Source: Lautropia sp.
GTDB taxonomy: Bacteria; Pseudomonadota; Gammaproteobacteria; Burkholderiales; Burkholderiaceae_E
Assembly (NCBI GenBank): GCA_030532895.1
Contig: JAUNKF010000025.1
Span: forward strand, 1-49,350
Length of the DNA: 49,350 bases
Direction of reading: 5' to 3'
Numbering within the stretch: position 1 is the stretch's first letter; each line of letters starts with the position of its first letter. This document shows positions 1 through 49,350 of the stretch, in pieces. The notes below the pieces were generated by a model that saw only the letters and a list, made by a program, of their open reading frames with translations, did not search any database and was not told where the DNA came from. Made by a program: the position numbers and the translations under genes.

Positions 1-3
1 AAA

Positions 4-79
<76 letters not shown>

Positions 80-452
80 TGGCGATCAAGAGATGAAATT
101 ATATACCGATTTTTTTGTGTTGTGCAAGTCTTTTTTCTTGCGAAGTTCAGACCTGAACAACGAACCTGCCAGAAAACTTGTCGACCTGTTTTGGCTATGA
201 AAGCCGCCGAAAAATTCTCTAACGGGCAACCGATTCCAAGATTCTATACTGCAAGTTATTCTGTTGTCCAATCGTTTTGTGATCTGATTGGCAACACCCT
301 GACGACAAGCCCCCTTTTCCAGGGCATTCGTCACGGTGGGCAGGCTCCGCGCCAGGTAGCTCACGTCTGCAGAACAGTGCCAACCCGCTGATTTTCAAAG
401 CATTTTCATCTCACGCTTTCCTTTCACCCGTTTGTAGAGTCATTCAAGCATC
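80..452. other. Intergenic region tRNA-Ala / folD
   Basis: About 370 bases of unusually A/T-rich DNA between the leftward tRNA and the rightward folD. It holds the tRNA promoter near its left end. Short open frames in it look random in composition and show no family features. No convincing folD promoter or ribosome binding site stands out. Confidence 0.6.
98..127 (-). promoter_or_regulatory. Sigma70-type promoter of tRNA-Ala
   Basis: On the minus strand a perfect -10 TATAAT (98-103) lies 18 bp downstream of a TTGCAC -35 box (122-127). The expected start is about 10 bases upstream of the tRNA 5' end. The A/T-rich spacer contrasts with the GC-rich surroundings. This is seen directly in the sequence; use as the promoter is inferred from position. 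Confidence 0.7.
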
Positions 453-1319
453 ATGAGCGCACAACTGATCGATGGTGTTGCCATCTCCGCCCAAGTTCGG
501 GAAGAAGTCCGCCAGGCAGCGGCCCATATCCTTGAAACGGCCGGGCGCCGCCCTGGCCTGGCCGTGATCCTGGTGGGTGACTCTGCCGCCTCCCAAGTCT
601 ATGTGCGCAACAAAATCCGGGCTTGCGAAGCGGCCGGCTTTCATTCGGTGAGCGAACACCTGCCCGAGAGCACGACCGAAGCCGAGTTGCTCGCACTCCT
701 GAGCAAACTCAATCAGGATCCCTCCGTCGATGGCATTCTGGTTCAGTTGCCCCTGCCCCCCCACATCGATACGCGCCGCGTGATCGAGGCCATCGCCCCC
801 GACAAGGACGTGGATGGCTTTCACGTCAGCAACGCCGGCGCGCTGATGACGGGCGCCCCTCAGCTCGTGCCCTGCACCCCGCTCGGCGTGATGCGGCTGC
901 TGGCGCACACCGGCGTGCCGCTGCGTGGCGCCGAAGCCGTCGTGATCGGCGCCAGCAACCTGGTCGGCAAGCCCCAGTTGCACCTACTGCTGGCTGCCGG
1001 CGCCACGGTCACGCTCTGCAACAGCAAGACCCGCGACCTGGCTGCCCAGGCGCGTCGGGCCGACATTCTGGTCGTGGCCGTTGGGCGCCCGAACATGGTG
1101 ACGGCCGACATGATCAAGCCGGGCGCCGTCGTCATCGACGTGGGCATCAACCGGCTGCCCGATGGCAAGCTGACGGGCGATGTGGATTTTGAAGCCGCCC
1201 GCGACGTGGCAGGCTGGATCACGCCGGTGCCCGGTGGCGTCGGCCCGATGACGATCGCCATGCTGCTTCAGAACACGATCACGGCCGCCCGCCGTCATCT
1301 GAATCTGCCGGATGCCTGA
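453..1319 (+). CDS. folD: Bifunctional methylenetetrahydrofolate dehydrogenase / methenyltetrahydrofolate cyclohydrolase
   Basis: This cytosolic enzyme interconverts 5,10-methylene-, 5,10-methenyl- and 10-formyl-tetrahydrofolate using NADP, feeding purine and formyl-Met synthesis. At 288 residues it has the length of E. coli FolD. Visible motifs: Y50-x3-K54 (YVRNK, the catalytic Tyr/Lys), [10 protein letters not shown] at 93-102, KDVDG at 118-122, the nucleotide-binding turn GASNLVGKP at 166-174, and the C-terminal signature PGGVGPMT at 260-267. All key residues are intact. The ATG at 453 gives the usual FolD N-terminus, though its Shine-Dalgarno is weak. The M3 peptidase follows 364 bases on. 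A formate-THF ligase (44261-45934), which supplies the same cofactor pool, lies elsewhere in the window. Confidence 0.97.
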
Positions 1320-1683
1320 AGGCCACCAGATGATGAAAAGATAGCGCAAACGACGCAATCAGGGCCCCCGCATCAGGTCGAGCAGATCGGTTCGCCTGGC
1401 CGGGCTGCCATCAGCTGCCTGCACCCCGGCCCTCCCCCATGCTGCTGCCCAGACGGCCATTGGGGTGACCCGGCATTGCAATCCACCAGAAACGGCCCAA
1501 ACTGGGAACATGGCAAACAGCGGGCAGCATCATGGCTGTTTGCCCCGACACTCGAACCACTCAACGGATCCGTGGGCACGTGTCCGGCAGGAAAGCATCC
1601 TCGCATCAGCCGACCCGATCTCCGTACACCTGACCAGCCCCCTCAATCCATGTCCCTTGAAGGGGACTCAAGAAGAGCACACG
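1320..1683. other. Intergenic region folD / M3 peptidase with a hairpin
   Basis: This holds a perfect 10-bp inverted repeat, GGCAAACAGC (1512-1521) and GCTGTTTGCC (1535-1544), around a 13-nt loop. There is no T-tract on either side, so it is not a typical intrinsic terminator; it may be a transcript-stabilising or pausing hairpin. The peptidase frame is open upstream through this region from 1465, but that extension has no recognisable protein character. Confidence 0.5.
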
Positions 1684-3891
1684 ATGACAGCCTCTCAAAC
1701 TGCCACCCCCCACAACCCGCTGCTGGACGGCCCGAAGTCCTTGCCCCGTTTCAGTGAAGTACGCCCTGAGCACGTCAGCCCGGCCCTGGATACGCTGCTG
1801 GCCGAAGCCGAAGAAGCCCTGACGCAAGTGACGGCTGACGGCACGCCTGCCACCTGGCAGGATGTGGCCCTGCCGCTGCAACGTGGCACGGAGCGGCTCT
1901 CCCACGCTTGGGGGCTGGTGCAGCACCTCAATTCGGTCGCGGATTCACCCGCACTGCGTGAAACCTTCAACCAGAACCTGCCTCGTGTGGTGGAGTTCTG
2001 GACGCGGCTGGGGCAAAACAGTGCCCTTTTCAGCAAGTACAAGGCGCTGAAACACGGTGAGGGCTATCAGGCACTCGATGGCGCCCGCCGCAAGGCACTC
2101 GACAACGAGGTGCGTGATTTCACCTTGAGTGGCGCGGAGCTGCAGTCGCCGGCGCGTGAACGCTTTGCCGCCATTCAGGAAGAACTGGCGGCACTCACCC
2201 AGCGCTTTTCCGAAAACGTGCTCGATGCCACCAATGCCTTCGAGCTGATCATTCCCGACACGCCCGAAGGGCGTGAACGCCTGGCCGGTCTGCCGGACGA
2301 TGCGGTCACGGCCGCCCGGGCGGATGCCGAACGCCAGCAAAAAAGCGGCTACCGCTTCACGCTGCATTTTCCGTCGTACTTCCCGGTGATCCAGTACGCG
2401 CACGACCGCAGCCTGCGTGAAACGCTGTATCGGGCCTATGTCACCCGTGCGGCCGAAGGCAGCGAGCAGGACAACACGGCGCTGATGCACCAGATTCTGG
2501 CACTGCGCCAGGAAAAGGCCCAATTGCTCGGCTATCACCATTACGCCGAGCTATCGCTCGTGCCGAAAATGGCTGATTCACCAGGTGAGGTCGAACATTT
2601 CCTGCGTGACCTGGCCCGTCGCGCCCGCCCCTTTGCCGAGAAGGATCTGGCCGAGCTGCGAGCCTTTGCCCGCGAGACGCTGGGGATGGACACGCTGGAA
2701 GCCTGGGATCTGGCCTATGCCAGCGAAGCACTGAAGCAGGCACGCTATGCCTTCTCGGACAACGAGGTCAAACAATATTTCTCGCTACCTCGCGTGCTGG
2801 ATGGGCTGTTCCGGCTGATCGAGCGCCTGTTCGGCGTCGTGATCAAGGATGACCAGGCCGAGGGCTGGCACCCGGATGTGCGCTTTTACCGGATCGAGTC
2901 GAAGACGGGCGAGCTGGTCGGCCAGTTCTATCTGGATCTCTACGCCCGCGAGGCCAAGCAGCCCGGCGCCTGGATGAACGACTGCCGCGGCCGCCACCAT
3001 GAAACGCTCGATGGCAGCCTGCAGACCCCGATCGCGTATCTGGTCTGCAATTTCCAGGCACCCGTCAACGGTCGCCCGGCACTGCTCACGCATGATGACG
3101 TGACGACACTCTTTCACGAGTTCGGCCACGGCCTGCATCACCTGCTGACCCGTGTCGACACGCTGGCCGTCTCCGGCATTTCGGGTGTGGAATGGGATGC
3201 GGTCGAGCTACCGAGCCAGTTCATGGAAAACTGGGCCTGGGAGTGGGATATCGTCGAGTCGATGACGGCCCACGTCGACACCGGCGAGAAGATGCCCCGC
3301 GCGCTTTTCGACAAGATGCTGGCGGCCCGCAATTTCCAGGCCGGCCTGCAAACGTTGCGCCAGATCGAATTTGCCGTCTTCGACATGCTGCTGCACCAGC
3401 AACTGGCCGGACAGGATGCTCAGCACGCAGCAGAGACCACCGCAGCCACCAGTGAGCCTCACACCACAAGCAACGGGCAAGCCAGGCAGCCAGGCGCACC
3501 CGACGGCGGCACCGGACAACCCGAGCCGACAGCAGCCCCCGGCCGCCGCGATTCGATCCAGCAACTGCTCGACCGGGTACGCGAGGAAGTGGCGGTTTTG
3601 GTGCCACCTGCGTTCAACCGCTTCCAGAACAGCTTCAGCCACATCTTTGCCGGCGGTTATGCAGCGGGTTATTACAGCTACAAATGGGCCGAAGTGCTCT
3701 CTGCCGACTGCTATGCGGCCTTCGAGGAGGCCACGCCGGCCGACCCGACGGTGGGTGAACGATTCCTCACGGAAATCCTCTCTGTAGGCGGCAGTCGACC
3801 GGCCATCGACTCATTCAAGGCGTTCAGAGGTCGGGCGCCCGAGCTGGATGCCCTGCTCCGTCATAATGGGATGGTAGAAACCGTCGCCTGA
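1684..3891 (+). CDS. prlC: M3 family zinc metallopeptidase, oligopeptidase A-like
   Basis: This cytosolic zinc oligopeptidase degrades short peptides, including cleaved signal peptides. It is 735 residues, longer than the roughly 680 of E. coli PrlC. The zinc site is intact: HEFGH at 478-482 (two His ligands and the catalytic Glu), followed by E508 in VELPSQFMENW, which aligns with the third ligand. The start at 1684 is chosen because MTASQ...NPLL...LPRFSEVRPEHV is the usual family N-terminus and an AAGAAG-like ribosome site precedes it. Oddity: residues about 580-622 form a Gln/Ala/Pro/Thr/Gly-rich low-complexity insert between conserved catalytic-domain segments (LLHQQL and the later SFSHIFAGGYAAGYYSY), where relatives have a short loop. 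Confidence 0.93.
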   Translation: MTASQTATPHNPLLDGPKSLPRFSEVRPEHVSPALDTLLAEAEEALTQVTADGTPATWQDVALPLQRGTERLSHAWGLVQHLNSVADSPALRETFNQNLPRVVEFWTRLGQNSALFSKYKALKHGEGYQALDGARRKALDNEVRDFTLSGAELQSPARERFAAIQEELAALTQRFSENVLDATNAFELIIPDTPEGRERLAGLPDDAVTAARADAERQQKSGYRFTLHFPSYFPVIQYAHDRSLRETLYRAYVTRAAEGSEQDNTALMHQILALRQEKAQLLGYHHYAELSLVPKMADSPGEVEHFLRDLARRARPFAEKDLAELRAFARETLGMDTLEAWDLAYASEALKQARYAFSDNEVKQYFSLPRVLDGLFRLIERLFGVVIKDDQAEGWHPDVRFYRIESKTGELVGQFYLDLYAREAKQPGAWMNDCRGRHHETLDGSLQTPIAYLVCNFQAPVNGRPALLTHDDVTTLFHEFGHGLHHLLTRVDTLAVSGISGVEWDAVELPSQFMENWAWEWDIVESMTAHVDTGEKMPRALFDKMLAARNFQAGLQTLRQIEFAVFDMLLHQQLAGQDAQHAAETTAATSEPHTTSNGQARQPGAPDGGTGQPEPTAAPGRRDSIQQLLDRVREEVAVLVPPAFNRFQNSFSHIFAGGYAAGYYSYKWAEVLSADCYAAFEEATPADPTVGERFLTEILSVGGSRPAIDSFKAFRGRAPELDALLRHNGMVETVA

Positions 3892-3966
3892 TCTTGCTCA
3901 TCCGGATGTGTCCCTTGTCGTTTGCTGTCTGGATGGTCTGATCAGCCAACCCTGATCTGGATGGAC

Positions 3967-4647
3967 ATGAACATCAAGGACACACCGGCAAAAATGCTTC
4001 TGCTCACGGCTTGCACGCTGTCGGCCATGTCCGTCATGAGCGCGGAATACAAATGGCTCGATGACAACGGCGGGGTCGTCTATGGCGACAACCCGCCAGC
4101 CGAAGGCGCCACACCACTGCGCAGCACAGGCACCACGGTGAGCCAGACGATCAATCCGGCCAAGCCCGATCCCCTGCTCGCCTTACCACTCGACCTTCGC
4201 ACGGCTGCCCGCTCGCAGCCCGTGGTGCTCTACAGTGCGCAGGATTGCCAACCCTGCGCACAGGCCAGCCAGCACCTGAAGAACCGTGGCATACCGTTCC
4301 AGGAATGGCTGGTGTCGAGTCATGCCGACTTTGAGAAGTTCCGCACGCTCGGTTTCACCGGCAACGGCTTTCCGGCGCTCAGCATCGGGCAAAACCGTCA
4401 GGTGGGCTTTGAAGCCAAGGCTTGGGACAAACTGCTGGACGTGGCCGGCTATCCGCGGGATCGGCGCCTGCCCAGCACCTACCAGTATCCGGCCGTCGCC
4501 CGCCTGAGCGAAGAACCTGGCAACAGCGGTGACGTGGTGACGGCCCAACCAGAGCATCAGGTGATCCTGCACGGCAACAAGACAGCCACACGCCCGGCAC
4601 CGACCAGACGGGAGCCTGTACCGGACGCCACGACCGTTCGCTTCTGA
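3967..4647 (+). CDS. Exported DUF4124 protein with glutaredoxin-like CxxC domain
   Basis: About 226 residues. The N-terminus (positively charged, then LLLTACTLSAMSVMSA) looks like a signal peptide cleaved near residue 26. A DUF4124 motif follows (EYKWLDDNGGVVYGDNPP, about 27-44). From about residue 85 there is a thioredoxin-fold segment PVVLYSAQDCQPCAQA with C94-x2-C97, like glutaredoxin and DsbC-type redox sites. The tail beyond about 170 is low complexity. A periplasmic thiol-disulfide role is inferred; no partner is encoded next to it. ATG codons at 3961 and 3967 are both possible; GGATGG upstream favours 3967. The gene follows the M3 peptidase on the same strand. Confidence 0.8.
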   Translation: MNIKDTPAKMLLLTACTLSAMSVMSAEYKWLDDNGGVVYGDNPPAEGATPLRSTGTTVSQTINPAKPDPLLALPLDLRTAARSQPVVLYSAQDCQPCAQASQHLKNRGIPFQEWLVSSHADFEKFRTLGFTGNGFPALSIGQNRQVGFEAKAWDKLLDVAGYPRDRRLPSTYQYPAVARLSEEPGNSGDVVTAQPEHQVILHGNKTATRPAPTRREPVPDATTVRF

Positions 4648-4926
4648 GTAGCCCAATACCGGCCAGCATCGAAGGCCAGCCCCCGCGTGCGTCACTCATG
4701 CCCTCATGGGGCGTGGGGCCACATGCGGCCCTGTCTGCACACCAAGGAGGCTGCGCGTGCAACGAATCCGTGTGTAACGCGCGCTATCCGCTATCATCAT
4801 CGTCGCTTCAGGCAACCAGAGTCCGGCCCCACGGCTGGCCGACAACCGGGTCGTGGCAAGGCGACCGGCAGCCGTCCGGCGCCTCTCATGCACCACGACC
4901 GCCCAACCGGAGGCGGACGATACACC

Positions 4927-5871
4927 ATGAATCTTCAACAACTGCGTTCCGTTCGCGAGGCCATCCGGCGGGGCTACAACCTGACCGAGGTGGCCCGAGC
5001 ACTGCACACCTCGCAACCGGGCGTGAGCCGCCAGATCCGTGAGCTGGAACACGAGCTGGGCTTCGAGCTGTTCGTGCGCGCCGGCAAGCGCCTGACCTCA
5101 CTGACCCCGGCCGGCAGTCTGGCCGTGCCGATCATCGAGAGCATCCTGAACGGGGCGGAAAACCTGCTGCGCACCGGCGAGGAATATTCAAAACAGTCAG
5201 CCGGCAAACTGTCGATTGCCGCCACCCACTCGCAGGCCCGCTATGCACTGCCGGATGCCGTGCGGGATTTCCGGCAGCGTTATCCGGAGGTGCATCTTCA
5301 CCTGCACCAGGGCTCACCGTCACAGGTGGCGGAGATGCTGCTCGATGGTGAAGCCGATATCGGCATCGCCACCGAAGGCTTGCTCGATTACGACGGGCTG
5401 GTGACCTTGTCCTGCTACCGCTGGACGCACAGCGTGCTGGTGCCACCAGGACACCCGCTGCTGGCGGATGACAAGCTCACGCTCAGCCGACTGGCGCAGT
5501 TTCCGATCATCACCTACAGCACTGGCTTCACAGGCCGCACGCACATCGACCAAGCCTTTGCGCGTGAACAACTGGAACCCGAGATCGTGCTGACGGCGAT
5601 GGACGCCGACGTGCTCAAAACCTATGTCGAGCTGGGACTAGGCGTGGGCATCATTGCCTCGATCGCCTTCGACGAGGAGCGGGACACGCGCTTGCGAGCC
5701 ATCGATGCGGGGCAGCTGTTTCCGGTCAACACGACCCGACTGGCCTTCAGGCGTGGCATCTTCCTTCGCAGCTATGTCTATGACTTCATCGAAACCTTTG
5801 CCTCCCCGCTGACCAGGGCCGTCGTGGAACAGGCCGCCAACCAGGAACCCGGCATCGACTTTCAGATTTAG
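4927..5871 (+). CDS. cysB: LysR-family regulator of sulfur assimilation, CysB/Cbl type
   Basis: 314 residues, close to the usual 320 or so of CysB. The N-terminal winged helix-turn-helix begins MNLQQLRSVREAI and includes TSQPGVSRQIRELEHELG. The effector domain carries family-specific stretches: ATHSQARYALP, LHQGSPSQVAEML, IATEGL, FTGRTHIDQAF, TAMDADVLKTYVELGLGVGIIAS and FLRSYVYDF. In enterobacteria CysB senses N-acetylserine or O-acetylserine and activates sulfate uptake and reduction genes. CysB and Cbl cannot be separated by eye. The frame is open upstream to 4687, but the CysB N-terminus fixes the start at 4927. The next genes, facing it, are cysA and serine acetyltransferase, whose product chemistry supplies the known inducer. 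Confidence 0.92.
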   Translation: MNLQQLRSVREAIRRGYNLTEVARALHTSQPGVSRQIRELEHELGFELFVRAGKRLTSLTPAGSLAVPIIESILNGAENLLRTGEEYSKQSAGKLSIAATHSQARYALPDAVRDFRQRYPEVHLHLHQGSPSQVAEMLLDGEADIGIATEGLLDYDGLVTLSCYRWTHSVLVPPGHPLLADDKLTLSRLAQFPIITYSTGFTGRTHIDQAFAREQLEPEIVLTAMDADVLKTYVELGLGVGIIASIAFDEERDTRLRAIDAGQLFPVNTTRLAFRRGIFLRSYVYDFIETFASPLTRAVVEQAANQEPGIDFQI

Positions 5872-5872
5872 A

Positions 5873-5928
5873 GCGTGCCATGCGCACCCAGCGCGGCTGT
5901 CGCCAGGACGAAGCAGCGCATGACACGC
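5873..5928. repeat. Foldback copy of the GTGTCATGC intergenic repeat (copy A)
   Basis: Starting 2 bases after the cysB stop codon, GCGTGCCATGCGC (5873-5885) and GCGCATGACACGC (5916-5928) form inverted arms matching at 12 of 13 positions around a 30-nt spacer. It sits between the convergent ends of cysB and cysA. The right arm with its flank (5909-5928, read on the minus strand) matches the family 20-mer at 17 of 20 positions. It may act as a bidirectional terminator or a REP-like element; there is no T-tract. Confidence 0.75.
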
Positions 5929-5935
5929 ATCGGCT

Positions 5936-7030
5936 TCAGATCATCGAGGCCGGGTCGGCCGGCTGCTCCGTGCTGCCAGCCCAGTCGGCGCCTGCCTCGA
6001 AGCGGGTTTCCTGACGGGCGCGCAGGTGGGCGGGCGTACCGCGTTCGAGCCTCATGCGAGCCTTGAGGGCCAGATAAGCCGCCCGTGACATTTCCACGTC
6101 GATGAAACTGTCATCATCCTGACGGCGAAATTCGAGCCGGGTACGCGGGCCGACCGTAAGTGCCTGCGAAAAGCGCACCGGCAGAGTGCCCGGCTGCGGC
6201 TCGGCAAGCACATCGATTTCGTGCGGGCGCACATAGACCACTTCCTCCGGGCGGGCCGGATCCCCGCCCGCCTCACCTGCCCGGCTGTCGAAATGCCCAC
6301 GAAAGAGGTTCACGTCGCCGAGAAACTTCAGCACGAAAGGGGTGGCCGGCCGGTCGTAGACCTCCTCCGGGCTGCCATTCTGCTCGACCCTGCCCTTGTT
6401 CAGCACCACGACGCGGTCAGCCACCTCCATTGCCTCGTCCTGGTCATGGGTGACGAAGACGCTCGTGACGTGCATCTCATCATGTAGCCGACGCAACCAG
6501 CGACGCAAGGATTTGCGCACCTGCGCATCGAGGGCCCCGAAAGGCTCGTCGAGCAGCAGCACCCTCGGCTCCACGGCCAACGCTCGGGCCAGCGCGATGC
6601 GCTGGCGCTGGCCGCCCGAGAGCTGCGAAGGATAACGGTCGGCCAACCAGTCGAGCTGCACGAGTTGCAGCAGGCTCATCACCTTCTCACGAATCGCCGC
6701 CTCGGTCGGCCGCACGGCTCGCGGCATGACCCGAAGCCCGAAGGCCACGTTCTCGAAGATCGTCATGTGGTTGAAGAGCGCATAGTGCTGGAAAACGAAA
6801 CCGACCTGGCGGGCGCGGGGATCGTCCTGCGTGGCATCCTTGCCATGAAACAGCACCTGGCCGCTGTCGGGCTGCTCCAGCCCGGCGATGATGCGTAACA
6901 GCGAGGTCTTGCCCGACCCGGACGGCCCGAGCAGGGCCACCAGCTCGCCGGAGCCGATCGCCAGCGAAATGTCGTCACACACCACGGTCTGGCCGAAGCG
7001 CTTGTTCAGGTTCTGGATCAGGATGCTCAT
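5936..7030 (-). CDS. cysA: Sulfate/thiosulfate ABC importer ATPase CysA
   Basis: A 364-residue ATPase that powers sulfate and thiosulfate import with the CysT/CysW permeases and the Sbp binding protein. It has Walker A GPSGSGKT (35-42), Q-loop around FQHYALF, signature LSGGQ (137-141), Walker [13 protein letters not shown] (157-168) and the switch His in VTHDQDEA (H195). The C-terminal half is the regulatory TOBE-like region of the CysA/PotA class. The ATG at 7030 begins [12 protein letters not shown], the standard CysA start; a TTG at 7054 would add eight residues. It lies 24 bases downstream of serine acetyltransferase, so the two are probably co-transcribed. Its membrane partners are about 5 kb away (12550-14249). 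Confidence 0.95.
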
Positions 7031-7054
7031 GCAGGTTCGTTCGTTGTCAGACAA

Positions 7055-8035
7055 TCAGATGCCAAAGGCATTCCACAGCTCGGCATCATCGGCTTGCATC
7101 TTCACGACCTCGACCTCAGGCGCCGTCACGGCCAGTGCCTGCGACACCATGCTGCCGGGGGGCACGCTGCGCGTGAGCCAGACATTGCCGCCGATGACGG
7201 AGCCACGGCCGATGGTGACACGGCCAAGCACCGTTGCCCCGGCGTAAATCACCACATCGTCTTCGACGATCGGGTGTCGTGGCTCGCCCTTCACGAGCGA
7301 ACCGTCCTCGCCTTGGGTGAAGCGCTTGGCGCCGAGCGTGACGGCCTGATAGAGGCGCACGCGACGGCCGATGACGGCGGTTTCGCCGATGACCACGCCC
7401 GTGCCATGATCGATGAAGAAATGCGAACCGATCTGCGCCCCGGGATGGATGTCGATGCCCGTGGCAGAGTGTGCCAGCTCTGCCATCAGTCGTGCCGTCA
7501 GCTTCATACCCTGGCGATAAAGCAAATGCGCAAAACGATGATGGATCATCGCCCAGACGCCCGGATAACTGATCAGCACCTCATCGACGCTGTTGGCGGC
7601 CGGGTCACCTTGAAAGGCGGCCTCCACGTCGGTGTCGAGCAGTTCGCGCACCTTCACCAGATCGCGGCTGAAGGCCCGGATGATGGCCACCGCCCGCGCA
7701 CTGCCTTCATCACACAACTCACGCTCGCCGGAGAGGTAGAGCAGCTCGCGGCGAACCTGCTGATGCAGCGCCGACAGCGCCAGATCCAATGTGTAGCCCA
7801 CGTAGTGGTCGATATTCTCCGCGCACAGATCGGGCTTGCCCAGCCAGTGCGGGAACAGTGCCGCCGCCAGCCCATCGACCACCTCCGCCAGCACCACCCG
7901 CGAAGGCAGGCTGGGCGGCTGGCCATCGGGCCGGCGGGCATGCAGCCCGGCCTGACGCAATTCGCCCAGGCGCTCGACCGCCTCATCCACGCCGAAGGAC
8001 AGCGATCTCCCCTTTTTCAGATCCATGCAATCCAT
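7055..8035 (-). CDS. cysE: Serine O-acetyltransferase (long form, EpsC/SrpH-like)
   Basis: This enzyme transfers acetyl from acetyl-CoA to serine to make O-acetylserine, the carbon skeleton for cysteine and precursor of the CysB inducer. It is 326 residues, longer than enteric CysE (273) and like the EpsC/SrpH subgroup. An alpha-helical N-terminal half precedes the left-handed beta-helix with hexapeptide repeats from about residue 195: HSATGIDIHPGAQIG, then FIDHGTGVVIGETAVIG carrying the catalytic-type His, GAKRF, and VIGGNVWLT. It begins ATG at 8035 (ATG at 8026 also possible). Position between cysB/cysA and the rest of the sulfate genes supports the role. Confidence 0.92.
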   Translation of the reverse strand: MDCMDLKKGRSLSFGVDEAVERLGELRQAGLHARRPDGQPPSLPSRVVLAEVVDGLAAALFPHWLGKPDLCAENIDHYVGYTLDLALSALHQQVRRELLYLSGERELCDEGSARAVAIIRAFSRDLVKVRELLDTDVEAAFQGDPAANSVDEVLISYPGVWAMIHHRFAHLLYRQGMKLTARLMAELAHSATGIDIHPGAQIGSHFFIDHGTGVVIGETAVIGRRVRLYQAVTLGAKRFTQGEDGSLVKGEPRHPIVEDDVVIYAGATVLGRVTIGRGSVIGGNVWLTRSVPPGSMVSQALAVTAPEVEVVKMQADDAELWNAFGI

Positions 8036-8322
8036 GCAGTCATCCCCGTGTTTGATCTTTAACCAACACCATCGATGCCAGAACTATACCCTGCCCCCCG
8101 GACATGAGGCCCTCGCCCGGTGAACCTTTATTATCACGAATCCCCATCTTGCGGCCTTTGACGCCCTGGGCATGCCTGTGGTTGGCAACGTGCCGACGCG
8201 TCGCCTGGCCGTCGAGGTGCAAGCCCCGGCTGCCCAAGGCAGCACCTTGGGCCAGCACGGGGAAGACGGCGTTCATCGGCAGCGCCGCCCCGCCCTCCAC
8301 CTGAACCGCTCCCTACCACGGC
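8036..8322. other. Divergent intergenic region with a short hairpin
   Basis: This is the divergent gap between serine acetyltransferase and the cation antiporter. A TATAGT box on the minus strand (about 8089) could be a -10 for the acetyltransferase, but no good -35 is seen. An 8-bp perfect inverted repeat, GCCCAAGG (8232-8239) and CCTTGGGC (8245-8252), sits in the antiporter leader. A reading frame from 8172 has no family features and was not called. Confidence 0.4.
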
Positions 8323-10209
8323 ATGACCGACCTGTTGTCCAGCACCTTCGTCTATCTGGCCGCCGCCACGATCGCCGTGCCACTTGCCAACCGGCTGGGC
8401 CTGGGGTCGGTGCTGGGCTATCTGCTGGCCGGCATCCTGATCGGCCCCATACTGGGCCTCGTGGGCCAAGAGGCCGAAGACGTGCAACATGTGGCCGAGT
8501 TCGGCGTGGTGATGATGCTCTTTCTGGTGGGCCTGGAGCAGGAACCTCGCAAGTTCTGGCAGCTTCGGCACCAGGTGCTGGGTTTGGGCAGCCTGCAGGT
8601 GATCTCGACGATGGCCGTACTGACGCTGGCGGCCAACCTGTTCCTGGGGCTGGACTGGCCGCTGGCCATCGCGGCCAGCTGTGTGTTGACGGTCTCGTCC
8701 ACCGCCATCGTGCTGCAAACGCTGACCGAAAAGAATCTGCTGAAGAGCCGCGGCGGACAGGCGAGCTTTTCCGTGCTGCTCCTGCAGGACATCGCCGTGA
8801 TCCCGATGATGGCGCTGCTGCCGCTCCTTGCACAACCCGAGCTGGGCGCGGGGAGCACCGCTGCCCAGGATGACCCCGCCGCCTGGCTCAACGGGCTGGA
8901 CGATGGCACGAAAACCCTCGTGATGCTGGGTGCGATGGCCTTCATCGTGGTCGGCGGACACTTCCTCGCCACGCCAGTCTTTCGCACCATCACGTCGCTG
9001 AAGCTACGCGACATCGTGACCATCTTTTCCCTCGCGCTGGTGATCGGGATCGCCCTGCTCATGACCCTGATCGGCCTGTCGCCAGCGCTCGGCACCTTCC
9101 TGGCGGGCCTGGTGCTTGCCAACAGTGAATTTCGGCACGAGCTGGAAAGCCAGATCGAGCCGTTCAAGGGCTTGCTGCTCGGGATCTTCTTCGTGACCGT
9201 GGGGGCCGGTATCGACTTCGGCCTGCTCTTCGAGCATTTTGGCACCATCCTGTGGATGACGCTGGGCATGATGGGCCTGAAAATCATCGTGTTGCTGCTG
9301 CTGGGCCGGCTGTTCCGGCTGGATCGGCCGAGCCGAATGCTGCTGGCCCTCGGACTTGCGCAAGCGGGTGAATTCGGTTTCGTGCTGCTGGCTTTCCTCG
9401 TGAGCCATTCGGTGATGCCCGAGGCACTGGCCAAACAGTTGTTGCTCGTGGTGGCACTCTCGATGCTGCTCACCCCGATCCTCTTCATGATCTATGACCG
9501 CTTCATCGCACCGCTGGCGGCACGCGCGGCCCAGAACCGGGCAGCCGATCCGATCGACGAGCAGCACCCGGTGCTGGTGATCGGCCACGGCCGCTTTGGC
9601 CAGATCATCAACAGCGTGCTGTCGGCCAGCGGCTTCAAGACGACCGTGATCGAACACGATCCCGCGATGGTGGCAGGCTTTCGTCGCTACGGCGTGAAAA
9701 CCTATTTTGGCGATGCCTCACGTACCGAGCTGCTGCTGACGGCCGGCGTCGCGAAAGCCGAGCTGTTGGTGGTGGCCATCAACAACCCGGCACAGGCCGT
9801 GTCGATCGTGAAATTTGCGCGACTGGTGAACCCCGGCATCAAGATCGTGACCCGTGCCCACAGCCGACTGACGGCCTTCGATTTGTACCGGGCGGGTGCC
9901 AACGAGATCATCCGCGACAGCCTCGATGCCGCCATCCGAAGCAGCAAGCGCTCGCTCGAATTGCTGGGCATGGATCCGTCGCTCGCCGAGCAGATCGGCG
10001 AGCTATATCTCGCGCGTGATCTTGAGGCGATGACGGTGCTGGCTCGAAGTTATGATTCCAAGCTTGACCCTTTCGAAAACAAGGCGATGATGTCCGCCGC
10101 CCGCGCAGAGCAGAAAAAGACCGATGCGCTGGTGAAAGCGCTGATCCAGAAGGAGCAGGCGCTCGTCTCGGCGGGTGAGCGCCAGTCATTTGGCAAGGAA
10201 GGGTCTTGA
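8323..10209 (+). CDS. CPA2-family monovalent cation:proton antiporter, KefB/KefC-like
   Basis: 628 residues. Roughly the first 390 are a hydrophobic multi-pass Na+/H+ exchanger domain; SVLGYLLAGILIGP and RGGQASFSVLLLQDIAVIP are typical of the K+ efflux branch. The C-terminal third is a cytosolic RCK/TrkA-N domain starting HPVLVIGHGRFGQ with a Rossmann glycine pattern, followed by VIEHDPAMV and FGDASR. Proteins of this type export K+ in exchange for protons and are gated by nucleotides or glutathione adducts. No KefF/KefG accessory gene lies nearby, so the gating ligand is unknown. The gene sits inside the sulfur locus, where a link to thiol chemistry is possible but unproven. Confidence 0.88.
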   Translation: MTDLLSSTFVYLAAATIAVPLANRLGLGSVLGYLLAGILIGPILGLVGQEAEDVQHVAEFGVVMMLFLVGLEQEPRKFWQLRHQVLGLGSLQVISTMAVLTLAANLFLGLDWPLAIAASCVLTVSSTAIVLQTLTEKNLLKSRGGQASFSVLLLQDIAVIPMMALLPLLAQPELGAGSTAAQDDPAAWLNGLDDGTKTLVMLGAMAFIVVGGHFLATPVFRTITSLKLRDIVTIFSLALVIGIALLMTLIGLSPALGTFLAGLVLANSEFRHELESQIEPFKGLLLGIFFVTVGAGIDFGLLFEHFGTILWMTLGMMGLKIIVLLLLGRLFRLDRPSRMLLALGLAQAGEFGFVLLAFLVSHSVMPEALAKQLLLVVALSMLLTPILFMIYDRFIAPLAARAAQNRAADPIDEQHPVLVIGHGRFGQIINSVLSASGFKTTVIEHDPAMVAGFRRYGVKTYFGDASRTELLLTAGVAKAELLVVAINNPAQAVSIVKFARLVNPGIKIVTRAHSRLTAFDLYRAGANEIIRDSLDAAIRSSKRSLELLGMDPSLAEQIGELYLARDLEAMTVLARSYDSKLDPFENKAMMSAARAEQKKTDALVKALIQKEQALVSAGERQSFGKEGS

Positions 10210-10211
10210 GC

Positions 10212-10231
10212 ACGTGTCATGCACGTGTTCG
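10212..10231 (+). repeat. Single copy of the GTGTCATGC intergenic repeat (copy B)
   Basis: ACGTGTCATGCACGTGTTCG matches the family 20-mer at 18 of 20 positions. It begins 3 bases after the antiporter stop codon and ends 34 bases before the AEC transporter start. The surrounding CACGTG-TCATG-CACGTG is itself symmetric. No inverted partner is evident here. Confidence 0.7.
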
Positions 10232-10265
10232 TGCGCGAAACTTCGCTTCATCCTGCTGACAGACC

Positions 10266-11222
10266 ATGACCGGCCTTCTCGACGCCATCCTCTTTGCCCT
10301 CAACGTGACGCTGCCCAGCGCACTGATGCTCGGCTTTGGCGTGATCCTGCGGCGTACCGGACAGCTTGATCCGGAATTTGCCGCCAAGGCATCACGCATC
10401 GTGTTCAACTACGCGCTGCCGCTGCTGCTCTTCTCGAAGCTGGCCGAAAGCGACATCCAGTACGAAGAGCAGGCCGTGCTGCTGCTGGCCGGTGCGCTGA
10501 CCACGTTCGTGCTGTACGGCCTGGCCGAACTGTATGCCTGGTTCGGCGTGCCCGACCCCAAGGACAAGGGGGTGTTCGTGCAGGGCGTCTTTCGCAGCAA
10601 CATGGCGATCATGGGGCTGGCTTTCGTGCTGAACGCCTATGGCGATGCGGGTCTCGCTTCGGGTGCCGTCTATGTGGGCGTGATCACGCTGCTCTACAAC
10701 GTGCTGTCGGTGATCGCGCTGAGCCGCACGAGCGGCGGTGGCTGGCGGGGCAAGCTCGGGCACGTGCTGCGCAACATCGCCACGAACCCGCTGATCATCG
10801 CCATCGTGCTCGCGCTCGTGCTGCAGCGCCTGCAGGTGCCGATTCCGGGTGTGGTGATGCAGACGGCCAACTACATGGCGAACATGGCGCTGCCGATCGC
10901 CCTGCTCTGCGCCGGTGCGACCTTCGATGTGCGCTCGGTTTTCAAGACCTCGGACATTTCGTTGAAAGCCGCCATCGGCCGGCTGGTGGTGGCACCACTG
11001 GTGGCCATCGGCGTGGGCTTGTACTTTGGCCTTGCCCCCATTCCGATGGGGGTGCTCTTCATGATGTCGGCCATGCCCACGGCAGCGGCCAGCTATGTGA
11101 TGGCCAAAAGCATGGGCGGCAACGATGTGGCGGCTGCCAACATCATCGCACTCACGACTTTTGGCGCGATCTTCTCGGCGGCCATCGGCATCACGGTGCT
11201 GCGCAGCCACGGACTGATGTAA
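10266..11222 (+). CDS. AEC (auxin efflux carrier) family transporter
   Basis: A 318-residue integral membrane protein with about ten hydrophobic segments in two halves. Family-typical stretches include LMLGFGVILRRTG, ASRIVFNYALPLLLFSKLA, GVFRSNMAIMGL, NPLIIAIVLAL, MALPIALLCAGATFDV and MPTAAASYVMAKSMGGN. AEC proteins move organic anions or amino-acid-related solutes. The substrate cannot be read from the sequence. It follows the cation antiporter by 56 bases on the same strand and lies upstream of sbp. Confidence 0.85.
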   Translation: MTGLLDAILFALNVTLPSALMLGFGVILRRTGQLDPEFAAKASRIVFNYALPLLLFSKLAESDIQYEEQAVLLLAGALTTFVLYGLAELYAWFGVPDPKDKGVFVQGVFRSNMAIMGLAFVLNAYGDAGLASGAVYVGVITLLYNVLSVIALSRTSGGGWRGKLGHVLRNIATNPLIIAIVLALVLQRLQVPIPGVVMQTANYMANMALPIALLCAGATFDVRSVFKTSDISLKAAIGRLVVAPLVAIGVGLYFGLAPIPMGVLFMMSAMPTAAASYVMAKSMGGNDVAAANIIALTTFGAIFSAAIGITVLRSHGLM

Positions 11223-11298
11223 GCGCAAGGAAGCACGGTGAAACGGGGTGACTGAAGCGCGGTGTCAGACCGGTTGGGAAACACACGCATGAAGCCAC

Positions 11299-11319
11299 CT
11301 TATGCGAAAAACGCATAAG
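11299..11319. promoter_or_regulatory. Candidate LysR-type (CysB) operator upstream of sbp
   Basis: CTTATGCG-AAAAA-CGCATAAG is a perfect 8-bp inverted repeat with a 5-nt A spacer. It contains the LysR-type T-N11-A pattern (T at 11303, A at 11315) at its centre. It lies 89 bases before the sbp start codon. There is no T-tract after it, so a terminator is unlikely. Binding by the CysB-like protein encoded at 4927-5871 is an inference from family habit and gene context. Confidence 0.5.
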
Positions 11320-11408
11320 CACGATGAAAATCCGTCGTTGTCCTGCCTGTCCGAGGCTGCGAAGATCGCCCCCGATCCGATGACATCCCCAACCAGAGGT
11401 TTTGCTGC

Positions 11409-12467
11409 ATGACTGCTCCGACCATCGTCCGACGTGACCTGATCCGTTTTCTGTCGCTCAGCGCCGTGGCATTGGGTGTGACCCTGCCCGCAGTGCCGGC
11501 ACTGTCGGCCGATGTGCCCAAAGACCAGACGATCCTGAACGCCACCTATGACATCGGCCGTGAGTTGTTCTCCAAAATCAACCCGCTGTTTCTGGAACAC
11601 TGGCAAAAACAGCATGGCAGCAAACTGAAGATCGACCAATCCTTCGGTGGCACCTCGCGGCAAGCGCAGGACATCATCCAGGGCAAGAAGGCCGACACCG
11701 TCACCTTCAATCAGGTCACGGATATCGACATCCTCGCGCGTCGCAAGCTCGTCAAGCCCGATTGGGCAGAGCAGTTTCCGAACAACAGCTCGCCTTACTA
11801 CAGCACCATCGCGTTCATGGTGCGCAAAGGCAACCCCAAAGGCATCAAGAACTGGGATGATCTGGCCAAACCCGACACGAAGCTGATCTTCCCGAACCCC
11901 AAAACCTCGGGCAATGCGCGCTACTCCTATCTGGGTGCCTGGATTTACGCGCAGGAAGCCTTCAAGGGGGATGAGGCTGCCGTCAAGCAATTCATCACCT
12001 CGCTGCTCGGCAATGTCGAGAATTTCCCCACCGGTGGCCGTGCCGCCACGGTGGCCTTCACCCAGCACGGCCAGGGCGATGTGCTGCTGACCTTCGAGTC
12101 GGAGATCAAGAACCTGCTGGCCGACCCGGCCTTCAAGGATCAGGGCTATGAGCTGGTGGTGCCGCCCGTCAGCGTGCTGGCCGAGTTCCCGGTGGCCATC
12201 GTCGACAAGGTGGTGGACGCCAAAGGCACCCGTGAGGTTGCCAAAGCGTATCTGGACTTTCAGTACAGCCCCGACGTGCAGCAGCTGCTGGCCGACCACA
12301 ACCTGCGCCCGAGCAACGCCGAGGTGGCAGCTGCCAACGCCAAGCGCTTCGACGAAACGCGTCTCGTGAACCCGACCTCGTTGCAGGGTGGCTGGGCCGG
12401 CATCCAGAAGGATCATTTCGCCAGCGGCGCCACGCTCGATCAGCTGATGGCTGCCCGCCGGCGTTGA
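11409..12467 (+). CDS. sbp: Periplasmic sulfate-binding protein Sbp
   Basis: 352 residues. The N-terminus has VRRDLIRFLSLSAV and a cleavage-like PALSA near residue 34; paired arginines allow either Sec or Tat export. The mature protein has the Sbp/CysP pattern: ILNATYDIGRELF, QSFGGTSRQAQDI, DTVTFNQVTDID, MVRKGNPKGIKNWDDL, FPNPKTSGNARYSYLGAW, VLLTFESE and FPVAIVDKVVD. It delivers sulfate (possibly thiosulfate) to CysTWA. It heads an sbp-cysT-cysW run. A LysR-type palindrome upstream suggests CysB control. Confidence 0.94.
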   Translation: MTAPTIVRRDLIRFLSLSAVALGVTLPAVPALSADVPKDQTILNATYDIGRELFSKINPLFLEHWQKQHGSKLKIDQSFGGTSRQAQDIIQGKKADTVTFNQVTDIDILARRKLVKPDWAEQFPNNSSPYYSTIAFMVRKGNPKGIKNWDDLAKPDTKLIFPNPKTSGNARYSYLGAWIYAQEAFKGDEAAVKQFITSLLGNVENFPTGGRAATVAFTQHGQGDVLLTFESEIKNLLADPAFKDQGYELVVPPVSVLAEFPVAIVDKVVDAKGTREVAKAYLDFQYSPDVQQLLADHNLRPSNAEVAAANAKRFDETRLVNPTSLQGGWAGIQKDHFASGATLDQLMAARRR

Positions 12468-12549
12468 TCCCCACGAGCGCTCCACGGCCTCCAGAGCCGC
12501 CCCACGGCCGGATCGGTGTGCCGCCCAGGCGGCCACGGAACCGAAATCC

Positions 12550-13419
12550 GTGCATCACTTCTGCCCAAGTCCGCCTTTGAACCGCCCGCGCTTTTTCCTC
12601 CGACCACCGATCCTGCCCGGTTTCGGCATCAGTTTCACCACGAGCGTGCTGTATCTGCACGTGGTGATCCTGATCCCCCTTGCAGCCCTGCTCTTTCATG
12701 CGGCCGACCTGGGCTGGGCCCAATACTGGGCGGCCATTTCCGATCCACGGGTGGTGGCGAGCTACAAGGTGACGCTGGGCGGCGCGCTGATCTCGACGCT
12801 TTGCGTGACACTGATCGGCCTGCTGCTCGCCTGGGTGCTGACACGTTACGAATTTCCCGGCCGGCGGCTGCTCGACAGCCTGATCGATCTGCCTTTCGCG
12901 CTGCCCACAGCCGTGGCGGGGCTGACGTTGGCCACGCTGCTGGCACCGGGCGGCTGGATCGGGCGCTGGTTTGCCGCCTGGGACATCAAGATCGCTTATG
13001 CCTATCCGGGCCTCGTCATCGCGATGATCTTCACGAGCCTGCCCTTCATCGTGCGCACCGTGCAGCCGGTGATCGAAGACCTGGGTCACGAGGTGGAGGA
13101 AGCGGCGGGCACGCTGGGCGCCACACCGCGGCAGATCTTTTTGCGCGTGACGCTGCCCGCGCTGATGCCGGCGCTCGTGGCTGGCGCCAGCCAAGCCTTC
13201 ATTCGCAGCCTGGGCGAGTTCGGTGCGGTCGTGATGATCGCGGGCAACATCCCGTTTCAGACCGAAATCACGTCGCTGATGATCTTCGTGCGCCTGCAGG
13301 AATTTGAATATGGGGCGGCGGCCGCCATCGCCTCGGTGGTGCTCGTCGTCTCCCTCGTGCTGCTCTTTGGCTTGCAGCTGCTTCAATCCCACTGGCTCAA
13401 AGGGCAACGGACACGATGA
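12550..13419 (+). CDS. cysT: Sulfate ABC transporter permease CysT
   Basis: A 289-residue inner-membrane permease, partner of CysW. It has multiple hydrophobic helices and the BPD_transp_1 EAA-type loop EVEEAAGTLGATPRQIFLRVTLPAL that docks on the ATPase. Further CysT landmarks are DSLIDLPFALPTAVAGL and RSLGEFGAVVMIAGN. The start is GTG at 12550; the family N-terminus (LPGFGISFTTSVLYL) begins about 22 residues later, so an internal start is not excluded, but no better-placed ATG is seen. It overlaps cysW by 4 bases. Confidence 0.94.
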   Translation: MHHFCPSPPLNRPRFFLRPPILPGFGISFTTSVLYLHVVILIPLAALLFHAADLGWAQYWAAISDPRVVASYKVTLGGALISTLCVTLIGLLLAWVLTRYEFPGRRLLDSLIDLPFALPTAVAGLTLATLLAPGGWIGRWFAAWDIKIAYAYPGLVIAMIFTSLPFIVRTVQPVIEDLGHEVEEAAGTLGATPRQIFLRVTLPALMPALVAGASQAFIRSLGEFGAVVMIAGNIPFQTEITSLMIFVRLQEFEYGAAAAIASVVLVVSLVLLFGLQLLQSHWLKGQRTR

Positions 13420-14249
13420 ACGCGCCGGCCTCCGCTTACCCCAAAAAGCCCGCCAACGCCTTCCAATGGCTGCTGCTCTCGCTGGGCCTCGTCGTGGCCG
13501 TGCTGCTGCTCGTGCTGCCGATCGTGCTGATCTTTGCGCAGGTGGCCGCCGGTGGTTGGACACTGCTCGTCGAGAACCTGTCGGCCGACTATCTGCACCA
13601 CGCGCTGGGCCTCACCCTGCTGGCGACCTTTGCCAGCATTCCGATCAACCTGGCTTTTGGCGTGATGTTCGCCTGGTGCGTGACGCACTTCCGTTTCCGG
13701 GGCCGGCGCCTGTTGATCGCGCTGATCGACATCCCCTATGCGACCTCACCGGTGGTGGTCGGTCTGTGCTATCTGCTGCTCTACGGGGCCGAGTCGGCCC
13801 TGGGCCAATACCTGTCCGATCACGACATCCAGCTGATGTTCGCCTGGCCCGGCATCATCATGGTGACGGTGTTCGTGACCTCGCCCTATGTGGCGCGCCT
13901 CCTGATGCCGCTGATGCAGACGCAGGGCGACGAGGAGGAGCAGGCAGCACTGCTGCTGGGTGCCAACGGCTGGCAGATCTTCTGGCAGGTGAGCCTGCCC
14001 AAGATCCGCTGGGCGCTGCTCTACGGCATCATGATCACCAACGCCCGCGCCGTGGGCGAGTTCGGCGCGGTCTCGGTCGTCTCGGGCGCCACGCTGAACC
14101 AGACGCTCACGCTGCCGCTCCTGGTGGAACAACTGAACAATGACTACAAGACGGCCGCCGCCTTCACTGCCGCCTCCATTCTCGCGCTGATGGCCCTCTT
14201 CACGCTGATCCTGAAGACCTGGCTGGAGAAGCGGCAAGCCCATCGCTGA
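13416..14249 (+). CDS. cysW: Sulfate ABC transporter permease CysW
   Basis: A 277-residue inner-membrane permease. Its ATG overlaps the cysT stop in an ATGA junction, a sign of translational coupling. Family landmarks are FRGRRLLIALIDIPYATSPVVVGLCY, the ATPase-coupling loop GDEEEQAALLLGANGWQIFWQVSLP and ARAVGEFGAVSVVSG. Together with CysT it forms the transmembrane channel. The ATPase gene cysA is not in this operon but at 5936-7030. Confidence 0.95.
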   Translation: MNAPASAYPKKPANAFQWLLLSLGLVVAVLLLVLPIVLIFAQVAAGGWTLLVENLSADYLHHALGLTLLATFASIPINLAFGVMFAWCVTHFRFRGRRLLIALIDIPYATSPVVVGLCYLLLYGAESALGQYLSDHDIQLMFAWPGIIMVTVFVTSPYVARLLMPLMQTQGDEEEQAALLLGANGWQIFWQVSLPKIRWALLYGIMITNARAVGEFGAVSVVSGATLNQTLTLPLLVEQLNNDYKTAAAFTAASILALMALFTLILKTWLEKRQAHR

Positions 14250-14405
14250 CACGCCGCATGCGCAGGCCCCCTCGACCTGATCCTCGGCGTTCCCGTCAAG
14301 GCTCCCGGGGGATTGCGGGTTAAACTCTTCCTTGGTTTTCAATCAGATGCGCTGAGCACTCGACTCGTCAGGTGCCTGCATTTTCGTCGTTTCGGAGTCA
14401 TTTGC

Positions 14406-15125
14406 ATGGATTTCACCTCGCCTGCCTTCTGGATCGCCATTGGGCAGATCATCCTCATCGACATCCTGCTGGGGGGGGACAATGCCGTCGTCATCGCCCT
14501 GGCCGTGCGCAAGCTGGAGCCGGCCAAGCGCAAGCTCGGCATCATCTGGGGCACGGTGGGTGCCATCGGCCTGCGTGTCGTGCTGATCTTCTTCGCACTC
14601 ACGCTGTTGCAGATTCCCTACCTGAAACTCATCGGCGGCGTGCTGCTGTTGTGGATCGGCATCAAGTTGCTGATCCCCGATCACGGTGATGGTCATGAGA
14701 ACATCGCCGGCTCCGACCGTCTGTGGGTGGCGATCCGCACCATCATCGTGGCCGACCTGGTGATGAGCATCGACAACGTGATCGCCATCGCGGGCGCGGC
14801 GAAGGCTGCCGGCGGTGGCAATGAGCTGCCGCTCGTCATCTTCGGCCTGGTCGTCAGCGTGCCGATCATCATCTGGGGCAGCCAGCTCGTCATCAAGCTG
14901 ATGGATCGCTTCCCCGTCATCATCACGGCCGGTGGCATGCTGCTGGGCTGGATCGCCGGTGGCATGATGGTGACCGACATCGTGGTCGAGGAGCATGTGG
15001 CGCCCTACATGCCGCAGATCAAGTACGGTGCCGAGGTGGCAGGCGCCCTCCTCGTGCTGATCGTGGGCCTGATTCTGGGCCGTGGCAAGAAAGGCGGGGG
15101 TACCCACCCGCCGGCAACCCACTGA
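14406..15125 (+). CDS. TerC family integral membrane protein
   Basis: 239 residues. It has TerC hallmarks in order: IILIDILLGGDNAVVIALAV with paired acidic residues in the membrane (the GGDNA motif), RVVLIFFALTLL, GGVLLLWIGIKLL, and the second repeat VADLVMSIDNVIAIAGAA with SxDN. TerC-type proteins have been linked to metal handling (manganese efflux in relatives such as MntP/Alx-like families) and tellurite resistance; the ion here is unknown. A small charged loop DHGDGHENI lies between the halves. The start is ATG at 14406 because the GGDNA repeat needs the preceding SPAFWIAIGQII helix. An intrinsic terminator follows. Confidence 0.88.
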   Translation: MDFTSPAFWIAIGQIILIDILLGGDNAVVIALAVRKLEPAKRKLGIIWGTVGAIGLRVVLIFFALTLLQIPYLKLIGGVLLLWIGIKLLIPDHGDGHENIAGSDRLWVAIRTIIVADLVMSIDNVIAIAGAAKAAGGGNELPLVIFGLVVSVPIIIWGSQLVIKLMDRFPVIITAGGMLLGWIAGGMMVTDIVVEEHVAPYMPQIKYGAEVAGALLVLIVGLILGRGKKGGGTHPPATH

Positions 15126-15210
15126 TCGGTTGCCCGTCTCCGGCGGGCATCATGCCTGTACACCGGCTGGCGAGGGCAGGAACCTCAGCCCCACCGCCAG
15201 CCCTCCCACC

Positions 15211-15241
15211 GCCCCGAGGCATTCCCTTGGGGCATTTTTTT
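15211..15241 (+). terminator. Intrinsic terminator after terC
   Basis: GCCCCGAGG-CATTC-CCTTGGGGC forms a 9-bp stem (one G-T pair) with a 5-nt loop. After one A comes a run of seven T at 15235-15241. It lies 85 bases past the terC stop. This hairpin and the G-rich repeat at 15289 are the only features seen in the 357-base gap before nnrS. Confidence 0.88.
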
Positions 15242-15288
15242 GCCTATCCCGGCCCGGCAAAACGGCCAAAGCCATCCGCTCATCAGCA

Positions 15289-15330
15289 TGCGTGCGTGCG
15301 TGCGGGTGTGGGTGTGGGTGTGGGTGTGGT
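15289..15330 (+). repeat. Tandem TGCG / GGGTGT microsatellite with G-quadruplex pattern
   Basis: Four TGCG units (15289-15304) run into four GGGTGT hexamers plus GGT (15304-15330). Four GGG runs spaced by TGT loops (15304-15324) satisfy the canonical G-quadruplex pattern G3-N3 repeated. The repeat ends about 150 bases before the nnrS start codon, in its likely leader or promoter region, on the coding strand. Confidence 0.85.
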
Positions 15331-15482
15331 GCGAACATGCTCCATCACCGGCTGATCATGCCAAAAACTAAACCAAAGCCAATATCAAGACGGCCGGCCA
15401 CGCTTACCATGCGAGCATCAGGAGCGGATCGACTGGCTCCCTGAGACTTCAACGCCCCCTCTTCGACACACTGCTCTCGTCC

Positions 15483-16736
15483 ATGCTGCACACCATCGAA
15501 GAACCAGCCCCTGTCAGTACCGCACCGAGCTGGCGCGCCTTTCTTGAACTGGGTTTCCGACCGCTGTACCCGCTTGGGTGCGCCTGGGCTGCCATCGCGA
15601 TCATCCTGTGGGTGTACACGCCGTGGCTGCTTCAGGCGCCGCTCGGCGGCTTGTTCTGGCACGCCCATGAAATGCTCTGGGGCTTCATCATCACGATTGC
15701 CGTGGGTTTTCTGTTCACGGCTGGCGCCACCTGGACAGGCATCAATCCGATCAAGGGACGTGCGCTCGGCAGTATCTGCCTGCTGTGGCTCGTGGCCCGC
15801 ATCGGCTACCTCATCCCGTCAGACGCAGTGTTCTGGCTGGCCGTGACAGCCGAAAGCCTCTTCTTCGGATGGGCCGCACTGGCGATGGCCAACAGCATCT
15901 ATCGCGCCAAGAGCCAGCGAAACTACGGCATTCCGCCGCTCATGCTGCTGATGGGCGTGAGCAACCTGGCTTTTCTGGTGGCCGTATGGGAAGGCGATGG
16001 CGAGCGCATCATGCGCTTCTTTCACACCGGCATGATCACGATGGCCATCGTGGCGTTGCTGGTGGCCCGGCGCGTGATTCCGTTCTTCGCCATGCGGGCT
16101 GTCGAGAACCTGACGATCCCGATGCAGCTGAAAAGCGGCCAATGGCAACTGGGCTTCAGCATGGCGGCTGTGGCCTTCAGTCTGCTCGACTGGGCCATAC
16201 CCGCTGCAGGCTGCCTGGCGATGGCCGGCCTCATCGCACTCGTGCAGCTGGCAAGCTGGAAGCCTCAAGCCGTGCTGCACAAGCCGATCCTGTGGGTGCT
16301 CTACGCGGGCTATTTCTGGCTCGGCATCGGCCTCATGGCCGCCGCCGCCCAACAACTGGCGTGGGCCGAACGCGCTGTCTGGCCCGTTCACCTGATCGGC
16401 ATCGGGGGCTTTTCCGTCCTGATCATCGGCATGGTCACACGCACGGCGCTGGGCCACCTGGGTCGGCCCCTGCAGACCGACACGCTGATGGTGAGCTGTT
16501 ACTGGCTGATGCTCGGCTCACTGCTCCTGCGGCTGGCCGCCCTGCTTGCGCCGCCGAAGGTCACGCTGCCACTGCTGCACAGCTCGGCACTCTTGTGGGT
16601 GCTGGTCTTCACACTCTATCTGTGGCGCTTCGTGCCGATGCTGATCCGGCCCCGCGCCGATGAGCCGCGGGGAAAAAATGGCACGCAGAAAGTCATCATC
16701 CGGCCCGCCGTCATCACGAAGGCAGACAGTCGCTGA
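15483..16736 (+). CDS. nnrS: NnrS family heme-copper membrane protein
   Basis: A 417-residue membrane protein with about twelve hydrophobic helices. Family motifs include FRPLYPLGCAWA, LFWHAHEMLWGF (conserved His for heme/copper), ARVIPFFAMRAV-type segment (ARRVIPFFAMRAVENL) and MVTRTALGHLGRPL. NnrS proteins are tied to nitric oxide metabolism and nitrosative stress tolerance. No NO reductase or NsrR/NNR gene lies beside it, and no clear FNR/NNR or NsrR palindrome was found upstream. The gene stands alone, convergent with the YbjQ-family gene. Confidence 0.9.
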   Translation: MLHTIEEPAPVSTAPSWRAFLELGFRPLYPLGCAWAAIAIILWVYTPWLLQAPLGGLFWHAHEMLWGFIITIAVGFLFTAGATWTGINPIKGRALGSICLLWLVARIGYLIPSDAVFWLAVTAESLFFGWAALAMANSIYRAKSQRNYGIPPLMLLMGVSNLAFLVAVWEGDGERIMRFFHTGMITMAIVALLVARRVIPFFAMRAVENLTIPMQLKSGQWQLGFSMAAVAFSLLDWAIPAAGCLAMAGLIALVQLASWKPQAVLHKPILWVLYAGYFWLGIGLMAAAAQQLAWAERAVWPVHLIGIGGFSVLIIGMVTRTALGHLGRPLQTDTLMVSCYWLMLGSLLLRLAALLAPPKVTLPLLHSSALLWVLVFTLYLWRFVPMLIRPRADEPRGKNGTQKVIIRPAVITKADSR

Positions 16737-16828
16737 TCAGGACGTGCGCGAAGCCTCACGACCGGTCAGACCAGGACATCGACCGGCCGACAGGATGCCC
16801 CGATCAGCGTGGTTCAGGGCCAGTGCGA

Positions 16829-17176
16829 TCAGGCCATCTTCACGGCCGTGCCGCTGACGGCGACCATCATCATGCCATTGGTTTCGCCCATCACTTCATA
16901 GTCGAAATCGATGCCGACGATGCCGTTGGCCCCCAGCTCCTTGGCGCTGGCCACCATCTCTTCGAGCGCGGCCTGCCGGGCACCGGCCAGCGAACGTTCA
17001 TACCCACCGGCGCGCCCGCCGACCACATCCCTCACCGACGCGAACATGTCGCGAAAGATGTTGGCGCCGATCACCGCCTCCCCACTGACCACCCCCAGAT
17101 ACTCGCCCACCCGCGATTCGGCGGGCACGGTGGCCAGAAAGAAGTCCTTGTCGTTCTTGCGTGAAAACCAGCCCAT
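16829..17176 (-). CDS. YbjQ family (UPF0145) protein
   Basis: A 115-residue soluble protein. The family pattern is clear: [37 protein letters not shown], then [29 protein letters not shown] and [10 protein letters not shown]. Relatives form pentamers with a heavy-metal-binding-like fold; their function is unproven. It has a short N-terminal [10 protein letters not shown] lead-in not in E. coli YbjQ. It is convergent with nnrS, and its upstream region (17177-17408) shows nothing else. Confidence 0.88.
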
Positions 17177-17408
17177 GTCCTGCTCCTCTCAAAAGGTCGA
17201 TGACCCGATGGTAACCGCCCTGGGCGCCTGTGATCGCCTCCGGCAGACAGTCCCATCGATTCATCGTCCCTCACCGGTCGCTCATGCGCGCAGCCCCCGG
17301 CAGAACACGAGGCAAGAAAACAGAGCATGCCGCTGTCCAATGACCCGGATCAGGAAAGCAAGCTGGGCCGACACGACGCTGCCCTGGCCGGCCCAACCGA
17401 CCGGCTGA

Positions 17409-19685
17409 TCAGAACTGGATCGAGCCTTGCAGATAGACGGTGCGTGGCTGCCCCAGGTAGATGCCCCTGTTGTTGTCGTCGTAGGAGCGCGTGAAGTACT
17501 CGCGACCGAACAGGTTCTTGATGCCGGCGCCCAGACGCAGATTCATCAACGAAGGGCCGAACTGATAGCTGCCACGCAGGTTCCAGACGCCGTAACCCGG
17601 AATCCGCCCCGTGCTGCCATCGGCGCTCTCGGCCACCGTATTGGCATTGTCGGCAAATTGTGAAGACTGGAACTGGCCCTCGAAGCCGAGCTGCCAGGCA
17701 TCCTGTCCGTAGCTGATGCCCAACAGACCCTTGTGACGTGAAGAGAACGGTACTTGGTTGCCCTTGTTCGGGCCTTCTTCACGGATATGGGCATCCACGT
17801 AGGCATAATTGGCGTACACCTCGGCCCCCTTCAGCGCGGGCATAAGCTCATCCAGACGATAAGCGAACGCCGTTTCCAGCCCCTGATGTCGAGTCTTGCC
17901 ACGAGCGATCACGCTGTCCGTGGTCTGGCTGCTGTCGTACTGGTTGTTGAAATTGACGAGGAAAGCCCCCAGCTCGGCCCGCATCATGCCGGCTTCATAG
18001 CGGGTGCCCAGCTCCCAGGTACGCGCCTTTTCCGGCTTGATCTCGTTGACCCGAACGCGATTCGGCATCTGACTGTACTGAACGCTGCCGAAGGAACCTT
18101 CCGTATTGGCATAAAGGTTCCAGCCCTCATCCAGACGATACAGCACGTTGAGCGCCGGCAATGCGGTACTGTAATCGCCCCGGTAGGGGGTACTGCTGAT
18201 CAGGTTCAACTGCTCCTGCTCGATCCGCTCATAGCGCACGCCCGGCGTGATCGTCCACAACCCCCAGTCGATGCGGTCATCCAGATAGATGGCATGGGCC
18301 TCGGTATGGCCCCGCGTATCGCGGTCGTTTCGGCTGTGCACCGACGGCAACGCAGGCGTGGCACCTGCCGTGATCGGCTCACGGTAACGCAGCTCATGAC
18401 TCGACTCGTTCACGTAGCGGTAGCCGATGCCGAGCTCATGCCGGCTGCGGCCCATGGCAAAGCCCTGCGACACCCGGCCTTCGACACCACGCACCCAATA
18501 CTCACGCGGTGACAACGATACAAACGTGCGCTGATCCAGGTAGCCACTGCGCAGCGTCTTCGTGAAGAAAGTGTTGACACTGATCTTGCGCGTATCCTGC
18601 GCGTAATCATAGCCAGCCCCCACCAACGTGCGACGCCCCCAGAAACGGTCGAGCGGCCGTGTCGACTGGTAGGGATCAGCCCGGAAATCGGCTGCCGACA
18701 GGCCCCCCGGCATGTCAGCCTCCCCCTCGTAATACTGGGCGATGGCATGGAAACCGTGCACCGCATCCAGCTGATAACGGCCCTTCAGGATCAGGTCATC
18801 GATCGAGGTCTTGCTGTGCTCCCGGTAATCGCTACCACGCACACCCGAATACAGCAGTGCACCGCCCAGCCCATTGTCCATCGTGCCCCCCGCCATGAAG
18901 CTGGCGTTCTGCTTGGGCGTGTTCTGCGTGGACGAAGGGCTGACATCGAGCTGAAGATCAGCGCCCAGACCGACATCAGCCGGAATGCTGCGGGTGACGA
19001 AATTGACGATGCCGCCCACGTTCTGCGGGCCATAGCGAACCGCGCCACCACCACGCACCACATCAACCGATTCCATGTTGCCCTGTGAGACCGGCCCCAG
19101 CGAGAGCTGAGGTTGTCCATAGGGCGCAAAAGGCACTGGAATCCCGTCCATCAAGAGCGTCGAGCGGGTGGCCAGACGGGGATTCAAGCCACGAATCCCG
19201 AAGTTCATCGCCATGTCGTGGCTGCCTGTACCGTTGTTTTCTGGTGCGTTGACACCAGGCATCCGGTTCAACACCTCCCGCGTGGTCGTCGCGCCGGCTG
19301 CCTTGACCTGATCACGGCGGATCACATCCCTGGCTCCCGGATGTTCGAGCACCGTCTCCGGCGCCGCTTCTCCCAGCCAGTCGCCAACGACCTTCAGCTC
19401 CCCAAGCGTCTGTGCCTCGGCAGCCGGATCAACCGCTCCCGCCTGAGCGTCCACGACGACCTCGCGCGATTCTTCTGCCGGCACGGTCGTGAGCACGTCC
19501 ACCGATGGTGCCTGTTCCTCAAGCACCACACCCTGTGCAAGCACCTCGGCAGCCCCGCCGCTCACAGCCAGCACGAGCATCACCGAAGCCATCGTGCGCG
19601 GGATGGCAAACGCCCTCGACAGGCCGTCATCAACACCCTCACCCTGCATCCACACACCACGACGCAACCCACGAACAGACCCCAT
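17409..19685 (-). CDS. TonB-dependent outer membrane receptor, FecA-like
   Basis: 758 residues. A long signal region ends with MASVMLVLAVSGGAAEVLAQ near residue 52. A TonB-box-like segment TLGELKVVGDW follows, then a plug domain (RRDQVKAAGATTTREVLNRMPGVN; GIRGLNPRLATRSTLLMDGIPV; VDVVRGGGAVRYGPQNVGG). The remainder is a 22-strand barrel ending in the typical aromatic C-terminus (YLQGSIQF). The plug most resembles ferric dicitrate/siderophore receptors. No FecI/FecR-type genes flank it and there is no N-terminal signalling domain, so the ligand is uncertain. The start is ATG at 19685: AAAGGAGG (19692-19699) lies 6 bases upstream; an adjacent ATG at 19688 is too close to that site. Confidence 0.9.
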   Translation of the reverse strand: MGSVRGLRRGVWMQGEGVDDGLSRAFAIPRTMASVMLVLAVSGGAAEVLAQGVVLEEQAPSVDVLTTVPAEESREVVVDAQAGAVDPAAEAQTLGELKVVGDWLGEAAPETVLEHPGARDVIRRDQVKAAGATTTREVLNRMPGVNAPENNGTGSHDMAMNFGIRGLNPRLATRSTLLMDGIPVPFAPYGQPQLSLGPVSQGNMESVDVVRGGGAVRYGPQNVGGIVNFVTRSIPADVGLGADLQLDVSPSSTQNTPKQNASFMAGGTMDNGLGGALLYSGVRGSDYREHSKTSIDDLILKGRYQLDAVHGFHAIAQYYEGEADMPGGLSAADFRADPYQSTRPLDRFWGRRTLVGAGYDYAQDTRKISVNTFFTKTLRSGYLDQRTFVSLSPREYWVRGVEGRVSQGFAMGRSRHELGIGYRYVNESSHELRYREPITAGATPALPSVHSRNDRDTRGHTEAHAIYLDDRIDWGLWTITPGVRYERIEQEQLNLISSTPYRGDYSTALPALNVLYRLDEGWNLYANTEGSFGSVQYSQMPNRVRVNEIKPEKARTWELGTRYEAGMMRAELGAFLVNFNNQYDSSQTTDSVIARGKTRHQGLETAFAYRLDELMPALKGAEVYANYAYVDAHIREEGPNKGNQVPFSSRHKGLLGISYGQDAWQLGFEGQFQSSQFADNANTVAESADGSTGRIPGYGVWNLRGSYQFGPSLMNLRLGAGIKNLFGREYFTRSYDDNNRGIYLGQPRTVYLQGSIQF

Positions 19686-19847
19686 CATCAGCCTCCTTTG
19701 GCTCAAAAAGCCCGGTCGCGTGTGAAACGGACGATGGCGCCCGCTTTTCCGGATATTCGGAGCGCCCATGCCCCACCTCCTGGATGGATTCATCACATGC
19801 GCCGGGCAAGCGTGCACCAAGCACTTGTCAGAGGGCAGAATTTTAGG

Positions 19848-19862
19848 TGAAAACCATTTTCA
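19848..19862. promoter_or_regulatory. Palindrome upstream of the TonB receptor, possible Fur-type operator
   Basis: TGAAAA-CCA-TTTTCA is a perfect 6-3-6 inverted repeat in A/T-rich DNA, 163 bases before the receptor start codon. A TAAAAT -10-like box (minus strand, about 19840-19845) abuts it. The match to the Fur consensus is only partial, so regulation by iron is a guess based on the gene downstream. Confidence 0.35.
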
Positions 19863-19951
19863 ATCTCACCAAGACCCCTTTTATTGACATGGGTTCCTGG
19901 CACCACCTCGGCACGCCCCCGAAACCACAAGCCAAATACATCCGCAGACAC

Positions 19952-19985
19952 AAAAAACCCGGCACACCATCAACTGGGTGCCGGG
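19952..19985 (-). terminator. Intrinsic terminator after metI
   Basis: Read on the minus strand, CCCGGCAC and GTGCCGGG form an 8-bp perfect stem (19978-19985 with 19958-19965) around a 12-nt loop, followed by six T. It lies about 50 bases past the metI stop and ends the leftward metNI transcript. The 346-base gap 19689-20034 otherwise holds only the receptor's leader and palindrome. Confidence 0.9.
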
Positions 19986-20034
19986 CCTGTCCGACGACAT
20001 CCAGCCCGTATGACGCACTGGATCGCTGCCATGT

Positions 20035-20718
20035 TCAGCGCTTGTCGAGTCGTCTGGAGATATGATTGCCCACAGTCTGGATCAGCTGAACGAGCAGCAC
20101 CAGGATGGCAACCGTCAGCAACATCACTTCGGTCTGGAAGCGGTAATAGCCATAACGGATGGCCAGATCCCCGATGCCACCGGCCCCGACCACGCCAGCG
20201 ACTGCCGAATAGGACAGAAAGCTGATGCTGAGCACAACCAGCGCCTGCACGATGCCTGAACGGGCTTCGACCAGCAGCACGCGCCAGATGATCTGGCGCT
20301 CGCTCGCCCCCATCGCATGCGCCGCCTCGATCACGCCACGCGGCACTTCACGCAGATTCTGCTCGACAAGCCGCGCAAAATACGGAATGGCAGCCACCGA
20401 CAGCGGCACCGAGGCCGCCAGCGGGCCAATCGAGGTGCCAACCAGCAATCGCGTGACCGGCACGAGCGCCACCAGCAGGATGATGAAGGGGAAGGAACGC
20501 ACCATGTTGACGAACCAGCCCACCACCGCATAAACGGCACGGTTCTCCAGTGACTGACCAGGGCTGAGCAAAAAGAGCCAGATACCGAGCGGCCCGCCCA
20601 GCAGCACGGCGGCCGACAGGCCGATACCCAGCATCAGGAAAGTCTGACCAATGGCCACCCACAGCTCGGGCAATACGGCCACGACCGTCTCAGGCAGCAT
20701 CGACAGGATCGATTCCAT
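20035..20718 (-). CDS. metI: Methionine ABC transporter permease MetI
   Basis: A 227-residue inner-membrane permease of the D-/L-methionine importer. It has about five helices and MetI landmarks: ELWVAIGQTFLMLGIG, NMVRSFPFIILLVALVPVTRLLVGTSIG, and the ATPase-coupling loop REVPRGVIEAAHAMGASERQIIWRVLL, then YSAVAGVVGAGGIGDLAIRYGYYRF. The ATG at 20718 has AGGAG 8 bases upstream, inside the end of metN, and lies 1 base after the metN stop. No MetQ-type binding protein follows; a terminator does. Confidence 0.93.
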   Translation of the reverse strand: MESILSMLPETVVAVLPELWVAIGQTFLMLGIGLSAAVLLGGPLGIWLFLLSPGQSLENRAVYAVVGWFVNMVRSFPFIILLVALVPVTRLLVGTSIGPLAASVPLSVAAIPYFARLVEQNLREVPRGVIEAAHAMGASERQIIWRVLLVEARSGIVQALVVLSISFLSYSAVAGVVGAGGIGDLAIRYGYYRFQTEVMLLTVAILVLLVQLIQTVGNHISRRLDKR

Positions 20719-20719
20719 C

Positions 20720-21685
20720 TCAGATCTCCTTCGCAAGCCAGGCCGAGGCGGCCCCTGCCTGACGTGCATCCCGTTCGGCCGATGCAGCGCCAGTGGCAGG
20801 CGCCCTTGGGGCGGAAGCGGCTGTGCCTGGGGGAGACAAGGTGGCTGCATCAAGTTCGCCCGCACCAACGGCCCCGGCCGCAGAGGCAGCGGCCGCCTTT
20901 TTGGCCTTGGTGCCCTCGATCAGCACCTTCAGCTCACGGCCCAAGGACGAAATCGGTGTGAGCGGTGCGTCGGTGCCCAGATCCATCTGCTCGACGAGCA
21001 AACCCTGCTCCAGCACGGCAACTTGACGGCACAGCGCCTGCACCACCGACAGCTCGTGCGTGACGATCACGATCGTGACGCCCAGCCGCTCGTTGATTTC
21101 TTTCAGCGTGGCCAATACCGAGCGGGTCGTTTCCGCATCCAGCGCGGAGGTCGGCTCATCGCAGAGCAGCACGCTGGGCTTGGGCGCCAGCGCACGGGCG
21201 ATGGCCACCCGCTGCTTCTGCCCACCCGAGAGCTGTGCCGGATAGGCATCGAGCTTTTCGGCCAAGCCCACCACGTCGATGCACTCACGCACACGGGCCT
21301 CGATCTCGGCCCGCGAATGACGGCCATGAATGCGCAACGGAAAGGCCACGTTGTCGAAGACAGTGGCGTTTTGCAGCAGGTTGAACTGCTGGAAGATCAT
21401 GCCGATTCTCTCTCGGGCGGCACGCAGCTGTGCCTTGTTCAGCGCCGTCAGCTCCTGACCGGCCACGATCACGCGCCCACTGTCGGGGCGCTCCAGCAGG
21501 TTGATGAGGCGCAACAGCGTCGATTTGCCAGCGCCACTGCGACCGATCAGGCCCATCGCATCGCCCTGCTTCACCACCAGCGACACCTCGCGCAGAGCAT
21601 CAAAGCGTTCCTGATCTGGCAGGCTGAACGATTTGCACAGCCGCTCCAACCGGATCAACGGCACATCCGGACTCATGTCTGACAA
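20720..21685 (-). CDS. metN: Methionine ABC transporter ATPase MetN, lacking the NIL domain
   Basis: About 321 residues. It has Walker [11 protein letters not shown]-loop IFQQFNLLQ, signature LSGGQKQR, Walker [13 protein letters not shown] and switch His VTHEL, all in MetN-like context ([30 protein letters not shown]). After the ATPase core the usual C-terminal NIL (ACT-like) domain that senses methionine is absent. The last 70 or so residues are an Ala/Gly/Pro-rich tail instead. A GGAGG site 6 bases before a TTG at 21685 favours that start; the ATG three codons later (21676) is the alternative. Feedback inhibition by methionine as in E. coli would not be expected. Confidence 0.88.
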
Positions 21686-21792
21686 GGAAAACCTCCACAC
21701 CCTGACAAGCAGCAAAGCTGGCAATGTTAACGCATGGAATGTCTGCAGGGCGTGATCAAACTCAAGCCGCCCGGCAATCGCACAAGGCTTGA

Positions 21793-21808
21793 CGCATAAG
21801 GATATGCG
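21793..21808. other. Short palindrome between metN and the DUF4124 gene
   Basis: CGCATA-AGGA-TATGCG is a perfect 6-bp inverted repeat with a 4-nt loop, 18 bases beyond the stop of the DUF4124 gene and about 110 bases upstream of the metN start. It has no T-tract. It could be an operator for metN or a weak hairpin; nothing further supports either. Confidence 0.3.
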
Positions 21809-21826
21809 GCCCCGGCATATTCCCGG

Positions 21827-22366
21827 TCAACGCAAGGCGTCGATCTCCCGCCTCAGCGAACGGACATTGGACTCGGACTGCATCAACTCGTTCTTCAGCT
21901 GCTCGACACGATCCAGATACTTCTGATAGTTGCGCTCGTCACCATGACGCTCGGGCTGACCGTCGTTGTAACGCTGGCGTACATCGGCCAAATGCTTTTC
22001 TTCACGGGCCAGCTCATCCTCCAGGATGCGGCGGCGATCGGAATCGCGTCCCTGCTGCTGGCTGCCGGTGACCTTCGGTGCATTGGAACTACCCTGCCCT
22101 CGCCGAGTGGGTGGCGTCACCGGCATCCGGTCGACCGGCACGCTATTGACCGGCGGCAGATCGAGAAGCGCACAGCCCTTGCCCGGCGTGTTCTGATACA
22201 ACGGCGTGCCATCGGGGGTTGAGCAACGATAGATGCGGTTGGCGGACTGTGCCCCAGCCATGCCAGACCAGGCTGCCAACACGATGGCAGCGGCCAGCAT
22301 CACCCCGGTGCAACCCGAACGGCCAGCGGACTTCTCGGACAGGTGGATGCTCGTTGGATGATTCAT
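21827..22366 (-). CDS. Exported DUF4124 protein with C-terminal coiled coil
   Basis: 179 residues. A signal sequence (VMLAAAIVLAAWSGMAGA) ends near residue 39. A DUF4124-like motif RIYRCSTPDGTPLYQNTPGKGC follows. The C-terminal 80 residues are strongly charged with heptad-like spacing (RRRILEDELAREEKHLADVRQRYND; YLDRVEQLKNELMQSESNVRSLRREIDALR) and should form a coiled coil. It sits directly downstream of glnA on the same strand, 117 bases on. DUF4124 proteins are common beside glnA-ntr genes in betaproteobacteria, but their role is unknown. Confidence 0.82.
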   Translation of the reverse strand: MNHPTSIHLSEKSAGRSGCTGVMLAAAIVLAAWSGMAGAQSANRIYRCSTPDGTPLYQNTPGKGCALLDLPPVNSVPVDRMPVTPPTRRGQGSSNAPKVTGSQQQGRDSDRRRILEDELAREEKHLADVRQRYNDGQPERHGDERNYQKYLDRVEQLKNELMQSESNVRSLRREIDALR

Positions 22367-22483
22367 GCGACAGCACTCTGGATGGGTTGACCTGCCGGCA
22401 GTCTAACCGGCAAGACCCATGATAGTCGCTACCCGATGGCGGCCACACAACGCCTGTCGGGCCAGCGCCCGCCTTTCGTCGGT

Positions 22484-23896
22484 TCAGCAGGAGTAGTACA
22501 TGTCGAACTCGACCGGATGGGGCGTCATCCGCAGACGGGTGACTTCCTCCATCTTCAGCGCGATGAACGCATCGATGAACTCATCGCTGAACACGCCGCC
22601 ACGCGTCAGGAACTCGCGATCCCGGTCGAGTGCTTCCAGCGCCTGATCAAGCGAATGGCAGACGGTCGGAATCTTCGCATCCTCTTCGGGCGGCAGATCA
22701 TAGAGATTCTTCTCGGCCGGATCGCCTGGATGAATCTTGTTCTGCACGCCATCCAGACCTGCCATCAACAGCGCCGCAAAGGCCAGGTAAGGATTGGCAA
22801 CCGGATCAGGGAAGCGGGCTTCGATACGCCGTGCCTTCGGATTCGTCACGAAGGGAATACGAATGGAGGCCGAGCGGTTGCGGGCCGAATAGGCGAGCTT
22901 CACTGGTGCCTCGTAATGTGGCACCAGGCGCTTGTAGGAATTGGTGCTGGGATTGGTGATGGCATTCAGCGCACGGGCGTGCTTGATGATGCCGCCGATG
23001 TAGAACAGTGCGAAATCCGACAGGCCCGCGTACTTGTCCCCGGCAAACAGGTTGGCACCATCCTTCCAGATCGACTGGTGCACATGCATGCCCGAGCCGT
23101 TGTCGCCCAGGAGCGGCTTCGGCATGAACGTGGCGGTCTTGCCATAATGATGCGCCACGTTGTGGATCACGTACTTCATCCGCTGCAGCCAGTCGGCCCG
23201 CTCGACGAGCGGCGCAAACTTCGTGCCGATCTCGCACTGGCCGGCTCCCGCCACCTCATGATGATGCACCTCCACCGGCACGCCCATCTGCTCCATGATG
23301 ACGACCATCTCGGAGCGGATATCCTGGAAAGAATCGATCGGTGGCACAGGCAGATAGCCGCCCTTGATGCCAGGACGATGGCCGCTGTTGTAACCGCTCA
23401 CGAGCTTGTCACTCGACCAGTGAGCTTCGGCCGAATCGATCTTGACCATGCTGCCCGACATGTCCTCACGCCAAGTGATGGCGTCGAAGATGAAAAACTC
23501 GGGTTCCGGCCCGAAAAAAGCCACATCACCGATGCCCGATGCCTGCAGATAGGCTTCGGCACGACGAGCGAGCGAACGCGGATCGCGGTCATAGCCCTTG
23601 CCCTCGCCCGGCTCCACCACGTCACAGGACAGGATCAGCGTGGCCTCTTCACGGAACGGATCCATCACGGCCGTGTTCGGATCGGGCATCAGCAGCATGT
23701 CGGACGCCTGAACTCCCTTCCAGGCGCCCATCGACGAGCCATCGAAAGCCTGGCCTTCGGTGAACTTGTCTTCATCGAAATGAGAGATCGGTATGGTGAT
23801 GTGCTGCTCCTTGCCACGCACATCGGTAAAACGCAGATCAACGAACCGGACTTCGTTGTCGGCGATTTTCTTCATTACATCCTTGGCGGTTGCCAT
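22484..23896 (-). CDS. glnA: Glutamine synthetase, type I
   Basis: This cytosolic dodecamer makes glutamine from glutamate, ammonia and ATP. It is 470 residues, the GSI-beta length. Landmarks: [25 protein letters not shown] (latch), [24 protein letters not shown], the ATP loop [46 protein letters not shown] and RIEARFPDP. The adenylylation tyrosine is present (Y399 in NLYDLPPEE), so control by GlnE is expected. A candidate sigma54 promoter lies 32 bases upstream of the start codon. The start codon follows an AGGAGTG ribosome site. Confidence 0.98.
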
Positions 23897-23928
23897 GCTC
23901 GAATCACTCCTGTCGACGATCGTTCAAT

Positions 23929-23944
23929 GCCCGCCAGGTGCCAG
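23929..23944 (-). promoter_or_regulatory. Candidate sigma54 promoter of glnA
   Basis: On the minus strand TGGCACCTGGCGGGCA keeps the full -24 element TGGCAC and, at exact spacing, the -12 GCA, but has GG instead of TT before it. It lies 32 bases upstream of the glnA ATG, leaving a leader of about 20 bases. Nitrogen-controlled glnA genes commonly use this promoter class. No clear NtrC site was found. Confidence 0.4.
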
Positions 23945-24115
23945 GTTGGGCGGACGAACCTTTGAGATGATACTCGGGTTCTCCCGAGCCAGAGGTCGGC
24001 AGCCAACGCCGCCTGGCGGGCTTTGTGGCACGGTGGAGCGCCTCACGCACCCCCTGAGGGACTATCGTGGAAACGAACAGGGGCATGAGAGGCGCCATGT
24101 CAATGCTTCATCAGC

Positions 24116-24160
24116 GCGTGTTGTGCACTGCTTCGCCCCGCAAACAAGTGCATGACACGC
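24116..24160. repeat. Foldback copy of the GTGTCATGC intergenic repeat (copy C)
   Basis: GCGTGTTGTGCACT (24116-24129) and AGTGCATGACACGC (24147-24160) form a 14-bp stem over a 17-nt loop. The only two differences between the arms (TG against CA) would be G-U pairs in RNA, so the hairpin is conserved as structure. Each arm extended to 20 bases resembles the family consensus (16 and 17 of 20). It lies between the glnA start and the hemW stop. Confidence 0.8.
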
Positions 24161-24200
24161 TCTATTGATTTCAATCCTTTTCAATCTTTTGCCGCTGGCA

Positions 24201-25451
24201 TCAATCCTTCTCGATCGGCAAGAAAATCGCCAGCAGATCATTCAAAAAGCGGTAGCCCTGCTCGGTGGGCACCAGCCGATCCGGCGAATCGAGCAGCAGC
24301 CCACGAGCCACCGCCTCTTGCAGTGGCTGGCGAATCCGTACCGTCGACAGCCCGGTGCGCTCGGCAAAGAGGGCCAGGTCGACGCCGTCACGCAGCCGAA
24401 GGGCATTCAACATGAACTCGAAAGGCAGGTCGGCCGCCGGCACCACCCGGTCGATTTCGAGCGAATGACCGGCCAGTGCCGACTCAAGATACTTGCGCGG
24501 GTGTTTGAAGCGCGCCTGCCGCACGATCCGATCCGGAAAAGAGAGCTTGCCATGCGCCCCGGCACCAATGCCCAGGTAATCACCGAAAGTCCAGTAATTG
24601 AGATTGTGCCGCGCCTGGTGGCCAGGTCTGGCCCAAGCCGAAACCTCGTAATGCTGATAACGATCACCCAGACGTTCCGCCAGGCGATCCTGCATGGCCG
24701 CCGCCAGATCCTCATCGGGCAAGGCAGGCGGAAAGCGGGCGAACAGCGTGTTCGGCTCCAGGGTCAGGTGATAGCAGGACAAATGCGGTGGCTCGAAGGC
24801 CAGCGCCTGACTCAGATCGGCATCCAGCCCGGCCAGATCCTGACCGGGCAAGGCATACATCAGGTCGAGGTTGAAGGTCTCGAACAGCTCGCCGGCCGCT
24901 TCGGCAGCCGCCCGCGCCTGGGCCGCATCGTGCACCCGGCCCACAGCCTTCAACCCCTCGTCGGAAAAGCTCTGGATGCCCAGCGACAGGCGGTTGACCC
25001 CCGCTGCCCGGTAATCCCGAAAGCGCGCCCGCTCGAAAGTGCCCGGATTGGCCTCCATCGTGATCTCGGCATCGGCCACCATCGGCAACCGCGCCCGCAA
25101 CATGGCAAGCAGGCGGTCGATGGCTTCGGCACTGAAGAGGCTGGGTGTGCCCCCCCCGATGAACACCGTCACGACACGACGGCCCCAGATCAGTGGCAGA
25201 CTCGTCTCCACATCACGTTCGAGTGCCTCGATGTAACGGCCCTCGTCAAGCGCACCCTCGGGCTGCTGGTGCGAGTTGAAGTCACAATAGGGGCACTTTC
25301 GGATACACCACGGGATATGGACGTAGACCGACAACGGCGGCAACTGCGTGAGCGCGGGCTGCTCGGCCGAATGCAGACGAATGGGCGCCACCCGTACAGT
25401 ACGCAGCAGCTCGGTCGACAGCGGCTTCGGCTCAGACGACACCGGCTTCAC
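24201..25451 (-). CDS. hemW: HemW-type radical SAM heme chaperone
   Basis: 416 residues. The N-terminal radical SAM site is C49-x3-C53-x2-C56 in VHIPWCIRKCPYCDF; the residue where true coproporphyrinogen oxidase HemN has a fourth Cys is Phe, which places this in the HemW branch. Further landmarks: FIGGGTPSLF, EANPGTFE, RLSLGIQSF, NLDLMYALPGQ and LSCYHLTLEPNT. A HemN C-terminal domain ends the protein. HemW binds heme and passes it to apoproteins such as respiratory enzymes. It overlaps the rdgB end by 20 bases and is last in the kinase-PP2C-rph-rdgB-hemW operon. Confidence 0.93.
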   Translation of the reverse strand: MKPVSSEPKPLSTELLRTVRVAPIRLHSAEQPALTQLPPLSVYVHIPWCIRKCPYCDFNSHQQPEGALDEGRYIEALERDVETSLPLIWGRRVVTVFIGGGTPSLFSAEAIDRLLAMLRARLPMVADAEITMEANPGTFERARFRDYRAAGVNRLSLGIQSFSDEGLKAVGRVHDAAQARAAAEAAGELFETFNLDLMYALPGQDLAGLDADLSQALAFEPPHLSCYHLTLEPNTLFARFPPALPDEDLAAAMQDRLAERLGDRYQHYEVSAWARPGHQARHNLNYWTFGDYLGIGAGAHGKLSFPDRIVRQARFKHPRKYLESALAGHSLEIDRVVPAADLPFEFMLNALRLRDGVDLALFAERTGLSTVRIRQPLQEAVARGLLLDSPDRLVPTEQGYRFLNDLLAIFLPIEKD

Positions 25452-26097
25452 TCATCAGTTGTTTGAGCCGCAACAGCGCCCGGTGGCGGTGGCTGATGGC
25501 ATTTTTCTGCTCGGCCGACAGCTCGGCAGCCGAACACGGGTATTCATCGGGCTGAAAGATCGGGTCATAACCGAAGCCGCCCTCGCCCTGCGGCGCTGTC
25601 AGCAACTTGCCCCACCACAGCCCCTCGGCAATGAGCGGGCGCGGATCATCAACTGAGGCCACCCACACCACCACACTGTAAAAATAAGCCCGAACCGGCT
25701 GCGCCAACGAACGGACACCATCGACCAGGCAACGGATGTTGGCCGCATCCAGCGCCTGCCGCCCGGCCGTTTGCAGACGCCTTGCTTGCTCGGGATCGGT
25801 CTGTTGGCAGACATCAAGCGCATAGCGCGCCGAGCGCACACCAGGCTGGCCACCCAGTGCCGGCACACACAGCCCGGAATCATCGGCGAGCGTCGGCAGC
25901 CCACTCTGGCGAGCACCATGCCGCGCCTTGGCGAGCGCATTCTCGACGAAGCCCGGCCACGGCTCCTCGGCATCCGGGATGCCCAATTCGGTCTGGCTGG
26001 ACAAGCGCACGCCCAGCGGCGCCAACATGGCACGCAGCTCCTTCAGCTTGCCCGGATTGCCCGAAGCCAGCAACCAGTGTCGCTCGCCCACGCTCAT
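25432..26097 (-). CDS. rdgB: XTP/dITP diphosphatase (Ham1/RdgB)
   Basis: This 221-residue house-cleaning enzyme hydrolyses dITP, XTP and dHAPTP to monophosphates, keeping them out of DNA and RNA. Family motifs: [13 protein letters not shown] at the N-terminus, [50 protein letters not shown] and ISHRHRAL near the end. The start at 26097 gives the canonical N-terminus and overlaps the rph stop in an ATGA junction; the frame remains open upstream to 26304 but that part is antisense-like sequence inside rph. Confidence 0.96.
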
Positions 26098-26864
26098 GAT
26101 GCCTGCAGCGCCTGCTGTTGCAACGTGCAGAGCTGCGCGATGCCCACGGCTGCCAGATCCAGCAAATGAGCGGCCTCGGCCCGGCTGAAGGGTTTGCCCT
26201 CGGCCGTGCCCTGCACTTCCACCAGCCCGCCCGACGCGGTCATCACGACATTCATGTCGGTCTCGCAACGTGAATCCTCGCCATAATTCAGGTCGAGCAC
26301 ACAAGCCGGCCCAGTCCCGTCGGGCAATGTGACGATACCGACCGACACGGCCGCCACCGCTTCGGTGAGCGGGTCGGCCGACAGCTTCCCCGCCGCCAGC
26401 AGGCCATCGACGGCATCGCGCAGGGCAACCCAGGCGCCGGTGATGGCGGCCGTGCGCGTGCCACCATCGGCTTGCAGCACATCACAATCCAGATGGATCG
26501 TGCGCTCACCCAGCGCCTTCAAGTCGGTAACGGCACGCAGGCTGCGGCCGATCAGCCGCTGAATTTCCTGCGTGCGGCCCGATTGCTTGCCCTTGGCGGC
26601 CTCACGATCGGCCCGCGTATGCGTGGCGCGCGGCAGCATGCCGTATTCGGCCGTGACCCATCCCTGGCCCTTGCCCCGCAAGAACGGTGGCACCTGATCG
26701 AGCACGCTCGCCGTGCACAGCACCTGCGTGTCGCCAAAACACACCAGCACCGAGCCTTCGGCGTGGCGGGTGAACCCCCGTGTGAAGCGCACCGGCCGCA
26801 GCGCATCCACGGCCCGGCCATCCTGACGGATGACACCGTCCTGCGACTTCAAGTCTTCAGTCAT
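26094..26864 (-). CDS. rph: Ribonuclease PH
   Basis: A 256-residue phosphorolytic 3'-5' exoribonuclease that trims tRNA 3' ends. Motifs: [20 protein letters not shown] at the N-terminus, [71 protein letters not shown] and [13 protein letters not shown]. The start ATG at 26864 has AAGGA 8 bases upstream and overlaps the phosphatase gene end by 8 bases. An upstream in-frame start at 26927 would add a basic stretch foreign to the family. Confidence 0.96.
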
Positions 26865-27783
26865 TCGTGTTCCTTGTGGATCGCTGAATCGCTTCCTGGA
26901 TTTCGGCGATCGTCTGATCGATTTCATCCTCGGTCAGGTCCGAGGCGGCGTCTGCCTCCAGATTATTACCGATGGAGATCGTCGTGGTCACAGCCCCGTC
27001 GGGCAGATCCACCGAGGACAGCGTCGGCAGGCCAGCCGCGTCGTGGCCCGCATCCCATTTCATGGCCAGCACCGTGGTGTTGTCAGCCCCCACCCCGTTT
27101 CTCGCCAGCGCCGAGTGAATGAGGCGCGGCACGGCGGCGGCCACCGGCTCGAAGCGGAACTCGCGCACCAGCTCTTCCTGCGTCACACCGCTCCAGAGAC
27201 CATCCGAGCACAGCATGATCACGTCGCCAGCCTGAAGCGGGAAGGCTGCGTGAATCTCGATCGGCGGCACGAAAGGTGACCCCAGGCAGTTGAGCACCTT
27301 GTTGCGCTCCGGATGAACCTCTCCCTCGGCCTCGGTGATCAGCCCCAGGCTGATCAGGCTCTGCACCTTCGAGTGGTCGAGCGTGCGGAACAGCACTTCA
27401 TGCTGACGCAATAAATACAACCGCGAATCGCCCGCATGACCCCACCATGCCTGCCCGTCCTGCACGATGCAGGCCACGACCGTCGTCCGCGGGCACTCCG
27501 TCATCCCGTGCAGCTCGCGATAGCGATGCAGTTCCCGGTGACTGGCATGAAAGGACTGCTCCAGAAAAGCGACCGGGTCACGCAGCCGTGGGACGGCCTG
27601 CTGCTGGAACATCGAGGCAATGGTCTGCATCGCGATCTGGGCCGCGATCTCGCCGCGCAGATGCCCACCCATGCCATCGGCCAGCACCATCAGCAGGGAT
27701 TCCCTTGAAAAACAGTACCCCATCCGATCCTGGTTGATGGAACGGCCGCCGACATCACTGTCCTGAAAGATCGAAAAACGCAT
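26857..27783 (-). CDS. PP2C-type serine/threonine protein phosphatase
   Basis: A 308-residue soluble metal-dependent phosphatase. PPM landmarks: [25 protein letters not shown] (metal-binding Asp), [35 protein letters not shown]-type loop, [16 protein letters not shown], and [10 protein letters not shown]. The C-terminal 60 residues are acidic and rich in Thr/Asp, outside the catalytic fold. It lies 69 bases downstream of the Ser/Thr kinase, so it probably reverses that kinase's phosphorylation. Its end overlaps rph by 8 bases. Confidence 0.93.
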
Positions 27784-27852
27784 GGATCAGATCAACACGA
27801 TAAGGAGTTCAGAGACCCAGCCCCCACCCGTGGGCAGCCCGATCACCATCAT

Positions 27853-28896
27853 TCATAAGCCCGTTTTGCGCGCCGACAGCAGCGTCGGATCGGGCACCTT
27901 CCGCTGCTCGACCGCTCGCGAGACGTCCCGCCGCCGCTTGAACGGCGACATCACCTCCTCGATCCAGCGAAGCGGCAGAAAGCTTCGGGTCTCGACCCCT
28001 TCTCGCAGGAAGGGTTCACGCAGCGCACGCTGCAGCGCGAACACGCTCTGCGGACGCTCCAGCGGATTCAGCTTCATGCACCACTGCACCAGATCGAGCA
28101 ACTGCTGCGAATAGATGTCCGTCAGCCCGGCCAGCACCGCTTCCACCTTGTCCTGCTTCAGCCGCTGGTCGGCCGCCTGCGGCGGCGCACCCACCATGCA
28201 CGCATACATGCTGGCCCCCAACCCGTAGATGTCCGTCCACGGCCCGAGCTGCTGATGCTTCTTGTAAAGCTCCGGCGCAGCAAAGCCAGGGGTGTACATC
28301 GGGAACAGCTTGGGGGCGTCCTGAGTCAGCGTCTGCCTGGCCGCACCAAAGTCCAGCAGCATCGGCATGCCACCCTTCTTCAGGTAGATGTTGGCCGGCT
28401 TCAGATCCAGATGCAGCAGACGATTGGCATGAACCTCGCGCAGACCGTTCATCACTTGAGCAAATATCTTGCGGATATGCCGCTCTGGCAAGACCCGCTT
28501 GCCTGGTCTGTTGCGGTTATGAATCACCAGCTCCTGCAGACTGCGCCCGTCTTCATAGGCCATCACCATGTAGACGGTTTCGTGCGCACGAAAGAAGTTC
28601 ACCACCCGAACGACGTTGGGGTGGATCACGCGCGACAAGGCACGCCCTTCCTCGAAGAAGCACTTCAGGCCATTGCGATAGGTAGGGAGGTTGCTGCCGA
28701 TCACTTCCGGTACCAGCTGCCCCGGCGCCCGCTTCACCAGCGAGCTGGGCAGGTACTCCTTGATGGCAACGGTCTGACCGCTCTGATCCTGGGCAAGATA
28801 GACCATAGAAAAACCGCCGCTCGCGATTTTTCTTACAATCCGGTAGCCCCCTGCTTCCAAGCCCTCCGGCAATGGTGCGTTCTGCTCATTTGCCAT
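27853..28896 (-). CDS. Serine/threonine protein kinase
   Basis: A 347-residue kinase with no membrane segment. Eukaryotic-type subdomains are intact: Gly loop IASGGFSMVY (24-33), ATP-binding Lys in AIKEYLP (K46), alpha-C Glu in FEEGRALSRV, catalytic loop HLDLKPAN (D164), DFG at 182-184 and APE at 207-209 with an activation segment KLFPMYTPGF. The C-terminal 60 residues are basic and unstructured. It is the first gene of the leftward operon. Its start codon is only 22 bases from that of divergent yicC. Targets are unknown. Confidence 0.93.
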   Translation of the reverse strand: MANEQNAPLPEGLEAGGYRIVRKIASGGFSMVYLAQDQSGQTVAIKEYLPSSLVKRAPGQLVPEVIGSNLPTYRNGLKCFFEEGRALSRVIHPNVVRVVNFFRAHETVYMVMAYEDGRSLQELVIHNRNRPGKRVLPERHIRKIFAQVMNGLREVHANRLLHLDLKPANIYLKKGGMPMLLDFGAARQTLTQDAPKLFPMYTPGFAAPELYKKHQQLGPWTDIYGLGASMYACMVGAPPQAADQRLKQDKVEAVLAGLTDIYSQQLLDLVQWCMKLNPLERPQSVFALQRALREPFLREGVETRSFLPLRWIEEVMSPFKRRRDVSRAVEQRKVPDPTLLSARKTGL

Positions 28897-28918
28897 GGCG
28901 CTATTCTAAAAGCGATAC

Positions 28919-29923
28919 ATGCAAAACAACGAAATCCCCGTCCGCCAAACGCCGGACGGACAGGCGCAGCCCCTGAACGACAGCGCCCCACCCACCGCTC
29001 GTGCCATCGTTCACAGCATGACCGGTTACGCGCACCACACCCACGACACCCCACTGGGACGCGTCAGTCTGGAGATTCGTGCGGTCAACAGTCGTTTCAC
29101 CGACCTGCACTTCCGACTGGCCGACGAGTTCCGGCCACTGGAGCCGATGCTGAGAGCGGCCATCAGCCGCCATGTCCGGCGTGGCAAGCTCGAATGCCGG
29201 ATGAACCTGAACCGGCATCGGGACGAGGCTGTCGGGGGGGTGGACGAAACCCGGCTGCGAACCCTGCTCGGCCTGGCCGAGCACATCCAGCGCATCGTGC
29301 CCAACGCCAAGCCGCCTTCGGTGGCCGACTACCTGCGCTGGCTGCAACACCCCGAGCAGATGCCCGGCCACGGTACGGAAGCCTCGCAGGGTCCGCAGGA
29401 CGCCAACACCGTGTGGGCCATGCTGGCCCCGATGGTCGACGCCTGTCTTCATGACTTTCAGCAGACCCGGCAACGGGAAGGCGCGGCACTGCGGGACACG
29501 CTCTCGGCACTGGTTGAGCAGATGCAGGCACAAGGCGCCCAACTGCGCGCCTGCCTGCCCGAGCTTCAGGCCGCGGCGGAGACCCGGCTGCTGGCACGGC
29601 TGGAGAAGACGCTGAAGGATCTGCCCATTCCCATCCCCGCCGATGAAACCTTCGCCCGCGTGCGCCAGGAGGTGAGCCTGCTCTCGTTGCGCGACGACAT
29701 CACCGAGGAACTGGATCGGCTCGACACGCACCTGGCAGCCGTGGCCGAGGCGCTCGCCGCCGGCGGCCCGGTCGGCAAGCGGCTCGACTTCCTCGCGCAG
29801 GAGCTGAACCGCGAGGCCAACACCATCGCCTCGAAGAGCATGGCCATCGATATCACCGACACGGCGCTCGCACTGAAACTGCTGATCGAGCAGCTTCGGG
29901 AGCAGGTGCAGAATCTGGAGTGA
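28919..29923 (+). CDS. yicC: YicC/YloC family endoribonuclease
   Basis: 334 residues with the YicC pattern: IVHSMTGYAHH near the N-terminus, LEIRAVNSRFTDLHFRL, RGKLECRMNLNR, and a C-terminal DUF1732 block (QEVSLLSLRDDITEELDRLDTHL; GPVGKRLDFLAQELNREANTIASKS; IEQLREQVQNLE). YicC proteins cleave RNA and were linked to sRNA turnover. Homologues normally begin just before SMTGYA; here no ATG or GTG fits there, so the ATG at 28919 with a 31-residue polar extension is preferred. ATG at 29018 would cut into the first strand. Confidence 0.9.
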   Translation: MQNNEIPVRQTPDGQAQPLNDSAPPTARAIVHSMTGYAHHTHDTPLGRVSLEIRAVNSRFTDLHFRLADEFRPLEPMLRAAISRHVRRGKLECRMNLNRHRDEAVGGVDETRLRTLLGLAEHIQRIVPNAKPPSVADYLRWLQHPEQMPGHGTEASQGPQDANTVWAMLAPMVDACLHDFQQTRQREGAALRDTLSALVEQMQAQGAQLRACLPELQAAAETRLLARLEKTLKDLPIPIPADETFARVRQEVSLLSLRDDITEELDRLDTHLAAVAEALAAGGPVGKRLDFLAQELNREANTIASKSMAIDITDTALALKLLIEQLREQVQNLE

Positions 29924-30028
29924 CCCTGTCTGACATGGCTGATTCAGTGGTACCCCCGTCATTGATGAACACACGGCGCTGCACGCCCAGAGGCGGTTGC
30001 GCGGGCACGAACAAAGTGAATACACGGC

Positions 30029-30057
30029 TAGGTTCAGGGCAGCACACGATCTAGAAT
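30029..30057 (+). promoter_or_regulatory. Weak candidate promoter of the ATPase/TOPRIM island
   Basis: TAGGTT (30029-30034) and TAGAAT (30052-30057) are 17 bp apart, with the -10 about 40 bases before the first ATPase start. The -10 is good and the -35 poor. This is the only promoter-like pair seen in the 172-base gap after yicC, which otherwise shows no hairpin or repeat. Confidence 0.35.
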
Positions 30058-30095
30058 CAACGGTCAATCGATTTCCTCCGCGGGCGGTATCCTTC

Positions 30096-31307
30096 ATGAC
30101 GAAGCCTGTTTTCATTCGGCGCGTGGTGCTGCGCAGCTACAAGAGCATTGCCCACTGCGACATCCAGCTGAAACCGCTCACCTTTCTGGTAGGACAAAAC
30201 GGCGCTGGCAAGAGCAACTTTCTGGACGCCCTGCACTTCGTCAAGGACGCCCTGAGCAACTCGCTCGACAACGCCCTGGCCGAACGGGGCGGCCTGGATG
30301 AGGTTCGACGCCGCTCCAGCGGGCACCCGAACCATCTCGGCATCCGCCTGGACTTTGAGCTGCCCGACAGCCGGCAGGGATGGTATGCCTTCCGGATCGG
30401 CGCCATGGCCAATGGTGGCTATGAGGTGCAGCAGGAAGAGTGTGTTCTGGATGCCGTGGGCAAAGGCCCCGGCTTCCGTATCAGCAAAGGGGAGGTTCAA
30501 AGCAGTGAAAACACCTTCCCCGCCGTCACGCGAGATCGACTGGCCCTGGTTGCAGCCTCTGGCATCACCGCTTTTCGCCCTGTCTTCGACGCCCTCACCA
30601 GCATGGGTTTTTACAACCTGAACCCGAAGGTGATGCGTGAGCTGCAAAAACCGCAAGATGGCCGGCTGTTGAAACCCGTTGGCGAGAACATTGCCAGCGT
30701 CATACACCACCTGCAACGTGCCGCGCCCCGCCAAATTGCGGACATTCAAGCCTACCTGAATTTGGTCGTCCCGGCCGTCCAGCACGTCGAGCGCAAAGCG
30801 ATCGGCCCCATGGAGACGCTTGAGTTCCGCCAGGCAGTCAGTGGCGCACGTCACCCCTGGCGCTTTCTGGCACAGAACATGTCGGATGGCACATTACGTG
30901 TCCTCGGTGTGCTCACCGCACTACTTCAAAGCAATCAGGACTTTGCACCTTCCCTGATCGGTATCGAAGAACCTGAAACCGCCTTGCACCCTGCAGCCAG
31001 TGCCGCCCTCCGGGAAGTGCTGGGGCGTGCCTCCCAACAGACTCAAGTGTTGGTCACGAGCCACAGCCCCGATCTGCTGGATGACCCGGCCCTCGATCCG
31101 GATTCGATCCTGGCCGTCGTCTCGGAGGAAGGTGAGACACGAATTGCCCCCCTGGACGACGCATCCCGTCAAGTCATGCGGGATCATCTGTTTTCCGCAG
31201 GCGAGCTGCTTCGACTCAATCAACTTGCCCCTGATGAAAAAGCCATCGAGCGGCAGCGACAATCCGTTCAGCGAAGCCTGTTCGACAACGCCATGGATGC
31301 CCCATGA
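30096..31307 (+). CDS. ABC-type AAA ATPase, first pair of a tandem ATPase/TOPRIM module
   Basis: A 403-residue soluble ATPase of the AAA_21/SMC-OLD-like group. The N-terminal lobe is FIRRVVLRSYKSIAHCD, then Walker A GQNGAGKSN (33-41) and DALHFVKDALSNSLDNALAERGG. After a central insert come signature MSDGTLR (262-268), Walker B LIGIEEPE (287-294) and switch His SHSPD (322-326). There is no coiled-coil hinge and no TOPRIM on this chain; the TOPRIM partner is the next gene, overlapping in an ATGA junction. Such ATPase/TOPRIM pairs often act in phage defence (OLD, Gabija and PARIS share the logic). The start at 30096 gives the conserved first strand; ribosome site weak. Confidence 0.85.
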   Translation: MTKPVFIRRVVLRSYKSIAHCDIQLKPLTFLVGQNGAGKSNFLDALHFVKDALSNSLDNALAERGGLDEVRRRSSGHPNHLGIRLDFELPDSRQGWYAFRIGAMANGGYEVQQEECVLDAVGKGPGFRISKGEVQSSENTFPAVTRDRLALVAASGITAFRPVFDALTSMGFYNLNPKVMRELQKPQDGRLLKPVGENIASVIHHLQRAAPRQIADIQAYLNLVVPAVQHVERKAIGPMETLEFRQAVSGARHPWRFLAQNMSDGTLRVLGVLTALLQSNQDFAPSLIGIEEPETALHPAASAALREVLGRASQQTQVLVTSHSPDLLDDPALDPDSILAVVSEEGETRIAPLDDASRQVMRDHLFSAGELLRLNQLAPDEKAIERQRQSVQRSLFDNAMDAP

Positions 31308-31900
31308 CCAGAATCGTTGCCATCGTCGAAGGAGACGGCGAAGTCAAGGCGTTACCCATCCTGCTGCGTCGGCTTGCCAGCGAATGGGCCAACGATTACA
31401 TCCATGTGGACATTCCCCCACCCATTCGCGTCAAGCGCGACCGCTTTCTGAACAAGGCAGCCGAGTTTGAAAGACACCTGACGCTTGCCGCCAGCAAAAG
31501 CGGGCCACACGACTGGATACTCGTCTTGCTGGATGCAGACGACGACTGCCCTGCCAAACTGGGCAAGCAAATACTCGAACGTGCCCAACGGCATGTCCCG
31601 CATCGGCAAGTATCCGCCGTTCTCGCCAACCGGGAGTATGAAGCCTGGTTTCTGGCGGCTGCCCAGTCCTTGAATGGCGTACACGGTTTTGCCATCCCTG
31701 TCGATGAAATCGTCGATGCCGAAAAACCCCGGAACGCAAAGCGCTGGATGGAAAAACACATCCACGACGAAGTCTATGACGAGGTGAAGGATCAACCTGC
31801 CTTCACGGCTCACTTCAACTTGCAGCAAGCCTTCGACAACAGCCGCTCATTCCGGAAGCTCTGCACGGAATGGGCGCAGCACGTCCGGAAGACACCATGA
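31304..31900 (+). CDS. DUF4276 TOPRIM-like protein, partner of the first ATPase
   Basis: 198 residues. The N-terminus IVAIVEGDGEVKALPILLRRLA carries the TOPRIM-type Glu (E9). ILVLLDADDDCPAKLG (72-87) supplies the acidic DxD cluster (D77, D79, with D80 and D81). A third conserved block NREYEAWFLAAA is at 109-120. This order is that of DUF4276 proteins, which structurally resemble the TOPRIM nuclease/topoisomerase core. A metal-dependent nuclease role is inferred, not shown. It overlaps the ATPase stop by 4 bases, and the second ATPase starts 16 bases after it with a GGAAAG ribosome site between. Confidence 0.8.
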   Translation: MTRIVAIVEGDGEVKALPILLRRLASEWANDYIHVDIPPPIRVKRDRFLNKAAEFERHLTLAASKSGPHDWILVLLDADDDCPAKLGKQILERAQRHVPHRQVSAVLANREYEAWFLAAAQSLNGVHGFAIPVDEIVDAEKPRNAKRWMEKHIHDEVYDEVKDQPAFTAHFNLQQAFDNSRSFRKLCTEWAQHVRKTP

Positions 31901-31916
31901 GGCAGGAAAGATCGCC

Positions 31917-33113
31917 ATGCAAATCGAATCCATCACCATCAGGAACTACCGTCTTTTCCGTCATGCCTCACTGACCGACATTCCGCGCCTTTGCGTGTTG
32001 GTCGGCGCCAACGGTACCGGCAAATCCACGCTGTTCGATGTCTTCTCCTTCCTGAAGGATGCGCTGTCGATGAATGTCACCAAGGCGCTGGCCAAACGTG
32101 GCGGATACCGGGAGGTCATCAGTCGCGGACACGAGCAGGAACCTATCGAGATCACACTACAGTTCAGGCTGGAAATCACGGGAAAGCCACGGCTGGTCAC
32201 CTATGAGCTGAAGATCGGACGTGACCATCAGGGCCGCCCTCAGGTCGAGCGGGAAGTGCTTCGTTACAAAAGAGGTGCTTACGGCGCGCCGTTTCGCTTT
32301 CTGGACTTCTCCCGTGGCCAAGGCTACGCCATCACCAACGAAGAAGACTTTTCCAAGCCCGATGAACACCTGGATCGGGAAGAGCAGGAGCTGGACTCGC
32401 CCGACATCCTAGCCATCAAAGGCTTGGGGCAGTTTGAACGTTTCAAGGCCGCCAGCGCCTTTCGACTCATGATCGAGAATTGGCACATCTCCGATTTTCA
32501 TGTGTCCGACGCACGGCCCAGCCAGGAAGATGGCTATGCGGAACACCTGTCCAATCGTGGCGAGAATCTGCCCCTGGTTGCCAGCTATCTTTACGAACAC
32601 CATCCTGACCGCTTTCGTCGGGTTCTTGAGGCCATGCAACGTCGTGTACCCGGCGTCTCGGTCGTCGAGCCTCGGCAAACGGAAGACGGTCGCCTCGTGC
32701 TGCGTTTTCAGGATGGCAGCTTCAAGGATCCGTTCATCGCACGTCATGTCTCGGACGGCACCATCAAGATGTTCGCCTATCTGATCCTGCTCAACGACCC
32801 TCACCCTTATCCATTGCTGGCCATCGAAGAGCCAGAGAACCAGCTCTACCCGGAACTGCTACCCGAATTAGCCGAAGAATTTCGAGACTATGCGGAACGT
32901 GGCGGACAGGTCTTCATTTCCACCCACTCCCCTGATTTTCTCAATGCCCTGACGCTGGATGAAATCTACTGCCTGCGAAAAGATCAGGGGTTCACCACGA
33001 TCACCCGTGCCAGCAACTCCCCGACATTGAGAGCCTTGTATGAAGCGGGTGACCTGCCAGGTTATCTGTGGAAGCAGGGACTCTTCGAAGGGCTGAATCA
33101 GGGGCTTCGGTGA
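31917..33113 (+). CDS. ABC-type AAA ATPase, second pair of the tandem module
   Basis: A 398-residue paralogue of the first ATPase. It has Walker A GANGTGKST (30-38), then FSFLKDALSMNVTKALAKRGG, which parallels FVKDALSNSLDNALAERGG in the first protein. Signature VSDGT (278-282), Walker B LLAIEEPEN (300-308) and switch His THSPD (336-340) are intact. Its middle region (100-200) differs strongly from the first ATPase: it is longer, charged and tyrosine-rich. The stop codon shares one base with the start of the second TOPRIM gene. All catalytic motifs are present, so neither copy looks degenerate. Confidence 0.86.
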   Translation: MQIESITIRNYRLFRHASLTDIPRLCVLVGANGTGKSTLFDVFSFLKDALSMNVTKALAKRGGYREVISRGHEQEPIEITLQFRLEITGKPRLVTYELKIGRDHQGRPQVEREVLRYKRGAYGAPFRFLDFSRGQGYAITNEEDFSKPDEHLDREEQELDSPDILAIKGLGQFERFKAASAFRLMIENWHISDFHVSDARPSQEDGYAEHLSNRGENLPLVASYLYEHHPDRFRRVLEAMQRRVPGVSVVEPRQTEDGRLVLRFQDGSFKDPFIARHVSDGTIKMFAYLILLNDPHPYPLLAIEEPENQLYPELLPELAEEFRDYAERGGQVFISTHSPDFLNALTLDEIYCLRKDQGFTTITRASNSPTLRALYEAGDLPGYLWKQGLFEGLNQGLR

Positions 33114-33712
33114 TGAAAGGACGCATCATCTTTCTGGTGGAAGAAGCCTCGATGAGTACCCTGCTGGAAGGCTGGCTACCACGTCTCTTTCCTGGTTGGG
33201 TCAAGGGCAGTCACTTTCTTTGTGTGCCCCATGAAGGCAAAACCGACCTGGATAGAAGCATCCCCAGAAAACTGAAGTCCTGGCAGATACCGGATGATCG
33301 TTTCATCATCATCCGCGACACCGACAACCGGAACTGCATTGAGCTGAAACGGGAGATCATCAAGCTCTGTGATTCATCCGGTCGCCCCGATACCCTGGTG
33401 AGACTGGTCTGCCAGGAGCTGGAAAGCTGGTATCTGGGCGACCTTACCGCATTGGCCAAAGCGCTGGCCGCCCCAAAAGCAAACACGCCAGCCAACCAGA
33501 AACGCTTCGTCGACCCCGACATCTGGCAAAAACCCTCCGCCGAGGTCAAACGGCTCGCACCACACTTTCAGAAGATCAGCGGCGCCAGACTGATGGCAGC
33601 TTGCCTGAATCCCGATACCAACCGCTCCGCCAGCTTGAAAGTCTTCGTGAGCGGCGTTCGACGGATCGCAGAAGAAATGGGCTACCTCGACAACGACAGT
33701 CACTCCGCCTGA
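33113..33712 (+). CDS. DUF4276 TOPRIM-like protein, partner of the second ATPase
   Basis: 199 residues. The N-terminus IIFLVEEASMSTLLEGWLP has the TOPRIM Glu (E10/E11). The acidic pair is D69-T-D71 in FIIIRDTDNRNC. The third block VCQELESWYLGDLTAL (99-114) matches NREYEAWFLAAA of the first partner. EGKTDLDRSIPRKLKSW is a classical DUF4276 stretch. The start is ATG at 33113, which overlaps the ATPase stop as TGATG. Its sequence is clearly diverged from the first TOPRIM protein, suggesting that each ATPase has its own dedicated effector. Confidence 0.82.
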   Translation: MKGRIIFLVEEASMSTLLEGWLPRLFPGWVKGSHFLCVPHEGKTDLDRSIPRKLKSWQIPDDRFIIIRDTDNRNCIELKREIIKLCDSSGRPDTLVRLVCQELESWYLGDLTALAKALAAPKANTPANQKRFVDPDIWQKPSAEVKRLAPHFQKISGARLMAACLNPDTNRSASLKVFVSGVRRIAEEMGYLDNDSHSA

Positions 33713-33759
33713 ACAGGTGCCTGGACGACAGCAAGCGACAGCACCACCACAGGCACGCG

Positions 33760-34130
33760 CTACGACATCTCCCCCTCAAGCGCCTCGGCCGCCGCACATT
33801 CCACCATCAGCAAGTCGGTATCAGCCAGCGCCTCGATGACGATCCGGGGTTCATCGTGGATGGCAGCCCCATCGCGTGGGCCGATCGTCATGCCGCTGAT
33901 CTCGACCGCGCCATGCGCAGGCACCAGATAAGCACGGCGCCCAGCCCCATCGAAACGGTAGTGGAGCGCGTCACCGGCACGCAGTCTTGCGCCCATCACC
34001 CGTGCGCTGGCGCCGAGCGGCAGGGCATCTTCATCCCCGGCCATCCCGCTGGCGAGCACCACCCACCCCTGGCCCGACATCTGCGCGGAAACATTCCGCC
34101 CAGGCTGTCAAAATCACGCCGTTCGATCAT
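33760..34130 (-). pseudogene. Pirin / YhaK-like gene remnant with internal deletion
   Basis: From ATG at 34130 the minus strand encodes MIERRDFDSLGG, the typical start of pirin-family YhaK proteins (first 12 residues). It then jumps, in another frame, to the family's C-terminal cupin: GWVVLASGMAGDEDALPLG, ARVMGARLRAGD, RRAYLVPAHGAVEISG and GPRDGAAIHDEPRIVIEA, ending at 33760. Full-length relatives have about 230 residues; here roughly 140 central residues, including the metal-binding N-terminal cupin, are missing. An open frame of 106 residues from 34080 survives but is only the C-terminal half. This looks like decay by deletion plus frameshift, right beside the ATPase/TOPRIM island. Confidence 0.75.
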
Positions 34131-34276
34131 TCTGGCTCCACGATCAAAGCACGTATCATGCGAGAACAGCCTGAACCTGCTCGTCGTGGATGAACCCTAC
34201 TGGGGATGGCATGTCAGACCGTGAGCAAAGTGCAGCACCATGCCATCCGGGAGGCGGCGCGAGTGGCCTCAGGCCA

Positions 34277-35308
34277 TCACGACGCATTCATGTCCAGCAC
34301 GATGCGGCCCTCGATCTGGCCCTTGTGCATGCGCTGGAAGATGTCGTTGATGTCTTCGAGCTTCTCGGCCTTGACGGTGGCCTTGACCTTGCCGGCCGCT
34401 GCGTAATCGAGCGACTCCTGCAGATCGAGACGGGTGCCGACGATCGAGCCGCGCACCGTGATGCCGTTGAGCACCATCGAGAAGATCGGCAGCGGGAAGT
34501 CGCCCGGTGGCAGGCCATTGAGCGCGATCGTGCCGCCCCGACGAACCATGCCCAGCGCCTGCTCGAAGGCTTTGCGGGAGACGGCCGTCACCAGCACACC
34601 GTGGGCACCACCGATTTCCTGCTTCAAATAAGCAGCCGGATCGGTATTGGCCGCATTGACCGCGACCGTGGCACCGAGCCGCTTGGCCAGCGCCAGCTTG
34701 TCGTCCGCGATGTCGACCGCCGCCACATTGAAGCCCATCGCCTTCGCATACTGCACCGCCATGTGGCCCAGACCGCCGATGCCCGAGATCACGACCCAAT
34801 CACCGGGTTTGGCATCCGTCATCTTCAAGCCCTTGTAGACCGTCACCCCGGCGCAAAGCACGGGCGCCACCTCGACGAAATCCACCCCATCGGGCAGATG
34901 GCCCACGTAGTTCGGATCGGCCAACGCATAGTCGGCAAAACCGCCATTGACCGAGTAGCCCGTGTTTTCCTGGCTTTCGCACAGCGTCTCCCAACCGCCC
35001 AGACAATGGGTGCAATAGCCGCAAGCCGTGTGCAGCCACGGAATGCCAACCCGGTCGCCCTCTTTCACGTGCTTGACATTCTTGCCCACACCGGCCACGA
35101 AGCCCACCCCCTCATGCCCTGGGATGAAGGGCGGGTTCGGCTTGACCGGCCAATCCCCATCCGCCGCGTGCAGGTCGGTGTGGCACACCCCCGATGCCTC
35201 GATCTTCACCAGGATCTGGTTGTCCGAGGGCACCGGCACCGGCACCTCCTCGATCACCAGCGGCTTGCCAAATTCTCGAACAACGGCGGCTTTCATCATT
35301 TTGCTCAT
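34277..35308 (-). CDS. adhP: Zinc-dependent alcohol dehydrogenase, AdhP type
   Basis: 343 residues. This NAD-dependent enzyme oxidises primary alcohols such as ethanol. Catalytic zinc ligands C42, H65 (GHEG) and C152 are present, with structural zinc cysteines C96, C99, C102 and C110. The Rossmann motif [17 protein letters not shown] follows at about 175. Length and N-terminus ([14 protein letters not shown]) match bacterial AdhP closely. GAGGAG stands 8 bases before the ATG. It is divergent from the arsR-like gene and downstream of nothing obviously related. Confidence 0.95.
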
Positions 35309-35361
35309 GAGCGATCTCCTCGATGATGGATTCGATGAAACAATCCGGGATGGATCACACC

Positions 35362-35392
35362 ACTATAGGCGGCCCGGCTGTTTCGTGCGCAA
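35362..35392 (-). promoter_or_regulatory. Candidate promoter of adhP
   Basis: On the minus strand TTGCGC (35387-35392) and TATAGT (35362-35367) are 19 bp apart, with the start codon about 55 bases downstream of the -10. The spacing is slightly long. This lies in the 326-base divergent gap 35309-35634, whose right end holds the ArsR operator. Confidence 0.45.
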
Positions 35393-35603
35393 GAGAACAA
35401 GCGTGCACCGGGGGATTTATTCTGACGGCAGCGCGTTCATGGCAGACGGATGACAAGCACGTACCGCTTCGTGTCAGCGCGTGACACATGCGTTTTTCCC
35501 CGTGACATGGTGCACGAATCCAGTATGCGCCGCCTCCCGCCGCACCTGAAGAGGGCTTTTCCCTGAGTGATCTTGTACCTCCCATTCCCCTACTGACGAT
35601 GCA

Positions 35604-35629
35604 GACATTCCATCATTACATGGAATGTC
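35604..35629. promoter_or_regulatory. Perfect 10-6-10 palindrome, likely ArsR/SmtB-type operator
   Basis: GACATTCCAT (35604-35613) and ATGGAATGTC (35620-35629) are exact inverted repeats with a 6-nt spacer. TATGAT, a good -10, begins 3 bases later (35633-35638), so the palindrome would fill the promoter spacer, as expected for a metal-responsive repressor site. It lies immediately upstream of the ArsR-family gene. Autoregulation is inferred. Confidence 0.7.
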
Positions 35630-35634
35630 GTTGT

Positions 35635-36099
35635 ATGATCACCCTCAAACCAAACACCTTGACGCCAAACACCTTTGCCATGATGGACAAGCTCACCGCC
35701 CCTGGCCATGCAGCCCCCAGCTCAGCTTCGCCCCAGTCGGATGCCGATGTCGTGGGTTGCCAGCATGGGCACGAGGCCGATCCCCGCTTGCACGCCCCGG
35801 CCTACACCGAGCAGCAGCTCCGGCTCGCTGCCCAGATGTGCCAGGCGATGGGTGATCCGGCGCGCTTGCGCATCCTGCTGTGGCTGGCACAGCGTGAGGT
35901 TTGCGTCTCGGAGCTGGTGCAGCTTGAAAACGCGAAGCTGAGCAGCGTCTCGGCCAAGCTTCAGCAACTGCACACGGCACGGCTCGTGACCCGGCGTCGT
36001 CAAGCCAAACACATTTTTTATTCGCTGGCCGATGATCATATCCGCAACTTGTTGATGAACGTCCTCAACCACGCGTGCGAACCCGATTCATCTCACTGA
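35635..36099 (+). CDS. ArsR/SmtB-family metal-responsive repressor, probable zinc sensor
   Basis: About 154 residues. The winged helix occupies roughly 60-130 (LRLAAQMCQAMGDPARLRILLWL; VCVSELVQLENAKLSSVSAKLQQLHTARLVTRRR). Helix alpha-5 carries D133-x-H135-x10-H146-x2-E149, exactly the SmtB-type alpha-5 zinc site. An N-terminal CQHGHEADPRLH segment (42-53) may add a second site. The start is uncertain: ATG at 35635 follows GGAATG, while TATGAT overlapping it suggests that translation may begin at 35680. The His-rich protein gene lies 79 bases downstream on the same strand and is the likely co-regulated target. Confidence 0.87.
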   Translation: MITLKPNTLTPNTFAMMDKLTAPGHAAPSSASPQSDADVVGCQHGHEADPRLHAPAYTEQQLRLAAQMCQAMGDPARLRILLWLAQREVCVSELVQLENAKLSSVSAKLQQLHTARLVTRRRQAKHIFYSLADDHIRNLLMNVLNHACEPDSSH

Positions 36100-36178
36100 A
36101 ACCGAGCCGGCTCACAGGACGTCCTCCTTGGAAGCGCCCTCACGCCGGCCCATCACCCACCCCCAAGGGAGGTATCTC

Positions 36179-36541
36179 ATGAGCACCACCTGCAACCAAC
36201 CACATCACGCCAACCACAACCATCAGCATGGCCCTGGCTGCGGCCACACCGCGATCCGCCACGACGGCCATGTCGACTATCTGCATGATGGCCATCTGCA
36301 CCACCCGCACGGCGACCATGTGGATGAGCACGTCATCGCCGTCTCGGACACCAACCCCGATCGTTGCACGCCCGAGCATCGTTGCAGCGGCCATGAACCG
36401 GGTCATGTCCACGGGCCAGGTTGCGGTCACGAAGCCGTGCCGCACGGCGATCACATCTGCTATCTGGTCGATGGGCACCTGCATCACCCGCATGGTGACC
36501 ATTGCGATGACCACGGCCCGATCGAGGTCGTGAAGGGCTGA
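36179..36541 (+). CDS. Histidine-rich metal-binding protein with two 35-residue repeats
   Basis: 120 residues, of which 28 are His and 7 Cys. Two copies of a 35-residue unit, HGPGCGH...H...YLxDGHLHHPHGDHxDxH, occupy 17-51 and 78-112; the linker holds two more Cys. No signal peptide or membrane segment is evident, so it is probably cytosolic. The composition and the upstream SmtB-like gene point to zinc (or similar metal) storage or chaperoning. GGGAGG lies 7 bases before the ATG at 36179. It ends 5 bases from the convergent ABC ATPase stop. Confidence 0.8.
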   Translation: MSTTCNQPHHANHNHQHGPGCGHTAIRHDGHVDYLHDGHLHHPHGDHVDEHVIAVSDTNPDRCTPEHRCSGHEPGHVHGPGCGHEAVPHGDHICYLVDGHLHHPHGDHCDDHGPIEVVKG

Positions 36542-36546
36542 TCGTC

Positions 36547-37467
36547 TCAGATCGCCTCGCCCGGCCCGCCGACGACCACGCCGTCGAGGGCCGGTGCCAC
36601 CACCGGCGGCACGGCGGGCGCGCGTCCCATCGACAACTGTGCTGCGCGTGACACCAGAAAATCCACGAGGTGATTCCGCAGCCGGTAAAAACCGGGCACC
36701 TTGTGAAGCTCGCTGCGCGCACGGTTTGCGGGCAGCGTGTTCTCGACGATTTCGGCCACCCGCGCGCGCGGGCCATTGCTCATCAGCAAGATCCGGTCGG
36801 CCAGCAGGATGGCCTCATCCACATCGTGGGTGATCATGAACACCGTTTGACCGGTTTCGCGACAGATGCGTCGCAGCTCGTCCTGGATGTTGCCCCGCGT
36901 GAGCGCATCCAGCGCGCCGAAAGGCTCGTCGAGCAACAGCATGCCTGGCTCGATGGCAAAGGCACGCGCGATGCCCACACGCTGTTTCATGCCACCGGAC
37001 AAGGCAGCCGGCTTCTTGTCGATGGCAGCCGACAGCCCCACCAGGTCCACATAGCGGCGCACCTGTGCATCGACCTGCTCGCGTGACCACGCCGGCCATT
37101 TGCTGCGCACGGCAAAGGCGATGTTCTCCCGCACCGACAACCACGGCAGCAGCGCATGGCCCTGAAAGACGACACCCCGCGCCAGCCCCGGCCCCGTCAC
37201 GGCCTGCCCATCCATGCTGACCTGTCCCTGGCTGGCAGCTTCCAGTCCGGCCAGCACGTTCAGGATCGTCGTCTTGCCGCAGCCCGAGTGGCCGATCACG
37301 CAGACGAACTCACCCTGCCGGATACTGAAATTCACATCCTCGAAAACCGGCAATGTCGCCCCTGGGTAGGTCTTCGACAAGGCGTTGACCTGAAGGAATG
37401 CCGCCTCTGTCCGGCGAGCCTCGAGCGTGCTGAATGCCTCCGCCATGTTGAGCACCTCATTCGACAT
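36547..37467 (-). CDS. ABC importer ATPase, nitrate/sulfonate (NrtD/SsuB/TauB) class
   Basis: 306 residues. Walker A GHSGCGKTT (59-67), FQGHALLPWLSVREN Q-loop, signature LSGGMKQR, Walker [13 protein letters not shown] and ITHDVDEA are all intact. MITHDVDEAILLADRILLMSNGPRARV is typical of the nitrate branch (NrtC/NrtD). The C-terminal 60 residues are poorly conserved. It overlaps the permease end by 11 bases and is the last gene of a six-gene leftward operon. Confidence 0.87.
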   Translation of the reverse strand: MSNEVLNMAEAFSTLEARRTEAAFLQVNALSKTYPGATLPVFEDVNFSIRQGEFVCVIGHSGCGKTTILNVLAGLEAASQGQVSMDGQAVTGPGLARGVVFQGHALLPWLSVRENIAFAVRSKWPAWSREQVDAQVRRYVDLVGLSAAIDKKPAALSGGMKQRVGIARAFAIEPGMLLLDEPFGALDALTRGNIQDELRRICRETGQTVFMITHDVDEAILLADRILLMSNGPRARVAEIVENTLPANRARSELHKVPGFYRLRNHLVDFLVSRAAQLSMGRAPAVPPVVAPALDGVVVGGPGEAI

Positions 37468-38380
37468 AGGTCACCGCCTTCTGCGCGCGTGCAAACAGGG
37501 TATCGAGCGCCATGCCCACCACGCCGATCACGACGATGGCAAAAATCACGTTGGCCAGCGCAAAATTGTTCCATTCGTTCCAGACGAAATAACCGATGCC
37601 CGTGCCCCCCACCAGCATCTCGGCTGCCACGATCACGAGCCAGGCAATCCCCATGCTGATGCGCATGCCCGTGAGGATGGTGGGCGCGGCCGCCGGCAAG
37701 ATCACATGAACGATCCGCCGCCACACCCCCACCTCCAGCGTGCGGGCCACGTTCAGCCACTCCCGACGCACATGCGCCACCCCGAAAGCCGTGTTGACCA
37801 ACATCGGCCAGATCGAGCAGATGAAGATCACGAAAATGGCTGAGGCCGAAGCGTCCTTGATCGTGAAGAGCGCAATGGGCATCCAGGCAAGCGGGGAAAT
37901 CGGCTTCAGCACCTGAATGAAGGGATTGATGGCGCGACTGGCGAGCGGACTCATGCCGATCAGAAAGCCCAGTGGCAATGCCACCAGCACGGCCAACCCG
38001 AAGCCGGCGCCCACCCGCCACAGCGACGCCCCCAGCTGCCAGGCAATGCCCTGATCATTCGGCCCGTTGTCCCGAAACGGGTCACGAAGCTGCCGCACGA
38101 AGGCGGCCGCCGTCTCGGCCGGCGTCGGAAAACCACCAGCCGCTCGTACCGGCAAGCTGCCTTCGAGTCCATCTCCGGCCTCGATGATCATCGCCAATTG
38201 CGCCGGGTCTTCGGGCAGCTTGCCCATCAGCTGCGCGTACTCGATCTGCTGCGGTGTCATGTCGGCCACCCGCTGCACCTGCGGACGCGTCAACCACCCC
38301 CACACACTGATGAACAAGGCAAACACCAGCAACGACAAGAGCGGTGCCTTCCACGAATCCCGGATCGTCGACCCACTCAT
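37457..38380 (-). CDS. ABC importer permease, NrtB-like
   Basis: A 307-residue inner-membrane protein. An N-terminal helix (LLSLLVFALFISVWGWL) is followed by a periplasmic loop of about 90 residues, then the BPD_transp_1 core: GLAVLVALPLGFLIGMSP, FIQVLKPISPLAWMPIALF, FVIFICSIWPMLVNTAFGV and the coupling loop WLNVARTLEVGVWRRIVHVILPAA. GGTGIGYFVWNEWNNF is a nitrate-permease landmark. It overlaps the binding-protein gene in an ATGA junction. Confidence 0.88.
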   Translation of the reverse strand: MSGSTIRDSWKAPLLSLLVFALFISVWGWLTRPQVQRVADMTPQQIEYAQLMGKLPEDPAQLAMIIEAGDGLEGSLPVRAAGGFPTPAETAAAFVRQLRDPFRDNGPNDQGIAWQLGASLWRVGAGFGLAVLVALPLGFLIGMSPLASRAINPFIQVLKPISPLAWMPIALFTIKDASASAIFVIFICSIWPMLVNTAFGVAHVRREWLNVARTLEVGVWRRIVHVILPAAAPTILTGMRISMGIAWLVIVAAEMLVGGTGIGYFVWNEWNNFALANVIFAIVVIGVVGMALDTLFARAQKAVTYVE

Positions 38381-39789
38381 CGGGCACCTCCACGCCGGCT
38401 GATGCGTTGCAGATAACCGGTCGGATCGCGCGCATCGAAAGGCTCGCCCATCACCTCGAAACGCTCATACGGCGTGGACGGCCAGGGTTGGCCCAATGCC
38501 TTCATCGCCCGCTCGGCATCCGTCATCAGGAACACCTGCCGGGCCAGCGCTGCATAATCGACCTCAGCTTTCACATAGCCCCAGCGCTTCAATTGCGTCA
38601 GCATCCAGATCGCCATGCTCTCCCACGGGATCGGATTGAACTCGACCCGCTCGGGCATTTCCACCACATTGCCCAGCCCATCGGCAAAACGCCCCACCAG
38701 CGCCTGGCGCACGACGATTTCCGGCTGGTTCAGATAATGCGGACGTGCCAGCTCACGGGCGATCTCACGACGATGCGTGCCGCCCCGCGAGTAGGCCGAG
38801 CCTTTCAAGGCCGCACGCAGCATGGCGGCAAAGGCATTGGGGTGCCGGGTGATGAAACGCTCGGCCACGCTGAACGAACAGCACGGGTGCCCCGGCCAGA
38901 GCTGGCTCATGTGCAGCTGGAAAAAGCCGGCCTCTTCAAAAATGGCCCGCTGATTGAGCGGGTCGGCACCGACGAAGCCATCGATATTGCCGGCGCGCAG
39001 GTTCGAGACGAACTCGGTCGGCACCACCACCCGGATCTGCACATCCCGATCCGGATCCAACCCGGCGTTGGCGAGGTAATAGCGCAGCATCAGGTTCTGC
39101 ACCGAGTATTCGAGCGGAATGGCAAAAGTCATGCCCCGCCAGTTGCGGGGATCTCGATTGTGACGGTGCTTGAGTGCCATCACGAGCGCGATGCCATTGA
39201 CGTTTTCGATCATGGCCACACGCAACGGCGTGGGCGGCGACCCCAGCCCCATCGAAGCCGCCAGCGGCATCGTGGCCAGCATCAAGCCGCCGTCCAGCTC
39301 ACCACTGATGAGCCTGTCGCGTACCAATCCGAAGGCTGCATTCTTCAGGAGCCGAACGTTCAGCCCTTCTTCCTGATAATGGCCATTGACCTCGGCCATG
39401 ATCAGCGGCGTGGCGCAGGTGATCGGCAAAAAACCGATGTTCAGATCCCGCCGTTCCGGCTCGGCCCGCTCATGAACCATCGCCTGCAACGAGGCCACCG
39501 GCACGACGCTGGCAATGGCGGCCATCGCCGTGGGGGCGCCCACCGCTCGCAGAAAACGCCGACGCAAACCGTCGTGCGGAAACAGCGCCTTCACAAGCGA
39601 TGCCTCGACGAGCGCGCCCGCCCGGGTTTCAGCACCGGCTTGCAAACGGGCATCCGAGCCCATATCCCAGCCCATGTCACAGGGGGGCCGCTCCGCGCTC
39701 ACCCCCCAAGCGTGCTGCCCGCATCGGCAAGAGAATCGCAACGGACGGTCAGCATCATAGGGCGAAAAATCAACGGTTTCATCTGCCAT
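38377..39789 (-). CDS. NrtA/CmpA-like substrate-binding protein with CxCG leader and internal Tat motif
   Basis: About 470 residues. Unusually, the export signal is not at the start. The first 70 residues carry CRCG (C21, C23) and C37. The twin-arginine motif LRRRFLRAVG (75-84) then precedes a hydrophobic stretch ending SLQA near 103. The mature part is the NrtA/CmpA fold: NIGFLPITCATPLIMAE, ATMPLAASMGLG, FAIPLEYSVQNLMLRYYLANAGLDPD, NIDGFVGADPLNQRA and WPGHPCCSFSVAERF. Ligand identity (nitrate, bicarbonate, sulfonate or other) cannot be read. Start ATG at 39789 has GGGA 7-8 bases upstream; 39795 is possible. Confidence 0.85.
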   Translation of the reverse strand: MADETVDFSPYDADRPLRFSCRCGQHAWGVSAERPPCDMGWDMGSDARLQAGAETRAGALVEASLVKALFPHDGLRRRFLRAVGAPTAMAAIASVVPVASLQAMVHERAEPERRDLNIGFLPITCATPLIMAEVNGHYQEEGLNVRLLKNAAFGLVRDRLISGELDGGLMLATMPLAASMGLGSPPTPLRVAMIENVNGIALVMALKHRHNRDPRNWRGMTFAIPLEYSVQNLMLRYYLANAGLDPDRDVQIRVVVPTEFVSNLRAGNIDGFVGADPLNQRAIFEEAGFFQLHMSQLWPGHPCCSFSVAERFITRHPNAFAAMLRAALKGSAYSRGGTHRREIARELARPHYLNQPEIVVRQALVGRFADGLGNVVEMPERVEFNPIPWESMAIWMLTQLKRWGYVKAEVDYAALARQVFLMTDAERAMKALGQPWPSTPYERFEVMGEPFDARDPTGYLQRISRRGGAR

Positions 39790-39802
39790 CGGCATATCCC
39801 GA

Positions 39803-41197
39803 CTAGAGATTGAAAGCATAGGACGATGTCTTGACCCGCACGATGCCGGCATCCATCTGATAAGGCGCAAAATCACCCGACACGATCTTGTCCGCGATCA
39901 ATGCGGCCTGACGAGCGATCGGTGCAATGAAACGACTTGGCTTGCCCCCAACGCTGATGCAATCGCCCAGCGCATGCACCTCGGGTCTGTCCGTCGAGAG
40001 ATCCTGCGGATCGACCACGATCCCATCCTGCCAGGCAAGGCCCAAGCGCTCGGCCAGCCGTGACGGTGGTGTCACGCCCAGGGCAGAAATCACCTCCCGC
40101 ACGCGATAGGATCGACCGTCCACCAGATGAACCCGATACAGCCCCCCCTCGGTGCGCTCGATGCCAGTTGGCTGGGCATCCCCCACGAAACGGATCGGCA
40201 AGGCGCGCCAGGCAGCCAGCAAGGCATCGGCATCCGCGCGCGCAGCCTGAGGCACCGGTTGGTCGCCGCGTTCGACGAGCAGCACCGAATAGTCCCCCAA
40301 TGCAAGGTCGTTAGCCAGCTCACTACCAACCAACCCGGCCCCGATGATCATCACATCGGCATCAGCCTCGATGTCGATTCGGCAACGCTGTGTCAATGCT
40401 TCACGGAAACGCCGGTAGCTGGACAGATCGTCGATCCGCCAGCACCACGCCGGCGGCAAGGCCGGATGCAGCCGCGAGCGCGCCCCGTGCGCCAGCACCA
40501 GATGACGGTAGCGAAAGGTGCCACGCGTCGTGCGCACACGCCTGGCCTGCGGCACGGCGTCGAAAGCATGCGTGTCAGCCAGCAGCCGAATCCCCAGACG
40601 CCGGGCAGCAGCCACACCCGTTTCACGGATCAGCGCCTCGGGCGTCAGCTGACGACTGAATGCCACCGACAGCATCGGCTTGTCATAAACATCGGCGGCA
40701 TCGGCCGAAACCAATGTGATCGGCAAGCCAGCATCCCGCTCACGCAGCGCACGCACCATCTGCCAGCCGGCATGCCCCGCGCCGATGATGACGACCCCGT
40801 CATCGCCGCCGGCCGGGCGCCCGCCATTGACCCCGGCATGGCGCGCCCCCTCACGACGCCCCGCACCCAAGACGGCCAACGGCTGAGCAGGCACGGCAGG
40901 CACGGCATTTTGCGAGCACTCGCCCTCAGCACCAAACGGCTGCCCCACGGTTTCCAGCAGCTCGAAATCGGCTTTGGAGACGCCACACAGCGGGCAAATC
41001 CAATCCTCGGGAATGTCCTCGAAACGGGTACCCGGCGGCAACCCGCCATCCGGATCCCCTTCTGCCTCGTCATAAATCAGGCCACAGGCCCGACATAGGT
41101 ATTTGCGCCAGGGCAACTCACCCGGCTCAAGCGCAGGGACAGGCAGCAACGGATCACCCGGTTTCATGGCAGGCCCCTTCGTGGCGTCAATTGTCAT
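39803..41197 (-). CDS. Rubredoxin - FAD/NAD(P) oxidoreductase fusion
   Basis: 464 residues. Residues 30-80 are a rubredoxin with the iron site C35-x2-C38 and C68-x2-C71 ([30 protein letters not shown]). After a Gly/Ala/Arg-rich linker comes a two-dinucleotide-domain reductase: [17 protein letters not shown], then [18 protein letters not shown] and [12 protein letters not shown]. This is the plan of rubredoxin:NAD reductases, with donor and acceptor on one chain, suited to passing NAD(P)H electrons to an oxygenase or peroxidase. It overlaps the acyl-CoA dehydrogenase-like gene in an ATGA junction. Confidence 0.9.
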
Positions 41198-42405
41198 GAC
41201 GGCATCCTGCTGGCACTCAAACGTGCAATTTCCTTGCGAATATGTTTCAGCGCGGGTGACACGATCGCCACGAAATGCGATTCACGCACGCGGCGCTGCA
41301 CCGCTGACCGCATCAGATAACCACGGGCGCCCTGGTGCATCAGCGCCGACTGTGCCGCACGCAAGGCCAGCTCGGCCGCATGGGCACGCACGTCGAGCAC
41401 ATCGAGGAAGAAAGCATCACTGCATTCATAAGGCGTGCGGGCCAATGCGAGGGTTCGGGCTTTCAGCGCATCCAGCTCCTGTTGAAGGTCGGCCGGCCTG
41501 TCTTCCAGAAAAGCGTTCACATGCCCGAGCTGAGACTCCACAGCCCACATCGAATCGATGGCGCCCTGCGTCACGCCCCAACCCATGCCACACTGCAGCA
41601 GCACGAAAGCGCTGCGGATGCCGGCAATGAAAGGTCGCGCCGGACAAGCCACCACTTGCGACGGCTTCACCCGGTAGCGATCAAAGCGTAACCCCCAGGT
41701 GCCGGTGCCTTCCATCCCGGAGAAGCTCGGGCAAGGGCGCATCTCGATGCCCTCGTCGGCACAGCTGGCCACGAACATCATCTCGACCATGCCCTCGGGC
41801 GTCTGCACACCGGCCATGGCGCAGAACACATGATCCTGCCCCAAGTTGCTGACCCACGGCAGCGTGCCCTCGACGATGACATCCTCCCCATCCTGCGAGG
41901 CACGCAGCGCCAGCGGCTCGATACCGGCCAGGTATTTCATCGGGTTGCTCAGCCCGGTACCTCCCAGCTGATCGCCCGTGGCCAGACGGGCCAGCAAGCC
42001 ATCGTCCAGGGCCGTGTTGGCCGAACGCGCCAGATACATCGAGCAAGCCAGCTGGCACCACATCATGAAGCCCGTGGAAGCACACACCCGCGACACCTCG
42101 GCAATGGCGTTGATCGCCGATGCATAATCAGGCTGCCCATCCGCACCACCAAGCTGCGCACGGAAAGCGCCCGCCGCCCCCAGCTCACGCAGGATGGCTT
42201 CCGGGTAGACCCCTTCCCGGTCGATGGCTTCGGCCTGTGCGGCCAGCGGGCCATCGGCAATGCGACGCACGGCATCGAGCATGGCCCCGGCCTCAGGCCA
42301 GGAGGGCACCGCGCGCCCGTTGCCAGACACACCGCGCGAGCCAAGCCCGGCCGACGCCGGCAGGACAGCGTCTGCCGGCACACTTTCTTCCCATACGAAG
42401 GACAT
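41194..42405 (-). CDS. Acyl-CoA dehydrogenase-fold flavoprotein
   Basis: About 403 residues. N-terminal helices ([31 protein letters not shown]), a middle beta domain ([30 protein letters not shown]) and C-terminal helices ([42 protein letters not shown]) follow the acyl-CoA dehydrogenase fold. Members of this fold in transporter operons are often FMNH2-dependent monooxygenases of sulfur or nitrogen compounds (SfnB/DszC-like). Substrate not identifiable. Start ATG at 42405 has GAGG 6 bases upstream. Confidence 0.82.
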
Positions 42406-42432
42406 CACGAACCTCGCCAGCCTCTGAATCGC

Positions 42433-42996
42433 TCAGGCCAACTCGACCGTCATCGGCACCGGATTGCGAATCGTGTTACCAACCGGCGAATAGAAATTGG
42501 CGTGCTGAACGATGTCATCCAGTTCTTCCCGGCTGGCATCGCCTTCGACCACCACACGGACACGAACCGCCTGAAAGCCCATGTCGGCCGGCGCCTTCTC
42601 GGCGCCCCCTGCGCCCCAGGCGGCCGGGTTGCCGATATCCCCTTCCAGGAACAGCTCCAGCTTGCTGAGCTTCACTTCGCGCAGCGTGGCCACGGCCGTG
42701 ATGCCCACGGCCAGGCAGGCGCCCAGCGCGGAGAGCACCACCTCACCCGGTGCCGGCGCCGTATCCTCGCCAAAGAGATGCAGCGGCTCATCCACCACCA
42801 CCGGCTCGTGCTTGCCGACATAGCTGAGTGAGCGGTACTGCCCATCCATCACGGTGTGCACCTTGTTCGTGCCGCGCGCGCCAGGGTTGTTGCGTCCTTT
42901 TTCTGCAAAGGCCAACAAACCATCCCGGTCGATCGGGCGCAGATAAGTTTTGACGGTACCGGTGTTGGCAGAATCAAGCGTGTCAGTCATGGCCAT
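42433..42996 (-). CDS. OsmC family protein with a single cysteine
   Basis: 187 residues. The OsmC/Ohr fold is evident in VVVDEPLHLFGEDTAPAPGEVVLSALGACLAVGI, with the peroxidatic-type Cys C94, and NFYSPVGNTIRNPVPMTV near the C-terminus. The second, resolving Cys of true OsmC/Ohr peroxidases (in a CPxSN-like motif) is Ser (S170). C94 is the only Cys in the chain. It is first in the operon, 27 bases before the acyl-CoA dehydrogenase-fold gene. GGAG lies 4 bases before the ATG at 42996; ATG at 42990 is an alternative. Confidence 0.86.
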   Translation of the reverse strand: MAMTDTLDSANTGTVKTYLRPIDRDGLLAFAEKGRNNPGARGTNKVHTVMDGQYRSLSYVGKHEPVVVDEPLHLFGEDTAPAPGEVVLSALGACLAVGITAVATLREVKLSKLELFLEGDIGNPAAWGAGGAEKAPADMGFQAVRVRVVVEGDASREELDDIVQHANFYSPVGNTIRNPVPMTVELA

Positions 42997-43101
42997 GAAG
43001 CTCCAGGCAAAAAACAATCGGATATATGGCCACCGATTGTGCCTCGCAAAAAGCGTGTTCAGGCCCTTTGCTTAGACGCTTTTCGCATGTAGGTATGAAA
43101 A

Positions 43102-43450
43102 GCGTGTCATGCACGGGTTCGCCCACGCGCTGATGCCAGCGCCCTGCACAGGTACAAGCCGCCGCTCAGACTCACACCCGCCCGATCGGCGAAACCCGGC
43201 CGATAACGCGGTGATGCACTCAGCCCCCACACGTCCCGACCCACGCACGAGCTTGGGTTCCTGCCCTTCGGGCACGGTGCCCGTGTCTGCCGCCCGCCAC
43301 AGGCCGGTGCCCGTTCATCCCGAACAGCCAGACTTTCATCGCAGTTTGCTCCCCCTCACCGAAGACCCGGCACAAGATAGACCAGCGGACACGTCATGGT
43401 CATGGCACACCCGAAGGGTTTTCCCAAGGACGAATCCATGCATGACACGC
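43102..43450. repeat. 349-bp noncoding segment with inverted GTGTCATGC ends (copies D and E)
   Basis: GCGTGTCATGCACGGGTTCG (43102-43121) and, inverted, the matching 20-mer at 43431-43450 agree at 18 of 20 positions. The 309 bases between carry no convincing gene; short open frames there look random. To the left, AAAAGCGT-type words recur three times (43049-43108), including a 9-bp inverted repeat ACGCTTTTC / GAAAAGCGT. No target-site duplication is visible at the ends. The whole gap 43018-43489 separates the OsmC operon from the divergent cupin gene. Confidence 0.65.
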
Positions 43451-43489
43451 GCCCATTCAGCACCAACCGGATGAGGGATGAATCCAGCG

Positions 43490-44086
43490 ATGAGCCTGCT
43501 TGCCGATTGCATGACCCTTCAATTGCCACGGGTACAGGATGCCCGTGGCGATCTGACTTTCATCGAAAGCACCTTCGGCAATCGCAAGGGACATTTGCCC
43601 TTTGAAATCCGACGGGTTTATTACCTGTACAACGTGCCAGGCGGCTCGATGCGCGGTGGCCATGCCCATCTGTCACTGCACCAATACGCAATCGCCATGC
43701 ACGGCAGCTTCGACATGGTGATGGACGATGGGCAGCACCGAAAACGCTTCCATCTGGATAGCGCCCATCAAGCCTTGTACATCCCGCCGATGGTGTGGCA
43801 CGAACTGGAGAATTTTTCAGCAGGCGCGGTCTGCCTGGTGCTGGCTTCCGACATCTACGATGAAGCCGATTATCTGCGGCACTATGGCGATTTTCTGCAT
43901 GCGCTGCGCGAGCGGCAGGCCGAAGCCAGGCTGCCGTCAGCCAACATGGGCGACATGCCCGGACGGGGTCGTGCCCTCGCCACCGAGCGCTTCAAGGTTG
44001 ATCAGCATGACCGCCCGGACACGGGGCAACCCGGACACGGGTTGCGTTCCGACGCCCCTCATCTCGACGAGCGCTTGAACGCCTGA
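43490..44086 (+). CDS. FdtA/QdtA-like cupin (dTDP-keto-sugar isomerase family)
   Basis: About 198 residues. The N-terminal 140 form a WxcM-like cupin: QLPRVQDARGDLTFIES, FEIRRVYYLYNVPGGSMRGGHAHLSLHQ, AMHGSFDMVMDDG and LYIPPMVWHELENFSAGAVCLVLAS, with YDEADYLRHY after it. Relatives isomerise dTDP-4-keto-6-deoxyglucose to 3-keto sugars for lipopolysaccharide or S-layer glycans. Here there is a further tail of about 50 residues rich in Arg/Asp/Gly/His and no sugar-nucleotide genes nearby. ATGs at 43478 and 43490 are both possible; GAGGG touches the first, so the second is preferred. Confidence 0.8.
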   Translation: MSLLADCMTLQLPRVQDARGDLTFIESTFGNRKGHLPFEIRRVYYLYNVPGGSMRGGHAHLSLHQYAIAMHGSFDMVMDDGQHRKRFHLDSAHQALYIPPMVWHELENFSAGAVCLVLASDIYDEADYLRHYGDFLHALRERQAEARLPSANMGDMPGRGRALATERFKVDQHDRPDTGQPGHGLRSDAPHLDERLNA

Positions 44087-44260
44087 TGACGAAATCCTGC
44101 GCAACGCCAGGCCCCTCAAGCGCCTCAGTCCGTTCATGCACTGGGGAGGTGAGACACGTCCAGCAATTCAGACACGCCCAGCACTTCGAGCGCTTCGAGG
44201 ATTTGAGGCAAAACAATTTGTCACCCAACAAACCAGGCCGCTGACCCGCGTGCTGCCTTG

Positions 44261-45934
44261 TCAGAACAAGCCCGTGATCCGTCCTTCGGCATCCACGTCG
44301 ATGTTCTCGGCAGCCGGCTTGCGTGGCAGGCCCGGCATCGTCATCAGATCACCGCAGATCATCACGATGAATTGCGCGCCGGCTGCCAGCCTCACCTCGC
44401 GTACCGTCACCGTATGACCACTGGGCGCGCCCTTGAGGGTGGGATCGGTCGAAAAACTGTTCTGGGTTTTCGCCACACAAATGGGGTAATGCCCAAAACC
44501 GGCGGTCTGCCACGCCTCGATCTGCTGCCTTACTTTGGCGGGTGCCGTGATGTCGGCCGCACCGTAGATTTTTTGGGCCACTGCCTTGAGCTTGTCCCAC
44601 AGAGGCATCTGATCATCATAAACATACTGCGCTGACGGCCGCGCCTCATCGGCCAGGCGCACCACTTCATGCGCCAGATCGACGGCGCCCTCGCCCCCCT
44701 TGGCCCAGTGCTCGCTCAACACCACATTGACGCCCAATGCCTGCATCCGGTCACGGATCAAGGCAATTTCGGCCTCGGTATCTGCCGTGAAACGGTTGAT
44801 GCCCACCACCACCGGCAACCCGAAATGCTCTCGCATGTTCTTCACATGGCGTTCAAGGTTCACCAGCCCGTCGGCCAGTGCCGTGAGGTTCTCTGACGCC
44901 AGCTCGGGCACCGGCACGCCGCCATGAAACTTCAGCGCACGCACAGTGGCCACCACCACGCACACACTCGGCCATAACCCGCTCTTGCGACACTTGATGT
45001 CGAGAAATTTTTCCGCCCCCAGATCAGCCCCGAAACCCGCCTCCGTCACCACGTAATCGGCGAGCTTCATCGCCGCCTGCGTGGCAATCACCGAATTGCA
45101 GCCATGCGCAATGTTCGCAAACGGCCCGCCATGCACCAGGGCCGGGTTGTTTTCCAGCGTCTGCACGAGGTTCGGCTTGATCGCATCCTTCAGCAGGGCT
45201 GTCATGGCGCCATGTACCTTCAGCTGCCGCGCCGTGAGCGGCTTGCCCTGCCAATCGACCCCGAACACGATATCCCCCAGCCGCTCACGCAGTTCCGCCA
45301 GCGAGGTGGCCAGACAGAAGATCGCCATCACCTCGGAGGCCACGACGATGTCGAATCCGTCTTCCCTGGCCTGACCGTTGACCGGCCCGCCCAGCCCCAC
45401 GACGACCTGGCGCAACGCCCGATCATTCATGTCCACCACGCGCTTCCAGCTGACACGGCTCGGGTCGATGCCCAGCGCATTGCCCTGATGGATGTGGTTG
45501 TCAATGGCCGCCGAGAGCAGGTTGTGCGCCAGCCCGATCGCCGCGAAGTCCCCGGTGAAATGCAGGTTGATGTCTTCCATCGGCACCACCTGGGCGTAGC
45601 CGCCACCAGCCGCACCGCCCTTCAGGCCGAACACCGGCCCCATCGAGGGTTCACGCAGGCAGATCATGGCCCGCTTGCCAATACGGTTCAGCGCATCGCC
45701 CAGGCCCACCACGGTCGTCGTCTTGCCTTCGCCCGCCGGCGTGGGGCTGATGGCCGTGACCAGGATCAGGCGTGCATCCGGCCGTGGCGGCAGACTCTCC
45801 AGATAATCGAGCGACACCTTGGCCTTGTAGTGGCCATACGGCTCCAGCGCCTCATCCGTGATGCCGGCCTTCTCGGCGATTTGGCCAATACGCTGCAAAC
45901 TTGCCTGCTGGGCAATCTCGATATCGGTGGGCAT
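44261..45934 (-). CDS. fhs: Formate-tetrahydrofolate ligase
   Basis: 557 residues, the standard length. It makes 10-formyl-THF from formate, THF and ATP in the cytosol. Landmarks: ATP loop TPAGEGKTT (65-73), [38 protein letters not shown] split across 98-135, NNHIHQGN-type segment, [37 protein letters not shown] and [19 protein letters not shown] at 45934 has GAGGAG 5 bases upstream. An earlier in-frame ATG (46018) lacks any ribosome site and adds a non-family leader. With FolD it links formate to one-carbon metabolism. Confidence 0.97.
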
Positions 45935-46077
45935 GATGACTCCTCGAACAAAGGCGATCGCAGGCTCAGGGCTGATGAGACCTGAGCCACAGGCAGCCAG
46001 CATACCACCGCCCGCCAACCGTCCCCCGCTTCAGCACGTGTCGATGCACACACGATGAAGCGATCAAGGGAACAGGC

Positions 46078-46515
46078 TCACCCTTGCGCGGACGCCACAT
46101 CCACCATCCAGTTGATGCCAAAGCGGTCGGTCAGCTGCCCAAACCCCTCGGAAAAGAAGCTTGGGCCATAGGGCATGTGCACTGTCCCGCCTTCGGCCAA
46201 TGCCGTGAAGACGCGTTCGCCCTCGGCCACGGTCTTGGCCGTGAAGGCAACGCTGAAGCCCTGCGGCTTCTGGTAGCCCTCCTCGCCACAAAAACCGGCC
46301 AGCACGTCGGAGGCCATCAACTGTCCGCCGCCATGCACCAGGCAAACGTGCATCACCTTCTGCTGGTCGGCCTCGGACAGCGCCGCCGTCCCTTCTTCGG
46401 GCGGCATGTCGGCAAAACGGTACAGATCAACCAGCTCACCACCCAGCGCCTGGGCATAGAAGTTCATGGCCTCGGCACAATGGCCGTCGAATATCAGATA
46501 AGGGGTAAAACTCAT
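46078..46515 (-). CDS. VOC family protein (PhnB/YjdN-like)
   Basis: A 145-residue soluble protein. It has the PhnB-type glyoxalase-fold pattern: TPYLIFDGHCAEAMNFYAQALGGEL, a variable loop, VMHVCLVHGGGQLMASD, GFSVAFTA, then GTVHMPYGPSFFSEGFGQLTDRFGINWMVDVA. Such proteins bind a small ligand as dimers; E. coli YjdN has no settled function. GGAG lies 8-9 bases before the ATG. It follows fhs in the other direction of reading (its end is 143 bases from the fhs start). Confidence 0.88.
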   Translation of the reverse strand: MSFTPYLIFDGHCAEAMNFYAQALGGELVDLYRFADMPPEEGTAALSEADQQKVMHVCLVHGGGQLMASDVLAGFCGEEGYQKPQGFSVAFTAKTVAEGERVFTALAEGGTVHMPYGPSFFSEGFGQLTDRFGINWMVDVASAQG

Positions 46516-46781
46516 CGTAGTGCTCCTTGCTCGTTGAAAGGCTCAAGCCTACGCGAGCGCCGGCCCCGGCATTTGTCACGGATTGCAGGGGGATGTGGTA
46601 CGTGTCATGGACACACACCTGCTGGGCTGGTGCTGGGCCAAGGCTGGCTTCCCAAACACGCGCAGACGGGCCTTGCCACGCTTGCAAGGCATCAGGCAGG
46701 CATGACCCGTGTGGCACGCGGGTGGCTCGACGGTTCTTGGTGCCAGCGCGGAGATGAATACCGGCGTGAGACGCGCTGCGC
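46516..46781. other. Intergenic region VOC gene / AraC regulator
   Basis: 266 bases without a gene. It holds ACGTGTCATGGACAC near 46603-46617, a degenerate relative of the intergenic GTGTCATGC family, and no confident promoter or terminator. Confidence 0.4.
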
Positions 46782-47567
46782 TCAGCGCCCGCGCTTGCGC
46801 AGATACTCGAACAGCAGCCGGGGCATGTTGACGGTGATGGGTGGGTCACTGGGCAGCAACGGTCGCAGACACAGATCCACGCTTTGCGGCTTCTGCAGAG
46901 GGAAACGAATCGACGTTGACACCATGCCACGTGGACAGTGATCGAGGCGAAAATAGTCCAGCGGATTACGGCTAGGGGCGATTTCACACCCCAGGAGGTG
47001 GTATTCGCCGTCGGGCACGGCATTGATGACGAAAGCACGTTGACCGAACATCGCGGCCCCCACCACGGGCACGCCGCGCGGGATCGGCTCATGAAAGAGG
47101 CCGGCAAACACCACATGACGCGGGCTTGTGCTGCCTTCGACGCGCACCGTCAGCGCATGCGGCTGCGGATGCAGGCGGGGATCGAAGCTGTGGTGCATCA
47201 GCACGCGCGCGAGCGGATCGGCCAGCTGCTCGCTCATCGTCTGGCCCAGTGTGCCGGCCTGCGCCCGAAATTCACGTGGGGTCTGGCCCGTGTGCAGCCG
47301 AAAACGATGGCTGTAGGTGGCAGCGCTGGCATGGCCGGCTTCAAGCTGCGAGCGGATGACGGGCTCCCCCGCCACCAGGGGACCGATGCCCTGCTCGATC
47401 TTCAGCGCCGCGATGTAATCGCGCAGCGACAGCCCCGTGTTTTGCCGAAACCAGCGGCTGAGCACGAATCGGCTGAGGCCGAAATGCGCTGCCAGCTGCG
47501 CCGGGGTCGGATTGTTGTACAGCTCGGCTCGAATGTACGCGGTGAGGGCATCCAGCGTGATGGGCAT
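46782..47567 (-). CDS. AraC-family regulator with N-terminal DNA-binding domain
   Basis: 261 residues. Unlike most AraC proteins the double helix-turn-helix is at the N-terminus (PTPAQLAAHFGLSRFVLSRWFRQNTGLSLRDYIAALKIEQG, 21-60 in two blocks; SAATYSHRFRLHTGQTPREFR, 81-101). A roughly 150-residue C-terminal part resembles a GyrI/effector-binding type fold only loosely and may sense a small molecule. It ends 266 bases upstream of the VOC gene, which is a plausible target. A hairpin terminator lies just upstream of its start. Confidence 0.85.
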   Translation of the reverse strand: MPITLDALTAYIRAELYNNPTPAQLAAHFGLSRFVLSRWFRQNTGLSLRDYIAALKIEQGIGPLVAGEPVIRSQLEAGHASAATYSHRFRLHTGQTPREFRAQAGTLGQTMSEQLADPLARVLMHHSFDPRLHPQPHALTVRVEGSTSPRHVVFAGLFHEPIPRGVPVVGAAMFGQRAFVINAVPDGEYHLLGCEIAPSRNPLDYFRLDHCPRGMVSTSIRFPLQKPQSVDLCLRPLLPSDPPITVNMPRLLFEYLRKRGR

Positions 47568-47585
47568 GATGTGCGCGCCCCAAAA

Positions 47586-47615
47586 CGAAAAGCCCAGACG
47601 ATGCTGGGCTTTTCG
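47586..47615. terminator. Bidirectional hairpin terminator after tRNA-Ser
   Basis: CGAAAAGCCCAG (47586-47597) and CTGGGCTTTTCG (47604-47615) are perfect 12-bp inverted arms with a 6-nt loop. Both strands end in TTTT. It lies 7 bases past the 3' end of tRNA-Ser on the minus strand and upstream of the AraC gene start. Confidence 0.85.
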
Positions 47616-47621
47616 GATATC

Positions 47622-47714
47622 TGGCGGAGACGGTGGGATTCGAACCCACGGTTCGCTTTTTGAGCAAACACTCCCTTAGCAGGGGAGCACCTTCGGCCTC
47701 TCGGTCACGTCTCC
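47622..47714 (-). tRNA. tRNA-Ser (anticodon GCT)
   Basis: A 93-nt minus-strand tRNA with a long variable arm, typical of serine tRNAs, and encoded CCA. The acceptor strands GGAGACG and CGTCTCC pair perfectly. The anticodon arm CTCCC-CTGCTAA-GGGAG shows GCT, reading AGC and AGU. The T-arm carries GGTTCGAATCC. Confidence 0.97.
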
Positions 47715-47727
47715 GGGAAAGCTGTAG

Positions 47728-47733
47728 AGTATA
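47728..47733 (-). promoter_or_regulatory. -10 box of tRNA-Ser promoter
   Basis: TATACT on the minus strand, 13 bases upstream of the tRNA 5' end. The expected -35 region has no good match, so only the -10 is called. It lies in the 340-base gap 47715-48054, whose other feature is the hairpin near the lysC end. Confidence 0.5.
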
Positions 47734-47996
47734 CCAGCCATTCAAACTTTGTGGGGGCTGTGTGGGAAATTTCCTTGTCTTTCCAACACGCCGACCGTGT
47801 GCGAGCCAGACACGGATTCGTTTCCTTCTCCGCCAAAACCCCAGCGGCAGAGTCAGCCCGCATTGTACCTCTTTTCGTTCAGCCCAGCGGCCCGGCCAAC
47901 GCCGGAAAGAACGCAGGGAGAACGCCGTGGGAGCGTCACTTCAAAGGTCTCAACAGATCCGCCGCCTGTGCGTTTCACCACCGCCCTGCTTGCAAC

Positions 47997-48021
47997 CATC
48001 CTGCCCATGGGGGGCAGGATG
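47997..48021. terminator. Hairpin downstream of lysC
   Basis: CATCCTGCCC (47997-48006) and GGGCAGGATG (48012-48021) form a perfect 10-bp stem with a 5-nt loop, 33 bases past the lysC stop. There is no T-tract, so it may stabilise the 3' end or work as a weak terminator. Confidence 0.5.
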
Positions 48022-48054
48022 CACAACTCAGCGCCAGCAGCGGCGATGCAGCAG

Positions 48055-49338
48055 TCAGAGCGTATCCTTCGACACCTCCACCGGCTCGGAATCCAGCTCG
48101 AAAGCCTTGTGCAGCGAGCGCACGGCCAGTTCGAGGTACTTGTCCTCGATGATGACGGAGGTCTTGATCTCGCTCGTGGAAATCATCCGGATGTTGATGC
48201 CATCCTTGGCCAGCGCCTCGAACATGCGGGCGGCGATGCCGGCGTGGCTCTTCATGCCGAGGCCGACGATCGAGACCTTGGCGATGCGCGGGTCGCCCAC
48301 CAGCTCGCCACCGCCCATCTCACGCACCACCTCTTCTTCGAGCACCTTCATCACGCGCTGGAAGTCGTTCTGGCTCACGGTGAAGGAAAAGTCGGTATAG
48401 CCCTCGACGCTCTGGTTCTGGACGATCATGTCCACGTCGATGTTGGCACGGGCCACGGGGCCGAGGATGCGTGAGGCAATGCCCGGCACATCAGGCACCT
48501 TCGTCAAGGTCACGCGCGCCTCATCACGCTGAAAGGCGATTCCAGAAATAACGGCTTGCTCCATCACGCTATCCAATTCTTCTTCAAAGGTGATCAGGGT
48601 TCCCGAGTTCATTTCATCTTCGACCGGGATGTCGGGCGGTGTCAGACTCGACAGCACACGGGTCTTGACCTGGTACTTGCCGGCAAATTCGACCGAGCGC
48701 GTCTGCAGCACCTTGCTGCCGAGGCTGGCCATTTCGAGCATTTCTTCCACCGTCACGCGCGCGAGACGGCGAGCTTCGGGCACGATGCGCGGGTCGGTGG
48801 TGTAGACGCCATCGACATCGGTGTAGATCAGACACTCATCGCCCTTCAACGCGGCACAAACGGCCACGGCCGAGGTATCGGAGCCACCACGGCCCAGCGT
48901 GGTGATGTGCCCGTCTTCATCGATGCCCTGAAAGCCGGTGATGATGACGACCTTGCCGGCGGCCAGCTCGGCTCTGACGCGCTTGTCGTCGATCGACTTG
49001 ATGCGGGCCTTGGTGTAGGCCGAATCGGTGATGATGGGCACCTGCCAGCCCGTGAAGCTGATGGCCTCGACCCCTTCCATCTTCAGGGCCATGGCCAGCA
49101 GCGCCACCGACGCCTGCTCGCCGGTGGAGGCCAGCATGTCAAGCTCCCGTGCGTCCGGTTCCGGCTGGATGGCCTTGGCCAGATCGATGAGACGGTTGGT
49201 TTCGCCTGCCATGGCCGAGGGAACCACCACCATCTGGTGCCCGGCGCGATGCCACTTGGCCACGCGCTTGGCCACATTCTGGATGCGTTCGACCGACCCC
49301 ATCGAGGTGCCGCCGTATTTGTGAACGATGAGAGCCAT
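48055..49338 (-). CDS. lysC: Aspartate kinase
   Basis: A 427-residue cytosolic enzyme phosphorylating aspartate, the first step to lysine, threonine, methionine and diaminopimelate. It has the kinase motif KYGGTSMGSVERI (7-19), SAMAGETNRLIDLA, STGEQASVALLAMAL, TTLGRGGSDTSAVA and YTDVDGVYTTDPRIVP. Two ACT domains occupy about 265-427 (VPDVPGIASRILGPVA; IVGLGMKSHAGIAARMFEALAKDGINI), so feedback control by lysine and/or threonine is expected. The ATG is at 49338 and the gene is complete. Confidence 0.97.
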   Translation of the reverse strand: MALIVHKYGGTSMGSVERIQNVAKRVAKWHRAGHQMVVVPSAMAGETNRLIDLAKAIQPEPDARELDMLASTGEQASVALLAMALKMEGVEAISFTGWQVPIITDSAYTKARIKSIDDKRVRAELAAGKVVIITGFQGIDEDGHITTLGRGGSDTSAVAVCAALKGDECLIYTDVDGVYTTDPRIVPEARRLARVTVEEMLEMASLGSKVLQTRSVEFAGKYQVKTRVLSSLTPPDIPVEDEMNSGTLITFEEELDSVMEQAVISGIAFQRDEARVTLTKVPDVPGIASRILGPVARANIDVDMIVQNQSVEGYTDFSFTVSQNDFQRVMKVLEEEVVREMGGGELVGDPRIAKVSIVGLGMKSHAGIAARMFEALAKDGINIRMISTSEIKTSVIIEDKYLELAVRSLHKAFELDSEPVEVSKDTL

Positions 49339-49350
49339 TGATAGATCCTT

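Follow-up and report, generated by a model that had tools for sequence, protein, structure and literature searches.

Four adjacent genes in a 49,350-nucleotide stretch of a Lautropia sp. contig, the whole of which is called the window here, quite probably represent two independent two-gene HEC-01 modules that stand in tandem after a presumed yicC and work by a PARIS-like mechanism, each module combining an OLD-family ABC ATPase with its own TOPRIM-fold DUF4276 protein. They look like two copies of a catalogued, little-studied candidate anti-phage pair placed side by side. The ATPases P0001 and P0003 match the PADLOC models PDLC04178 (HEC-01A, 1.7e-181) and PDLC04144 (HEC-01, 1.1e-193), and P0002 and P0004 match the HEC-01 partner models PDLC04196 (2.1e-84) and PDLC04143 (1.4e-55); the initial annotation, which had called the system undescribed, is corrected in this respect. 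HEC-01, or Hma-embedded candidate 1, belongs to PADLOC-DB v2 and the preprint of Payne et al. (2024); several HECs, including HEC-06, are reported to have been antiviral in that preprint (PMC12988326), and another paper names HEC-01 among the systems it detected (PMC12724379). The term 'DUF4276' was not found in a literature library 5.39 million strong, yet the family has matches in 46 of 399 and 65 of 398 genomes in two surveys with overlapping samples.

Anatomy of the four-gene run

The run lies on the forward strand between the gene that we take to be yicC (28919 to 29923, forward strand), which forms the upstream flank of the insertion, and a reverse-strand ORF of 106 aa with a Pirin_C_2 cupin domain (33760 to 34080; Pfam, 2.2e-14), both outside the system. 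Pair 1 consists of P0001 (30096 to 31307, 403 aa) and P0002 (31304 to 31900, 198 aa), which overlap by 4 nt (ATGA); a 16-nt gap (31901 to 31916) separates it from pair 2, in which P0003 (31917 to 33113, 398 aa) and P0004 (33113 to 33712, 199 aa) overlap by 1 nt (TGATG). Adjacent, overlapping genes on one strand are the HEC-01 pair layout in the window. These coordinates confirm the ATPase-TOPRIM-ATPase-TOPRIM order and the junctions first described; the accompanying claim that all four genes are translationally coupled goes further, as the 16-nt junction alone is no proof of coupling. The four genes may share a transcript, and a promoter scan returned 0 sigma-70-like sites vs 1.2 expected. Their GC3 of 66-69% is below that of ten nearby genes (74-83%).

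Both ATPases match Pfam AAA_21 above the gathering score (P0001 1.5e-29, P0003 5.4e-34), although they are only 28% identical to each other. All four motifs originally noted are present, namely Walker A (GQNGAGKS at residue 33 of P0001, GANGTGKS at 30 of P0003), the signature (SDGTLR at 263, SDGTIK at 279), Walker B (IEEPE at 290 and 303) and the switch His (SHSPD at 322, THSPD at 336), and in a 33-sequence alignment the P0003-type Walker A, SDG, EEPE and switch His are kept. The motif comparison covered 49 relatives and the window, with the frameshifted L042 and two distant ATPases excluded. Profile matches of P0001 in the PDB include OLD (6p74), GajA, PtuA and AriA, and also SMC and Rad50.

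DUF4276 is the sole Pfam family over the cut-off in P0002 (4.1e-13) and P0004 (5.8e-12), both above the gathering score. The two proteins share 22% identity in a weak local alignment (E 0.019), and profile comparison identifies them as homologous (hhalign 92%, E 5.4e-7, 176 columns). The N-terminal Glu and the DxD pair to which the initial annotation had pointed are invariant in alignments of 7 sequences (P0002 E9, D77, D79) and 45 sequences (P0004 E10, D69, D71), as are two features that it had not mentioned, an ExE motif (P0002 111/113, P0004 102/104) and a Cys (P0002 82, P0004 75); in a wider 19-sequence alignment with a third DUF4276 subtype, the invariant residues of P0002 are only E9, G10, D77, E111, E113, E140 and F183, and D79 is not among them.

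Both partners are predicted to adopt a TOPRIM fold. The best structural match of the predicted models of both is the C-terminal region of OLD; for P0004, Foldseek gave no match at E <= 0.001 and the OLD match stems from the VIA second look. The proposed combination of an ATPase with a TOPRIM-fold partner is supported by the predicted models. Sequence profiles alone give a weak signal for TOPRIM, as the alignment of DUF4276 with OLD-like TOPRIM was confined to the region of the first Glu motif (82% over 23 columns, 51% over 25 columns). Sequence matches of the DUF4276 profile to PDB entries (designed proteins, myosin, a monooxygenase) were taken as chance.

Separate occurrence of the two pairs

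The initial annotation offered two specificities or a four-part complex as readings of the two pairs, and the search that it proposed for a conserved order of all four genes in homologous loci did not find one. Pair 1 was found at none of the 45 pair 2 loci fetched with P0004, five of which (L012, L021, L023, L025, L035) have less than 1.8 kb upstream, where a complete pair 1 would be undetectable. The congener G414 carries both types in separate places, at about 220.7 kb (67/58% identity) and about 3,108 kb (67/53%) of C1. Among the 46 and 65 matching genomes of the two overlapping surveys, the window alone has a second intact DUF4276 gene no more than 3 kb from the first. A conserved four-gene unit was rejected on these three grounds.

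A count of 56 pairs points the same way: 50 joined a P0003-type ATPase to a P0004-type partner, 6 a P0001-type to a P0002-type, and none was mixed. Their ATPase and TOPRIM genes overlap by 1 or 4 nt in 47 of the 56. This count excludes the window, duplicate loci of one place, ORFs that were too short (L034, the ATPase in L035, both genes in L046, and L081) and loci whose DUF4276 protein has no match at 1e-8 to either P0002 or P0004 (most of L060-L083).

We therefore regard a single four-component system, in which a mixed ATPase assembly would govern two TOPRIM effectors, as highly improbable. The single strand, the short junctions and the 16 nt between the pairs would suit it, and so would serial pairs in a BREX locus (L176), where an ATPase-like gene and RloB come after an HEC-01 pair; against it stand the lack of the four-gene block in the other genomes examined, the separation in G414, the unmixed types, the low identity of the two ATPases and the different family of the second pair in L176. 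Between the two original readings, a putative pair of specificities is the better one.

Neighbourhoods of relatives

The distribution of the pairs is patchy. Of nine genomes of the genus, three have a complete pair 2 and two have pair 1; in Lautropia dentalis (L006) yicC is followed immediately by pair 2 without pair 1, yicC stands without a following pair in four genomes (G398, G414, G438, G443), and G443 retains a decayed remnant. Plasmid relatives occur in Streptomyces (pair 1 type) and in Pseudanabaena and Synechocystis (pair 2 type). In Synechocystis PCC 6803 the ATPase/DUF4276 pair is SGL_RS00110/00115 on pSYSM, with phosphorothioation genes as neighbours. No relatives of P0002 were found in viral contigs; phage records yielded one match for P0002, an unannotated fecal contig, and none for P0004.

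We surveyed at most two ORFs to either side of 37 hand-chosen loci, 35 of pair 2 type and two of pair 1 type, giving 143 ORFs as called by a simple longest-ORF script that also produced some spurious antisense ORFs. Ten were scanned by name and 130 pooled, some of them then by name; two ATPase pieces of L034 and one 2189-aa ORF of L090 were left out. At no fewer than 9 of the 35 pair 2 loci surveyed, the neighbours include defence genes, and at several of these the pair lies within the operon; many relatives have ordinary neighbours. Pair 2 relatives lie between HmaB and HmaC (L039, L102), between a DUF1156 methyltransferase and HmaC (L041), between JetC and JetD (L031), before JetA/JetB (L019), between a ResIII helicase and a type III MTase (L004, L016), beside SoFic and HsdR (L012), near HsdR (L040) and inside BREX (L176). 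The pair 1 of G414 adjoins an MkoC-like helicase, with AbiD further up; Hma embedding of the pair 1 type was not seen among the few loci examined. Among the 25 of 60 families listed for the pooled scan, four matches carry no locus assignment, namely a third REase_I, a second JetD, a HEC-09 and a specificity subunit. A control of 130 ORFs, drawn from the window and nine loci (yicC sites and the pair 1 neighbourhood) and thus not a random sample, matched six families (mad3 in 4 ORFs, mad6 in 3, three PD-T4-6 models in 3, 3 and 2, and PDC-S12 in 1), and Hma, Wadjet, BREX and restriction types had no match in it.

These observations weigh on two further explanations. That the genes encode DNA-repair or housekeeping ATPases and nucleases instead of defence proteins is very unlikely: the site after yicC with its core-looking neighbours, an ATPase fold shared with SMC and Rad50, and the strong conservation of P0003 (79-87% identity in 29 of 45 pair 2 loci) speak for it, but the pairs are missing from most genomes of the genus, the G443 remnant has decayed and relatives sit in operons of the very types that the control lacked. 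The initial annotation would have been refuted by homologues that were only unrelated single pairs in housekeeping settings, or by loss of active residues in most relatives; half of this was seen, in that the relatives are single pairs and many have ordinary neighbours, but the defence neighbours at no fewer than 9 loci and the retained active residues speak the other way. The motifs of close relatives, the patchy gain and loss, and the relatives inside known defence operons support part of its reading. Toxin-antitoxin or addiction modules, with defence merely a by-product, are somewhat less improbable, though still unlikely; the compact, mobile two-gene form, the plasmid relatives and the naming of AriA as an antitoxin in some PDB entries are in keeping with them, whereas the defence neighbours are not, and antitoxin and sensor roles can coexist, as in PARIS (PMC12409363).

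Proposed mechanism and comparison with known systems

For two independent HEC-01 modules, a mechanism can be drawn by analogy with PARIS, whose ATPase hexamer keeps the effector sequestered and answers to Ocr-like triggers (PMC12409363). Each ATPase would probably form a sensor assembly that keeps its own TOPRIM partner inactive until something made by the phage, perhaps an anti-defence protein, sets it free; the freed metal-dependent nuclease would then cut cellular nucleic acid, either tRNA or DNA, and infection would be stopped, probably via abortive infection. Two different pairs could accordingly answer to two triggers, act on two targets, or both. The predicted TOPRIM fold, with its active-site residues named, and the location of pairs within no fewer than four kinds of defence operon provide a testable mechanism for HEC-01; the stacked locus, as a natural two-module set, allows the specificities of two sensors and of two nucleases to be set against each other. 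With a low probability, DUF4276 pairs may be general-purpose guard modules, PARIS-like alarms over BREX, Hma, Wadjet, restriction and phosphorothioation that would kill the cell or arrest it once a phage has knocked these out; the Lautropia locus would then amount to a double alarm formed in nature, two different guards stacked away from host operons, each having its own trigger and nuclease target.

OLD and Gabija GajA likewise combine an ABC ATPase with a TOPRIM fold bearing Glu and DxD acidic residues, as here, but as a single fused chain, whereas the Lautropia proteins are separate ORFs, and membership was rejected. NCBIfam antiphage_MADS3 (the mad3 ATPase of MADS) matches both ATPases at 110 and 128.4 bits, far below the 420-bit MAD3 equivalog cut-off, so MADS was also rejected. 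ATPase/RloB pairs, one of which adjoins the HEC-01 pair in the BREX locus, resemble the pairs here in that their small protein carries EG, DxD and E-x-W motifs, but RloB is another family (hhalign against DUF4276 weak, 12.6% and 0.2%). PARIS (AriA/AriB), a proposed class 4 OLD, shares with the locus an OLD-like ABC ATPase and a TOPRIM protein encoded by separate genes. Its effector AriB belongs to the DUF4435 family (PF14491) and the partner here to DUF4276; PF14491 had no match in the genome at E <= 0.001, profile comparison of DUF4276 with two DUF4435 sequences gave 1.9%, and PARIS membership was rejected. All four proteins match HEC-01, with the same ATPase-DUF4276 order and two genes per pair, and with pair 2 relatives that are Hma-embedded at the two loci flanked by HmaB and HmaC and very likely at L041; the Lautropia locus differs in that two different pairs stand next to each other, outside any Hma locus.

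The four genes and their catalogue status

The four genes lie at 30096-33712 on the + strand in the order P0001 (ATPase), P0002 (DUF4276), P0003 (ATPase) and P0004 (DUF4276), and both this order and the junctions given in the initial annotation were confirmed; the locus is real and had been read correctly. Both ATPases contain an AAA_21 domain in which the Walker A, signature, Walker B and switch-His motifs are all intact, as had been claimed, and their nearest solved relatives in profile searches include OLD, GajA, PtuA, retron ATPases and AriA. SMC proteins were also matched by the ATPase profiles, and Rad50 by that of P0001. P0002 and P0004 are barely similar by BLASTP (22% identity, E 0.019) and are homologous in profile comparison.

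The locus had been proposed as an undescribed system, but all four proteins match the HEC-01 models of PADLOC-DB, a candidate anti-phage pair of an ATPase and a DUF4276 protein. According to excerpts of two articles (PMC12988326, PMC11411939), HEC stands for Hma-embedded candidate and derives from a preprint (Payne et al., 2024); one of these excerpts states that antiviral activity was shown for several HECs, HEC-06 among them. The term "DUF4276" did not occur in the literature searched. The PADLOC labels are apparently swapped, given that PDLC04143, named HEC-01A, matches the DUF4276 protein P0004 (33113-33712, the end of pair 2 at 31917-33712) and PDLC04144, named HEC-01B, matches the ATPase P0003. 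The locus is ordinary in kind and unusual in its stacking.

Two probable modules at one site

Scanning the genome collection with P0004 yielded 45 loci. Each of these has sequence resembling P0003 either at the match itself or immediately upstream, in split or incomplete form in L034, L035 and L046. No pair 1 (P0001/P0002) was seen in any of them, although in five the upstream DNA available is shorter than a pair. The 56 countable pairs comprised 50 of the P0003/P0004 type, six of the P0001/P0002 type and none mixed, with an ATPase/TOPRIM gene overlap of 1 or 4 nt in 47. Within the genus (nine genomes), two carry pair 1 and three a complete pair 2, beyond which the congener G443 gives a 31-aa match; genome G414 has both pair types, at two distant places. 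Two overlapping genome samples surveyed with the family PF14103 gave matches in 46/399 and 65/398 genomes, and in both only the window's genome showed two intact genes within 3 kb, although many-contig assemblies can hide neighbours; other close double matches in both survey tables are pieces of one gene. Conservation of all four genes in order was not seen in these searches, and the lack of pair 1 at the other loci, the separation in G414 and the uniqueness in the surveys suggest that the block is two modules stacked on a single occasion.

A serial arrangement of two ATPase/TOPRIM-like pairs is present in another genome (L176, 4721-8673), where a pair 2-type HEC-01 pair (55/32% identity) is followed by an ATPase-like gene, judged by eye, and RloB, all inside a BREX system from pglX (PDB 8c45, E 8e-252) to pglZ (9nv3, E 2.1e-95). 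Its HEC-01 ATPase ORF stops at 368 aa while similarity continues past it, so this copy may be shortened.

Across 50 pairs of the pair 2 type, of which one is the window's own and 49 come from relatives, ATPase and TOPRIM distances correlate (r 0.91, reached by 0/999 permutations), with median divergences of 0.17 and 0.39, respectively, over 614 closer comparisons, as expected for co-inherited partners of which the nuclease changes faster.

The insertion site involves genes that we take to be yicC, LOG and adh. In Lautropia dentalis, pair 2 begins 7 nt past the yicC stop codon, with the LOG-like gene and adh after it, and in genomes G398 and G414 yicC is followed by the LOG-like gene with no pair between. 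The window has yicC, pair 1, pair 2 and then a 106-aa ORF (33760-34080, - strand) comprising only the C-terminal cupin domain of pirin, perhaps what remains of a gene after the insertion rearranged the site. A pair 2 relative in Aromatoleum lies at the yicC 3' end on the opposite strand, so that insertions may have come to this site more than once. The four genes have a GC3 of 66-69%, versus 74-83% in ten nearby genes. The gap between yicC and pair 1 holds, at 29979-30026, a short dispersed repeat (24-64 nt, 75-92% identical) with partly inverted ends, which has 16 further matches at E <= 1 within the same genome and copies in genomes G431 and G423.

Defence setting and decay among relatives

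The expected defence-island setting was found in part. At least 9 of 35 sampled pair 2 loci have named defence neighbours, namely Hma (L039, L041, L102), Wadjet (L031, L019), a ResIII helicase with a type III methyltransferase (L004, L016), SoFic with HsdR (L012) and HsdR (L040); in L041, HmaC was named and HmaB was assigned from a DUF1156 methyltransferase match and the sole HmaB match in the neighbour pool. PADLOC families numbered 60 among 130 pooled neighbours versus 6 in a 130-ORF control, in which none of the neighbours' defence types (Hma, Wadjet, restriction etc.) was matched. On plasmid pSYSM of Synechocystis PCC 6803, a strain well suited to laboratory work, the pair 2 relative (L179, 5820-7561) has a cysteine desulfurase gene on one side and a phosphorothioation-associated methyltransferase on the other. 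Pair 1 of G414 has an MkoC-like helicase upstream and AbiD further up, and its downstream genes are without PADLOC matches. Many relatives, however, sit among ordinary genes (cinA, cstA, indolepyruvate oxidoreductase-like, gyrB-like), as do the window's own pairs. We hypothesize that pairs embedded in a host operon act as its guards.

Decay of pair 2 is shown by a remnant in G443 (L177, 3724-4133), where P0003 residues 1-36 run into 325-395, followed by the P0004 start. This remnant adjoins genes that by eye resemble those beside pair 2 in G414. In Ramlibacter (L042, 8001-8577) the match to the P0004 relative breaks into two parts that lie in different reading frames, which suggests a frameshift. 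Loci L060-L080 carry another DUF4276 subtype, and their paired ATPases mostly have Gln (TQS) in place of the switch His; a plasmid relative of pair 1 (L100) also has Gln at this position.

Comparison with PARIS

PARIS is the closest worked example for this locus. As described in an excerpt of PMC12409363, an AriA ATPase hexamer holds AriB, and a phage protein triggers release of AriB, which then cuts tRNA. The locus shares with PARIS the division into an ATPase gene and a TOPRIM gene, as well as the fold and the acidic residues; beyond these, assembly, trigger, target and outcome are inferred by analogy, and a PARIS-like mechanism for the pairs is plausible.
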